A stretch of 49,103 bases of DNA from Gilvimarinus agarilyticus (GTDB taxonomy: Bacteria > Pseudomonadota > Gammaproteobacteria > Pseudomonadales > Cellvibrionaceae): assembly GCF_000832015.1 (NCBI RefSeq), contig NZ_JXCJ01000001.1:2023905-2073007 (forward strand), given 5' to 3'. Positions within the stretch are counted from its first letter, which is position 1. Each line of letters begins with the position of its first letter. The notes below the pieces were generated by a model. It searched no databases. It had not been told where the DNA came from and worked only from the letters and a program-made list of their open reading frames with translations. Both the position numbers and the translations under genes were made by a program. Below are positions 1 to 49,103 of this stretch, piece after piece.

Positions 1-2028
1 GGTTAGGAACAGTTCACCAAAGCGTGGGTGAAAACTGGTGCCCGTGCGCGATGACTGAGAGGCGTAAAACTCGTCAAACACATTGTCGACACCCGCGGTA
101 AGCTGCAGGCGGTGATGCGGTTGCCACTGCACAGAGAGGTTGTGCACGGTAAAACCGTCTTTGGCGTTGTCGAGTGTGGCGCCGTCCAGGTCGGGGCCGG
201 CCGCAACATCACCTACCCACAAGGCGTCATAATGCAAAGTAAGGTCTAAGCTGCTAAAGCTATAGTCCAGGTTTAAGCTCCAGGTATCGCCCTGCTGACG
301 GTCGATGCGGGCGCCGTCAAACTCGCTGTACTCGTCGTAAGCGTCCAGCTCGCTCTCGGCATCGGAGTATGTGAGCAACGCACGCAAGCCGCCGATGTCG
401 TAACCAACGTAGGCTTCGACCCCTTCGATTTCCATGTCCCCCACGTTATCCATGGCGGGGCCAGCGTACTGGTAGATGTAGCCGTCGATCTCAGTGCGAA
501 AGAACGTAGCGCCTACGCTAAAGGTATCGGCACCGAGTATGGCGTCGCCGTAGGCAAACGCCAGCTCGTTGTTCACCCCGGTTTCTGCGTCCAAATCCGG
601 GTTGGGGGTTTCAAATAAACCGGCACCGGTAAAGACTTCTGATAGTTCCGGGCCTTTAAACAACTCGGTGCTTGAGGCTTTAAATACCAGCGAGTCGATA
701 GGCTGAAATTCGGCGGCTAATGAGCTGGTAAAATCATCGAAGCTGTTATCGACGACGACCGAATTTACATCGTATTCGTCGTAGCGCACGCCGGGAATGA
801 AGGCAAACATGCCAAATTCGATGCGATCCTGGATAAAGATGGCGGAGTTGGTCGCATCCTCGCCCGAGGTGTCGACACCGCCTTCAAGGTAGCTTGCCTG
901 ATACTCAGTTTCATAGTCGATAATGTCGACGCCGTAGGTGAGTGTCTGGCTTACGCCTGAGCCAAAGGTTGTCTCACCGATGATATTGAAGCCGGTATTT
1001 TGGGCGTCGCCTTCAACAATCGCCGCCCAAGAGGTAAACCCCGGGTTCTCGGCATAACCGCTTTCATCGCGCCAAAGGTTGCTGTCGTTTTGAAACAATG
1101 CCGCCTTAATGTGTGTGTGGCTGCCAAGGGTTAGATCGTAGTTGGCGGTAATGGTGTCGCGGCTAAACTCTGTGGGCCACAACAGCGGAACACCCAGTGA
1201 ATCGGTAATGGCCAGGTCGGTTGCCAAGCCCATGTCGGGGCGGTAGCTGTAATCGCCCTGATCTGTGTATGACTCATAGCCAATTTCGAGCCGCTGATTG
1301 CTGGTGAGGTCAAAACCCACTTTAAACAGGGCGTCATCAATATCGCCCTTAAGGCCGCGTACCGTACCGTCGGTGCCGGGTATTTCGTTGCCTTCGCTGT
1401 CGGTAATTTCACCGCCGCCGACGTCGTAGTTGTCGCGCTCTACGTGGTTGTAATAGGCCAGCAGGTCCACGCGCTCACCCAGCTGAGCAAAAGCCGTGGC
1501 CGAATAATTGTAGCCTGAGTTGTCGCTTGCGGTACCCTGCACGCGAGCGCCAAAGGTTTCTCCAGCGGCCAACATGTCTTTCGCTTCTTTGGTTTCAAAG
1601 CGCACAGCGCCGCCCAAACCACCATTGATAACTGAGTTGGTACCTACGTCGATATCGACCGACTTGAGAATGTCGGCGTGAATTTGCAGGTTACCCATGT
1701 GGTGGTACATATAAGTATTTTGATTGGCGCCATCGATACTGATGCGCAGATCTTTATCGTCCATGCTGCGGATGGTGATGCGCTGGTTCATCGAGTGCGC
1801 ACCGCCTACGTCTACCCCAGGAATAGTACGCAGTAAGTCACTGATGTGGTCGGCTTGGCGCATAGTAATGTCGGCGGTGTCCATATATACCGACGACGCA
1901 GTCACCTCGGTGCCCCAGACCACCACTTGCTCGATTTCGGCTGGAGCCTCGGTGCTGGTGTTTTGGGCGTGCGTAAGTCCTGATGCGGCCAGCAATACAG
2001 CGGCGGCGCAGGTAGATTTGATCAACAT
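1..2028 (-). CDS. TonB-dependent receptor, iron-uptake type (C-terminus cut by window edge)
   Basis: An open frame of 676 codons runs from an ATG at 2028 to base 1 without a stop, so only the last few strands are probably missing. The N-terminus is a signal peptide ending near THAQ, followed by a TonB-box-like IEQVVVWG. A plug domain follows (DLLRTIPGVDVGGAH, ITIRSMDDKDLRISIDG, NGGLGGAVRFETKEA), then a long beta-barrel and a C-terminal HPRFGELFLT typical of the last strands. Such outer-membrane receptors import ferric siderophores or haem using TonB energy. It diverges from an AraC regulator, with a Fur-box-like site between them, which supports an iron role. The ligand cannot be read from sequence. 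The family is certain; the iron substrate is an inference. Confidence 0.93.
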   Translation of the reverse strand, partial: MLIKSTCAAAVLLAASGLTHAQNTSTEAPAEIEQVVVWGTEVTASSVYMDTADITMRQADHISDLLRTIPGVDVGGAHSMNQRITIRSMDDKDLRISIDGANQNTYMYHHMGNLQIHADILKSVDIDVGTNSVINGGLGGAVRFETKEAKDMLAAGETFGARVQGTASDNSGYNYSATAFAQLGERVDLLAYYNHVERDNYDVGGGEITDSEGNEIPGTDGTVRGLKGDIDDALFKVGFDLTSNQRLEIGYESYTDQGDYSYRPDMGLATDLAITDSLGVPLLWPTEFSRDTITANYDLTLGSHTHIKAALFQNDSNLWRDESGYAENPGFTSWAAIVEGDAQNTGFNIIGETTFGSGVSQTLTYGVDIIDYETEYQASYLEGGVDTSGEDATNSAIFIQDRIEFGMFAFIPGVRYDEYDVNSVVVDNSFDDFTSSLAAEFQPIDSLVFKASSTELFKGPELSEVFTGAGLFETPNPDLDAETGVNNELAFAYGDAILGADTFSVGATFFRTEIDGYIYQYAGPAMDNVGDMEIEGVEAYVGYDIGGLRALLTYSDAESELDAYDEYSEFDGARIDRQQGDTWSLNLDYSFSSLDLTLHYDALWVGDVAAGPDLDGATLDNAKDGFTVHNLSVQWQPHHRLQLTAGVDNVFDEFYASQSSRTGTSFHPRFGELFLT

Positions 2029-2069
2029 GGGATGTCCTTTGGCTTAGGCTAGTGTACTTTGTGAGTGAT

Positions 2070-2088
2070 GATGAGAATAATTGTTATT
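2070..2088. promoter_or_regulatory. Fur-box-like site between TonB receptor and AraC gene
   Basis: The 19 bases GATGAGAATAATTGTTATT match the classical Fur consensus GATAATGATAATCATTATC at 13 positions. The site lies 42 bp upstream of the receptor start and 69 bp upstream of the AraC start, so a single Fur dimer could repress both divergent genes when iron is plentiful. It was identified by eye only. Confidence 0.6.
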
Positions 2089-2156
2089 TATGTTACATTC
2101 TCTGAATGGATTAAGCAGCATGCAAAATCGTCAAGCTGTTATGCAGGGTAGTCACC

Positions 2157-3116
2157 ATGAGCCATATCGATACGCCGCAGCTGGATCACAACCAGCTGCT
2201 CAAACAAATTGTTCGGATTAGTCCGGAGCACAGGCTGCAAACCGAGCAAAATAGAGGGCCCGTGCTGGAGGGGCACATTGACTTTAGAGCCATTGGCCCT
2301 GATCTCTCGATTCACTGTGTGGATGCCACTGAGCTGTGTAACTCCCGTAGTACCGGAGACTGCAAGCCCGGTTTGAGCGTGAATATTTTACTGGCAGGTG
2401 AGGTGCAGTTCGCGCTGGGAGCCGATCGTTATAGTGTGGCAGCCGACCAGCAGCCAATAGGCTTAGCGTTAGCCGTTAATAAAGCCGAGCCGTTTACGCG
2501 TTTTTTGCAGGCGGGCCAGTGTGTTCGCAAGGTGAATATTAGTGTTAGTTTTACGTGGCTTGAGAGCCGGCTGAGCGGCGAGCAAATTTCGCAGTTATTT
2601 CAGCGTCGGGTGTTTACCTGGGCTCCGGATGCCGAACAAACAGCCACGGCAACGCGTTTATTGACGTTGAGTCGTCAAGCGGGCCCGCGCCTGCTGCAAC
2701 AAGAATCGGACGCCATTCAATTATTGGCCGCTGTCACGGCCCGTGGTGTACTTGGCGCCGAGACGGTGCCCGTGAAGGCTCACCGGGCCGAGCAAGACAT
2801 CCTGCAGCAACAGATCTTGCCCCTGCTGCAGGGGGAGTGTGACTTGGCGGCATTGGCGCAACGACTGGGGATGAGCGTAAGCACCCTGCAGCGTCGGTTT
2901 AAAGCAGTGCACGGGGTTACCGTAATGGAGTACGCGCGCGCGCAACGGCTAGAGGCATCGCGCCGAGCCCTGTTGGTTGATGGCGTAAGCGTAAAGGCGG
3001 CGGCGTATATGGCCGGATACGAGCACCCCTCTAATTTTATCAGTGCCTTTAAACGTGAGTTCTTGGTCACGCCGGCGGCGCTTGTACGCACTCATTTAAA
3101 TGTCTCGGACGATTAA
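2157..3116 (+). CDS. AraC-family transcriptional regulator (PchR-like context)
   Basis: This 319-residue protein has a C-terminal AraC/XylS double helix-turn-helix from about residue 215. The first helix-turn-helix is around LAALAQRLGMSVSTLQRRF and the second around VKAAAYMAGYEHPSNFISAF. The N-terminal ~200 residues are a ligand-sensing domain without obvious motifs. The ATG at 2157 is the first usable start in frame. Its position divergent from a TonB-dependent receptor and next to a Fur-box-like site resembles PchR-type regulators, which activate their own siderophore receptor when the ferric siderophore is present. The DNA-binding family is certain; the inducer and target are inferred from context. 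Confidence 0.9.
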   Translation: MSHIDTPQLDHNQLLKQIVRISPEHRLQTEQNRGPVLEGHIDFRAIGPDLSIHCVDATELCNSRSTGDCKPGLSVNILLAGEVQFALGADRYSVAADQQPIGLALAVNKAEPFTRFLQAGQCVRKVNISVSFTWLESRLSGEQISQLFQRRVFTWAPDAEQTATATRLLTLSRQAGPRLLQQESDAIQLLAAVTARGVLGAETVPVKAHRAEQDILQQQILPLLQGECDLAALAQRLGMSVSTLQRRFKAVHGVTVMEYARAQRLEASRRALLVDGVSVKAAAYMAGYEHPSNFISAFKREFLVTPAALVRTHLNVSDD

Positions 3117-3256
3117 TTCATAGCGTCCCGCAAGTAACAATCGTAAAGCGAGCGCCCTAATCGGCCTCCACGAATAGCGGCGCGATAGACATTGTCATCT
3201 TTGATCGATTACGCTCGGCTGTTTAACGCTCTGACGATATCGCTCAAGGATTGATT

Positions 3257-5152
3257 ATGCCTACGTTATTAGCCTGTAATGGCTGCCGCCTGGCCGTGCT
3301 GCTTGTTTCTATTTTTGCCTCGGTTGCGTGGGGTCATGGCTCTGATGAACACCGCCACGATGGTGTGGCAGATAAGACGGGCGATATTGTCCAAATCCAT
3401 GCCAGCGATTTGGTTCACCCCTGGACCCACCTAAAATTCAACAACGACCCGGATGCTTTTCAGTTTGCCATTGTCACGGACCGCACCGGTGGCTTGCGCC
3501 CTGGGGTTTTCTCTGAGGCGGTGGATAAGCTCAACCTGCTGCAGCCCGAGTTTGTTGTCAGTGTGGGTGACTTAATTGAAGGTTACACCGAAGACCGTGC
3601 GCAACTGGCCACTGAGTGGAACGAGTTCGACTCTATGGTTAAGCGTTTAGCTATGCCGTTTTTTTATCTGCCCGGTAACCACGATTACACCAACGACGTT
3701 ATGGCCGACGTGTGGCGCGAGCGCTACGGTGCCAGCTACTACCACTTTGTCTATCGCGATGTACTCTTTGTTATGCTCAACTCCAACGATGGTGGTAGCA
3801 CTCACTCGATGTCGGGTGAGCAAATAAAATGGCTGCAAGGCGTGTTAGCCGATAACCCCGAGCCCAAGTGGACCTTGGTGTTTACCCATGCTCCATTGTG
3901 GGATCGCGAGAACCAGGATCGTTGGCGCGAAGTAGAGGCGCTGCTTGACGCGCGCCAGTACACAGTGTTTGCCGGCCATCACCATCGCTACGTCAAAACC
4001 GAACGCAAAGGGCACAAGTACTTTACCTTGGCTACCACGGGTGGCATCAGCAGTATGCGCGGCACCCGCTTTGGCGAGTTTGATCATCTGGTGTGGGTCA
4101 CCATGAGTGAACAGGGGCCGATTATTGCCAACCTGATGCTCGACGGTATATGGGATGAGGACGTACGTACGGCGGCCATGCGCGATAACCAAATCAATAT
4201 GATCGATAAAGGCCGGCTAGCAATGCCGGCACTGCTGCATCGCGGTAATTTTACCGAGGGCACCGCCGAGATGCGTTTTACCAACGACTCCGATTTACCC
4301 TTTACCGTGAGTACCACCGCGCGCAGCAACACGGGGTTTAGTGTCGCTAATGGGGCTAAGCAACGCCTTACGGTGCCGCCCAATGAGGTGCGCACCATAC
4401 CGTTTACACTGACAAGCTTTGAGCCTGCCGAGGGCAACCATGCGGCGGCCGAGATCGAGTGGCAACTCGAGTATCTTGAAGATGATAAACCCATCACCTA
4501 TAACGGTAGCCGAACACTGGCCCTCAGCCGTGAGTACCCGATTCCTGTGGTTAACGGCCTTAAAATAGACGGCAAACTCGACGAATGGGCGAGTCAGGCG
4601 TTTTTTAGCGCGGCGGATAACCAGTACTTTCAGGCCGAAAACTGGAGCGGTTTAAGCGATGCCGACTTTAGCTGGTCCGTGGTAGAGGGCGATCAGCACA
4701 TGGTGATAGCTCTGAAGGTGGAGGACGATCAGCTGGTACGCAACGACAGCCAGAATGTCTGGAGTCAGGATGCGATGCTCATTACCCTGGACGCACGCCC
4801 CAAAGCGCGCCGCTTACTCAAACAAACCTACGACAACCGTGTGCCGGGCGAGCGCTCTATGGTGTTGCAACCTCCTGCCAGCGGTTTTGCCAGCGATGTT
4901 AAGGGCAAACCTAAGCCTGACACGGTACGCGAGCAGGTGGTGCTAACCGATACCGGCTATACCGCCGAGATTGCCATCCCTTTTAGCGAGCTCGATGCGG
5001 ACCATGGCAGCGAGTGGGACGGGGTGCGCCTTAATGTGCTGCTGCGCGATGTCGATCCCGGCGAGCCCGGAATGGTCGGGCGCGAGTGGCTGTCGGCCTG
5101 GGGCTATGAGTCGACAGTGGCCGGCAGCGGCAGTTTTTATCGGGTTAAATAG
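3257..5152 (+). CDS. Secreted metallophosphoesterase with C-terminal sugar-binding-like domain
   Basis: About 631 residues. The ATG at 3257 is preferred over the in-frame TTG at 3251 because an AAGGA at 3246-3250 gives correct spacing. A signal peptide (CRLAVLLVSIFASVAWG) implies export. The calcineurin-like phosphoesterase domain, roughly residues 65-265, shows the metal-binding series TDRTGG, VGDLIEG, PGNHDY, FTHAPLW and AGHHHRY. The first motif lacks the usual D-x-H and has D-x-T, as in some DUF-type family members. The C-terminal ~200 residues, from about IDGKLDEW, resemble a CBM9/DOMON-like beta-sandwich found in exported enzymes. The substrate is unknown. It stands alone between the AraC regulator and mdh. 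Confidence 0.87.
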   Translation: MPTLLACNGCRLAVLLVSIFASVAWGHGSDEHRHDGVADKTGDIVQIHASDLVHPWTHLKFNNDPDAFQFAIVTDRTGGLRPGVFSEAVDKLNLLQPEFVVSVGDLIEGYTEDRAQLATEWNEFDSMVKRLAMPFFYLPGNHDYTNDVMADVWRERYGASYYHFVYRDVLFVMLNSNDGGSTHSMSGEQIKWLQGVLADNPEPKWTLVFTHAPLWDRENQDRWREVEALLDARQYTVFAGHHHRYVKTERKGHKYFTLATTGGISSMRGTRFGEFDHLVWVTMSEQGPIIANLMLDGIWDEDVRTAAMRDNQINMIDKGRLAMPALLHRGNFTEGTAEMRFTNDSDLPFTVSTTARSNTGFSVANGAKQRLTVPPNEVRTIPFTLTSFEPAEGNHAAAEIEWQLEYLEDDKPITYNGSRTLALSREYPIPVVNGLKIDGKLDEWASQAFFSAADNQYFQAENWSGLSDADFSWSVVEGDQHMVIALKVEDDQLVRNDSQNVWSQDAMLITLDARPKARRLLKQTYDNRVPGERSMVLQPPASGFASDVKGKPKPDTVREQVVLTDTGYTAEIAIPFSELDADHGSEWDGVRLNVLLRDVDPGEPGMVGREWLSAWGYESTVAGSGSFYRVK

Positions 5153-5247
5153 GCGAGGGCCGGTATAAATCGTGCTCTAGCGGTGTATACCCCAACGCCT
5201 GATCGGGCGGGCGGGCTCGCCATAGATGAAATTTTCTCTCAATAGCC

Positions 5248-5389
5248 TATAATACCGGCCCGTCCAGACGTGGTAATGCCTTAACGCCCTACTTGTCATT
5301 CCCGTTCTGGTCATCAGGCTAGCGCAACTCTTGCCAGCCTTGCGAGAACCCGGCTGCGCCCTCAACCTTGGGCGCCGGTTAGGGGTTCT
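5248..5389 (+). promoter_or_regulatory. Candidate mdh promoter and structured 5' leader
   Basis: The 326-base gap before mdh contains a perfect TATAAT at 5248-5253 without a convincing -35 box. A start there would give a leader of about 220 nucleotides. Within it an outer stem AGAACCC (5345-5351) with GGGTTCT (5383-5389) encloses an inner stem GCGCCC (5356-5361) with GGGCGC (5370-5375). No known riboswitch class was recognised. The structure is a hand fold, so confidence is low. Confidence 0.35.
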
Positions 5390-5478
5390 GCGAGGCTCGC
5401 CGCCTTAGCCCGATCAATTACCTCACTGACAGGTGGTGCGGCAACCCCGCTTAAGCCTGCAAACTACGGAGAAATAAA

Positions 5479-6459
5479 GTGAAAGCACCCGTTCGAGTTA
5501 CCGTCACCGGCGCCGCTGGTCAAATCAGCTATTCCCTGTTGTTCCGCATCGCCTCTGGCGCCATGTTGGGCGAAGACCAACCGGTTATTCTGCAATTGCT
5601 GGAAATCACTCCTGCGCTGGAAGCCCTAAAAGGCGTCGCTATGGAGCTGGACGACTGCGCTTTCCCGCTGCTGGCCGGCATGGTGTGCACCGACGATCCA
5701 AACGTTGCCTTTAAAGACACTGATTACGCATTGCTGGTAGGCGCGCGTCCTCGCGGCCCAGGCATGGAGCGTAAAGACCTGTTGTCTGCCAACGCCGCTA
5801 TTTTCTCGGTACAAGGCAAGGCCATCAACGATCACGCCTCTCGCGACATTAAAGTGCTGGTAGTGGGCAACCCTGCAAACACCAACGCTCTGATCGCGCA
5901 GCGCAACGCCCCAGACATTAACCCCCGTCAGTTCACCGCTATGATGCGTCTGGATCACAACCGTGCTCTGACTCAGCTGGCGCAAAAAACCGGCAAAACC
6001 ATCTCAGACGTTAAAAATCTGGTGGTGTGGGGTAATCACTCGGCGACTCAGTATCCGGATGTTCACCACGCTACTGTCGCGGGCGAAGATGCCATGAGCC
6101 TGATCGACCAAAGCTGGTACGAGAACGACTTTATCCCCACAGTACAACAGCGCGGCGCGGCGATTATCAAAGCTCGTGGTGCGTCTTCTGCCGCCTCAGC
6201 GGCTAACGCGGCAATCGATCACATGCGCTCTTGGGCGCTGGGCTCGGCCGAAGGCGACTGGGTCAGCATGGGCGTATACAGCGATGGCAGCTACGGCATC
6301 GAAGAAGGCCTGATCTACTCGTTCCCATGCGTTTGCAAAAACGGCGACTGGGAAATCGTGCAAGGCGTAGAGAACAACGAGTTCTCGAAAGGCCGTATGC
6401 AGGCTACCGAGCAAGAGTTGCGCGAAGAGCGTGACGCGGTTGCCGACTTGCTGCCATAA
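5479..6459 (+). CDS. mdh: Malate dehydrogenase (NAD-dependent, TCA cycle)
   Basis: A 326-residue protein with the [15 protein letters not shown] nucleotide-binding loop, the [11 protein letters not shown] segment, the substrate-binding arginine in [26 protein letters not shown], and the catalytic histidine in [13 protein letters not shown]. It interconverts malate and oxaloacetate in the cytoplasm. Length and motifs match the 'type 2' malate dehydrogenases, closer to cytosolic eukaryotic enzymes than to the 312-residue E. coli enzyme. Translation starts with GTG at 5479 behind ACGGAGA. A strong terminator follows immediately, so the gene is probably monocistronic. Confidence 0.97.
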
Positions 6460-6480
6460 GCGGCAAGAAGCACGTTAAAA

Positions 6481-6513
6481 AGCCCGCCTGAGTTTGCTCA
6501 GGCGGGCTTTTTT
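6481..6513. terminator. Rho-independent terminator, mdh / cvpA-like gene
   Basis: A perfect 12-bp stem AGCCCGCCTGAG (6481-6492) and CTCAGGCGGGCT (6497-6508) with a TTTG loop is followed by a run of T. The A-run before the stem lets it work on both strands, ending mdh and the convergent gene at 6537. Confidence 0.93.
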
Positions 6514-6536
6514 ATTTTTGTGCGGCTCGGTGAGGG

Positions 6537-7628
6537 CTACTCGCCTTGAGGGCGATCTGAATAGTAGGTGCGACCATTTTCGTCGGTGTGGCGGTAGATG
6601 GTTTTGCCCGACTCATCCACCGTGCCATCGCTTTCACCGGCGTCCTCAATCCGGTATTCGCTGTCTTCCTGCACTTGTCCCAGGGTGCTGGCGCCCTCAA
6701 CAAAGATAATCTCCGCCAGCTGATTTACCTTGGGGTTCATCAACAGTGGCAGTTTGTTATCGGCCTGTACCTGACGCTGGAACTCCGGGTCCTGCAAAAT
6801 CGCTTGCACGCGCGGATCGTCTTTTTTAATTTGATACTGCTGCCAGCCCATGGCGATTTTTTTAGCCGTCTCGCGTGCATCGTTGCGGTTGTCGATGTCC
6901 ATGCCGGCATCTTGCATTAAGCGGCGTAGGTCGTCGTCTTCCATTAGGCGTCTAAACGCCGGTATGCGCATTAGCTCATCTACCTTGCCTTGCTGCATGA
7001 GCCGTTGTGCGCGCGGGTCCTCTATTAGCTGGCGCATATCGGGGTTGTTGCTCACCCGGGCAACCCGGTCGAGACTTTCTACCGGCGTGGCAACCATCGA
7101 CTCGGTAATGCGCACGGCATTGTCACTCTTACCCGAGAGCGCTACTAAACCACCGGCCGACTTACTGACCAGTTTACGGGCGGCATCGTCTACCGGGGTC
7201 GCGGCCTGAGAGGGTTGATCTTTTTTCAGATTTTGCGCGGCATCGTATACGCCAAACAAATATACCAGCAGCAAGCCTACCAAAGCGCCAGCCAAGGCGC
7301 CCACCGCAGCGCCTCCCAAGCGTGAAAGCGGGCCGGGAGAGTCCTCCCCCTGAGAGGGGGTGAGTTTTACCAGTATCCAAAACACCAGGCGAATGGCCAC
7401 GAGTACAGCAAAAAACAGCGCCAGAGAAGCGGCAATGTAAGCGGCGATACCGTCCAGCGGGGTGTGCTGTTTTACCTGTTCGGCAACGTCTTTGCTGTAG
7501 TAAAAAGTGGCTGCATAGGCGCCGGCCAACGAAACGATGCGTGCCAGGGACCCCCAAAAGCCATTAAAATATCCGCGAATGGCAAAAAATGCCGTGGCGA
7601 TGCCAAAAATTACGGCCGATACACCCAT
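6537..7628 (-). CDS. CvpA-family membrane protein with long C-terminal tail
   Basis: 363 residues. The N-terminal ~150 residues are a CvpA-type module with four hydrophobic segments (for example AVIFGIATAFFAIRGYFNGF and AAVGALAGALVGLLLVYLFG). CvpA proteins are inner-membrane proteins linked to colicin V export and envelope homeostasis. The middle, about residues 190-310, has repeated short helices with NP/DP turns (NPDMRQLIEDPRAQRLM, DDPRVQAILQDPEFQRQV), reminiscent of STI1-type chaperone-binding repeats. The last ~20 residues (YRHTDENGRTYYSDRP) match the DUF4124 pattern. The gene is convergent with mdh and divergent from rlmA. The CvpA call is strong; the function of the tail is unknown. Confidence 0.82.
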   Translation of the reverse strand: MGVSAVIFGIATAFFAIRGYFNGFWGSLARIVSLAGAYAATFYYSKDVAEQVKQHTPLDGIAAYIAASLALFFAVLVAIRLVFWILVKLTPSQGEDSPGPLSRLGGAAVGALAGALVGLLLVYLFGVYDAAQNLKKDQPSQAATPVDDAARKLVSKSAGGLVALSGKSDNAVRITESMVATPVESLDRVARVSNNPDMRQLIEDPRAQRLMQQGKVDELMRIPAFRRLMEDDDLRRLMQDAGMDIDNRNDARETAKKIAMGWQQYQIKKDDPRVQAILQDPEFQRQVQADNKLPLLMNPKVNQLAEIIFVEGASTLGQVQEDSEYRIEDAGESDGTVDESGKTIYRHTDENGRTYYSDRPQGE

Positions 7629-7753
7629 AGGTTTGTCCAGTTCATTGTCGTTATAGGAGCGGGAATCTTATCTCACGCTAACCCAGTGTTCCAGACATGA
7701 TGTTTAAAAGCTTAGCGCCACAGCCGCCCCAAAAACCTTTGTCGAGACAGGAT

Positions 7754-8557
7754 ATGAATCAGTACCGTTGCCCCAGCTGCCACGCACCACTTGAGCGCGC
7801 TGGTGCTAGTTACCGCTGCGCGGCCAATCACAGCTTTGATATTGCCCGCAAAGGCTATGTTAATTTGCTGTTGGCACATCAAATGAGTTCGAAGCAGCCG
7901 GGTGACAATAAAATGATGATTAACGCCCGGCGCGAGTTTTTGTCAGCGGGGTTTTACCAGCCACTGGCCGATCGCCTGCAGCAATTGTGTAGCCAGCATA
8001 AAGTACAACGACTGCTGGATGCCGGTTGCGGCGAGGGCTATTACGCGGCTTATATTGCCGGGCAGGGCGTGAGTGTGGCCGGCGTAGATATCTCTAAAGA
8101 GGGGATACAAGCCGCTTGCCGGCGCAGCAAGAGTATAGACTGGTGTATTGCCAGCGTCGCGGAACTGCCCTATCTGGATGCGGCATTTGAAGCGGTGCTC
8201 TCGGTGTTTTGTTTTGTCGATGAGGCGGAGTTTGCCCGGGTGCTACAGCCGGGTGGGGTGGTTGTGTTTGTCGGCCCGGGGGAGGATCACTTGCCTCAAT
8301 TACGTGCGGCGCTATACGACGAGGTTCGGCCGTACCGCAGTGCCAAGCAAGAGGACTATTTTGCCGGGCTAAACTTGGTGAGTCAGGAGCGCTTGCGCTT
8401 TGCTATCACCATTGACGGCAGTGAGCAAATCGCCAACCTACTAAAAATGACGCCCCATTACTGGAGTTCTAACCCGGCGCAGCAGGCGTCTTTATTGGCG
8501 CTTACTCAGCTGCAGGACACCGTCGATATGAGCATTCAGGTGTACCGTAAGAACTAA
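7754..8557 (+). CDS. rlmA: 23S rRNA (guanine745-N1)-methyltransferase RlmA
   Basis: From the ATG at 7754 the protein has 267 residues, close to the 269 of E. coli RlmA. An upstream in-frame ATG at 7697 would add 19 residues without family support; neither start has a good Shine-Dalgarno sequence. A zinc ribbon (CPSC then CAANH, residues 6-26) binds rRNA. KGYVNLLLAHQ and KQPGDNKMMINARREFL are RlmA signature segments, and LLDAGCGEGYYAAYI is the S-adenosylmethionine loop. The enzyme methylates helix 35 of 23S rRNA. The gene stands alone, divergent from the CvpA-like gene. Confidence 0.93.
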   Translation: MNQYRCPSCHAPLERAGASYRCAANHSFDIARKGYVNLLLAHQMSSKQPGDNKMMINARREFLSAGFYQPLADRLQQLCSQHKVQRLLDAGCGEGYYAAYIAGQGVSVAGVDISKEGIQAACRRSKSIDWCIASVAELPYLDAAFEAVLSVFCFVDEAEFARVLQPGGVVVFVGPGEDHLPQLRAALYDEVRPYRSAKQEDYFAGLNLVSQERLRFAITIDGSEQIANLLKMTPHYWSSNPAQQASLLALTQLQDTVDMSIQVYRKN

Positions 8558-8692
8558 GGTGCATATGGCAGCGTGCTTTTTGCCTAACGTGTGTATAATG
8601 GCGCCACGGTAAATCGATAATTTTATAAAAATAGCCTGTGTCGACTATGCTTGAGCAGGTAATTGCGGATCAATCGGTAACGTGGGGGCGCT

Positions 8693-9042
8693 ATGAAGCA
8701 AGCTAACCGATTAAAAAGCAACGGCTTTACGCTGATTGCTGTGATCGTCATTATTGGTATTTTGGCCGCGGTGACGATTCCCCGGCTGAGTAACCTCGAG
8801 CGAGAAGCGCGCATTGCCTCGGTGCAAGGCTTATTGGGGGCGGTTAAGTCGGCCTCCTCGTTAGCGCACGCCACCTCGTTAGTGCCGGGCGAGCCCGCCA
8901 TTATCACCATGGAAAGCCAAACCGTTGCTACGGTTAACGCGTACCCGGCGACTGGTACCGGCGATTGCCGCGGCGGTCGTGCTTGACGCAATCGACTATA
9001 CCTTTTCCGCCGGTGATTGCGGTGGTAACCACAGGCTGTTAA
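8693..9042 (+). pseudogene. Decayed MSHA-type (type IV) pilin
   Basis: The first frame gives a prepilin N-terminus: KSNGFTLIAVIVIIGILAAV, then IPRLSNLEREARIASVQGLLGAVKSA in two adjoining stretches, as in MshA pilins. The conserved Glu at mature position 5 is Ala. The frame stops at 8986 after 97 residues. The family sequence continues in the next frame (AIAAAVVLDAIDYTFSAG, about 8949-9012) and then in the third (VIAVVTTGC and TAA, 9013-9042), matching the disulphide-Cys C-terminus of these pilins. Two frame changes, shortened total length (about 116 codons) and the lost Glu5 indicate a dead gene. No other pilus genes are in the window. Sequencing error could explain one shift but hardly all defects. 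Confidence 0.75.
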
Positions 9043-9088
9043 CAGCGCGCCACCGCCTCAGAAGCCTCAGTTTTTGTAAAACCCTCTT

Positions 9089-9110
9089 GCCGAGCTCGCT
9101 CGGCTTTTTT
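9089..9110 (+). terminator. Rho-independent terminator after pilin remnant
   Basis: Stem GCCGAG (9089-9094), loop CTCG, stem CTCGGC (9099-9104), then six T. It lies 47 bp after the relict TAA of the pilin, so it probably once ended that transcript. Confidence 0.8.
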
Positions 9111-9236
9111 ATGCCTGACGTTTTTGCCCCGTGGCTTTTAGGCCGCCCGGGAGTATTAATGAATGTAAAGGGCCCTTGTGTTAAGGCAGCGCCGTCGCCA
9201 CTTATTAGGTAATAGTAAAATTTTCAGGAGAAGAGT

Positions 9237-10052
9237 ATGTCGGTTTCTATTGCCTTACCTCAGCCCGGTCTGGGGACATTCCGGTTACAGGATGATGTGG
9301 TGATCGCGTCGGTTAAGTCGGCGCTCGAGTTGGGGTATCGCCACATTGATACGGCCGCCATGTACGATAATGAGGCCGCAGTGGGGCGCGCGATAAGCGA
9401 GAGTCAAATCCCCCGCGAAGAGATTTTTGTTACCACCAAAATATGGTTTGACCGACTCTCCGGGGAGGGGGTTATTGCCGCGCTGCGCGAGAGCCTGGCG
9501 AAACTTGACATGGACTACGTCGACCTGGCGCTTATCCACTGGCCATCGCCGGACAATGAAGTGCCTATGGCGGAGTATTTAGCGGCGTTGGATAAAGCCC
9601 GCGAGATGGGCCTAACCCGGGCAATAGGTGTATCCAACTTTACCATTGCACAAATTGATGAGGCGCTGAGTTTGCCTGCAGGTAAGCACATAGCGACCAA
9701 CCAAATTGAGGTTCATCCGCTGTTGGCTAACAGCAAACTGGTACAGCACTGCCAAGCAAAAGGTATTCAGGTGACAGGTTATATGCCACTCGCTGTGGGT
9801 AAAGTCATGGATGAGTCAGTCATACAAAATATTGCTGCACAGCATAACGCTAGCGCCGCGCAAGTGGCGCTGGCGTGGGTGGCCAGTAAAGGCATTACAG
9901 TGATTCCGTCCTCTACAAAAGCGGATCACCAAAAAGCTAACCTCGACGCCCTCGACTTGACCCTAACGGCTGAGGAGGTAGCACAAATCGACCAGCTGGA
10001 TCGCGGCGAGCGAGTGGCTAACCCGCCATTTTCTCCGGTTTGGGATCAGTGA
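9237..10052 (+). CDS. dkgB: Aldo-keto reductase, 2,5-diketo-D-gluconate reductase B type
   Basis: 271 residues against about 267 for E. coli DkgB, with close similarity along the chain: GLGTFRLQDDVV, SALELGYRHIDTAAMYDNEA, FVTTKIW, YVDLALIHWPSP, IGVSNFTIAQI and VIPSSTKADHQKANL. The catalytic Asp/Tyr (DTAAMY), Lys (TTKIW) and His (LIHWP) are present. It is an NADPH-dependent cytosolic enzyme reducing 2,5-diketogluconate and small aldehydes such as methylglyoxal. The ATG at 9237 follows AGGAGAAG. Its 3' end overlaps the convergent small gene by 7 bp. Confidence 0.93.
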   Translation: MSVSIALPQPGLGTFRLQDDVVIASVKSALELGYRHIDTAAMYDNEAAVGRAISESQIPREEIFVTTKIWFDRLSGEGVIAALRESLAKLDMDYVDLALIHWPSPDNEVPMAEYLAALDKAREMGLTRAIGVSNFTIAQIDEALSLPAGKHIATNQIEVHPLLANSKLVQHCQAKGIQVTGYMPLAVGKVMDESVIQNIAAQHNASAAQVALAWVASKGITVIPSSTKADHQKANLDALDLTLTAEEVAQIDQLDRGERVANPPFSPVWDQ

Positions 10053-10303
10053 TTGCGTAACGCATGAATCAACCCCTGCTTGTCCAGTGTGGAGCGGCCG
10101 CTAATATCGAGCTCGGCCGCTCGCTGGTACAACGCTTTTTTCGTCCATTCCTCGTAAGAGGGCGCGTGCCCGCCCCGCACGCCTGTGCGGTGGCGTGGTG
10201 AGTTGGCAATACGCGCTGCCTTTTCTTTGCTGGCCCCCTCGCGGCGCAGCGCTTGATACTGCTCATCGTCTTTAATACTGGGGCCGTGATCTTTGGTCTC
10301 CAT
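10046..10303 (-). CDS. Small basic protein with Rho-N/SAP-like C-terminus
   Basis: 85 residues. The N-terminal half is highly charged (KDDEQYQALRREGASKEKAA, then RIANSPRHRTGVRGG). The C-terminal half (YEEWTKKALYQRAAELDISG then STLDKQGLIHALRNH) fits the short helix-extended-helix of Rho N-terminal/SAP-like domains, which bind nucleic acids. This pattern is seen in small conserved proteins of many proteobacteria (DUF7218-like, from memory). The gene converges on dkgB with a 7-bp overlap of their 3' ends. The role is unknown; nucleic-acid binding is inferred. Confidence 0.8.
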   Translation of the reverse strand: METKDHGPSIKDDEQYQALRREGASKEKAARIANSPRHRTGVRGGHAPSYEEWTKKALYQRAAELDISGRSTLDKQGLIHALRNH

Positions 10304-10626
10304 CGTACTTCTCCCGCTATCTGTGTCAGCTCGTCAACCGCTTAATATTGTGATCTAGCATTACCGCTAACCGGTGTTTAACGGTAGATGCATAATTCTT
10401 TCCAGTTTTTTAGCGTGGCTATAGCGTCCGTGAGCACTGTTCTAGGGGGGGCAAGGCCGTTGAGATCGGCTTAGATCATTGACCTTTTACAAGTCTGTGC
10501 AAAGTTTTCATCGCTGTGGCTCTGGCCTACTCGGGCTGCCACGTGCATCCAAAAGCCTATGGCGTGCGTAGTAAGTTCAAAGCCACAAAAAAGAGCAGCC
10601 TCAACATAATAGCGGTGGGAGCACCC
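10304..10626. other. Intergenic region between divergent small gene and ECF sigma gene
   Basis: 323 bases that must hold promoters for both neighbours. I see no clear -35/-10 pair and no hairpin terminator. An open frame extends the sigma gene upstream to 10516, but a GGTGGGA Shine-Dalgarno at 10614-10620 points to the ATG at 10627, so that extension is not counted as coding. Confidence 0.5.
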
Positions 10627-11160
10627 ATGGAATCGGATCATATTAAATTGCTTAGCGCCACGGCGACGGGCGACCAGCAGGCCTTTGCCAAATTGTATCA
10701 AAGTACCTCAGGGCGCTTGTATGCCGTGTGCTTACAACTGTTGCAACGCAAAGACCTTGCCGAAGAGGCAATGCAAGAAGCGTACGTAAGGGTTTGGCAC
10801 AACGCCTGTGACTATCACAGTGATAAAGGGTCGGTGATTGTTTGGATGGTGAGCATCGCCCGTTACCGGGCGCTGGATATTTTGCGCTCGGCAGCGCACA
10901 AGCGAGAGCGCGGCGGCTTAGATCATGAAGAGAGTAGTGACCACACCCCGGAGGTTTCATTGTTTGATTCGCGTGAGCGAGCGCGTATCGATGAGTGCAT
11001 GGATACATTGGATGAAGCGCAGCGACAAACCATACAGCTGGCGTACTTTCGCGGTTTAACTCACTCCGAGTTGTGCGCGCATACAGGGTCGCCGTTGGGG
11101 TCGATTAAAAGCTGGATACGTCGTGGACTGCAAACGTTAAAGAGGTGCCTTGAGCGATGA
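10627..11160 (+). CDS. ECF-type RNA polymerase sigma factor (SigK-like)
   Basis: 177 residues from the ATG at 10627, chosen because GGTGGGA lies six bases upstream and the length fits ECF sigma factors. Region 2 (AFAKLYQSTSGRLYAVCLQL, then KDLAEEAMQEAYVRVWHNA) recognises the -10 element. Region 4 (LDEAQRQTIQLAYFRGLTHS, then GSIKSWIRRGLQTLKRCL) recognises the -35 element. The stop overlaps the start of the anti-sigma gene (ATGA, 11157-11160), so the two are translationally coupled. It probably directs transcription of its own operon and perhaps the DUF4331 operon downstream. The target promoters were not identified. Confidence 0.93.
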   Translation: MESDHIKLLSATATGDQQAFAKLYQSTSGRLYAVCLQLLQRKDLAEEAMQEAYVRVWHNACDYHSDKGSVIVWMVSIARYRALDILRSAAHKRERGGLDHEESSDHTPEVSLFDSRERARIDECMDTLDEAQRQTIQLAYFRGLTHSELCAHTGSPLGSIKSWIRRGLQTLKRCLER

Positions 11161-11861
11161 ACTATCTTACTGAAGAGCGAAAAAACAGCCTGTCCGCCGA
11201 ATACGTGCTCGGTACCTTACACGGAGCGGCACGCCAGCGTTACCAGGGTTTGCTTATCGCACACCGGCCTATGCGTCAGGCGCTATGGCGCTGGGAGCGG
11301 CATTTAAACGCCCTCGGTGCGGCGTTGCCAGAGCGCCAGCCCGCGCCAACAGTGTGGCACGCGATACAGCGCCGGCTTGGGTTTGAGCAAAGCACCGCGA
11401 GTACGGTGACGTCACTTCCTGGCAGGCAACCCCGCCCCGGTGGAGCCTGGCCCTGGTTGGCCTCTGTCGCGAGTATTGTTGCAGTGGCTTTGGCCGTTAC
11501 CCTATGGTGGGGGCAGGTGGGGGTGCCCAGCGCTCCCTCGCAAGTTGCCGTGATTCAAGGGACGCAATCGGAGGCACTGTGGCTGATTGAGCTAACCGAG
11601 CGCGATATTCGCGTACAGGCCACAGAGCAATTTAGCCCGGTGTCGGATAAAGACTACGAGTTGTGGTTAGTGGCAGCCGATGGCCGTGCGCCTGTCTCGC
11701 TCGGGTTACTGCCTAAAGATGGTGAGCTTACGCTGGCCCGCAATCAGCTGTTTGATCAGGTGCAAGTGGCGGCGCTGGCGGTAAGCCTCGAGCCGCTAGG
11801 CGGCTCGCCCAACGGCTCGCCGACCCAGGTTCTGTACACCTCGCAGTTGGTAACCCTCTAA
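11157..11861 (+). CDS. RskA-family membrane anti-sigma factor
   Basis: 234 residues. The cytoplasmic N-terminal ~95 residues (SLSAEYVLGTLHGAARQRYQ, then RPMRQALWRWERHL) form the anti-sigma helical domain. One membrane span follows (WPWLASVASIVAVALAVTLWW, about residues 99-119). The periplasmic RskA domain has the typical LWLIELTERDIRVQA, DKDYELWLVAADGRAPVSLG and VAALAVSLEPLGGSP stretches. There is no zinc-binding HxxxCxxC. It should hold the coupled sigma factor inactive at the inner membrane until a periplasmic signal releases it. It overlaps the sigma gene by 4 bp. Confidence 0.92.
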   Translation: MNYLTEERKNSLSAEYVLGTLHGAARQRYQGLLIAHRPMRQALWRWERHLNALGAALPERQPAPTVWHAIQRRLGFEQSTASTVTSLPGRQPRPGGAWPWLASVASIVAVALAVTLWWGQVGVPSAPSQVAVIQGTQSEALWLIELTERDIRVQATEQFSPVSDKDYELWLVAADGRAPVSLGLLPKDGELTLARNQLFDQVQVAALAVSLEPLGGSPNGSPTQVLYTSQLVTL

Positions 11862-11972
11862 CGGCGCTGTGCGTTAAACGCTTTTTGTTGCGAGCATCGT
11901 CTCTATTCAACGCGCCCCACGTGCCGACAACGTAAGTGAGGCGCTAAGGGGCGGTAGCTCGCAAAATTTTTA

Positions 11973-12063
11973 TAATCCGTAATCCGTAATCCGTAATCCG
12001 TAATCCGTAATCCGTAACCCGTAACCCGTAACCCGTAACCCGTAATCCGTAATCCGTAATCCG
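11973..12063 (+). repeat. Heptanucleotide tandem array, 13 units
   Basis: Thirteen perfect, contiguous 7-base units: six TAATCCG (11973-12014), four TAACCCG (12015-12042) and three TAATCCG (12043-12063). The two unit types are in solid blocks, which suggests recent slippage expansion. The array lies 112 bp after the anti-sigma gene and 188 bp before the DUF4331 start. Confidence 0.98.
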
Positions 12064-12077
12064 CTCTCTACTTAATG

Positions 12078-12092
12078 ATTTCGATTCGAAAT
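12078..12092. promoter_or_regulatory. 15-bp palindrome upstream of DUF4331 operon
   Basis: ATTTCGA-T-TCGAAAT is a perfect inverted repeat with 7-bp arms around one base, in the AT-rich stretch between the heptamer array and the DUF4331 gene. It could be an operator; nothing identifies the regulator. Confidence 0.4.
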
Positions 12093-12251
12093 GTTAAAGC
12101 CTAAAGCGCAACCTTAATGTTATTAAAAACCTAAAATATTTTTTACAGGTAGTTTTTTAAAAGAAAGTTCGATGTTTTTTAAAAAAAAGGCATCCAATTG
12201 CAGATCTCATCCGTTAGGACAGTGACGTTCATGAAATTTAAGGAGAAGATC

Positions 12252-13841
12252 ATGCAAAAGTATAAATTAACCTGCGCCATTGCCGCGATTTGCGGCAGCC
12301 TAGCCATGGGCGCAAACGCCTCCAGTCACCGTGAAGCACCAAACATCACGCGAATGCCAACCGTAGATTCGACCGACTTCTACGCGTTTAACAGTTATGA
12401 AGAAGGGCGGGGCGATTATGTCACCATGATTGCCAACTATATCCCTTTGCAAGATGCCTACGGCGGCCCTAACTACTTTGCCATGGATCCGGCGGCGGTT
12501 TACAGCATTCATGTGGACAACGACGGCGATGCAGTAGAAGACATTACCTTTCAATTTCGCTTTTCATCCATGCTGCCAGCCGATGGTGAAGGTGTTGCGC
12601 TGGAAGTTGGCGCGGAAGGTGAGAAAAAATCCATCGCTGTACCGCTTAAAAACGTCGGTGGTATTTCGGCCGGCAATGAAGCCAACGCCAACTTTTCTGA
12701 GCATTACTCTGTCACCATGGTCAGCGGTGATCGTCGTACCGGTACGGCGATGGAGCTGGAAGAGGCCAACGGTGGCGGCGCAATGTTCACTAAGCCGCTC
12801 GATTACATAGGCAATAAAACCTTTGGCTCCGAAGCCGGTTACTCTGACTATGCCGATAGCTTTGTGCACGAAGTCGCTTTGCCTGGCTGCGATATGAACG
12901 CCCGGGTGTTTGTTGGTCAGCGTAAAGATCCCTTCACGGTGAACCTCGGTAAAACCTTCGATTTGGTTAACTATGTACCGGTAGAAGGTGACAGCGCCGC
13001 TGGTGCTGGCGATGGTGGTGGCTTTCCCGGCGGTATTACGCAGTCGATGGACAACGATGATTTGCGCTGGAAAAACGTCACAGCGCTCGCTATCGAAGTG
13101 CCCAAAAGCTGTGTGACCGGCTCGGGTAATGGTGTGATTGGTAGCTGGACCAGTGCCAGCTTGCCGCAAGCGCGCATTCTTAACCCCATGGCCGATTTTG
13201 ATAAGCCTGAAGTCAACGGCGGCGCCTTGACGCAAGTGTCGCGTCTGGGTAGCCCGCTGGTTAATGAATTGGTGATCGGCTTAAAAGACAAAGATACCTT
13301 CTCGGCCAGCGAGCCTAAAGACGATGGCCAGTTTGCGGATTACGTAACACACCCAAGTTTGCCGGAGCTGTTAAATATTTTGTTTAAAGATGCAGTGAAC
13401 CAGACACTGGGTACTGATTTTGCGACACTGGCACCCACAAACTTCCCACGCTTAGATTTAGTCACCGCATTCTTAACCGGCTTCGAAGGGGTTAACCAGC
13501 AGGCTATGGTTACGCCATCAGAGATGTTGCGTTTAAATACCGGTATTGCGGCGGTACCGGCTGATCAGCAATCGGCTTTTGGTGTTGCCGGTGATGATTT
13601 GGCGGGCTTCCCTAACGGCCGTCGCCCTGGTGATGACGTGGTAGATATTGCTCTGCGTGTAGTCATGGGCCGCTTGTGTCACCCAGTACCGGTCGCGGGC
13701 GAGAACACGGATCTTGGCCTTTGTGCCCCGGATGATGCGGTCGTAGGTACTGTGCCATTTACCGATGGCGCACCGCTTAATGCTGGCATGATGGACACGT
13801 CATTCCCCTATCTGGCCGACCCAATTGCCGGGTCTGAGTAA
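12252..13841 (+). CDS. Exported DUF4331-family protein
   Basis: 529 residues. The ATG at 12252 is preferred over the in-frame start at 12198 because AGGAGA (12241-12246) precedes it and it gives a clean signal peptide (KYKLTCAIAAICGSLAMGAN before ASS). The mature protein opens with SSHREAP, the hallmark of DUF4331. It continues with DSTDFYAFNSYEEGR, YIPLQDAYGGPNYF and VYSIHVDNDGDAVEDITFQF. The family is widespread, exported and of unknown function. It heads an operon with a lipoprotein (start 10 bp after the stop), a TPR protein and a HupE/UreJ protein, and lies behind an ECF sigma/anti-sigma pair, which suggests envelope-signal control. Confidence 0.9.
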   Translation: MQKYKLTCAIAAICGSLAMGANASSHREAPNITRMPTVDSTDFYAFNSYEEGRGDYVTMIANYIPLQDAYGGPNYFAMDPAAVYSIHVDNDGDAVEDITFQFRFSSMLPADGEGVALEVGAEGEKKSIAVPLKNVGGISAGNEANANFSEHYSVTMVSGDRRTGTAMELEEANGGGAMFTKPLDYIGNKTFGSEAGYSDYADSFVHEVALPGCDMNARVFVGQRKDPFTVNLGKTFDLVNYVPVEGDSAAGAGDGGGFPGGITQSMDNDDLRWKNVTALAIEVPKSCVTGSGNGVIGSWTSASLPQARILNPMADFDKPEVNGGALTQVSRLGSPLVNELVIGLKDKDTFSASEPKDDGQFADYVTHPSLPELLNILFKDAVNQTLGTDFATLAPTNFPRLDLVTAFLTGFEGVNQQAMVTPSEMLRLNTGIAAVPADQQSAFGVAGDDLAGFPNGRRPGDDVVDIALRVVMGRLCHPVPVAGENTDLGLCAPDDAVVGTVPFTDGAPLNAGMMDTSFPYLADPIAGSE

Positions 13842-13851
13842 GGAGGACACT

Positions 13852-14379
13852 ATGAACAGCATGACACGCACGGCACTTATTGCGCTGACCGGTAGCCTGC
13901 TCTTGGCCGGTTGCGGCAGCGACGATGACGACGACTACAACCCCGAGCCTATGCCTGAGCCGGAAAACCAGGCGCCGATGGCAGAGACGGCAAACTTTAC
14001 CACCGAGGCCGATACTGTGCTGACGGATAACTTGTCAGCCACGGACGCCGATGGTGATGCGCTGAGCTTTATGTTGATGGATGAGCCGAGCAATGGTGAA
14101 GTTATGATTGAGGCAGACGGCAGTTTTATGTACACGCCGGCGGCAACCTTCACCGGCACCGATAGCTTTAGCTTTACCGCATCCGATGGAGAGGCAACCT
14201 CCGGCGCGGCAGAGGTAAGTATTACTATCGACGCCATGCAGGTATCCTTCAGTACCTACAGTCGCTCCGTGTTTAATCAGCAAGCAACGGACGAGCCTTT
14301 GCCGGTTAATGGTCGCGAGTTTGAGCAAGACGTTATGCAAGACAACGCTTATGACGACTTGATTCAAGCCGCTGACTAA
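13852..14379 (+). CDS. Cadherin/VCBS-like repeat lipoprotein
   Basis: 175 residues from the ATG at 13852, positioned by AGGAGG at 13841-13846. The signal peptide ends in the lipobox LLLAGC, so the mature N-terminal Cys is lipidated. An Asp-rich stretch and a Pro/Glu linker follow. Then comes one bacterial Ig/cadherin-like repeat (ENQAPMAETANFTTEADTVL, SATDADGDALSFML, GSFMYTPAATFTGTDSFSFT). Such repeats bind calcium and mediate surface contacts. The last ~45 residues (STYSRSVFNQQATDEPLPVN) are not recognised. It probably partners the DUF4331 protein encoded 10 bp upstream. Confidence 0.85.
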   Translation: MNSMTRTALIALTGSLLLAGCGSDDDDDYNPEPMPEPENQAPMAETANFTTEADTVLTDNLSATDADGDALSFMLMDEPSNGEVMIEADGSFMYTPAATFTGTDSFSFTASDGEATSGAAEVSITIDAMQVSFSTYSRSVFNQQATDEPLPVNGREFEQDVMQDNAYDDLIQAAD

Positions 14380-14392
14380 ACGGACGCGATTG

Positions 14393-14424
14393 GGCGACTC
14401 CGGGCCTGCGGGCCCGGAGTCGCC
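14393..14424 (+). terminator. Strong intercistronic hairpin (no T-run)
   Basis: A perfect 14-bp stem GGCGACTCCGGGCC (14393-14406) and GGCCCGGAGTCGCC (14411-14424) closes a TGCG tetraloop. No T-run follows, and the next gene's Shine-Dalgarno starts four bases later. It is more likely an mRNA-stability or attenuation element than a full terminator. Confidence 0.6.
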
Positions 14425-14439
14425 ATTACGGAGATATGC

Positions 14440-15687
14440 ATGCAATATAAAAATCAGTTAAGCCGTTGGTGGTCGGATTCACGGTTGCGACTAAGCCGTT
14501 TACCCGTTGCCTGCGGTGCAGTGCTGCTAAGCACCGCTGCCCCTTCAATGGCGGCACCCTATACACCCACCAGTGCTGATGAAGTTCTCGCAGACTGGGG
14601 CGAGGCGGTTGAGCGAGTTGCCGCACCACTTAAAAGTTCTGACAATAATACCGACACCACCAAGCTTGCTTTAACCCGAGCCGCCGAGCAATTAGCCGTT
14701 GCCGCTAAGCCGGGTCAGAGTTTTCGTTATCAATTAGCCGAGCGCTCGTTGGCGCCGCTAAGCAATAAATCCCTGAGTGCGCCGTCGCAACAGCAATACT
14801 GGCTGTTGCGTGCCAATGTTTTGCAGCACGGGCATCGTTTTAATGAGGCGTTACAGGAGTTGGATACACTGTTTGAACAAGCACCTAATCATGTTGCGGG
14901 CCGGCTTATGGCGGCGCGTATTAACCTGGTGATGGGGCAGCCTCAGATTGCCCGTGAACACTGCCTGGCACTGTTAGGTCAATCGGATTTAGTCACCGCT
15001 GCTGGCTGCTCGCTAGAGGCTCGCTCTTATATTGATTCAGATCAAGGCGGCTCGCTTAACGATAGTTACCGTGAACTAAGCGCCCTAATCGAACGCGAGG
15101 GATTACCCAGCGACACAAGAGGCCCTTGGTTGGCACAAGTGTTAGCCGAGATGGCGACCCGTCTTGATAAACCGCAACAGGCGGTTCAGTGGCTGGATAA
15201 TTTCAACCCCCGGGTCAGCACTAACTACCTAGCTCAGTGGGCGGATGCCCAACTCGCATTAGGTAACAGTGCCGAGGTGCTAAAAAGCGTAGCCGCGGTC
15301 GTGGAATCTACTTCGGTGGTAGATGATGCTTTACTACTACGGTTAGCCATTGCAGAAAAGTCGTTGGCGTTAACAAGCGATAAACTGGCCGCGGATACAG
15401 ACAGCAATTACCCACAGCCGCAAAGTTTACAAGGTGCAACCAGTCGGGCGGCGTCATATTGGCAAGATTTGATGCAGGCGCGGGTTGCCTTGCGTGAAGA
15501 GCGGGGCGATCGTGAGCACGCGGCGCAAATGGCCCGTTATTACTTAGATATACAACCCGATGCAGACCGTGCGCTGCACTGGGCAAAGTTAAACACGCTG
15601 AGCTCGCGTGAGTACACCGATAACAAACTACTGCGTCGCGCCGAGCAATTGGCCGGCCGTAAGACTCACACTCAAAGCGAGGGTTAA
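14440..15687 (+). CDS. Exported tetratricopeptide-repeat-like protein
   Basis: 415 residues with a Sec signal peptide (LPVACGAVLLSTAAPSMAA). The body is almost entirely helical and contains TPR-like helix pairs, best seen at YWLLRANVLQHGHRFNEALQ, LFEQAPNHVAGRLMAARINL, and later DKPQQAVQWLDNFNP. TPR proteins act as protein-protein scaffolds; this one should be periplasmic. It is the third gene of the DUF4331 operon and is followed after 2 bp by the HupE/UreJ gene, so the two are probably co-translated. ACGGAG lies just upstream of the start. No enzymatic motif was seen. Confidence 0.82.
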   Translation: MQYKNQLSRWWSDSRLRLSRLPVACGAVLLSTAAPSMAAPYTPTSADEVLADWGEAVERVAAPLKSSDNNTDTTKLALTRAAEQLAVAAKPGQSFRYQLAERSLAPLSNKSLSAPSQQQYWLLRANVLQHGHRFNEALQELDTLFEQAPNHVAGRLMAARINLVMGQPQIAREHCLALLGQSDLVTAAGCSLEARSYIDSDQGGSLNDSYRELSALIEREGLPSDTRGPWLAQVLAEMATRLDKPQQAVQWLDNFNPRVSTNYLAQWADAQLALGNSAEVLKSVAAVVESTSVVDDALLLRLAIAEKSLALTSDKLAADTDSNYPQPQSLQGATSRAASYWQDLMQARVALREERGDREHAAQMARYYLDIQPDADRALHWAKLNTLSSREYTDNKLLRRAEQLAGRKTHTQSEG

Positions 15688-15689
15688 TT

Positions 15690-16811
15690 GTGCGGATTGT
15701 TTTAACACTGCTTGTTTTATTGCTGAGCTCTCAGGCGTTGGCTCACCAAATCAGTACCGGTTATCTAACGTTGCAGCCAGACGATCAACAAGCCGGCCTC
15801 TATAGCGGCGAGCTGCAGTGGCGGTTATTTGATTTAGAGCGTGCGCTAGGGCTCGATCAAAACCGCGATGGAAAACTTACCTGGGCCGAAGTTCAGGCAG
15901 CGGATAACGTTATTACGCCGTTGGTGATGCGGGCGTTTTCGGTCCGTACCGATGACGGGGCCTGCGATTTAACAATGCTGCCTACACGGCAGATCGACAA
16001 GCATTACAATGAGGCCTACTTGTGGTTGCCTTTGCAGGTGCATTGCGAGTCATCGGCGCCGGTTCAGATAACCTATCAAGGGTTGTTTGATATCGACCCG
16101 GATCATAAGTTGCTGCTTAATATGGTTTCCTCTGATCAAAGTTCGACCTTAAGTCGGGTGCTGAGTGAGCGCTCTCCAACGGCCGATCTGTCGTTTACCA
16201 ATAGTCAGTGGCCAGGCTTTGTGGAGTATGTGTATCAAGGCGTTATTCATATTTTAATTGGCCTCGACCATATTTTATTTTTATTGTGTTTGCTGCTCGG
16301 ATGCGTGTTGGTTCGGCGCCACGATCATGGCCGCTCACCTTATTGGGAGGGGCAGCACTCAAAGCGCACCATACTTTGGCAAACACTGGGTGTTGTGACC
16401 GCATTTACCTTGGCGCACTCCATTACCTTAACGGCAACGGCTCTGGATTTGATCAGTTTGCCGAGCCACTGGGTAGAGGTAAGCATTGCCGCCACGGTGA
16501 TTTTGGCGGCCTTAAACAATGTGTTTCCCCTTGTGTTGCGCCTTGGCTGGATAACTTTTGGCTTTGGTTTGCTTCACGGCATGGGTTTTGCCGGTGTGCT
16601 GGGCGAGCTTGGGCTACCGCCTAATGGTCGGTTTTTGGCGGTACTGGGCTTTAACCTGGGGGTTGAGCTAGGCCAGCTGGCAATTATCGCACTGGTGTTA
16701 CCGGTGTTAATTCTGGTGCGTAACTCTCGTTGGTACTGGCGCTATGCTATGCCTGTTGGTTCGCTGATGATTGCCTTGGTGGGCACCAACTGGTTACTCG
16801 AGCGGCTTTAG
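15690..16811 (+). CDS. HupE/UreJ-family membrane protein with periplasmic EF-hand
   Basis: 373 residues starting with GTG two bases after the TPR gene. A signal peptide (LLVLLLSSQALAHQ) precedes a ~180-residue periplasmic domain carrying a canonical EF-hand loop at residues 56-67 (D-x-N-x-DG-x-L-x-x-x-E, calcium-binding). The C-terminal half has about six to seven membrane spans with HupE/UreJ_2 signatures (GVIHILIGLDHILFLLCLLL, FTLAHSITLTATAL, GFGLLHGMGFAGVL, FNLGVELGQL). HupE/UreJ proteins are thought to be nickel or cobalt permeases, but the periplasmic-domain subgroup is uncharacterised. It is last in the DUF4331 operon, upstream of the Czc genes. Confidence 0.88.
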   Translation: MRIVLTLLVLLLSSQALAHQISTGYLTLQPDDQQAGLYSGELQWRLFDLERALGLDQNRDGKLTWAEVQAADNVITPLVMRAFSVRTDDGACDLTMLPTRQIDKHYNEAYLWLPLQVHCESSAPVQITYQGLFDIDPDHKLLLNMVSSDQSSTLSRVLSERSPTADLSFTNSQWPGFVEYVYQGVIHILIGLDHILFLLCLLLGCVLVRRHDHGRSPYWEGQHSKRTILWQTLGVVTAFTLAHSITLTATALDLISLPSHWVEVSIAATVILAALNNVFPLVLRLGWITFGFGLLHGMGFAGVLGELGLPPNGRFLAVLGFNLGVELGQLAIIALVLPVLILVRNSRWYWRYAMPVGSLMIALVGTNWLLERL

Positions 16812-16924
16812 CGGTCGATGGGAGAAGCCTAGCTCACTGATCAACTGGTAATCGTGGGGTGGGTTTGATAAAGTCTTGGCGATTATTTGATGAACGCCAT
16901 AGGCACCGGGACGTTACCCCACAC

Positions 16925-17287
16925 ATGTATCGACGGCTAATACAGTTATTGATGTTGATTATTCTGGCGCAGTCTACGTTGGCTGCGGCGGATGCCCATG
17001 TGTTGCACGAAGTATCCGGTGAGGCGTCTCATCAGCATTTGGTTGGTGACAGTGGGTTAGATACACACGGCACGGCATCAACCGATGCACTCGACGCACC
17101 GGTTGATCATGACGGCAACGAAGAGCAAGCCTGCCATCACCACTGTTGTCACGGCCACAATTTTAAATACCTTAATGAATCCTTGGCATTGCCCGGTATT
17201 GCCCCCGAGCTTATCGTGGGCTGGGGTTATAGCGCGCATTATGTGCCGCCTCTGGTAGCCCCTGAGTTTCGCCCTCCCATCGTTTAA
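16925..17287 (+). CDS. Small exported His/Cys-rich protein, first gene of Czc cluster
   Basis: 120 residues from the ATG at 16925, chosen because it places a signal peptide at the N-terminus (YRRLIQLLMLIILAQSTLAA). A longer GTG reading from 16859 would bury it. Neither start has a clear Shine-Dalgarno sequence. The mature protein carries scattered His (SHQHL, DHDG) and a dense ACHHHCCHGH cluster, a likely binding site for divalent metal. Small His-rich proteins of this kind often head czc-type efflux operons. It precedes czcC by 72 bp. A metal buffer or chaperone role is inferred. Confidence 0.72.
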   Translation: MYRRLIQLLMLIILAQSTLAAADAHVLHEVSGEASHQHLVGDSGLDTHGTASTDALDAPVDHDGNEEQACHHHCCHGHNFKYLNESLALPGIAPELIVGWGYSAHYVPPLVAPEFRPPIV

Positions 17288-17359
17288 TCCTCTGATTGTT
17301 TAACACTATGTTTTGCGCATCGCTCATGGCGGTGCGTCCGTTAATCAGTGGATATTATT

Positions 17360-18640
17360 ATGAAATTTTACGCGATACTGCTGCTGGCTTTTGCCGCAGG
17401 CAGTGCAACGTCGAGCGCGCACGCGTTTACGTTTGAACAAGTTTGGCAAAAGGTCTTACAACAACACCCCTTGGTAAATGCCGCTAATAATAGGCTAAAG
17501 GCTGCCGATTTTAACCGCGAGGCGGCGGGGCTGAGGCCTAATCCAAGGTTGCTTTTTGAGGCGGAAAACCTCTACGGCTCGGGAGAGTATGAACGAGCGG
17601 GGCAGGCCGAGACGGCGTTAATGGCCGAGCAAACCTTTGAGCGCGGCGGCAAGCGTGCCGCCAGAAGCCGCGTATCGGAGCAGCAATTGACGGCGCAACA
17701 ATTAGAGTCCAGGCGGCAGCTGCGGGAGTTACGCCAAGAGGTACGCCATCAGTTTAATGAAGTGTTACTGGCACAAGAAAGGCTGCAGCTTACGCAAACT
17801 CAGCAGCAGCTTGCCAGGCAAAATACGCAAGCCGTGGCTCGCTTGCACGAGGCCGGTGCCGCCACCTCTGACGATCTGGCTCGCGCCCGGTTGCAGCTGC
17901 AAAGTACCGAGCTGGAGCTAACACGAGTGCGCCAGCAACGGCTTAATGTGTCGCAACAGTTGGCGGCCCTGTGGGGTGACATGGTTCACGCCGATGTGAT
18001 CGAGGTGACAGGCCCCCTGTTGTTTATAAGCGAGCCCTTAACCATCAACCAAACGTTAGCACCGCTTGACTCTGGCATTGACCAACAAATTGCCGAGCAG
18101 TACATACGCGCGCAGCAGGCTGAGGTCGATTTGGAAAAGGCCAACGCCAAAGTGGATGTCACTGTGGCCGCAGGGGTTCGCCGTTTTAGCGCATCGGATG
18201 AGTACGCCTTTACCGTCGGTGCCAGTGTGCCGCTGCAAATTTTTAATAATAATCAGGCCAATATTGATAGTGCTTACGCTGAAGTGCGAGCGGCGCAACA
18301 AGACGCCGATTATTTAAAGCGTCAAGTCAGTACTACGGTGTTGACGGCATTTCGCCGCTGGCAACAGGCCGATCAGGCGCTTACCACCCTGGAGACTGAG
18401 ATTTTACCGGCGGCTGAAAAGGTGCTTAGCGCAACCCGCCAAGCTTACGAGCGAGGTAGCTACAGTTATCTGCAAGTGCTGGATGCTCAAGACTCCCTCC
18501 TGCGTGCGCAACGGCAACGGCTCGATTTGCGCGCCGATGCCGCCGATGCCATGACCACGTTAGAGCGCTATATCGAGCCGCTCGATCCGATAGAGGCTCT
18601 ATCGCTCACCACTATTGCCCGGCAGGAGACAACCCCATGA
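17360..18640 (+). CDS. czcC: Outer-membrane efflux protein CzcC (TolC family)
   Basis: 426 residues. The ATG at 17360 follows GTGGA and begins a signal peptide (YAILLLAFAAGSATSSAHA). Two outer-membrane-efflux repeats show TolC-family features: HPLVNAANNRLKAADFNREA, GLRPNPRLLFEAENLYGSGE and long coiled-coil stretches rich in Q/L/R. The C-terminal repeat has RQAYERGSYSYLQVLDAQDS. It forms the trimeric outer-membrane channel of a tripartite heavy-metal efflux pump. Its stop overlaps the czcB start (ATGA, 18637-18640). Confidence 0.93.
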   Translation: MKFYAILLLAFAAGSATSSAHAFTFEQVWQKVLQQHPLVNAANNRLKAADFNREAAGLRPNPRLLFEAENLYGSGEYERAGQAETALMAEQTFERGGKRAARSRVSEQQLTAQQLESRRQLRELRQEVRHQFNEVLLAQERLQLTQTQQQLARQNTQAVARLHEAGAATSDDLARARLQLQSTELELTRVRQQRLNVSQQLAALWGDMVHADVIEVTGPLLFISEPLTINQTLAPLDSGIDQQIAEQYIRAQQAEVDLEKANAKVDVTVAAGVRRFSASDEYAFTVGASVPLQIFNNNQANIDSAYAEVRAAQQDADYLKRQVSTTVLTAFRRWQQADQALTTLETEILPAAEKVLSATRQAYERGSYSYLQVLDAQDSLLRAQRQRLDLRADAADAMTTLERYIEPLDPIEALSLTTIARQETTP

Positions 18641-19575
18641 TCCGTTTACTGTGCTTGATTTTAATCGTGCTTAATACCATGACCGCTATGGCCGCCAATG
18701 ATACTCACGAGCGCGAACACGCTGGTGACGATAAGGGTGAGCAACACCTTGAAGGCCAAGTAAGTTTGCCCCTCGACGTGTTTAACGAGCTGGGTGGAAA
18801 ACTGGCAACGGCCTCGCCTGGGCGTATCCGCGACGAGCGTGCATTACCCGCCGAGGTGCGTTTAAACGCCGAGGCGGTGGCTCATCTAACGCCACGTTTT
18901 GCCGCGCAGATTACCGAGGTTAATGCCAGCACTGGCGATACGGTCACCGCGGGGCAAGTGCTGGCGCGGGCGGAAAACTCCGACACACTGGCAAGCTTTG
19001 AGCTTAAATCGCTGATTGATGGTGTGGTGATAAACCGCCACGTCACCTTGGGCGAGCACCTTCAGACGACCGATACCGCCTATGTCATCGCCGATTTAAC
19101 TCGTCTTTGGTTGGATATAGCGCTGTACCCCAAGCAGCTGGCGAAGGTTAAAACCGGCATGGCGGTGCATTTAACTACCGCTTATGGGCTCGAGCCTGTA
19201 GACAGCAAAATTGACTATGTGGCTCCGCTAGTCAATGAAGCGACCCGCACCGGTTTGGCCCGGGTGTTTTTATCCAACCCCGACGGGCGCTGGAAGCCCG
19301 GAATGTTCGTTACGGCTTACATAACGCTGTCGGATGTTTCGGTTGCGGTGCGGGTGCCACAAACAGCGGTCATCGACATGAAAGGTCAAAAGATCGTGTT
19401 TGTGCGAGAACAAAACCATTGGCGAGCGCAGTTGGTAAAACTTGGTCACGCTGATCGCGATTATGTCGAAGTGACAGAGGGGCTAGCCACTGGGGCGAAA
19501 TACGCGGCTGAGGGCGGGTTCTTTTTAAAAGCTCAGCTAGAAAAAGACGAGCTTGAGTCGGGCCACCACCACTAA
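18637..19575 (+). CDS. czcB: Periplasmic adaptor CzcB of heavy-metal RND efflux
   Basis: 312 residues with a signal peptide (LLCLILIVLNTMTAMAA). The membrane-fusion-protein layout is present: a barrel-sandwich hybrid with VNASTGDTVTAGQVLARAEN and GVVINRHVTLGEHLQT, then a beta-barrel region with KTGMAVHLTTAYG and WKPGMFVTAYITL. The N-terminus after the signal is His/Glu/Asp-rich, and the C-terminus ends GHHH, possibly metal-sensing or metal-handing ends. It links CzcA to CzcC. It overlaps czcC by 4 bp and is followed by czcA after 14 bp. Confidence 0.93.
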   Translation: MIRLLCLILIVLNTMTAMAANDTHEREHAGDDKGEQHLEGQVSLPLDVFNELGGKLATASPGRIRDERALPAEVRLNAEAVAHLTPRFAAQITEVNASTGDTVTAGQVLARAENSDTLASFELKSLIDGVVINRHVTLGEHLQTTDTAYVIADLTRLWLDIALYPKQLAKVKTGMAVHLTTAYGLEPVDSKIDYVAPLVNEATRTGLARVFLSNPDGRWKPGMFVTAYITLSDVSVAVRVPQTAVIDMKGQKIVFVREQNHWRAQLVKLGHADRDYVEVTEGLATGAKYAAEGGFFLKAQLEKDELESGHHH

Positions 19576-19589
19576 TCCGCGGGGACTTT

Positions 19590-22500
19590 ATGCGATTAAT
19601 ACTAGAAAGTGCGCTGAATAAACGCGTATTGGTGCTGTTGTTGTCACTGGCGGTTTTGCTCAGTGGTTACGCGGCTTACCGCAACTTAGCGGTGGATGCC
19701 TACCCGGATATTTCGCCGGCGTTAGTGCAGGTATTTGTAGAAACCGAGGGGCTTGCCCCCGAAGAGGTAGAAAAGTATGTCACTTACCCCATAGAAAGTG
19801 CCATGAACGGGTTGCCAAAGCTTGATCATGTGCGCTCGGTATCTAACTTTGGCCTATCCGTGGTTAATATTTACTTTAACGATAATACCGATATCTACTT
19901 TGCCCGCCAGCTCGTGGCCGAGCGGCTACAGCAGGCGCGCGGTCAGATTCCCGACGGGTTTGGCGAGCCGGTAATGGGGCCTATTAGTAGCGGGCTTGGC
20001 CAAGTTCTATTTTATGTGTTGGAGGACGTCAGCGGTCAATACAGTGAAGTGGAACTGCGCGAAATCCAGGATTGGATTGTTAAATTTAATTTGCAAACAG
20101 TGCCTGGTGTGACCGAGGTGCTATCTATTGGTGGTGAGGTCAAGCAGTTTCAGGTGCAGCTGGACCCATTCGCTTTAGTCCGTTTTGACGTCTCTTTGCC
20201 CGAGGTAAAAGCGCGTATCGAGGCGAACAACGCGAATGCGGGCGCGCAGTTTTTAGTTAAAAATGACGAGCAGTACATAATACGCTCAGTGGGGCTGGCG
20301 GGTAGTTTAAATGACCTTGGTAAGATCGTCGTAAAAACCATTGACGGCACGCCGGTGTATTTAGAGCAGTTGGGTGAATTGGTTATCGGCGGAGAAATTC
20401 GCCGAGGCTTAGCCATTAAAGATGGCAAAGGCGAAGTCGTGGTGGGCATGGTATTAAAGCTGCTCGGCAGCAATACCGCCGCGGTGATCGACTCGGTAAA
20501 AGCCGAGTTATCCAGCATTAATGCCAATTTACCCGAGGGCGTTAGTGTTGCCCCTTATTACGATCAGGCGCAATTGGTGCGCGCGGCACTTACTACGGTT
20601 ACCAGCGCCTTGATCCAGGGGGTGGTGTTAGTTCTGTTGGTGCTGGTGGTCTTTATGCGCGGTATAAGGCCCAGTCTGGTGGTGGCCTTATCCATCCCGT
20701 TTTCGGTGGCGGTAGCGTTAATGGCTATGCCCTGGCTGGGCATTTCCGCCAACCTGATGTCCCTTGGCGGCCTCGCCATTGCGATCGGTCTGATGGTTGA
20801 TGGGGCGGTGGTGGTGGTTGAGCAAGTTGACCAACAGCTGAAAAATGACGCCAACCAATCGCGGAAAAAAATAATACTCGATGCCTGCGAGATGGTAGCC
20901 CGCCCCATACTGTTTGCGATAAGCATTATTATTATTGTGTTTTTGCCACTGTTTAGCTTGCAGGGAGTCGAGGGGGCCACCTTTAAACCGCTGGCGTATA
21001 CCTTAGCCTTGGCGATGGCTGGCTCGCTGATTTACGCACTATTGGTAGCGCCGGTAGCGGCTTATTTTTTCATGCAAAAACCCACACCAGAGGCGCAGCC
21101 GGCCAATAGCAAAAACTCGCGCTTGCGCCACGGTTATGAGTCGTTGGTGAGTTTTGTGGTGCAGAGGCGACCGCTAGCGGTTGCCATTGCAGTATTGATG
21201 CTGGTGCTGGGCAGTCTTATCGCGCCGCGCTTAGGCTCTGAGTTTGTGCCGCGCTTTAATGAGGGCGATTTGCTTATTAGGGCCACTATGTCGCCGTCTA
21301 TCTCGTTGGAAAAGGCCCGGGCCTCTATGCTGTTATTTGAGAAACAGCTGTTGCAGCGATTCCCTGAGGTTACGCAAGTGGTAACCCGAATTGGCCGCGG
21401 TGAGGTAGGTGCGCACGCCGACCCGACCAACAATGCCGAAATATTTGTCGCGCTTAAACCCGTCAGTGAATGGCAAAGTGCCGACTCGTTGGATGGGTTG
21501 TATCGCGCCATGAGTGAGTCGTTTGCGGATTTTCCGGGCGCTAAGTTTAACTTTACTCAGCCAATCGCCGCCGCTGTCGATGAATTGCTAACCGGCACCA
21601 AAGCTGAGTTAGCCGCTAAGTTGTTTGGCGATGATTTGACAATTCTGGATGATAAGGCGCAACAAATTGCGCAACTGTTGCGCACTATCGAGGGCGCGCA
21701 AGATGTACAAAAAGATCAGGTCGCCGGAACCGGCCAGCTAAAGGTGACGTTGCATCGCGAACAAATTGCGCGCTACGGGTTAAATGTTAGTGATGTGCAG
21801 GAGACCATAGCCTTAGGTGTTGGGGGCGCACAGGCCGGGCAAGTGTTTGACGGCGTGCGCCGCTTTGATATTTATGTACGCTTAAATGAACAGGCCCGTG
21901 CCAGCGCCGAGGCAATTGCGCAGCTTACGGTGCACACTGATGCGGGTATGCAGGTACCACTGCAGGAGCTTGCCACACTGGAGTACGTCACCGGGCCACG
22001 GCAAATAACCCGCGAAAACAGTCAGCGGTTTATTACTGTGCAGGCTAACGTTCGCGAGCGGGACATCGGCTCGTTTGTGCAAGAGGCCAATGCCGCTATT
22101 GCCCGCGAGGTTGATTTACCACCGGGCTACTACGTTAAGTGGGGCGGTCAGTTTGAGTTACAGCAAAAAGCTAACCAGCGCTTGCTGGTTGTTGTGCCGA
22201 TTACCTTGGCGCTGGTGTTGCTTATGCTGTATCTCAACTTTGGCTCTGTCGCAAACGCATTGTTAATTATGCTGAACATTCCGCTCGCGCTGGTGGGTGG
22301 GGTGGTTGCCCTGTGGTTGGCTGGCTTGAGTATGTCGGTACCGGCCTCGGTGGGGTTTATCGCTTTGTTTGGCATCGCGCTGGAGAATGCTCTGGTATTG
22401 GTAAGTTACATTAATGCCCAGATCCGCGAGGGTGTGCCAGTCGCCCGTGCCTGTGTGGCCGCCGCCAGTGCCCGGCTGCGCCCGGTGTTGATGACCGCGG

Positions 22501-22673
22501 CAACTACTGCGCTGGGGTTAATACCCCTGTTATTTGCCTCGGGTACGGGCAGTGAGGTGCAACGGCCCTTAGCAACAGTGGTTGTCGGTGGGCTCGTGAG
22601 TGCCACGGTGCTAACGCTGCTGTTAATTCCGGCGTTGTACCCGTGGTTTGCCGGCACAAAATCGCGCAACTGA
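19590..22673 (+). CDS. czcA: Heavy-metal RND efflux permease CzcA
   Basis: 1027 residues, standard for HME-RND pumps. Features include the N-terminal span, the porter domain starting NLAVDAYPDISPALVQVFVE, GLAPEEVEKYVTYPIESAMN, the TM4 proton-relay segment GLAIAIGLMVDGAVVVVEQ, the second porter half after GSEFVPRFNEGDLLIRATM, and C-terminal spans with ASVGFIALFGIALENALVLV. It exports divalent metal ions by proton antiport in the inner membrane. TM4 lacks the DFG of classical CzcA and the MVDAAIVMIEN of CusA, so the metal is uncertain (zinc, cobalt or cadmium more likely than copper). It is the last gene of the cluster. Confidence 0.93.
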   Translation: MRLILESALNKRVLVLLLSLAVLLSGYAAYRNLAVDAYPDISPALVQVFVETEGLAPEEVEKYVTYPIESAMNGLPKLDHVRSVSNFGLSVVNIYFNDNTDIYFARQLVAERLQQARGQIPDGFGEPVMGPISSGLGQVLFYVLEDVSGQYSEVELREIQDWIVKFNLQTVPGVTEVLSIGGEVKQFQVQLDPFALVRFDVSLPEVKARIEANNANAGAQFLVKNDEQYIIRSVGLAGSLNDLGKIVVKTIDGTPVYLEQLGELVIGGEIRRGLAIKDGKGEVVVGMVLKLLGSNTAAVIDSVKAELSSINANLPEGVSVAPYYDQAQLVRAALTTVTSALIQGVVLVLLVLVVFMRGIRPSLVVALSIPFSVAVALMAMPWLGISANLMSLGGLAIAIGLMVDGAVVVVEQVDQQLKNDANQSRKKIILDACEMVARPILFAISIIIIVFLPLFSLQGVEGATFKPLAYTLALAMAGSLIYALLVAPVAAYFFMQKPTPEAQPANSKNSRLRHGYESLVSFVVQRRPLAVAIAVLMLVLGSLIAPRLGSEFVPRFNEGDLLIRATMSPSISLEKARASMLLFEKQLLQRFPEVTQVVTRIGRGEVGAHADPTNNAEIFVALKPVSEWQSADSLDGLYRAMSESFADFPGAKFNFTQPIAAAVDELLTGTKAELAAKLFGDDLTILDDKAQQIAQLLRTIEGAQDVQKDQVAGTGQLKVTLHREQIARYGLNVSDVQETIALGVGGAQAGQVFDGVRRFDIYVRLNEQARASAEAIAQLTVHTDAGMQVPLQELATLEYVTGPRQITRENSQRFITVQANVRERDIGSFVQEANAAIAREVDLPPGYYVKWGGQFELQQKANQRLLVVVPITLALVLLMLYLNFGSVANALLIMLNIPLALVGGVVALWLAGLSMSVPASVGFIALFGIALENALVLVSYINAQIREGVPVARACVAAASARLRPVLMTAATTALGLIPLLFASGTGSEVQRPLATVVVGGLVSATVLTLLLIPALYPWFAGTKSRN

Positions 22674-22768
22674 GTCGCACGTAAAGGAATGCAAGGTTGG
22701 CCGCCGCAAGCCTAACAGCGGCGCCAAGCTTGTTATACTGGCAGTGTCCTACGGATAATGAGTCGGTT

Positions 22769-23647
22769 ATGAGCACGAATTCGCAATCAATCTCGCAGGG
22801 TTTACTGTTGTTTTGGCTAACCCCAACACAACGCTTTGCATTGGGAACCTTTAAAATTAAAGAGATCGTTCCTTTTACGCCGATCCGACCCATGCCAGAG
22901 TCGGCCCCGGCGGTGATGGGAGCGGCCAATATTCGCGGCGCCACGATACCCGTTGTCGACTTAGCCGCGGCCATGGGGGGTAAAGCCCTGGATGATGCCG
23001 AGCAATCTGGCGGGTTTATTATTGTGTCCGATTGCCAGCGCCAGCGAGTAGGCTTTTTAGTGCGCAAGCTCGACCGGATTGTGCAGGCGCAAGGCAAAGA
23101 TATCGAGCCGCCACCTCGGCAGCTTGGCCGCAGCGCCTTTTTAACGGGCGTAACCCGGGTAGACGATACCTTGGTGCAGCTGGTGGATGTCGAGCGTATA
23201 TTTGCCAACCTGGCTATGGCTGAGCCAACCCCACCAGCAGATAATTTAGCTGCGCAAGCCAGCGCGTTAAAAGCGCTGAATATCTTAGTGGTTGATGACT
23301 CATCGGTGGCGCGCAAGCAGCTGGGCGATGCGCTACAGGCGCTGGGGGTTACCTTTCGGATAACCGACGATGGCCGCGATGCGTTGGAGATAATGCAGGC
23401 TGACGCCCGCAATGGCCGACCGGTCGATTTGTTGGTGAGCGATATTGAAATGCCTGGGCTGGATGGTTACGAGTTATCGTTTGCTGTACGCGATGACCCG
23501 GCGTTGGCGGGTGCGTACCTGATTTTACACACCTCGATTTCCAGCGAAATTAGCGTCAGCCAGGCGCATCAGGTGGGGGCCGATGAAGCCCTAACTAAAT
23601 TTGATGTGAACGAGCTGATTAGCGCGATGCTGCGGGCGGTTAAGTAA
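22769..23647 (+). CDS. cheV: Chemotaxis coupling protein CheV (CheW-receiver fusion)
   Basis: 292 residues from the ATG at 22769; an upstream in-frame start at 22697 would add 24 residues with no family counterpart. The N-terminal CheW-like domain (residues ~10-150) has ALGTFKIKEIVPFTPIRPMP, MGAANIRGATIPVVDLAAAM and DTLVQLVDVERIF. The C-terminal receiver domain has ILVVDDSSVARKQL and the phosphorylatable Asp in LLVSDIEMPGLDGYEL. CheV couples chemoreceptors to CheA and adapts by phosphorylation. No other chemotaxis genes are adjacent. Confidence 0.93.
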   Translation: MSTNSQSISQGLLLFWLTPTQRFALGTFKIKEIVPFTPIRPMPESAPAVMGAANIRGATIPVVDLAAAMGGKALDDAEQSGGFIIVSDCQRQRVGFLVRKLDRIVQAQGKDIEPPPRQLGRSAFLTGVTRVDDTLVQLVDVERIFANLAMAEPTPPADNLAAQASALKALNILVVDDSSVARKQLGDALQALGVTFRITDDGRDALEIMQADARNGRPVDLLVSDIEMPGLDGYELSFAVRDDPALAGAYLILHTSISSEISVSQAHQVGADEALTKFDVNELISAMLRAVK

Positions 23648-23667
23648 ACCACGTTGGCCGTGGGTTT
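23646..23667. terminator. Bidirectional terminator, cheV / DUF2254 gene
   Basis: AAACCACG (23646-23653), loop TTGGC, CGTGGGTTT (23659-23667) forms a stem with one bulged G between the two convergent stop codons. The flanking A- and T-rich ends suit termination in both directions. Confidence 0.65.
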
Positions 23668-23668
23668 A

Positions 23669-24931
23669 TTACTTAAGTACCAGTGCCTCCAGGGTGGCGA
23701 TATCATCGGCCAGCGGCAGCTCGTGTTTAGCCAGTGCCAGCGCCCGCTGTGAATGAGCGCGGGCCTGCTCGGCAAACTCCCCACCTTTGCACGCCAGTGC
23801 AGCCAAGCCTTTTTGCAAACGGATATGGACTTCAATCAGGCTGGCGCCATCGCGGGATATGGGGGCAAAAAAGTCATTGAATAACTCCCCGAGCTCTATG
23901 CGTTGCACCCAAACATGGGGGCAGGGAATATCCTCTAGGGCAGGCTCCTCGTCATTGGGGGTAATGTGCCAGCCGGAGATCACCCGCACCCCGCGGCCAA
24001 TCACATCGATCGCCGTGCCTGGATCGTTTACGGCCGGCGACAACGCCCGCGAGGCGATCTCGGCCAGCACTAACACGCCAAAGCGCGGGTCCTGATCAAA
24101 CGAGCGTTCATCGTGAATGGTGTAGGTGCGATCGATAACCGCCGTTGCCTGCTCGAGAGTTTCCTCTGAGTGGTTGAGGCAGTAGGCCAGCGCGCGCCCC
24201 GGGTGCACAAACGCGCCGGGTAAACTGGCGATATACACCTTAGCGTCGTTTTCCTCTGCCCAGCGGTTAATGGCTTTGATGTCGATGTGCTGCACATAGC
24301 CGATACGCTCGGAGTAAATGGCCACGGCTTGCTCTGGAATATCGTCGATACTTGCGAGCTTGCGCCCGTCCAGCCACGGGTGAGCCACCCGGCGTTTTAC
24401 AGCGGCCTCGGCGGCTTGCTCGACGCGGTCGGTCGTTTCACCCACACGGCCTAAACTGGATAAATGATTAATCCACAGTAAAATAGTGCCCACGATCAAC
24501 ACCACAACGGCAATGGTCACGACGAATAAAATAACCCGGCCTTGGTCACCGTACACGCCTGTGTGCAGCGCGATAATCCCTACCAGCGAGTACACAAACG
24601 AGCCCACAAAAGTCGCCAGAGCGTTTTGCGTGGTGGAGTCTTGCATCAGTAGGCGAGTGGCGCGCGGGGTGATATTGCTGGTGGCGGCGCTGTAAGCGGC
24701 CACCATCACACTGAGCGAGAAGGTAGTAACCGCCAGCATGCTGGAGGCCAGGATGGATAAAATTCGATCAACCGCTGGTGCGCCAATCGCTCCGGACAAT
24801 TCACTGGGAATCCACCCTTTAAAGGCAATGGCGATTAACGCGGTTGCCACCGCTAATACCGCGAACAATACGGTTCGCATCCACAACTGCCGACTGAGTT
24901 GTAATAGCTTCCAGGCCCACTGACTCAACAT
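23669..24931 (-). CDS. DUF2254-family membrane protein
   Basis: 420 residues. Four hydrophobic segments fill the first ~170 residues (MRTVLFAVLAVATALIAIAF, ILASSMLAVTTFSLSVMVAA, FVGSFVYSLVGIIALHTGVY, VILFVVTIAVVVLIVGTILL). The TPRATRLLMQDSTTQNALAT loop is typical of DUF2254. The cytoplasmic C-terminal half contains DPRFGVLVLAEIASRALSPA and NDPGTAIDVIGR, also family signatures. DUF2254 proteins are predicted inner-membrane proteins without assigned function. The gene is convergent with cheV and divergent from the S9 peptidase. Confidence 0.9.
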   Translation of the reverse strand: MLSQWAWKLLQLSRQLWMRTVLFAVLAVATALIAIAFKGWIPSELSGAIGAPAVDRILSILASSMLAVTTFSLSVMVAAYSAATSNITPRATRLLMQDSTTQNALATFVGSFVYSLVGIIALHTGVYGDQGRVILFVVTIAVVVLIVGTILLWINHLSSLGRVGETTDRVEQAAEAAVKRRVAHPWLDGRKLASIDDIPEQAVAIYSERIGYVQHIDIKAINRWAEENDAKVYIASLPGAFVHPGRALAYCLNHSEETLEQATAVIDRTYTIHDERSFDQDPRFGVLVLAEIASRALSPAVNDPGTAIDVIGRGVRVISGWHITPNDEEPALEDIPCPHVWVQRIELGELFNDFFAPISRDGASLIEVHIRLQKGLAALACKGGEFAEQARAHSQRALALAKHELPLADDIATLEALVLK

Positions 24932-25124
24932 CTCACGCTCTCCGGTAAAGTGCCCTAAGTGTGTGGCTCCTAGCTCGTAAATGCAATCGGTGATAGTGAA
25001 AGTTGAGCATATTGCGGGTTTGAGGCCGCAGGGGGAATCACGTAAACTGGCCCGCCTTTTGTTTTAACCATAACTCAATAATAACGGGCGACACGGCTAA
25101 CGCCCTAACAGTAAGGATGCTGCC

Positions 25125-27158
25125 ATGCATAAATCCGTAACCCGCCCCATTAACATTACACGCTCTTTTGCGCGCCTTTTTGTTGCGGCTCTTTTGCCAG
25201 CTCTGTTTGCTGTGCCGGCAATAGCGGCAGAGCCAGCTCCGTCCAGTGAGGCCATTGCGCAACAATACGGCGCCTTACCGGTAACCTCGATGCTTGAGAT
25301 CTCACCCAATGGTGAGCTTATTGCCTTTCGCAAAGTGCAAGACGGCCAGGATTTAGTGGTGGTTTACTCGCTTGAGCAGCGCAAGGTATTGACCGGCGCC
25401 AATGTTAACGAGATAAACCCACACGATTTGTATTTTATTAACGATGATTACTTAGTGTTGGTCGCCTCGGAGCGTCGCCGGATGTTGGATTACCGCGGCG
25501 AGATGGATGTTAGTACGGCGTTTGCCTTGAATGTTAAATCCGGCGAGCTCGAGCAGTTACTGCGCCCGGGCGATAATATCTACCGTGGGCAGAGTGGGCT
25601 GGGCGCTATCTCCGGTATCTCGGCCGATCATCGCTATGTTTATATGCCGGCGTTTGTGGGTAGTAGCGAGCACGACCAAAGCCCCGAGCGCTCGTTAATG
25701 AAGGTTGACTTACAATCTCCCAGAAGGCCAAAAGTGGTGGTAAAGGGCGATCGAGATACGCTGGATTACTTTTTAGATGGCAACGGTAATGTACTAGCAC
25801 AAGAGATCTACGATAACCGCTATGACAAGTATGTTATTAAGGTGCCGGACGGTAACGGCTGGCGCAATATCTACGAAGAGTCCACCGACATTATTACTCG
25901 CACGGGCGTTGGTTTAACGCCCGATCGTCAATTCCTGATTATACTTGCGACTAACGAGCATACCGGTCGTGTGGTTTATTACAAAATGTCGCTGGCCGAC
26001 GGCACCATTGCCGATGAACCTTATGGCCGCGATGACGCCGACATCGAAAGCGTTATCAGAGATATTAACGGCGTTGTATACGGTTTGCAGTACTCGGGCT
26101 TTACACCCAGTTATGAGTTGTTTGAACCGCACAAAGACGCCATTGTTAAAGAGGCTGTGGCGAGCTTTGAAGGGCACTCGGTTAGCCTGAGTAGCTGGAG
26201 CGACGACTGGCAAGAGTTAGTGGTATACGTCGAGGGCCCCACCACAGCGGGCAGTTATTATTTGGTTAAATCGGGTAAGCCGGCACAGTTTTTAGCCGGT
26301 GCCAGAGGCAACATAAAGCCAGACACCCTTGCGCCGCGTGTGGTTTACAACGCTAAGGCTCGCGATGGTATGAAAATCCCCACCATCTTAACGCTGCCAT
26401 TACAGTTTGCCGGCGACCCGAAAAATATGCCAACCATTATGCTGCCCCACGGCGGGCCAGAAACCTATGACCGCCTGGGTTTTGACTGGCTGGCGCAAGC
26501 GTTTGCCGCCAGTGGCTATTTAGTGCTGCAGCCGCAGTTTCGCGGTTCGAGCGGTTTTGGCCTGGATCATATCGTTGCTGGGCGGGGTGAGTGGGGCCGC
26601 AAAATGCAAGATGACCTCACCGATAGTCTGGCTTACTTTGCCAAAGCCGGTTTAGTCGATGACTCACGGGTGTGTATTGTCGGCGGTAGCTATGGCGGCT
26701 ATGCGGCTTTGGTGGGGGTTTCCATGACGCCCGGCCTGTATCGTTGCGCAGTCTCCATAAATGGCGTGAGTGATTTAAACGAAATGCTTGATGAGGACCG
26801 CAGCAAGGCGGGTGACGATCACTGGGTGATAAGTTACTTTGAGCAATCCATCGCCAACGGCGAATACACCAAAGAAGATCTCGCGGCAATCTCGCCGGTG
26901 AATCACGCCAAAGCCGTTAAAGTACCGGTGTTATTGATTCACGGTGAAGATGACGAGGTAGTCTCGGTCGATCAATCCGATGAGATGTACGATGCGCTGA
27001 AAGATGAAGGTAAGCAAGTGACGTTTTTGGAATTAAAAAACGAAAACCATTATTTAATGCAGGGTGAAACTCGCACTAAGGCTCTGGCTCATGTGCTTAA
27101 GTTTTTGCAGCAAAATCTTAGCAATACGACGTTGGCAGGTGGCGCTCTGCCCAACTAA
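25125..27158 (+). CDS. Secreted S9-family (prolyl-oligopeptidase-like) peptidase
   Basis: 677 residues with a signal peptide (SFARLFVAALLPALFAVPAI). A beta-propeller-like N-terminal region spans about residues 40-400. The alpha/beta-hydrolase catalytic domain follows (MPTIMLPHGGPETYDRLGFD). The nucleophile Ser lies in CIVGGSYGGYAALVG, the Asp in LLIHGEDDEVVSVDQ and the His in LKNENHYLMQGETR, in standard S9 order. It should cleave short peptides, often after Pro or Ala, in the periplasm or outside. A hairpin terminator at 27170-27190 ends it. Confidence 0.94.
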   Translation: MHKSVTRPINITRSFARLFVAALLPALFAVPAIAAEPAPSSEAIAQQYGALPVTSMLEISPNGELIAFRKVQDGQDLVVVYSLEQRKVLTGANVNEINPHDLYFINDDYLVLVASERRRMLDYRGEMDVSTAFALNVKSGELEQLLRPGDNIYRGQSGLGAISGISADHRYVYMPAFVGSSEHDQSPERSLMKVDLQSPRRPKVVVKGDRDTLDYFLDGNGNVLAQEIYDNRYDKYVIKVPDGNGWRNIYEESTDIITRTGVGLTPDRQFLIILATNEHTGRVVYYKMSLADGTIADEPYGRDDADIESVIRDINGVVYGLQYSGFTPSYELFEPHKDAIVKEAVASFEGHSVSLSSWSDDWQELVVYVEGPTTAGSYYLVKSGKPAQFLAGARGNIKPDTLAPRVVYNAKARDGMKIPTILTLPLQFAGDPKNMPTIMLPHGGPETYDRLGFDWLAQAFAASGYLVLQPQFRGSSGFGLDHIVAGRGEWGRKMQDDLTDSLAYFAKAGLVDDSRVCIVGGSYGGYAALVGVSMTPGLYRCAVSINGVSDLNEMLDEDRSKAGDDHWVISYFEQSIANGEYTKEDLAAISPVNHAKAVKVPVLLIHGEDDEVVSVDQSDEMYDALKDEGKQVTFLELKNENHYLMQGETRTKALAHVLKFLQQNLSNTTLAGGALPN

Positions 27159-27169
27159 TACTGAAAGTA

Positions 27170-27190
27170 GGCCCCGCACTCAGCGGGGCC
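27170..27190. terminator. Terminator shared by S9 peptidase and convergent small gene
   Basis: GGCCCCGC (27170-27177), loop ACTCA, GCGGGGCC (27183-27190) is a perfect 8-bp GC stem between two convergent stop codons. The flanking T-run is short. Confidence 0.7.
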
Positions 27191-27199
27191 TTAACAGGC

Positions 27200-27691
27200 T
27201 TATTTAGCGCTGTACTTTAAGGTCACAAACTGACCCTCTTTTAAATCTGAGGTTTCAGCTCCGTCGTGTAAGCCAGAAATCGCCACGGCCTCTGGCAAGT
27301 CAATTACCCTTGGCGCACCGCCGTCGGCGGGGCGTATCAAAGCAATATTCTGCTCTAAGTTCACCTCTAAGATCTCAGCTTTAACGACCTTTTGTGCTGG
27401 CTGTGGCGCGACTACTTTATTAATTTTTAACTTGACGTTTTGGCCGACTTCAACCGATGCCATATCGGTAGACTTATAGCCGTCCAGATCAATTTTTGGT
27501 GTACCGGTAAAACCGTAAGTCACCAACTCGCCGGTTTTATCGGTTAGCACAGTTAGGCTGTTAGTGTCGTAATCCACTGACTGAACAACACCTTTTAATG
27601 TGATGTCGGCGGCCAGGGCAACGCTGCTAGCTGTCAGTGCCAGGCCCGCAATCAGCGATGAAACAGTAGTACGTGCAGTAAAAATAGACAT
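27200..27691 (-). CDS. Small exported protein, paralogue A
   Basis: 163 residues from the ATG at 27691; AGAGGA lies upstream and an alternative TTG two codons earlier is too close to it. The signal peptide is TVSSLIAGLALTASSVALAA. The mature part is beta-rich: GVVQSVDYDTNSLTVLTDKT, VEVGQNVKLKINKV, and a very conserved block EILEVNLEQNIALIRPADGG. The layout resembles DUF5666/OB-fold-like periplasmic domains, but I cannot name the family. It is clearly homologous to the next gene on the same strand (28178-28669). Its upstream region carries a GTTAC-N5-GTTAC direct repeat. Confidence 0.82.
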   Translation of the reverse strand: MSIFTARTTVSSLIAGLALTASSVALAADITLKGVVQSVDYDTNSLTVLTDKTGELVTYGFTGTPKIDLDGYKSTDMASVEVGQNVKLKINKVVAPQPAQKVVKAEILEVNLEQNIALIRPADGGAPRVIDLPEAVAISGLHDGAETSDLKEGQFVTLKYSAK

Positions 27692-28148
27692 ATTCAAATC
27701 CTCTAAGCTGTCTAAGTCATATCAGTTAAATAACGCTGTAAAAGGCGAGTGGGCAAATCTCATCCTTATTGCTTGCGCAAACCTTTGTTAACGATGTGTT
27801 GTCTGCGCAGGAAACATATTACTGATACTTTCTAACTTTTTGTTACTTAAAGTTACTGTATTTTATATCAATTACTTATTTAAATCTAAGAAGTTCAATT
27901 AATATAATATAAGGAAATAAAAAAGCCTTTTTATGGTGCGTGGACTTAACTTGTGCCTGTTTTTGGGTGATCGTTGTGATAATTAGTAACACTTTTTTGG
28001 TGCGTTACGGCTTTTTGTTGCCCCTAAACGTGGCGACTGACGGCGCCGTTACTACGGGTGGCTAATGGGCTTGGTGCTACATAAGGGGGGGCGTTACGGA
28101 GGGGGTTACTGCTACGTGGTGTGGTTGCTGGCGCAGGCGGGGTAATAA
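27692..28148. other. Intergenic region between the two paralogues, rich in GTTAC motifs
   Basis: 457 bases without a credible gene. The part next to the minus-strand start is AT-rich and should hold its promoter. GTTAC/GTAAC pentamers occur at 27842, 27852, 27986, 28004, 28048, 28093 and 28105. The pairs 27842/27852 and 28093/28105 are direct repeats 10 and 12 bases apart. Confidence 0.6.
27842..27856. promoter_or_regulatory. GTTAC-N5-GTTAC direct repeat upstream of paralogue A
   Basis: Two GTTAC pentamers with starts 10 bases apart lie about 150 bp upstream of the start codon at 27691. One-helical-turn direct repeats of this type are typical binding sites of OmpR-family response regulators (CpxR- or RstA-like). 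The regulator is not known. Confidence 0.45.
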
Positions 28149-28170
28149 GTGGGCCTCTGGCGAGGCCCAC
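28149..28170 (-). terminator. Hairpin downstream of paralogue B
   Basis: GTGGGCCTC (28149-28157), loop TGGC, GAGGCCCAC (28162-28170) is a perfect 9-bp stem 7 bases after the minus-strand stop. On that strand a TTATTA follows, so the T-run is weak. Confidence 0.65.
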
Positions 28171-28177
28171 CGAATCA

Positions 28178-28669
28178 TTATTGTGGCGCGTACTTAAAGG
28201 TAACCTGCTGGCCAGCCTCTAAGTCTTCGATACCAGCGCCTTTATGCAGGCCTGACACACGAATAGCGTCTGGCAGGGCGATAGTGCGTGGGGCGCTACC
28301 GTCGGCCGGGCGAATCAAAGCAATGTTCTGCTGTAAGTTTACTTCCAGAATCTCACCCTGAATAACACGGCTCTTGGGCTTCTCTGGCTCAATGCTAGAA
28401 AGCTTCAGGGTAACGTTTTGGCCTGGTTGTAAGTTAGACATGTCGCGCACTGGGCGACCGCCTACACGTACCTTTGGGGTGTCGGGAAAGCTGTAGGTCA
28501 GCTTCTCGCCGGTTTCGTCGGCGATAATTGAAACACTTTTATTCTCTAGGTCGACAGACTCGACAACGCCTGGCACTTTGCGGTCCGCGGCGCTGGCGCC
28601 GGCGGCAATAGTTAAGGCAAAGCCGGCAATAATGGTTTGTAGGCTCGAGCGGCTAGTGAAATTGAACAT
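28178..28669 (-). CDS. Small exported protein, paralogue B
   Basis: 163 residues with a signal peptide (LQTIIAGFALTIAAGASAA). It shares with paralogue A the whole layout: GVVESVDLENKSVSIIADET, the short LQPGQNVTLKL motif, and the near-identical block EILEVNLQQNIALIRPADGS, followed by IRVSGLHKGAGIEDLEAGQQ. The start ATG at 28669 follows ACGAGGT. The two genes are tandem copies separated by about 490 bp, each with its own promoter region and hairpin. Function is unknown; periplasmic location is likely from the signal peptide. Confidence 0.83.
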   Translation of the reverse strand: MFNFTSRSSLQTIIAGFALTIAAGASAADRKVPGVVESVDLENKSVSIIADETGEKLTYSFPDTPKVRVGGRPVRDMSNLQPGQNVTLKLSSIEPEKPKSRVIQGEILEVNLQQNIALIRPADGSAPRTIALPDAIRVSGLHKGAGIEDLEAGQQVTFKYAPQ

Positions 28670-29157
28670 GGTTGGTTACCTCGTATCAGTCAACGCTAAA
28701 TCAGCTTAAGGAGGGGATCACCCTCCCGGGTAAAGCAAGCGTTATCACCTGCTCGGTCACTATTTTACATATCAAGGTTACATTGATGTTACTTCGGGTA
28801 ACGGATGTGCGATTTTTTTGAAATTGTTGCGTATTTCTATAACGTGCTGTTTTTATATAAATAAATTGATTCTATTTTGGCAGACAAAACGCCGTTTAAG
28901 ACGAATGTAACTCAAGGTAACGAACTTGTCTGTCTCCGCACAACGTAACCTCAGTCGGCAAACCAAAGCATAAGGTTCGTAAAAATAATTAAACGCCCCT
29001 TGCCATATCTAAATTTTACGATTAGCCTGATACAAACTATCACAAAGTATCCGCATAAAAGTTACTGGATAACATTTTCGGTATGGAGGCTGACACTGGA
29101 ATTGGGTGTGTTTGCCTAAGCAAGCACAAAAAGTAGTACATTGGGGGAGATCGTATT
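28670..29157. promoter_or_regulatory. Divergent promoter region with clustered GTTAC/GTAAC repeats
   Basis: 488 bases between paralogue B (minus) and the TonB receptor (plus). It holds GTTAC at 28675, 28777, 28788 and 29061 and GTAAC at 28798, 28907, 28917 and 28945. The clearest sites are GTTAC-N6-GTTAC-N5-GTAAC (28777-28802) and GTAAC-N5-GTAAC (28907-28921). A shared regulator could act on both genes. GGGGGAG at 29143-29149 is the receptor's Shine-Dalgarno sequence. No gene is seen here. Confidence 0.5.
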
Positions 29158-32088
29158 TTGAACCGGTTTAGTTTTAAGCGCAGTGCGCTTGCAGTAAACG
29201 TTGCGCTGGTGGTCAGTGGTATGTCGTTAAGTGGGGTTGCCGCGGCGCAACAAAACCTTGATGAAGCGCCTATTGAAGAGGTAACCGTTGTCGGTGTGGC
29301 GGCAAGTCAGGCCCGCAACTTAGATCAAAAGCGCTTTAATGTCGGGGTGAGTGACACGATCACCGCCGAAGACATTGGTAAGCTTCCTGATACCACCATT
29401 GCCGATACATTACAGCGTGTTCCCGGGGTGCAAATTCGCCGTTCAGCGGGTGAAGGGTCGACCATTAATGTACGCGGTATGCCGCAAGTGACCGCGCTGA
29501 TGAATGGCGAGCAATTTTTAAGCGCAGGCTCAATTACTACCGTACAACCAGATTTTACGGATATTCCCGCGTCGTTGATCTCAGGGATTACCGTACACAA
29601 ATCACCCACTGCATCACTGCTGGCCGGTGGCGTATCTGGCACTCTGGATCTAAAAACCATTCGCCCGTTTGACCTTGACAGCGGGGTTACGCTGGCAGGC
29701 AATGCTGAGTTGGCTCAGGGTAGCGAGTCTAAAGGCGATGACGGCAAAGTGTCGGCATTTGCTGGCTTTAACGGCGATGATTACGGCTTGGTGGTAACAG
29801 CGACCTACGATCAAAAAACCATGGCGAATTATCGCAATGGCACCATTCTGAACGGGATGGAGTTAATTGGTGAAGATATTCGCGATCAGCGCGATTTTAA
29901 TGGCGATGGTGACAACAACGATACCTTTTTATCGCAGCGTTTTTACGGCGTAATGGATCGCGGCACCGAACGGGATCGCTTTGGTTTAAGTGCGAGCTTT
30001 CAGGCCAATATTACCGATAGCTTAGAGTTTGTCGGCGATGTGTTTTACACCGAGATGGAAGACGCCGACCGCAAACAGGGCATGATGATCGACAGTGCGC
30101 GCGGCAATAACTGGGCTTACTCTGACCAGTATGAAGAGCGCTTAGCGGGCCCTTTGGGGGGCTCGATCTATACCGTCAATCGGGCCGAGCTCAGTGTGCG
30201 CCGCGTTAGCTCGTACGCCGAATCCTTAACCAATGACCGCGACTCGACCAACACCAACCTACAGCTTAACTATGAGGGCGAGGGACCTTGGAGTGGTTCT
30301 TTGCGTTACCTGCATGGTGATGCCGAGCGCTCGCATACCGAAAATGTAGCCCACGGTTACCTCACCAGTGGTGCGCAGCATGGTTTGTTGCGCAATGACG
30401 GCTCTGGAGCCGAGCCTGCTAACCCAAGAGGTTATGGCCCGGAGGATGCACTGGTGCAGTTTGATCGCACGGGCGATTATATTTCGCTGCAGTTTGAACC
30501 GGGCTTTGGCTCTGATATTAATCAGTACAACTTGGTCTCAACCTACTCAGAGAATAACTTCCAGGAAGATGCCTCCCTCGATGTACTGCGCGCCGATGCC
30601 AGGTACAGCTTCTCCAGCGGCGACATTGCCAGTATTGATTTTGGTGTGCGTCAAGGCGAGCGTGACGTCACTCGGCAGACGCATATTCTGGTTGCGCCTT
30701 TTACCACGGGTGACTACTCCGCCGATGTGATGTGGAAGGACTCCGGTGCCTCGCTGGGCGACACCAATGGCGACGGTGAAAACAGTGTTGCCGGTGGCGA
30801 TATGACACTGGGTAGCACCAACTATTACAGTGACATGCCAGAGGGCTGGGTAAATGAGGTTAGCGACTTTGGGCCGGGCAGTGTGCCGGGTACCTTCTAC
30901 TTTATTAACCCCGAGGTGATGGACGATAACCTCGGCTTTCAAAACGCCATTTACCCGGGTAATAAAGAGCTGGTTCAACCCTCGCGCTCGTATCAAGTCG
31001 AAGAGCAAACGCAAACGGCTTTTGTGCAAATGAACCTTGAAGGTGATATAGCCGGGTTAAACTACGTTGGTAATATTGGCGCTCAATACGTTAAGACTGA
31101 GCTGGATATTCTGCAGAACATAATTGGTGGTGATCGTCCTTGTTCGCTCTGTACTGCCTCAAATAAAACCGGCGAAGAAACCATATCACGCAGCTACGAC
31201 GACTTTTTGCCAGCCGCTAACTTTGCGTTGGATATTACCGAGGATTTAATTCTACGCGCCGGTTACGCTAAAACTCTGACCAACCTTGATATCGACGACT
31301 TAGCCGGCGGGTTAAGTGTCGGGCGCAGTCGCGCGGGCGACGTATTGGGCGATCAGCTTGGGGTTAGTCCCGATTTGCTGGTGGCCATCAACGGCACCCA
31401 AAATGGCAACCCGCAACTAGAACCCTGGCGCTCGGACAACTACAACCTGTCGCTGGAGTGGTACTTTGACGATGCTAGCCTGTTAAGCGTGGGCGCTTTC
31501 TATATGGACATTGAGTCGTTCATCGAGCAGGGCACTATCACTAAAGGCTTGCCTGACGCCGACGGGGTTATTCGCCGTGAATTGCCGGTGACCACGGATA
31601 TTAATGGTGAGGGCGGCAGCATCGAAGGGTTAGAGTTTGCGTATCAACAAGCCTTTGACTTTTTACCCGGTATTTGGGGCGGTTTAGGGGCAAGCTTTAA
31701 CTTTACTTACGCGCCTAGTGATAGCTCTAACGTCGATGTTTACGGCGACGAGCTGCCGATTCAGGATAACTCTGAAAAATCCGGTAACGCTGTGCTTTGG
31801 TACGACGATTACGGCTGGCAGTTCCGTATTGCCGCTAACTATCGCAGTGACCGGCTCGATCGTTTGGCCGATGCCATTGGCGAAGGGGTTGTTCCCATCT
31901 GGACGGATTCGACGGTTTATGTGGATCTGTCGGCCAGCTATGACATTAACGATTACGTCAGTGTCTATGTACAGGGCAGTAACATTACTGACGAGTTTGA
32001 AAACCAGTACGCCCAGTGGGATGACTATGTTATTACCCAAAACATCTATGAAAGCCGCTGGTCGGTAGGTGTTCGCGGGCGTTTCTAA
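29158..32088 (+). CDS. TonB-dependent receptor (TIGR01782-like, Xanthomonas/Caulobacter type)
   Basis: 976 residues, initiated by TTG at 29158 eight bases after GGGGGAG. The signal peptide ends near GVAAAQQ, a TonB box IEEVTVVG follows, then a plug domain (VSDTITAEDIGKLPDTTIAD, LQRVPGVQIRRSAGEGSTIN, VRGMPQVTALMNGEQFL), then a long 22-strand-type barrel ending in Phe (SRWSVGVRGRF). The length and the ITAEDIGKLPDTTIADTLQR signature fit the class often used for large plant- or algal-derived sugars or other bulky nutrients. No degradative enzymes are adjacent, so the substrate is open. A terminator follows at 32148. Confidence 0.94.
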   Translation: MNRFSFKRSALAVNVALVVSGMSLSGVAAAQQNLDEAPIEEVTVVGVAASQARNLDQKRFNVGVSDTITAEDIGKLPDTTIADTLQRVPGVQIRRSAGEGSTINVRGMPQVTALMNGEQFLSAGSITTVQPDFTDIPASLISGITVHKSPTASLLAGGVSGTLDLKTIRPFDLDSGVTLAGNAELAQGSESKGDDGKVSAFAGFNGDDYGLVVTATYDQKTMANYRNGTILNGMELIGEDIRDQRDFNGDGDNNDTFLSQRFYGVMDRGTERDRFGLSASFQANITDSLEFVGDVFYTEMEDADRKQGMMIDSARGNNWAYSDQYEERLAGPLGGSIYTVNRAELSVRRVSSYAESLTNDRDSTNTNLQLNYEGEGPWSGSLRYLHGDAERSHTENVAHGYLTSGAQHGLLRNDGSGAEPANPRGYGPEDALVQFDRTGDYISLQFEPGFGSDINQYNLVSTYSENNFQEDASLDVLRADARYSFSSGDIASIDFGVRQGERDVTRQTHILVAPFTTGDYSADVMWKDSGASLGDTNGDGENSVAGGDMTLGSTNYYSDMPEGWVNEVSDFGPGSVPGTFYFINPEVMDDNLGFQNAIYPGNKELVQPSRSYQVEEQTQTAFVQMNLEGDIAGLNYVGNIGAQYVKTELDILQNIIGGDRPCSLCTASNKTGEETISRSYDDFLPAANFALDITEDLILRAGYAKTLTNLDIDDLAGGLSVGRSRAGDVLGDQLGVSPDLLVAINGTQNGNPQLEPWRSDNYNLSLEWYFDDASLLSVGAFYMDIESFIEQGTITKGLPDADGVIRRELPVTTDINGEGGSIEGLEFAYQQAFDFLPGIWGGLGASFNFTYAPSDSSNVDVYGDELPIQDNSEKSGNAVLWYDDYGWQFRIAANYRSDRLDRLADAIGEGVVPIWTDSTVYVDLSASYDINDYVSVYVQGSNITDEFENQYAQWDDYVITQNIYESRWSVGVRGRF

Positions 32089-32120
32089 ACCGCTGTTTTG
32101 ATTTTGCTAAGTCTCGCTAT

Positions 32121-32177
32121 CGCCTAAGTTCTTAGGCGTACTCTCTTGGCCCCGATGCGTGCATTGGGGCCTTTTTT
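32121..32177 (+). terminator. Palindrome and Rho-independent terminator after TonB receptor
   Basis: Two hairpins follow the stop. CGCCTAAG-TT-CTTAGGCG (32121-32138) comes first. Then GGCCCC (32148-32153) pairs with GGGGCC (32166-32171), followed by six T. The second is the terminator; the first may protect the 3' end. Confidence 0.85.
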
Positions 32178-32254
32178 AAATGTGTGCTGTTGCCGCGAGG
32201 AGCGGTTTGCCGGGTCTGTTACACTGTAAGCAATCGCAACCACCCAAACGCTTA

Positions 32255-33439
32255 ATGGCCATGACACACTCGACAAGCGCTAATCCTAAAAAAATAGGGC
32301 CGCCGGTTTGGTGGAGCCCAGAGCTGCTGCCCTGGCGTTTGCTGCACCGGTTTCTCGATCAGCTCGAGGCGGGCCACCGCCCTTATATAAAAGTTACGCC
32401 TAAATCTGTCCCCGAGTTGTACGATTTTCAGGCGCAAGATGTTGAATTTTTGTGGGCGCTGCTCGATGACCTCGACCGCCAATATCACATGCTAACCATT
32501 AAGCGAGCGCGCGTTACCTCTCAGCAAGAGCCTTACGATAACGCCCAAATTTACTTCTTACCCGATAAAGAGCCCATAGTGCGCGAGTGGTTAAAGCGGC
32601 CTGCGCTCGACCCCTACGCCATAACCTGGGCGCACGAGCTGCAGAGAGTAGCCGATAAGTTTGAAGACGCCGGCAACGCGCTGGTGAATCGCCACGTTCG
32701 CGCTAAGGGTATGTCGGCGGCGCAAGTGGTACGCGCCTTTGCCCGTATCGGTGACGAGTTGCAACAGCCTATGTCGTTAAGGGCGCTTTCGGCGCGCTGC
32801 TTCGCCGGGGACTCTAAATTTTTAGAGCCACACGAGTCGCTGGTGCGAGCCCTTTACCCGACATTATCGCAGCGGCTACAGCTGCGCCCGGTGATGCTGG
32901 TGGTGCATCTCGGCCAGCCTCTCACGCATTTACTGTTTGTCGAAAACCAAGACACCTTTTTAATGCTGGCACACGCTAATTTGCCGGGCATTACCGTGGT
33001 TTACAGTGCCGGCTTTCGTGGTAGCGCGGCACGAGTGCGGGAGCCGGGCCGGGCGGTCTTTTCCTTTCTCAACCCCAATGGGGATATCGCAGAGTTTAAG
33101 CAAGCGTGGTTTGACGAGCAGCCTCGCTGGCTACACGTCAGTTTCTGGGGCGACTTAGATTATGCCGGAATGGCAATTTTAAAAGCACTGCGTCAAAGCT
33201 TTACCCAGCTGCAGGCATGGCGCCCAGGGTATGAGCCATTATTGCAACGGTTAAACAGCGGTCTGGGCCACGCCCAGGCGTCGGGCGTTAAAAGCCCGCA
33301 GTCCGATCCGGATATCACCGGCTGTGAGTATGCCGATACCGTTTTATTACCGGCTATCAGGCGGGAGCAGGGTTACGTGGACCAAGAGGCCATCACTTTG
33401 CACGAATTGCTTTCTGATCAACAGAATATACCTATATAA
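32255..33439 (+). CDS. JetD-like (DUF2220, Wadjet nuclease-subunit family) protein, without JetABC
   Basis: 394 residues from the ATG at 32255; the frame extends to 32180, but that start abuts the previous terminator's T-run. The C-terminal part has Toprim-like elements of the JetD domain: VENQDTFLMLAHANLPG (acidic Glu in the first strand) and VSFWGDLDYAGMAILKALR (the GD-x-D-x-x-G motif), then CEYADTVLLPAIRREQGYVD and QEAITLHELL. In Wadjet, JetD is the Topo VI-A-like subunit that cleaves plasmid DNA with the JetABC condensin. No jetA, jetB or jetC is adjacent; hipB and hipA follow. The family call is by motif and overall fold pattern; the activity of the solitary form is unknown. Confidence 0.78.
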   Translation: MAMTHSTSANPKKIGPPVWWSPELLPWRLLHRFLDQLEAGHRPYIKVTPKSVPELYDFQAQDVEFLWALLDDLDRQYHMLTIKRARVTSQQEPYDNAQIYFLPDKEPIVREWLKRPALDPYAITWAHELQRVADKFEDAGNALVNRHVRAKGMSAAQVVRAFARIGDELQQPMSLRALSARCFAGDSKFLEPHESLVRALYPTLSQRLQLRPVMLVVHLGQPLTHLLFVENQDTFLMLAHANLPGITVVYSAGFRGSAARVREPGRAVFSFLNPNGDIAEFKQAWFDEQPRWLHVSFWGDLDYAGMAILKALRQSFTQLQAWRPGYEPLLQRLNSGLGHAQASGVKSPQSDPDITGCEYADTVLLPAIRREQGYVDQEAITLHELLSDQQNIPI

Positions 33440-33474
33440 GTTTTATATAGCTAAAAATATACCTTTATAGGTAT
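33425..33474 (+). promoter_or_regulatory. Operator-like palindromes and promoter region of hipBA
   Basis: CTATATAA-GTT-TTATATAG (33432-33450) and ATACCT-TTAT-AGGTAT (33459-33474) are perfect inverted repeats. The unit AATATACCT-N-TATA also occurs twice, at 33425 and 33456, 31 bases (about three turns) apart. HipB proteins autoregulate by binding paired palindromes upstream of their own operon, so these are likely HipB sites. The first covers the stop codon of the JetD-like gene. Confidence 0.6.
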
Positions 33475-33554
33475 TTTATTTTGTTTGGTTTGAGCTCTTG
33501 TGGTACGCTTACTGTTCGTTTATTAACCGCTTAGCGCTGGTGGGGCGAGTGATT

Positions 33555-33866
33555 ATGCCAAGTACCGACTACCAATTAGGTATCGATGAGGATGCCAAGC
33601 GAGCTTTTGAGATCTTTGCGGGCAATCTTAAGCAGGCGCGCAAGGCGCGAGGCTGGACCATTCAGGAGGCTGCCGCACGCGCGCTCTTGTCGGTTAATGC
33701 TTACCGTGCCGCCGAGGCCGGCAATCTGGGAACCGCCGCCGGCGTATATCTCGCGGCGCTAAACGCCATGAATTTAGCCGATGCCGTGGCTGATTTAGCC
33801 GCACCACATCGCGATGACGTAGGGCGACAAATCCTGCAAGCCAAAGCTAAGTTGCGGGAGCGCTAA
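33555..33866 (+). CDS. hipB: HipB-like antitoxin / XRE-type regulator
   Basis: 103 residues from the ATG at 33555; the frame begins at 33498, but only the later ATG gives a normal antitoxin length with a GGGGCGAG upstream. A helix-turn-helix of the XRE/Cro type lies in FAGNLKQARKARGWTIQEAA then RALLSVNAYRAAEAGN. Its stop overlaps the hipA start by one base (TAATG), the usual coupling in hipBA. It should neutralise HipA and repress the operon. The helix-turn-helix is somewhat degenerate, so the antitoxin role rests partly on context. Confidence 0.85.
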   Translation: MPSTDYQLGIDEDAKRAFEIFAGNLKQARKARGWTIQEAAARALLSVNAYRAAEAGNLGTAAGVYLAALNAMNLADAVADLAAPHRDDVGRQILQAKAKLRER

Positions 33867-35077
33867 TGGCTTATCAGTCAGCGTATGTATTTGCTCGTTT
33901 GGGTAGCGGTGAGCGTCGCCTGGCCGGCATTATTACGTGTGAGCCGCCGCTAGCCGAATTTGTTTACAGCAAAGAGTGGTTGGCCGAGCCGGAGGCTTAC
34001 CCGTTAGACCCGGTCAATTTACCTTTAGTGAACCGTACATTCCGCACCCAAAACCCCAAGGGCACTTTTGGTGTTTTTACCGATGCCGGCCCCGATGACT
34101 GGGGTACGCGCATTATGTTGATGCATCACAACAGCAGCCCACAAAATGAAGTCGAACGCTTGCTGCGTACCAGTGGCGGTGGGGTCGGGTTGTTGGAGTT
34201 TAGTTTGTCGCGCAGCTATCCGCGTAATCCCACTGAATTGCCTGGCATTGAGTTACTGGATGAGTTGGCGGCAGTCGCGCAAAAGGTGCAGGAGCACGAA
34301 CCGCTTACGCCAGAACAGCTTGCATTAATTGAACCGGGGTCATCCATGGGGGGGGCGCGCCCCAAAGTGGTGGTCACCGATGGCGCCAGCCAGTGGTTGG
34401 TGAAGTTCTCGCGCGAGCAGGATTTACTGGATATCCCCGCGCTGGAGCACTTAACCATGGCCTTGCTGCGCGAGGCGGGTATTCGCGTGCCCGCCATCGC
34501 TATACGTACATTGGGAGCGGGGCGCAGTGCGTACTTGATCGAGCGGTTCGATCGTATGGCCGGCCAGCCTCTGCATTTTGTGTCAGCCAACAGCCTGTTC
34601 AACACTTCTCGGCTGCGCCGTGTGCGCGACTCGCGTAAAAATCCCTATAGCTACGTGAACCTCGCGACTATTTTGCGCAAGCACTCGAGCGAGCCGGTAA
34701 CCGATTGCCGTGAACTGTTTACTCGCATGGTGTGCAATATTTTATTGGGCAATACCGACGATCACGCCCGCAACCATGCCATGGTGTGTTCAGTTAACGA
34801 TAGGCAGTGGCGTTTAGCGCCCGTATACGATGTATTGCCCACCTTAGGTGGGGTGCGCGGGCATCAGGCTATGGGCGTGGGTACATTGGGTGCCGATGCC
34901 ACGCCGGAAAACGCCCGCACACTGTGCAAGCTATTTTATTTGAGCGATACCGAAGCGCAAAGCGAAATAGACAGATTGCGCGGGTTAATAGCCACTTTGC
35001 CAGAGCGTGCTGTTAAGGCGGGCATGGCCGCCGGCGAGATTCATATGCTGGAAGGCGTTTTAAACGTTAACGCCTAA
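33866..35077 (+). CDS. hipA: HipA-family kinase toxin
   Basis: 403 residues. The N-terminal HipA_N segment includes NPKGTFGVFTDAGPDDWGTR. The kinase core has SSMGGARPKVVVTDGASQWL and VKFSREQDLLDIPALEHLTM (ATP-binding Lys in LVKFS), then the catalytic GNTDDHARNHAMV loop and the metal-binding LAPVYDVLPT. HipA kinases phosphorylate targets such as glutamyl-tRNA synthetase and induce growth arrest. The gene is coupled to hipB. Together with the JetD-like gene just upstream it forms a possible defence or stress cluster. Confidence 0.92.
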   Translation: MAYQSAYVFARLGSGERRLAGIITCEPPLAEFVYSKEWLAEPEAYPLDPVNLPLVNRTFRTQNPKGTFGVFTDAGPDDWGTRIMLMHHNSSPQNEVERLLRTSGGGVGLLEFSLSRSYPRNPTELPGIELLDELAAVAQKVQEHEPLTPEQLALIEPGSSMGGARPKVVVTDGASQWLVKFSREQDLLDIPALEHLTMALLREAGIRVPAIAIRTLGAGRSAYLIERFDRMAGQPLHFVSANSLFNTSRLRRVRDSRKNPYSYVNLATILRKHSSEPVTDCRELFTRMVCNILLGNTDDHARNHAMVCSVNDRQWRLAPVYDVLPTLGGVRGHQAMGVGTLGADATPENARTLCKLFYLSDTEAQSEIDRLRGLIATLPERAVKAGMAAGEIHMLEGVLNVNA

Positions 35078-35332
35078 AGCGCGCCGGGTTTGCGTTATTC
35101 GTCTTACCTGCCGGCGTATATCGTCTAAACTTATGTAAAGTTCGTCACGCCTGCACGCACGCGCTGTCTCATTTGGCGCTGCTATTGCCGTGTAAAACTG
35201 TGATGGCATCGCGATCTTCTAACGTGACACTTTTTGCTGGTTGACTCTCCCCTTGTAATAGTAAGTCGGCAACCTCAACTAAGTGGTTGTAGTCAGTGTT
35301 TCTTTCATTGTGCAAATTTCTCGAGGTTAGCT

Positions 35333-36376
35333 ATGTCTCAGTCAGCATCAAACAACCGCCAGCTACTGCTTGCGTCTCGACCTCAGGGCCGCCCTGCGGA
35401 AAGTAACTTTCAGCTAAGTGAGCAGCCGTTGCCAGAGCCCGCCGACGGGCAAGTTCTGTTGCGCACGGTGTTTTTATCTATCGATCCCTATATGCGTGGC
35501 CGTATGAGCGACGCTGAATCGTATGCGGCACCGGTGGCATTGGGGGATGTGATGGTGGGTGGCACCGTGTCCCGGGTTGTAAGCTCCAGACTTGACGGCT
35601 TTAGCGAGGGGGACTGGGTCGTGGGCTTTACCGGCTGGCAAGACTATGCCCTGGCCGGCAAAGAGGGCTTGATGAAGCTACCCGAAAGTCTTGCCGAACC
35701 TTCTTATGCCTTGGGTATTTTGGGTATGCCGGGCTTTACCGCTTATATGGGTTTGCTGGATATCGGCAAGCCGCAGGCAGGAGAGACCGTAGTGGTTGCG
35801 GCGGCCACCGGGCCAGTTGGTGCAACGGTAGGGCAGATCGCCAAAATTAAGGGCGCCCGGGCCGTGGGCGTGGCCGGCGGTGACGAAAAATGCCGCTATG
35901 CCGTCGAGACCTTAGGCTTCGATGCGTGTATCGACCATAAAGCGCCAGATTTTGCCGAGCAATTACAAGCCGCTTGCGGCGATGGTATCGATGTCTATTT
36001 TGAAAATGTCGGCGGTAAAGTGTTTGACGCGGTAATGCCGCTGCTGAATACCGGTGCACGTATCCCGTTGTGCGGCATGGTGTCTATGTACAACAGCACG
36101 GGCTTACCCGATGGCCCCGACCGCCTACCCTTACTGATGGGTACGCTGCTTAAAAAACGTGTATCGGTAAAAGGCTTTATCGTCTTTGACGATTACGGCC
36201 CTGAAATGCCTGAGTTTATGAAAGAAATGAGCGAGTGGTTAAGCGAGGGCAAGATCCATTATCGCGAGCAGCGCGTAGAGGGCTTAGAGCAAGCGCCTCA
36301 GGCGCTGTCGGATGTGCTTGATGGCAACAACTTTGGCAAGCTTGTGGTGCGTGTTGGCCCTGACGAGTTGAGCTAA
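35333..36376 (+). CDS. curA: NADPH-dependent curcumin-reductase-like oxidoreductase CurA
   Basis: 347 residues from the ATG at 35333 (CGAGGT upstream; the longer frame from 35234 is not family-like). E. coli CurA has 345 residues and aligns throughout: LLRTVFLSIDPYMRGRMSD, VMVGGTVSRVV, LGILGMPGFTAYMGLLDIGK, the Rossmann loop AAATGPVGATVGQIAKIKGA, FENVGGKVFDAVMPLLNTGA, and the C-terminal NFGKLVVRVG. It is a zinc-free medium-chain reductase acting on enone double bonds. It is followed after 50 bp by a DJ-1/PfpI gene, possibly one stress-related transcript. Confidence 0.94.
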   Translation: MSQSASNNRQLLLASRPQGRPAESNFQLSEQPLPEPADGQVLLRTVFLSIDPYMRGRMSDAESYAAPVALGDVMVGGTVSRVVSSRLDGFSEGDWVVGFTGWQDYALAGKEGLMKLPESLAEPSYALGILGMPGFTAYMGLLDIGKPQAGETVVVAAATGPVGATVGQIAKIKGARAVGVAGGDEKCRYAVETLGFDACIDHKAPDFAEQLQAACGDGIDVYFENVGGKVFDAVMPLLNTGARIPLCGMVSMYNSTGLPDGPDRLPLLMGTLLKKRVSVKGFIVFDDYGPEMPEFMKEMSEWLSEGKIHYREQRVEGLEQAPQALSDVLDGNNFGKLVVRVGPDELS

Positions 36377-36426
36377 ATCGGTAAATTATGAGGCACTAGC
36401 ACACACTTAAACACTATGAGGTTAGT

Positions 36427-37104
36427 ATGAAAGTATTAATGGTTTTAACATCGCACGATCAATTAGGTGATACGGGCAACAAGACCGGTTTTTGGCTCGA
36501 AGAATTTACCGCGCCTTACTATACGTTTTTAGACGCAGGCGCCGAGATCACCTTGGCATCCCCCAAGGGCGGTAAGCCACCGTTGGATCCTAAAAGTGAT
36601 GATCCCGACGGCCAGACCGAATCGACCAAGCGCTATGCCGACGATACTCATGCGCAACAGGCATTGGCAAACACTAAAGCTCTGGCTGAGGTGAGTGCAG
36701 ATGAGTTCGATGCAGTCTTTTACCCCGGCGGCCACGGCCCACTGTGGGATTTAGCACAAAGTGCTACATCGGTAGAATTAATTGAATCTTTTGCCAAGGC
36801 CAATAAGCCCCATGGCTTTGTGTGTCATGCGCCGGCCGTACTGCGTGACGTTAAAGATGCCTGCGGCGCGCCTTTAGTGCAGGGTAAAAAAGTCACCGGC
36901 TTTAGTAACAGTGAGGAAGAGGGCGTAGGGCTTACCGACGTCGTGCCTTTTTTACTGGAGGATATGCTAAAGACCAAGGGTGCAACTTATCAAAAGGGCG
37001 ACGATTGGCAGAGCTACTCACTGATTGACGGTAAACTCGTTACGGGGCAAAACCCCGCTTCATCAGAGCAGGCTGCAAAAGACCTTTTAAGCCTACTTAA
37101 GTAG
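36427..37104 (+). CDS. DJ-1/PfpI (Hsp31-like) class I amidotransferase-like protein
   Basis: 225 residues with a nucleophile-elbow Cys at residue 133 (GFVCHAPAVL), a conserved Glu near residue 25 (GFWLEEF), and the YPGGHGPLWDLA loop around 100-110. This pattern matches the Hsp31/YDR533C branch of DJ-1/PfpI proteins, which act as glyoxalase III or deglycase and chaperones. It lies 50 bp after curA on the same strand. The exact substrate is not determined. Confidence 0.92.
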   Translation: MKVLMVLTSHDQLGDTGNKTGFWLEEFTAPYYTFLDAGAEITLASPKGGKPPLDPKSDDPDGQTESTKRYADDTHAQQALANTKALAEVSADEFDAVFYPGGHGPLWDLAQSATSVELIESFAKANKPHGFVCHAPAVLRDVKDACGAPLVQGKKVTGFSNSEEEGVGLTDVVPFLLEDMLKTKGATYQKGDDWQSYSLIDGKLVTGQNPASSEQAAKDLLSLLK

Positions 37105-37166
37105 CCCATCACACGTTTACCCCGCATCGGGAATAAAGTTTATCCTGCGTTAGCTGTGTTCTTAGT

Positions 37167-37190
37167 ATGGCGCTGATTTTTCAGCGCCAT
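37167..37190. terminator. Hairpin between DJ-1 gene and ion-channel gene
   Basis: ATGGCGCTGA (37167-37176), loop TTTT, TCAGCGCCAT (37181-37190) is a perfect 10-bp stem about 60 bases after the stop at 37104. No T-run follows, so termination is uncertain. Confidence 0.5.
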
Positions 37191-37242
37191 GTCATTCTGA
37201 TAGTCTAATAGCGTCTTCAACTTACTACGCGACGAGACTTCT

Positions 37243-38223
37243 ATGCCGCTTCTTTCTCAGTTTCAGGTGCTTCTGGGTGCCCTGATAATACTGTTCACCT
37301 TGTTTGACGCCTTTGTCACGATTCTGAGTTTACGGGGCGGCGGCCCGGCCACCTCTTTTATTACACGCAAGTTGTGGCAGCTGATGCTGGTTTATCACGG
37401 CGTTAGGCGATCTCACACAATGCTGTCGGCAAGTGGGCCGTTGCTTATGATTGTGGTCGTGGCATTCTGGTATGGCATGCTTTATCTGGGGTGGTTTGTA
37501 CTGTTTCAATCGGTCGAGAGCAATATTTTTAACAGCAGTACACTGACGGCAGCCAGTGACCTTGATAAGCTTTATTTTACCGGCGTAACCCTCAGTGGGT
37601 TGGGTTATGGCGATGTAACCGCTAAACACTTTCCCTGGACACTGCTCAGCGCTTTGGCGGTAAGCACCGGAACCCTGTTAACGTCTTTAGGGCTCTCCTA
37701 TATCATTGCGGTTGTCCCGGTCGCGCTGGAAAAACGCCAGCTAGCCAGTCAAATCAATTCGGTAGTAGATAACCGCAGCGCGCTTATTGAGCGGCTGGAG
37801 GATGCGCCGGACGTCGAGTTTGTTTGGCAAACGTTATTTGATATACAGCTGAGCGGCATGAAGTTTTCCACAAAATACGGTGCTTATCCGGTGGTGGCCT
37901 ATTTTCATTCGTCACAACAAGAAAACGCGTTTTCAGTGGCTTACCTGAAGGCGGCGGATATTTTGTTTTATATCGCCAATCACCCGGTTAAAGCGTTCAG
38001 GCCAACGCCTGTGGCTGTAACAACCTTAAAGAACCTTATTTTTGCCCACTCAGAAAACCTCAAGCATGTTGTTGCTGGCGACGCGACTCATTTCGACGGG
38101 TGGCCTGAGCGCTATCAACCGGTATCCAGCCTATCAGCGAGCGATTCAACGGACTTTAGCTGGGATGAGTACAAAAAACTGAGGCGCGTATTAGTAACCG
38201 CCTGCCTTTACGACGGTTGGTAG
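37243..38223 (+). CDS. Two-pore-helix-type ion channel (potassium-channel-like)
   Basis: 326 residues. An N-terminal hydrophobic segment (FQVLLGALIILFTLFDAFVT) and a second (LLMIVVVAFWYGMLYLGWFV) precede the pore loop with filter-like LSGLGYGDVTA, where GYGD matches the potassium selectivity signature. A further span follows (LLSALAVSTGTLLTSLGLSY). The C-terminal ~150 residues are soluble and lack a recognised RCK motif. The inner-membrane cation channel call is good; the regulator domain is unknown. Confidence 0.86.
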   Translation: MPLLSQFQVLLGALIILFTLFDAFVTILSLRGGGPATSFITRKLWQLMLVYHGVRRSHTMLSASGPLLMIVVVAFWYGMLYLGWFVLFQSVESNIFNSSTLTAASDLDKLYFTGVTLSGLGYGDVTAKHFPWTLLSALAVSTGTLLTSLGLSYIIAVVPVALEKRQLASQINSVVDNRSALIERLEDAPDVEFVWQTLFDIQLSGMKFSTKYGAYPVVAYFHSSQQENAFSVAYLKAADILFYIANHPVKAFRPTPVAVTTLKNLIFAHSENLKHVVAGDATHFDGWPERYQPVSSLSASDSTDFSWDEYKKLRRVLVTACLYDGW

Positions 38224-38460
38224 AATATCCCTCTATCAATAATGAATTCGGCTATAGCGTGTTTTCTGCCCGTACCAGTGCTGTAAATAATTCATTGTTT
38301 TGTGTCCTTTACGTCAAAACCTTAGATAACCACACAGTTTCTCCTCTTTCATTTTGCTCCAGGTCTCGCTATTGGCGGGCTGTGGGAGTTCGCTTATTTT
38401 TGGCACGGCTTCTGCAAACTCCGGCATACGATGATTTAACCTAGCCCATGAGGATTTATT

Positions 38461-38931
38461 ATGTCTATTTACACTTATCTGAAAAAAGACCATGAAAAAA
38501 TCAAAAACTTAATGGACAAAATTAAGGTGTTGGGGCCCGAGGAATCTTCCGAGCGGAGCGAGCTGTTTAACCAATTGAAAGCAACCATCATTATTCACAG
38601 CAAGGCAGAAGAAAAAGCCTTTTACGATCCGCTAAAAAATCACACAAAAACCGAAGACGAAGTAGAGCACGGTGAGGAGGAGCACCAAGAGGCTGAACAG
38701 CTCTTATCCGAGCTCACCGATTCGGAGTTAACCGGCGCCGCATGGTACCAGAAGTTTCTATCGCTTAAAGAAAGCCTGGAGCACCATATTGAAGAGGAAG
38801 AAAATGAGATCTTCTTCGATGCTAAGAAGGTTCTGGATGGCGAGCAGGCGGACTTCATGGAAACCGCAATGCGCAACGAGAAGCAGCGTCAGGTGGCCGA
38901 CCAGTCCATTCAAAAGCGCCCTAATATCTAA
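38461..38931 (+). CDS. Hemerythrin-domain protein
   Basis: 156 residues. The four-helix HHE layout is seen, with iron-ligand candidates in LKKDHEKIKNLMDKI, TIIIHSKAEEKAFYDPL, EHGEEEHQEAEQLLSEL and SLEHHIEEEENEIFFDA. The protein is very acidic. Such cytosolic proteins bind a diiron centre and sense or buffer oxygen, NO or iron. GAGGA precedes the ATG. The SDR gene begins 15 bp after its stop, so both are likely one transcript with an oxidative or general stress role. Confidence 0.92.
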   Translation: MSIYTYLKKDHEKIKNLMDKIKVLGPEESSERSELFNQLKATIIIHSKAEEKAFYDPLKNHTKTEDEVEHGEEEHQEAEQLLSELTDSELTGAAWYQKFLSLKESLEHHIEEEENEIFFDAKKVLDGEQADFMETAMRNEKQRQVADQSIQKRPNI

Positions 38932-38945
38932 TCGGGAGAGCCGTC

Positions 38946-39806
38946 ATGAGTGATAAACCAACGTCGTTTGCGCGTCAGCACCAGGCTCACCAGCCGGGAG
39001 ATGAGCGTAAAATGCAGCCGCAGCCCGAGTCTTTTATGAAAGACTATAAGGCCGCAGGAAAGCTCACAGGTAAGATTGCTCTTGTGAGTGGCGGCGATAG
39101 TGGTATCGGTCGTGCCGTTTGTATCGGCTTCGCCAAAGAGGGCGCGAAGGTCGCGTTTATTTACAAAGACGAAGACGCCGATGCAGAAATCACTTGTGAG
39201 CATATCCGCAAAGCCGGTGCGCCGGTGTTGGCGATAAAGGGAGATATCGCCAGCGCTGAGTTTTGCCGCGATACTGTGCGCAAAACTGTCGCGGCGTTTG
39301 GTGGGTTGAATGTGTTGGTCAATAACGCTGCCGAGCAACACGTTCAAGAGGACATTACGGATATTTCAGAGGCTCAGCTGCGCCAAACCTTTGATACTAA
39401 TATCTTCGGCACATTCTTTTTGACTCAGGCGGCGATGGAACATTTAAGCGATGGGGACAGTATTATTAATACCACCTCTATCGTTGCTTATCGAGGTAAG
39501 TCGGTACTGCTGGATTATGCCGCGACTAAAGGCGCGCTTGTCGCCTTGACGCGATCTTTGGCAGGCAGCTTAACTGAGCGCAATATCCGGGTGAACGCCG
39601 TGGCCCCTGGCCCCATTTGGACACCGCTGATCCCCGCCTCTTTTAGCGCCGACGAGGTGGAAAACTTTGGCGCTAGCTCGCCGATGGGCCGCGCTGGCCA
39701 GCCCGACGAAGTTGCCCCCAGTTATATATTTTTAGCCTCTAATGACGCCAGCTATATGACCGGGCAAGTGCTGCACCCCAACGGTGGCACAGTTATTGGC
39801 GGTTAG
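38946..39806 (+). CDS. SDR-family oxidoreductase, YghA / general-stress-protein-39 type
   Basis: 286 residues. A ~40-residue N-terminal extension rich in Gln, Pro and His precedes the Rossmann domain, as in YghA-type dehydrogenases. The NAD(P) loop is SGGDSGIGRAVCIGFAKEGA, the NNAAEQ motif follows, and the catalytic Ser-Tyr-Lys set is in TTSIVAYRGKSV and LLDYAATKGALVALTRSL. The C-terminus GGTVIGG is usual. The substrate is probably an aldehyde or ketone, not determinable here. It follows the hemerythrin gene with GGGAG as its Shine-Dalgarno sequence. Confidence 0.93.
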   Translation: MSDKPTSFARQHQAHQPGDERKMQPQPESFMKDYKAAGKLTGKIALVSGGDSGIGRAVCIGFAKEGAKVAFIYKDEDADAEITCEHIRKAGAPVLAIKGDIASAEFCRDTVRKTVAAFGGLNVLVNNAAEQHVQEDITDISEAQLRQTFDTNIFGTFFLTQAAMEHLSDGDSIINTTSIVAYRGKSVLLDYAATKGALVALTRSLAGSLTERNIRVNAVAPGPIWTPLIPASFSADEVENFGASSPMGRAGQPDEVAPSYIFLASNDASYMTGQVLHPNGGTVIGG

Positions 39807-39904
39807 CGTATCGGGCGGGCCGAGCCGCTTGTTCGGTGGGCGAGTGCCCGACGATCGTTATGCACAGCAGCTAACCGTGTCAGTTTGCCACACAGTAATG
39901 GGGC

Positions 39905-40711
39905 CTATTGGTGTTTTTCGGCCCGGTTAAACCAGCGCCAGCCCAAGTAAAACGCAGCGGTTACGTAGGGAACGCCTCCAAGCACCCACATCAACAAGCC
40001 TGCAAGTTGCTGGTGCTGAAGAAGGCGCGACTCTCCGTACCACGAACTCTCTGAAAACGTCAGTAACGCCCCCAAGAAACCTGTGTGCATCAAAGTGACC
40101 AAAAGTGCGAGCAGCGCAGGCGGGGTATTATTATGTTGGCTGCGCAGCACTGACCACCAGAACACGCCAGCACTGACTAAAAAACACAGGTGCTCAAACA
40201 AATGCCACCATAAATTTTCCAGCGCTAGCACGTACAGTACCGGTGTATGCCACAGCCAAAGGATGCCTCCGTGAATTAGCGTGGCGAGCATTGGGCGGCG
40301 GGCGATCAGCAAAAGAGGTTTAAAAACCAAACCCGCCAACGTGGGCTGCAAGGCATACCACTGCGGTAAAGGCCGGGCGATAACCCACAAGGGCGCGATG
40401 GCAACCATCATCAGCATATGCTGCACCATGTGCGCTGCAGAGTTAGTTTCGGCCCAGTCATCGAGTGGGCCAAATAAAGTGACAGCACTCAGCGCATTGG
40501 CGATGTTAAACAGCCACCAATCGCGCTTGCTGGGGCGTTGCTTTACGCAGCCAAGCCAGTAACTGATCCAAACAATCGCCAGAAGGACGGCGCCGGTTAA
40601 TACCGCCGCTTCGCCTGGCTCGGTCAAGGGGTTGTGGGCGGCGGCCAGTGCGGGCCAGAGCATAAGCCCCATACCCACAGCACTGGTGTGAAGCAAACGA
40701 ATTAAATACAT
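39905..40711 (-). CDS. ctaG: CtaG-type (caa3) cytochrome c oxidase assembly factor
   Basis: 268 residues, about seven membrane spans. Signature segments of the caa3_CtaG family are present: HMVQHMLMMVAIAPLWVIAR, HGGILWLWHTPVLYVLALEN, WWHLFEHLCFLVSAGVFWWS. It is thought to help copper insertion into CuB. It is the last gene of the oxidase operon and overlaps the preceding small membrane-protein gene by 10 bp. Confidence 0.92.
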   Translation of the reverse strand: MYLIRLLHTSAVGMGLMLWPALAAAHNPLTEPGEAAVLTGAVLLAIVWISYWLGCVKQRPSKRDWWLFNIANALSAVTLFGPLDDWAETNSAAHMVQHMLMMVAIAPLWVIARPLPQWYALQPTLAGLVFKPLLLIARRPMLATLIHGGILWLWHTPVLYVLALENLWWHLFEHLCFLVSAGVFWWSVLRSQHNNTPPALLALLVTLMHTGFLGALLTFSESSWYGESRLLQHQQLAGLLMWVLGGVPYVTAAFYLGWRWFNRAEKHQ

Positions 40712-41088
40712 GGTACTAACAACACTAAAGGTAGGCCGTTGATAAGCGTTGCCATGGCTGCCACGACATAGACAGATACGGCCACATAGTTAATAAATTG
40801 CGGCGTCGATGGAACACTCGCAGATTGTTTGTGATCGGGGGTGGCGGGCCTTGTTTTCTTTGTGAGCTTAATAATATGCCAGCCGCGGCGCGCTTGAAAC
40901 AACAGCCCCAGGGTGACCGCGAATGTCAGCAACAGTAGCGCGATGTTTACCCAGTTAAAGGCCCCGCTTTGCTCCGGGGGCGCAAAGTGCTGGCAGCTGA
41001 TCGATAGGCCTGCGTAAAGCGCGACAAAATACAGTGCCCAGATGACTAAACCTAGCGTTAACTGTAAAGGATGAAACGGCGACAGCAT
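40702..41088 (-). CDS. Small membrane protein of the caa3 oxidase operon
   Basis: 128 residues with three hydrophobic segments (LTLGLVIWALYFVALYAGLS, VNIALLLLTFAVTLGLLFQA, NYVAVSVYVVAAMATLINGL). The ATG at 41088 overlaps the ctaD stop (TAATG), and its own end overlaps ctaG by 10 bp. A longer reading of the frame starting at 41400 only shadows ctaD and is rejected. Position suggests an accessory or subunit IV-like role in the oxidase. The sequence itself gives no family name. Confidence 0.83.
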   Translation of the reverse strand: MLSPFHPLQLTLGLVIWALYFVALYAGLSISCQHFAPPEQSGAFNWVNIALLLLTFAVTLGLLFQARRGWHIIKLTKKTRPATPDHKQSASVPSTPQFINYVAVSVYVVAAMATLINGLPLVLLVPCI

Positions 41089-43604
41089 TAGGCTAGATTC
41101 CACATGTTGGGTAACAAAATCACAACCGCATAAATAAGCCAAAAAGTGCCGGTGGTGTACACCCACCAACGTTGCACCACGTTTGGCTCGTAGGGCGCGT
41201 GTATGCCGACGTAATTTCTGCCCATGCGCAGCGCCTGCAATACGGTCATGATAACCGCTAAAGCGCTGTGCAATATTTGGTACAGCAACATAACGGTTAT
41301 AACGGCGTCGTGAGCGGTATCTTGCGGTGCAAGGTTTGAGCTTAGCCAAACGCCCACCAGTATCACTAAATGGGTAAAGCCTAACCCCGAAATTCCCCAC
41401 AAGTGCGGCTGCAGGTGAGTGGCTATATCTCGGCGCAAGCGTTTGATCACCCGGTTAAACCAAAAAAGTGAAGCCGTTAGCAAACCCCCAGAGCTAAGCA
41501 GCCCCAGCCAGTGTACCGGCGGGTGATCCGGCACCTGCCAGTTGGGGGCCACTGTCCATAAATAGAGCCAGCCAAACAGCAGCGATAAAAACAGCGAGCC
41601 GTTAGCCAGCAAGGTGACTTTCATCCCCCATAAGCCCGGGCCATCGTGGGTGCGCGAGTGCAGTGGTGGGTCGCCCTCAACCACTTGTGCGTTGGGCGCG
41701 GCGCGTGGGTGAGCGCCGTTCTCCCACGACCAGCGCAATAAAAAAGCGGTGCTGGTCAGTGCCATGATAATGGCGACTGTATAAAACTTGCTGAGCAGGC
41801 AGATACACAGGCCGGCCGTCGCCAAGGCGGCAAAAAAAGGTAGCCAGCTGTTGCCGGGTAAATGAATGATCTCACGAACTTTTCCGGTAAGCGGATCGGT
41901 GCCCCAGGTTTCCCGGCGGCCGTGATCAATGGTCGCCAGCCCGTGATGGCCGTGCTCAATGGTGGTTTGTAAGTCGGGGTTGTCCCACAGCGGGTGGCGG
42001 CTTGAGCATTCAGGCAAAGTGGCAAAATTATAGGCGCTGGGGGGCAGTGAGGTGCTCCAATCCAACGTGTCGGCGTTCCACGGGTTGCGCTTGGCTCGCT
42101 CGCCAAAGCGAAAGTGCAAGATAATATCGAGCAAACAAGTGGCGACCCCGGCGGCCATAATAAAGCTACCCACGGAGGAAATCATATTGGGAATATCCCA
42201 ACCTAAGTTGGCCTCGTAGGTGTAAATACGCCGTGGCATGCCCAGTAAGCCGGTGACATGCATAATAATAAAAGTGACGTTAAAGCCGATAAATATCAGC
42301 CAAAAACCCCAGCGCGCCAGTGAGCGGTTGGGCATACGGCCAGAAAAGTGCGGCAACCAGTAATAAATGCCCGCCATAAGCGGGAAGAACATGCCCCCCA
42401 CCAATACAAAGTGAAAGTGCGCCACCACAAAGTGAGTGTCGTGTACTTGCCAATCAAACGGCACCAGCGCGAGCATAACGCCGGTTAAACCGCCCGCCAC
42501 AAAAATAAACAAAAAGCCAAGCGCCCAGAGCATGGGGGGCTCGTAAACCGGGCGGCCATTCCAGAGCGTGGCGATCCAGGCAAACACCTGAATCGCAGTG
42601 GGGATGGCCACCATCATACTGGCCGCCGAGAAAAACGCCTGCGCCAAGTGCGGGATGCCCACGGTAAACATATGGTGGACCCACAAGCCAAAGCTGATAA
42701 AGCCGGTGGTGATAATCGCCATTACCACCCAGCGGTAACCGGCAATGGGCCGCTGGCAAAATACCGGTAAAATGGTCGATATCATTCCGGCGGCGGGCAA
42801 AAACAGAATGTAAACCTCGGGGTGCCCAAACAGCCAGAACAAATGCTGCCACAGGATGGGGTCACCGCCGCGCGCTACATCAAAAAAGGGCATGCCAGCC
42901 GCCCGCTCAAGCTCCAGCAAAATACTGCCTAAAATCAGCGGCGGAAAACCAAATACAATCATCAGCGCCATGGCGAGGATGTACCAGACAAACAGCGGCA
43001 TATGCTGTAAACCCATGCTCTTAGTGCGGGTGCGCATGATCGATACCACCAGCTCAACACCGGCCGATACGGCCGATATCTCGACAAAGGTAATACCCAG
43101 CAGCCAAAAGTCTGAACCCGGCCCCGGTGCATAAACGGCGCTGCTTAAGGGCGTGTACATAAACCAGCCGGCGGCCGGGGCGATTTCCATCACCAAACTT
43201 GAGGTAAGAATAATGCCGCCAAACAAGTAGCACCAATAGCCAAAGGCGCTCAGGCGCGGAAACACTAAGTCGCGTGCGCCAATCATTTTGGGGATTAAAT
43301 AAATCGCAAAGCCTTCCATCACCGGCACGGCAAACAAAAACATCATAATGGTGCCGTGCATGGTAAAGACTTGGTTGTAAATCTCGGGTGTCAGTAAGTC
43401 GTGCCCCGGCAGCGCCAGCTGAGTGCGAATCAGCATGGCAAGCAAGCCGCCAATTAAAAAGAACACGCCACCGGTGATTAAAAAGCGCAGGCCAATCGTC
43501 GTGTGGTTGACGATCGTCAAGGCTAATAAGCCGCGCGGGTTGCCCCAGACTTTGTCAAACTGATGGTGAAAGTCTTCGGCCGCTTGTGGGTCGTTACTGT
43601 TCAA
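41088..43604 (-). CDS. ctaD: Cytochrome c oxidase subunit I-III fusion (caa3 type)
   Basis: 838 residues. A TTG start at 43604 is chosen because GGAG lies eight bases upstream and TTGA overlaps the coxB stop. The longer frame to 43691 only shadows coxB. Subunit I (to ~residue 530) has the haem/CuB ligands in MHGTIMMFLFAVPVMEG, HLFWLFGHPEVYILFLPAAG (His-Tyr crosslink), WVHHMFTVG and HDTHFVVAHFHFVLVGG. After a linker the C-terminal ~250 residues have five spans like subunit III (MKVTLLANGSLFLSLLFGWL, HSALAVIMTVLQALRMGRNY). It is the proton-pumping core that reduces oxygen. Confidence 0.95.
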   Translation of the reverse strand: MNSNDPQAAEDFHHQFDKVWGNPRGLLALTIVNHTTIGLRFLITGGVFFLIGGLLAMLIRTQLALPGHDLLTPEIYNQVFTMHGTIMMFLFAVPVMEGFAIYLIPKMIGARDLVFPRLSAFGYWCYLFGGIILTSSLVMEIAPAAGWFMYTPLSSAVYAPGPGSDFWLLGITFVEISAVSAGVELVVSIMRTRTKSMGLQHMPLFVWYILAMALMIVFGFPPLILGSILLELERAAGMPFFDVARGGDPILWQHLFWLFGHPEVYILFLPAAGMISTILPVFCQRPIAGYRWVVMAIITTGFISFGLWVHHMFTVGIPHLAQAFFSAASMMVAIPTAIQVFAWIATLWNGRPVYEPPMLWALGFLFIFVAGGLTGVMLALVPFDWQVHDTHFVVAHFHFVLVGGMFFPLMAGIYYWLPHFSGRMPNRSLARWGFWLIFIGFNVTFIIMHVTGLLGMPRRIYTYEANLGWDIPNMISSVGSFIMAAGVATCLLDIILHFRFGERAKRNPWNADTLDWSTSLPPSAYNFATLPECSSRHPLWDNPDLQTTIEHGHHGLATIDHGRRETWGTDPLTGKVREIIHLPGNSWLPFFAALATAGLCICLLSKFYTVAIIMALTSTAFLLRWSWENGAHPRAAPNAQVVEGDPPLHSRTHDGPGLWGMKVTLLANGSLFLSLLFGWLYLWTVAPNWQVPDHPPVHWLGLLSSGGLLTASLFWFNRVIKRLRRDIATHLQPHLWGISGLGFTHLVILVGVWLSSNLAPQDTAHDAVITVMLLYQILHSALAVIMTVLQALRMGRNYVGIHAPYEPNVVQRWWVYTTGTFWLIYAVVILLPNMWNLA

Positions 43605-44608
43605 TCTAAAGTCTCCAGCCAGGTGGCAATGGCGTCTTGTTGCTCGGGCGTTATGTCTGAGTGGAGCGGGGTGCTCTCGCGTTGTAGCCACGTGGGGTGA
43701 GTGTTAAGCCACCGGGCAATGCTTACCTGTGCACCACCGCGTGGGCTTGCCCCCATTAGCCGCCGTGCTCCGACGTTGCTTAGATCGGGCGCGCCAGTAC
43801 CTTGGGTAACGCCCTTAACCCGGTGGCACTCCCCGCAGTGCGTGGTAAAGGCTTGCGCGGCGCTCTGGTGCTCGGGCGCGACCACGATGTCTTGCTGCTG
43901 GCGCTGCTGCCAGGCGGCATAGTCGCTTTTACTTAACACCTTAACCTGAAACACCATGTGCGCATGTCCGGTGCCGCAAAACTCGGCGCATTGCCCGCGC
44001 ATGGTGCCCACCTCACTTGCCCGCAAGCGTAGGCGGTTGGCGCGGCCGGGCACCACATCAATTTTACCGCCCAATCGTGGCACCCAAAACGCGTGTATCA
44101 CGTTGTCACTGTAAACCGTTACTTCTATGGGGGTATCGACCGGTATGGTCAGTTCGTTGGCCGTAATTACGTCTGTGTTGGGGTAGCGAAACTCCCACCA
44201 CCAACGGTGCGCGTGCACATCAATGTGCAGCGGCTCGGTTTTTTCATCCGCCAGGGTAATAACGTATTGCCCGGCGGGAATCCCCGCGCCCAGTAGTACA
44301 ATGATGGTAATTAATGGCAGAATGATGCCGCCGCCTATAATCCACCGGTTGGTCGAGCGGATCGCATCGGCAGGGCTTACCTTGGCGTGTTTGCATTGCA
44401 TGGCGTACAGCCATAAACCCAGCACCACAAACAGCACCAGCGTAAAAAAGCCAAACATGCCCCACCACAGCCAGGCAATCACCTCGGCGGCCGGGCCGGC
44501 CGGGTCGAGCGCCGATTGCGGGCCGCTGCAGCCGGTTAACGCGGTGGCAAACGCTACTGCTAACCCTTTTTTTATGGCCTTTGGCTCAGGATAAAACTTA
44601 TGCCCCAT
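43601..44608 (-). CDS. coxB: Cytochrome c oxidase subunit II with fused cytochrome c domain
   Basis: 335 residues from the ATG at 44608. The frame runs on to 45118, but that part only shadows the opposite gene. A lipoprotein-like signal (KKGLAVAFATALTGC) is followed by two membrane spans. The CuA domain has HRWWWEFRYPNTDVITANEL and the ligand set in MRGQCAEFCGTGHAHMVFQV. The C-terminal cytochrome c has the haem-binding CGECH. Electrons pass from periplasmic cytochrome c to subunit I. Its stop overlaps the ctaD start. The start region overlaps the start of the plus-strand DUF2231 gene by 9 bp. Confidence 0.93.
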   Translation of the reverse strand: MGHKFYPEPKAIKKGLAVAFATALTGCSGPQSALDPAGPAAEVIAWLWWGMFGFFTLVLFVVLGLWLYAMQCKHAKVSPADAIRSTNRWIIGGGIILPLITIIVLLGAGIPAGQYVITLADEKTEPLHIDVHAHRWWWEFRYPNTDVITANELTIPVDTPIEVTVYSDNVIHAFWVPRLGGKIDVVPGRANRLRLRASEVGTMRGQCAEFCGTGHAHMVFQVKVLSKSDYAAWQQRQQQDIVVAPEHQSAAQAFTTHCGECHRVKGVTQGTGAPDLSNVGARRLMGASPRGGAQVSIARWLNTHPTWLQRESTPLHSDITPEQQDAIATWLETLD

Positions 44609-45055
44609 TCGCCCATTCCCAGCCGCACGGCTATTGCCGGCCACCCCATTCACCCCATGCTGATTCACTTTCCGGTGGCCGCGCTGATGGCTTTGGTTGC
44701 CACAGACTTCGCGTATATTGCTACTGCCGATGAATTTTGGGCCCGCGCCAGCTTGTGGTTGGCCGGCGTTGGCGCCTTGGGCGGCTGGGGCGCTGGCCTT
44801 ATTGGTCTGATCGACTTGGTATCGGTAAAGCAAATCCGGCGCCTTATTACCGCCTGGAGCCACGCGCTGGTCGCGGTAATGGCGCTGTCTATCGTTACCC
44901 TTAACTGGCTGCTGCGCTATCAGGATATGCTGGCCTGGGTAAGCCCCTGGGGCGTTACCTTGTCGGTTGTCACGGCCTTGCTGATCGCGCTGGCGGGTAT
45001 TCTTGGGGGGCAGCTGGTGTACGAACACGGTGTGGGTGTCGATACCGACGGTTGA
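44600..45055 (+). CDS. DUF2231-family membrane protein
   Basis: 151 residues with the family opening IAGHPIHPMLIHFPVAALMA and four membrane spans (LGGWGAGLIGLIDLVSV and WGVTLSVVTALLIALAGILG among them). The His pair in HPIHPMLIHFP could bind haem or metal. CAGGA precedes the ATG. It runs opposite to coxB, and the two start regions overlap. DUF2231 proteins often sit by cytochrome and copper-redox genes, which fits here. Function is unknown. Confidence 0.88.
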   Translation: MPHSPIPSRTAIAGHPIHPMLIHFPVAALMALVATDFAYIATADEFWARASLWLAGVGALGGWGAGLIGLIDLVSVKQIRRLITAWSHALVAVMALSIVTLNWLLRYQDMLAWVSPWGVTLSVVTALLIALAGILGGQLVYEHGVGVDTDG

Positions 45056-45119
45056 TTGAGGCGCTCCTACTCCCATACGCATAGGCATACACATAGGCAT
45101 CCACATGGATGTAGTCATG

Positions 45120-45554
45120 CTATAGCTCCTGCAGGGGCTTGGCTAACACCAGCCAGGTTATTGCGGTCATGGTGGCGCCCAGCAGCAGCGCAATGACATA
45201 GGCGTATGCTTTTACCCGCTGCACTTTACCTCGCTCGGTTTTCGCAATCAGCAGCCCCGTTAAAAGGTGCAGCACCACCAATAGCGTCACCAGCATTAGC
45301 TTAACCATCAGCCACACATCCCAAATACCGTAGCGGTAAAAAACCAGCGTGCCGGCAATTATGGCAGTCAGCGCCGCGGGCGTGGCAATCCGGGTATACA
45401 CCAAGCGCGGTAATGCTACGTAATTGGCGCTGTGGGCCGGCTGAGTTACTGTGTTTGCACCGCCGGCTCGGCCAACCAGTAAACCCGGTAAATACAGCAA
45501 AGTCCCGCACCAGCACAGTAAGGCGGCAATGTGGAACATAAGTAACCAGGGCAT
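45120..45554 (-). CDS. CopD/HemJ-like membrane protein
   Basis: 144 residues from the ATG at 45554; a GTG at 45602 would add 16 polar residues before the first span. Four membrane spans: LLMFHIAALLCWCGTLLYLP, ATPAALTAIIAGTLVFYRYG, MVKLMLVTLLVVLHLLTGLL, AYVIALLLGATMTAITWLVL. The HIAALLCWCGTLLYLP opening and the KLMLVTLLVVLHLLTG span resemble CopD/HemJ-type proteins of copper or haem metabolism. It lies near the oxidase operon, separated by the oppositely directed DUF2231 gene. A haem or copper role is inferred. Confidence 0.82.
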   Translation of the reverse strand: MPWLLMFHIAALLCWCGTLLYLPGLLVGRAGGANTVTQPAHSANYVALPRLVYTRIATPAALTAIIAGTLVFYRYGIWDVWLMVKLMLVTLLVVLHLLTGLLIAKTERGKVQRVKAYAYVIALLLGATMTAITWLVLAKPLQEL

Positions 45555-46171
45555 GAAGGTCTTCGTCCTTGCGTTGGGGGTTAAAAGCGCTCGCGGTGAC
45601 ACCTAATGTCTCTTGGCTAGTGTCAATATTTTCGCCTTAAAGCGCAAGTGCCATGCACCGTAAGGCACGCCCGGGCGCCTAAAAGCACGACTGATTAACG
45701 CCATTTGGAGTGCGCTGCGGTGCTGAAAAGTGGGTGCTGTGAGCCGTTTATTATTGAACAGGGTGAGAAGGTTAGTTTAGTGAAGGTAGACCTTTGCTGT
45801 GGGCGGGCTGCAATGGCGATTACAACGCTTGGGGCGGGCTCGCTCAATGAAGGCGGGCGGGAGTGACTTTAAGGGTAAGGCTCTATGAGTAACAAGCTTA
45901 CTGGTCTTCGTTTCTCCATGAGCCATACTTTAACTGTTTGAAATATAAGCATATTATTTGGCGTCGAGTGTATAAAAGACCCCGTCGGGGTTTCGTTAAA
46001 CACATGGCTTTGTTTTCACAGTGACAAAACATAGAAATGGATGCGCTAGCCGGTTGAACTTGATATGATTTTTCGAAAATAAATGGAACAAATGGGGTGG
46101 GGTTTGGTGTTGTGTAAACGAAATTCTGCCTAATATACTGTCATGGGTAGGGTTAAGATAAAAAGGTTATA
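45555..46171. other. Long non-coding stretch at the core/island boundary
   Basis: 617 bases without a credible gene. The first part is GC-rich like the core; from about 45.9 kb the DNA becomes AT-rich like the island that follows. A small hairpin GACCCC-GTC-GGGGTTT sits at 45978-45993 and could be a terminator. No tRNA, integrase gene or clear attachment site was found here. Confidence 0.5.
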
Positions 46172-46606
46172 ATGAAGAAGATCCTGAATGCGACTGTGAT
46201 TGTCGTGATGTCGCTAGTAATGAGTATCGAGCGATCTCACAAAGAACTGTTTAAGGGAGGGGTTGCTCTCCTTATTGTATACCTAGTTGGAATATCACAG
46301 TCTTTTCCTGTTGTACTTGAGCAAGAACATATAGCGAATCAGCTGAAATTTGAATTTGAAGAAGCCTCTGGCCTCGCTTTGAGCGAAGTTGAGTGTGCCG
46401 GACTACGTGAGAATCAAGCCTTATGTAGACTTGCCCAATACAAAGCTGATGCTGTAAGTAGCTCTTCTCGCTACGTTTTCGAACTTCTCAATGTGGCCTT
46501 AGCTCTAGGTATCCTTTTAATAGCCTTCGCAGCTATTGGATTTCTATCAAAAATCGAAACTGATACAAGAAAGTCTGCCAAAGAAGGAACCATAACAAGC
46601 AAATGA
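46172..46606 (+). CDS. Small membrane protein, probable integron-cassette gene
   Basis: 144 residues with hydrophobic segments near 5-18 (LNATVIVVMSLVMS), 30-44 (GVALLIVYLVGISQS) and 105-125 (ELLNVALALGILLIAFAAIG). Between them lies a charged loop with two Cys (VECAGLRENQALCRLAQYK). It is AT-rich compared with the upstream core genes. Its TGA stop (46604-46606) lies inside the left end of an attC-like site, as in compact cassettes. No known family was recognised. An AAAAAGG precedes the ATG. Confidence 0.72.
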   Translation: MKKILNATVIVVMSLVMSIERSHKELFKGGVALLIVYLVGISQSFPVVLEQEHIANQLKFEFEEASGLALSEVECAGLRENQALCRLAQYKADAVSSSSRYVFELLNVALALGILLIAFAAIGFLSKIETDTRKSAKEGTITSK

Positions 46607-46670
46607 TGTGCGCGCGTTTCACGCGCTGGACGCCCTCCTGCGTCGGGCACCGCATATTTGAGCGTTATAC
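46590..46670 (+). other. attC-like recombination site
   Basis: 81 bases with integron attC architecture. The left end CCATAAC (46590-46596) and right end GTTATAC (46664-46670) share the complementary core ATAAC/GTTAT. Inside them CAAATGATG (46600-46608) pairs with CATATTTG (46653-46660), leaving one unpaired G, the strand-marking extrahelical base of attC. The centre holds two small hairpins, GCGCGT-TTC-ACGCGC and GACGC-CCTCCT-GCGTC. The right end reads TGAGCGTTA, the usual attC terminus. No integrase gene is in the window. Confidence 0.78.
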
Positions 46671-46702
46671 TTATTAGTGTTTTATTCAAGTTTAGGTGTT
46701 AA

Positions 46703-48679
46703 ATGGACGATTTAATTAAAGTAGAAGTAAAAAAGGATCATTTGGATAAAGTCTCTAGGGCACCTGTTTTAAGTGCCTTAACAGAGCTAGTTTGGAATGC
46801 TTTTGATGCTGACGCAGATTTAATTCAAGTTTCAATAGAACGAACAGACTTTGGTTTACAAGCCGTCCACGTTAAAGATGACGGAATGGGAATAGCCCAC
46901 AAAGATTCCAAACAATTATTTAGCTCCCTAGGCGGATCGTGGAAAGGAAAAAAAGGAATTTCACCTAAAGGGCGATTCTTACACGGAAAAGAGGGGCAGG
47001 GTAGATTTAAATCGTTCGCAATTGGAAGGATGGTTGAATGGAATACATCTTTTTTTGATGGTAAAAATACACTTTCATACACAATAAAAGGTAAAGCTGA
47101 TAATAAAGGAGTGTTTTATCCAACATCCCCAAAAATTAGCGGTAACCAGTCTACTGGAACAAGCGTTTCAATTTATGAACTTCATAAAGAGTTTACATCT
47201 ATAAATAAAGAGCGCTTACTGGAATACTTCTCCTCGGTTTTTGCTATATATCTATCTCAATATAAATCAATAAAGCTCTACGTCGATGGGGAGTTGGTTG
47301 ACCCTGAAAGTCAAGTCAAGCACAAGACTAATATCCCTTTAGGTAGTGTACAATTTGACGATGTTGATTATCCTTATGAATTACAAATTATTGAGTGGAA
47401 TTGCAACACAGAAAACGAAGTGCAGCTTTGCAATAACAATGGGTTCCCATTGTTGCCATATGAAAAAACTATTCGAGGCACAGGTGACTTTTCATATACT
47501 GCATACCTAAAGTCAGGCCATATCAGCAAGCTAAATACAGTTGGCACATTAGGTCTTGGTGATTTAGAACCCTCTTTATCTAAGCCTATCGAATCAGCAA
47601 TATCAGCGTTAAAAAATCACTTTATGCTGCGTAGAATTGAATTGTCAGCAGATAAAATTGAAAGATGGAAAAAAGAAAATATATACCCTTATTCAGGCGT
47701 ATTAAGTGGTCCAGTTGAAGAGGCTGAAAGGCAAGTTTTTGATATTCTGGCTTTAAATGTTAGTGAACAAATTCCAGAATTTGATAGGTCGGATGTCAAA
47801 CTAAAAAAGTTTCAATTTAGGTTGCTAAAACAAATAGTAGGATCTAACCCTGATGACTTACATGTCATTTTAACTGAAGTTTTAAATTTGACGAAAGGTA
47901 AGCAGTCTGAGCTTGCAGAGCTGCTTAAAGAAGCTTCTCTTTCATCGATAATCAGTGCGTCTAAAGTTGTATCTGATCGCTTAAAGTTTGTTGCAGGATT
48001 AGAGGAAATACTTTTTCATCCTGAAAAAAAGAAAGTTCTAAAAGAGCGAGCTCAGTTGCATAAAATACTTGCGGAAAATACTTGGGTATTTGGTGATGAA
48101 TTTTCTTTAACAGTAAATGACCAATCTCTTAGTGCTGTACTTAAAGTGCATTTGAGTAAAAAACGGTTAGACATTCAGCTCGATAATCCAGTAAAGAGAG
48201 TCGATGGTCGAGTGGGTATTGTAGATTTAATGCTGACTCGAAGCATTGGGAAAAACCACTCGGATGAAAGAGAGCACTTAGTTGTAGAGCTAAAAGCGCC
48301 AAAAGTAAAAATAGGGCAAGATGAAATAAATCAAATTGAATCATATGCATTCGCTGTTGCAGAAGATGAAAGGTTTAATCGTTTGCAAACGAAATGGAAT
48401 TTTTGGGTTATATCCAATGATCTTGATGCATATGCAAGGAGACGTTTAAAGCAAGATAACAAAGGAAAAGGCATTATATATGATGCGGATGGCATTACTA
48501 TTTGGGTAAAAACTTGGGGCGAACTGATTCAAGAGTGTAAGCACAGGCTGGAATTTGTCAGAGAGCAACTGGATATTGATATTGATAATTCTGACGGCTT
48601 AAAGTACTTACAAGAGTCATACTCTGAATACACAAAAGATGTTGTGTTAACTCATGAAAGTGAAGGTGTCGAGGTGTGA
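46703..48679 (+). CDS. GHKL ATPase fused to a PD-(D/E)XK (Shedu/DUF4263-like) nuclease domain
   Basis: 658 residues. The N-terminal GHKL (Hsp90/MutL-type) ATPase shows the N-box LTELVWNAFDADAD (E28, N32), VKDDGMGIAH (D60, G61, G63), the flexible lid HGKEGQGRFKSF (residues 94-105) and GTSVSI (152-157). Residues ~330-440 are helical linker. From ~450, LHKILAENTWVFGDEFSL, then D508 in GIVDLML, E529-x-K531 in LVVELKAP and QIESYA (Q544, Y548) give the D...ExK...QxxxY series of PD-(D/E)XK enzymes, closest in pattern to Shedu SduA. The gene is AT-rich and lies just after an attC-like site. An AAA-type ATPase gene follows after 160 bp. Defence is the likely role, by inference. Confidence 0.8.
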   Translation: MDDLIKVEVKKDHLDKVSRAPVLSALTELVWNAFDADADLIQVSIERTDFGLQAVHVKDDGMGIAHKDSKQLFSSLGGSWKGKKGISPKGRFLHGKEGQGRFKSFAIGRMVEWNTSFFDGKNTLSYTIKGKADNKGVFYPTSPKISGNQSTGTSVSIYELHKEFTSINKERLLEYFSSVFAIYLSQYKSIKLYVDGELVDPESQVKHKTNIPLGSVQFDDVDYPYELQIIEWNCNTENEVQLCNNNGFPLLPYEKTIRGTGDFSYTAYLKSGHISKLNTVGTLGLGDLEPSLSKPIESAISALKNHFMLRRIELSADKIERWKKENIYPYSGVLSGPVEEAERQVFDILALNVSEQIPEFDRSDVKLKKFQFRLLKQIVGSNPDDLHVILTEVLNLTKGKQSELAELLKEASLSSIISASKVVSDRLKFVAGLEEILFHPEKKKVLKERAQLHKILAENTWVFGDEFSLTVNDQSLSAVLKVHLSKKRLDIQLDNPVKRVDGRVGIVDLMLTRSIGKNHSDEREHLVVELKAPKVKIGQDEINQIESYAFAVAEDERFNRLQTKWNFWVISNDLDAYARRRLKQDNKGKGIIYDADGITIWVKTWGELIQECKHRLEFVREQLDIDIDNSDGLKYLQESYSEYTKDVVLTHESEGVEV

Positions 48680-48839
48680 CAAGTTTGTCAGTCATCGCCA
48701 CTTCGTGCTCGTCTTCTGGTTGTAGAGACGTTACACGATAGGGGGGGGATGGTCGGGCGTGGTCCCACTAAGTCCCTTATAAAAAGTAATCTCTAGCCGC
48801 TTAGTTTAAGAGAGGGCTAAAAGGACTCACCGTTTTGTT

Positions 48840-49103
48840 ATGAAAGTTACTCTTGAGAAATTAAAAAAAATTAAAAAACTAGAATTTGAAATACCTGGTG
48901 AAGGTGTTTGGTTGGTTACAGGCTTAAATGGGTCTGGTAAAACAAGTCTATTGGCCGCTTTGTTTAGAATTGGATCAAGTCATGCGTTTCAGCGTTATTA
49001 CAGAACGAGCACCTTTGAAAATAGACTTGATTCATTCAGAGATACAAAAATTACCTATCAAATCAACAGCAATCAAGTCTCTTATGCTTATGGTGGGCGG
49101 AGG
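48840..49103 (+). CDS. Walker-A ATPase (AAA/SMC-like), cut by window end
   Basis: The first 88 residues of a longer protein, from the ATG at 48840 to the window end. [20 protein letters not shown] leads into a Walker A loop [14 protein letters not shown] (residues 28-41), the arrangement of RecF/SMC/OLD-type ATPases often found in anti-phage systems. Base composition matches the preceding GHKL gene, with which it probably forms a two-gene operon despite a 160-bp gap. The rest of the protein and any effector domain lie outside the window. Confidence 0.8.

Follow-up and report, generated by a model that had tools for sequence, protein, structure and literature searches.

The GHKL-Nuclease Locus

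The window analyzed here, a stretch of 49,103 nucleotides from Gilvimarinus agarilyticus (G000:C1:2023905-2073007), ends in two genes preceded by an attC-like site. The features of this region, all on the forward strand, are the following:

46172..46606 (+): small open reading frame of 144 aa taken from the ORF list, with hydrophobic segments recognized by eye, presumed to be the preceding cassette
46590..46670 (+): attC-like site with a bottom-strand fold, overlapping the end of the small open reading frame upstream
46703..48679 (+): gene for a GHKL ATPase joined to a PD-(D/E)xK nuclease, 658 aa, an open frame starting with ATG
46772..47080 (+): GHKL ATPase core, residues 24-126, delimited by Pfam, invariant residues and Foldseek
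48008..48640 (+): C-terminal nuclease domain, residues 436-646, delimited by a separate structure model and Foldseek
48840..49103 (+): 5' part of an ATPase-Toprim gene, which carries a Walker A motif and continues to G000:C1:2074246

The rest of this last gene was taken from the genome, which gives a full gene (L002:4744-6246) encoding 500 aa, with one unresolved base. The pair is AT-rich, as claimed in the initial annotation: the GC content is 0.364 for the nuclease gene and 0.363 for the ATPase-Toprim gene, compared to a mean of 0.544 (sd 0.027, minimum 0.426) in 133 background stretches. For the small open reading frame upstream, searches of Pfam, PADLOC and NCBIfam gave no family match with an E-value below 0.02.

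Domain Architecture and Conservation of the Nuclease Protein

The 658-aa protein matches HATPase_c_3 over residues 24-126 (4.5e-12) and HSDR_N_2 over residues 485-581 (1.7e-5, 25.3 bits for a cut-off of 25), and the profile search that the initial annotation had recommended thus recovered both a GHKL and a nuclease-type Pfam domain. Landmarks of the GHKL core are the catalytic E28 and N32, a DxGxG motif at residues 59-63 and a glycine lid at residues 94-101, while those of the nuclease domain are E448, D508, E529xK531, Q544 and Y548. Their conservation was read from an alignment of 65 sequences, made of the window protein and 64 of the 80 fetched loci (16 loci were left out), with 35-89% identity between the window protein and these 64 relatives. 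The N-box residues E28, N32 and D35, D59 and G61, the lid (H94-G95..G98-G100-R101), as well as E448, D508, E529, K531 and Y548 are invariant in all 65 sequences, and G63 and Q544 are conserved in at least 90% of them. HATPase_c_3 is matched by every family member (65/65) and HSDR_N_2 by 22 of the 65 at E 0.001. The first reading of the sequence, a complete GHKL ATPase joined to a C-terminal nuclease, is therefore borne out by Pfam domains and invariant catalytic residues.

Comparison of the window copy with its two nearest relatives gave pN values of 0.062 and 0.097 for pS values of 0.725 and 0.759. The gene is under strong purifying selection and, since pN is far below pS, the reading frame is not a product of chance but a real gene.

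The full-length AF2 model (pLDDT 84.6, pTM 0.56) matched Hsp90/TRAP1, MORC2-4, MutL and GyrB with E-values of 1e-12 to 3e-10 among the best 50 Foldseek matches listed, over 307-453 aligned columns and with low TM-scores (TMq 0.24-0.32). Modeled separately, the nuclease domain (pLDDT 90.2, pTM 0.89) retrieved a single Foldseek match with E < 0.001, the repair endonuclease 2vld (2.9e-4), which we take to be NucS, followed by MspJI and McrC. The Shedu structure 8ti8_D came at rank 20, a weak match (E 0.19, TMq 0.42, 214 columns).

Relationship to Described GHKL-Nuclease Proteins

The initial annotation knew of no named system with this fusion and an ATPase partner; the fusion itself is covered by two published descriptions, paraMORC3 (2008) and VcSduA (2025). 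Iyer, Abhiman and Aravind (2008; PMC2292703) describe paraMORC3 as a GHKL domain followed by an S5 domain and a C-terminal E-D-ExK nuclease, a subset of these genes standing alone. Compared with this published description of the original members, the window protein presents no architectural difference: both harbor an N-terminal GHKL ATPase, an S5-type domain and a C-terminal restriction-fold E-D-ExK nuclease. The GHKL domain is documented by HATPase_c_3 in 65/65 sequences and by the invariant E28, N32, D59, G61, G95, G98 and G100, and the nuclease by E448, D508, E529 and K531, invariant in 65/65, together with the nuclease fold matches, whereas the S5-fold domain following the GHKL domain is predicted from the structure model. 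The window protein thus has the paraMORC3 features examined, namely GHKL, S5 fold by model and E-D-ExK nuclease.

The second description concerns VcSduA of Vibrio cholerae, a protein of the same architecture that defends against phages (Adams et al., 2025; PMC12137116). According to that report, the substitutions E27A and K557A each abolish defence, cultures are protected at every MOI used, the protein is classed as Shedu type I-D and its gene is carried on VSP-II. As far as a published description allows the two to be likened, both are one-gene GHKL and PD-(D/E)xK proteins with a catalytic E near residue 27 and a nuclease-motif K near the C-terminus, but the E and K tested in VcSduA lie 530 residues apart, compared to 497-516 in the 65 aligned sequences. 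Because of this difference in spacing, the window protein may be only a cousin of VcSduA. The clade formed by the 64 aligned loci may be distinct from it, and the papers listed by searches of mainly openly accessible literature included no tested member of this clade and no experiment on the window protein or its close family.

The nuclease core had initially been likened to Shedu (SduA, DUF4263/PF14082), a comparison of which the PD-(D/E)xK nuclease stands and the Shedu label is weak. Both are single-protein PD-(D/E)xK nucleases, and Shedu acts in defence and has an N-terminal regulatory domain that varies. The D...ExK core of the window protein aligns with SduA_C proteins, the site itself is invariant (D508, E529, K531) and no constant partner was seen among the scanned neighbors. 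However, the window protein had no match to PF14082 (SduA_C) at E up to 1, as had none of the proteins of its own genome at 1e-8, and the fold match to 8ti8 is the weak one given above. The PADLOC SduA model matches 5 of the 65 family members at E 0.01 (best 2.3e-4). Against four SduA_C proteins, which came from 4 of the 194 genomes of the order, hhalign gave a probability of 41% over the D...ExK core; with two other nuclease proteins the values were 0.8% and 0.2%, and with L008, a more distant GHKL-nuclease, 98.8%. Since SduA_C was searched for and not found, we did not file the window protein as Shedu.

Distribution and Mobile Settings of the Family

Of 472 pattern matches in the genome collection, tblastn confirmed 348, and 80 loci were kept, which by their record titles span Proteobacteria, Planctomycetes, Verrucomicrobia, Actinobacteria, and Cyanobacteria. 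The protein was also matched by tblastn in 46 plasmid records, with a coverage of at least 80% in 36, and in two Pasteurella phages, amid structural genes. A scan of viral contigs with the single window protein returned two pattern matches, neither of them a relative. Among 97 genomes, the one of the window included, a close copy of the nuclease besides that of the window occurs only in G057 and distant copies in G001 and G079, the remaining matches being short or weak.

The tallies of neighboring genes rest on 103 of 175 eligible proteins (190-1100 aa, within two genes), 72 being left out, many of them the longest. In these 103 neighbors, Pfam recognized Phage_integrase (5), Methylase_S (3), DNA_methylase (2), Fic (2), AAA_21 (2), and DarT (1), and the PADLOC matches listed include Specificity_I (3), MTase_II (2), SoFic (2), and ShosA (2); by raw tally, most of the neighbors scanned belong to no defence family. 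Among the annotated plasmid and phage records, Drt2 and a LlaMI-type restriction enzyme lie in one stretch near a nuclease relative, a type ISP enzyme lies near another and an abortive-infection protein near a third. The neighbors vary between loci and none of those scanned is constant; we therefore interpret the nuclease gene as a mobile unit consisting of one gene. The architecture common to VcSduA, along with plasmid, prophage and defence-gene settings, suggests that its role is likely one in defence.

Proposed Function and Alternatives

We consider the product of this gene to be, with good probability, an ATP-gated anti-phage nuclease acting as a single protein, of the paraMORC3 and VcSduA kind. 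The GHKL ATPase head would most likely dimerise like that of MutL and MORC. Upon ATP binding, the head and the S5-like transducer that follows would close around DNA like a clamp, a state that would license the C-terminal PD-(D/E)xK nuclease to cut the invading DNA. Such a clamp cycle is the general behavior of GHKL enzymes, from which the clamp proposed here is drawn. By analogy with VcSduA, anti-phage activity would need both the ATPase and the nuclease and would be direct, not by suicide.

An unlikely alternative is a nuclease of DNA repair or of plasmid or chromosome maintenance, MutL- or NucS-like, rather than a defence gene. Two resemblances speak for it, that of the GHKL half to MutL and that of the nuclease model to a repair endonuclease, its best fold match. 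It is at odds with the patchy spread of the family on plasmids, prophages and islands and with the close copy found, besides that of the window, only in G057 among 97 genomes, as well as with the proven phage-defence function of VcSduA, which has the same architecture (PMC12137116). MutL itself was rejected as an identity of the protein, with 33 bits on TIGR00585 for a cut-off of 180.

A slightly less probable alternative is that the protein forms the restriction half of a BbrUII/HgiDII-like type II restriction-modification system and cuts a fixed unmethylated site. The best NCBIfam match of the protein is indeed the BbrUII/HgiDII restriction enzyme (NF050001, 1.1e-17), a protein model of 659 positions that also includes a GHKL ATPase, and 54 of the 65 family members have a match to the PADLOC REase_II model with an E-value of at most 0.01. 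However, the NF050001 score of 63.9 bits is far below the cut-off of 550, with the best stretch lying in the GHKL part; no methylase was recognized by eye in the flanking open reading frames, and none is constant beside the relatives (DNA_methylase in 2 of 103 neighbors). Classical restriction-modification was rejected on the score below the NF050001 cut-off and the lack of a constant methylase. The anti-phage nuclease acting alone remains our preferred reading.

The Adjacent ATPase-Toprim Gene

The second gene had been described as SMC/OLD-like. It does encode a Walker A ATPase, but of the ATPase-Toprim rather than the SMC type, as it matches the PADLOC model ATPase-Toprim_I-B at 7.2e-36 over residues 2-376; this resemblance to the Retron I-B effector concerns the second gene only, and no reverse transcriptase was noticed in the ORF lists. 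An E and a DxD motif are expected of a Toprim site, and by eye an E in a VED/AED context and a DxD motif of the second protein recur in its two near relatives.

The initial annotation had seen in the two genes a defence module and had named the absence of a conserved pairing as a result that would refute it. Both genes lie on the same strand, 160 bp apart, and are equally AT-rich, and defence systems make use of the class to which the ATPase-Toprim protein belongs. However, no orthologue of the ATPase-Toprim gene was found by phmmer among the called genes near the 80 nuclease relatives, where AAA matches occur in only five loci, all weak. In L079 (2e-7) the match lies four genes away from the nuclease relative. 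In L054 (4e-5) it is adjacent and corresponds to GajA of Gabija (9.3e-226), with 26% identity to the window ATPase over 130 aa. In L085 (5e-5) it is also adjacent, and the neighbor matches mad3 and is UvrA-like by eye, whereas L060 and L055 are matched at about 0.006. Since the neighbor in L054 is GajA, an ATPase of the same broad class adjoins the nuclease in 1 of 80 loci, which is the one case in favor of a pairing, but it comes from a named system and is no orthologue. Similarly, no AAA-Toprim partner is named in the nine annotated of ten plasmid and phage stretches (H2 being unannotated); in one of them, H16, the adjacent gene, on the opposite strand and close to transposase genes, is annotated as an "ATP-binding protein".

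The close copies of both genes also occur separately. Among the 97 genomes, relatives of the ATPase-Toprim protein at 1e-15 are present only in G065 (52%) and G085 (49%). The nuclease copy of G057 is present without an ATPase-Toprim gene; the ATPase-Toprim gene of G065 is present without any nuclease match, and in G085 the only nuclease match is a weak one of 193 residues in the GHKL part. In this last genome, the ATPase gene immediately adjoins an integron integrase. The pairing is thus absent in the relatives examined, and a single two-gene defence system, with one protein sensing and the other cutting, is highly improbable. Among the papers listed by searches of mainly openly accessible literature, none reports a GHKL-nuclease paired with an AAA protein or a paraMORC3 cassette. 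The ATPase-Toprim gene is most likely an independent neighbor; the proposed new two-gene system is struck off the list, and the nuclease takes its place with a described kind of defence protein.

Possible Acquisition as an Integron Cassette

The attC-like site upstream of the nuclease gene, also pointed out initially, ends in a GTTATAC R' core (46664-46670). Its R and L boxes pair on the bottom strand, but the fold is weak (z -1.55; of 200 shuffles, 15 do equally well), and a crude script scan, which is too unspecific, gives scores as high to 8% of the GTT sites in the background. Alignment of the window with the L031 copy (84% identical), whose next gene encodes an Mrr-like protein, begins at GTTATAC and does not extend upstream of it, whereas L030, which has no GTTATAC, aligns from a few bases after it. 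The motif is not over-represented, with 2 occurrences in the window for 4.9 expected, and it counts by its place, not its frequency. We regard GTTATAC at 46664-46670 as the probable 5' cassette boundary of the nuclease gene. The upstream attC-type boundary is thus retained from the initial proposal, whereas a downstream attC is not convincing. At the stop codon, a TGACAAG or TAACAAG motif is present in the window, L031 and L030, but in the window and L031 the sites after the stop lack an attC-type fold (z -0.92 and -0.46). The pattern [CT]AACAA at the stop occurs in only the two nearest of the 80 loci, and in 13 of 735 control genes. Among the 80 loci, the wider family showed no cassette form, and the single integrase-like gene close to a relative (in L081) has the wrong orientation for an array.

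No integron integrase lies beside the nuclease locus. The genome harbors one TIGR02249 integron integrase over the cut-off (400 bits, G000:C1:641438-642376), 1.4 Mb away, and the first attC of its own short integron array ends in GTTATAC, the same R' core as the window site. Integron integrases were found at 1e-80 in 111 of 144 genomes of the family and not in G057, which has the 84% copy. An empty-site comparison of eight genomes of the genus, including that of the window, located both flanking genes in three relatives, where they are not neighbors. On these data, acquisition of the nuclease gene by this genome as an integron cassette is possible, though its odds fall somewhat short of even.

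The neighboring gene adds a second integron setting. In G085, the integrase beside the ATPase-Toprim gene (TIGR02249, 393.5 bits, over the cut-off) points away from it; GTTATAC precedes this gene and an attC-like stretch follows, whose fold is better than that of shuffled sequences (z -2.75) but leaves the outer boxes unpaired. We tentatively suggest that a GHKL-gated nuclease gene of about 2 kb may move between bacteria as a self-sufficient cassette, and that integrons may bank such genes and stack them with other large defence cassettes such as the ATPase-Toprim gene, although a review (PMC12409362) emphasizes the small size of integron-borne defence systems. Of 179 V. cholerae integron cassettes, the same review reports anti-phage activity for at least 16. 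If the cassette form and the integron setting of G085 are true, the defence stores of integrons would extend to large ATPase-nuclease proteins.

Genomic surroundings of the nuclease gene relatives

Some relatives of the gene fusing a GHKL ATPase to a PD-(D/E)xK nuclease lie next to other nuclease or defence genes. Gabija is represented in a Hyphomicrobium MAG (locus L054:7983-13113), where the GajA gene (9.3e-226) comes directly after the nuclease gene and is overlapped by a 474-aa gene that is probably GajB. The gene following the nuclease gene of IMCC1989 (L031:2344-3306) encodes an Mrr_cat nuclease domain (1.2e-5) and is perhaps another cassette-borne defence gene; by eye, its product is a putative membrane protein. 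In a Colwellia MAG, repeated stretches that resemble tRNAs by eye flank a copy with 89% identity (L030:7507-12240).

The nuclease gene is also present in two different Pasteurella phages (L024 and L025), in both of which it stands as an extra gene among the structural genes, and farther along each of them lie two small, unknown genes whose lengths match between the phages. Within the genus Gilvimarinus, a distant relative (26% identity; locus L007 of genome G001) looks broken because its frame contains a TAG stop.

The ATPase-Toprim gene and integron-associated sequences

A strong hairpin is found 3' of the ATPase-Toprim gene of the window's own genome (L002:6243-6345, fold strength against shuffled sequence z -3.17), and since its outer boxes are unpaired, it could be either a terminator or an integron recombination site (attC) that has decayed. 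This gene includes one unresolved assembly base at the window end (L002:5009, just past window base 49103).

The 49%-identical homologue of genome G085 (L122:1498-4320) is the first gene adjoining an integron integrase, and the attC-like stretch 3' of it (z -2.75) has unpaired outer boxes. Next in line is another large ATPase-like gene, which by eye resembles PrrC/RloC and gave no match in an NCBIfam search.

A recurrent palindrome of 72-73 bases, with ends like AGCCAAC...GTTGGCT, was observed at four loci (L129, L140, L142, and L144); it sits near integron integrases in several family members and may represent either a type of attC or a hairpin repeat with no relation to attC.
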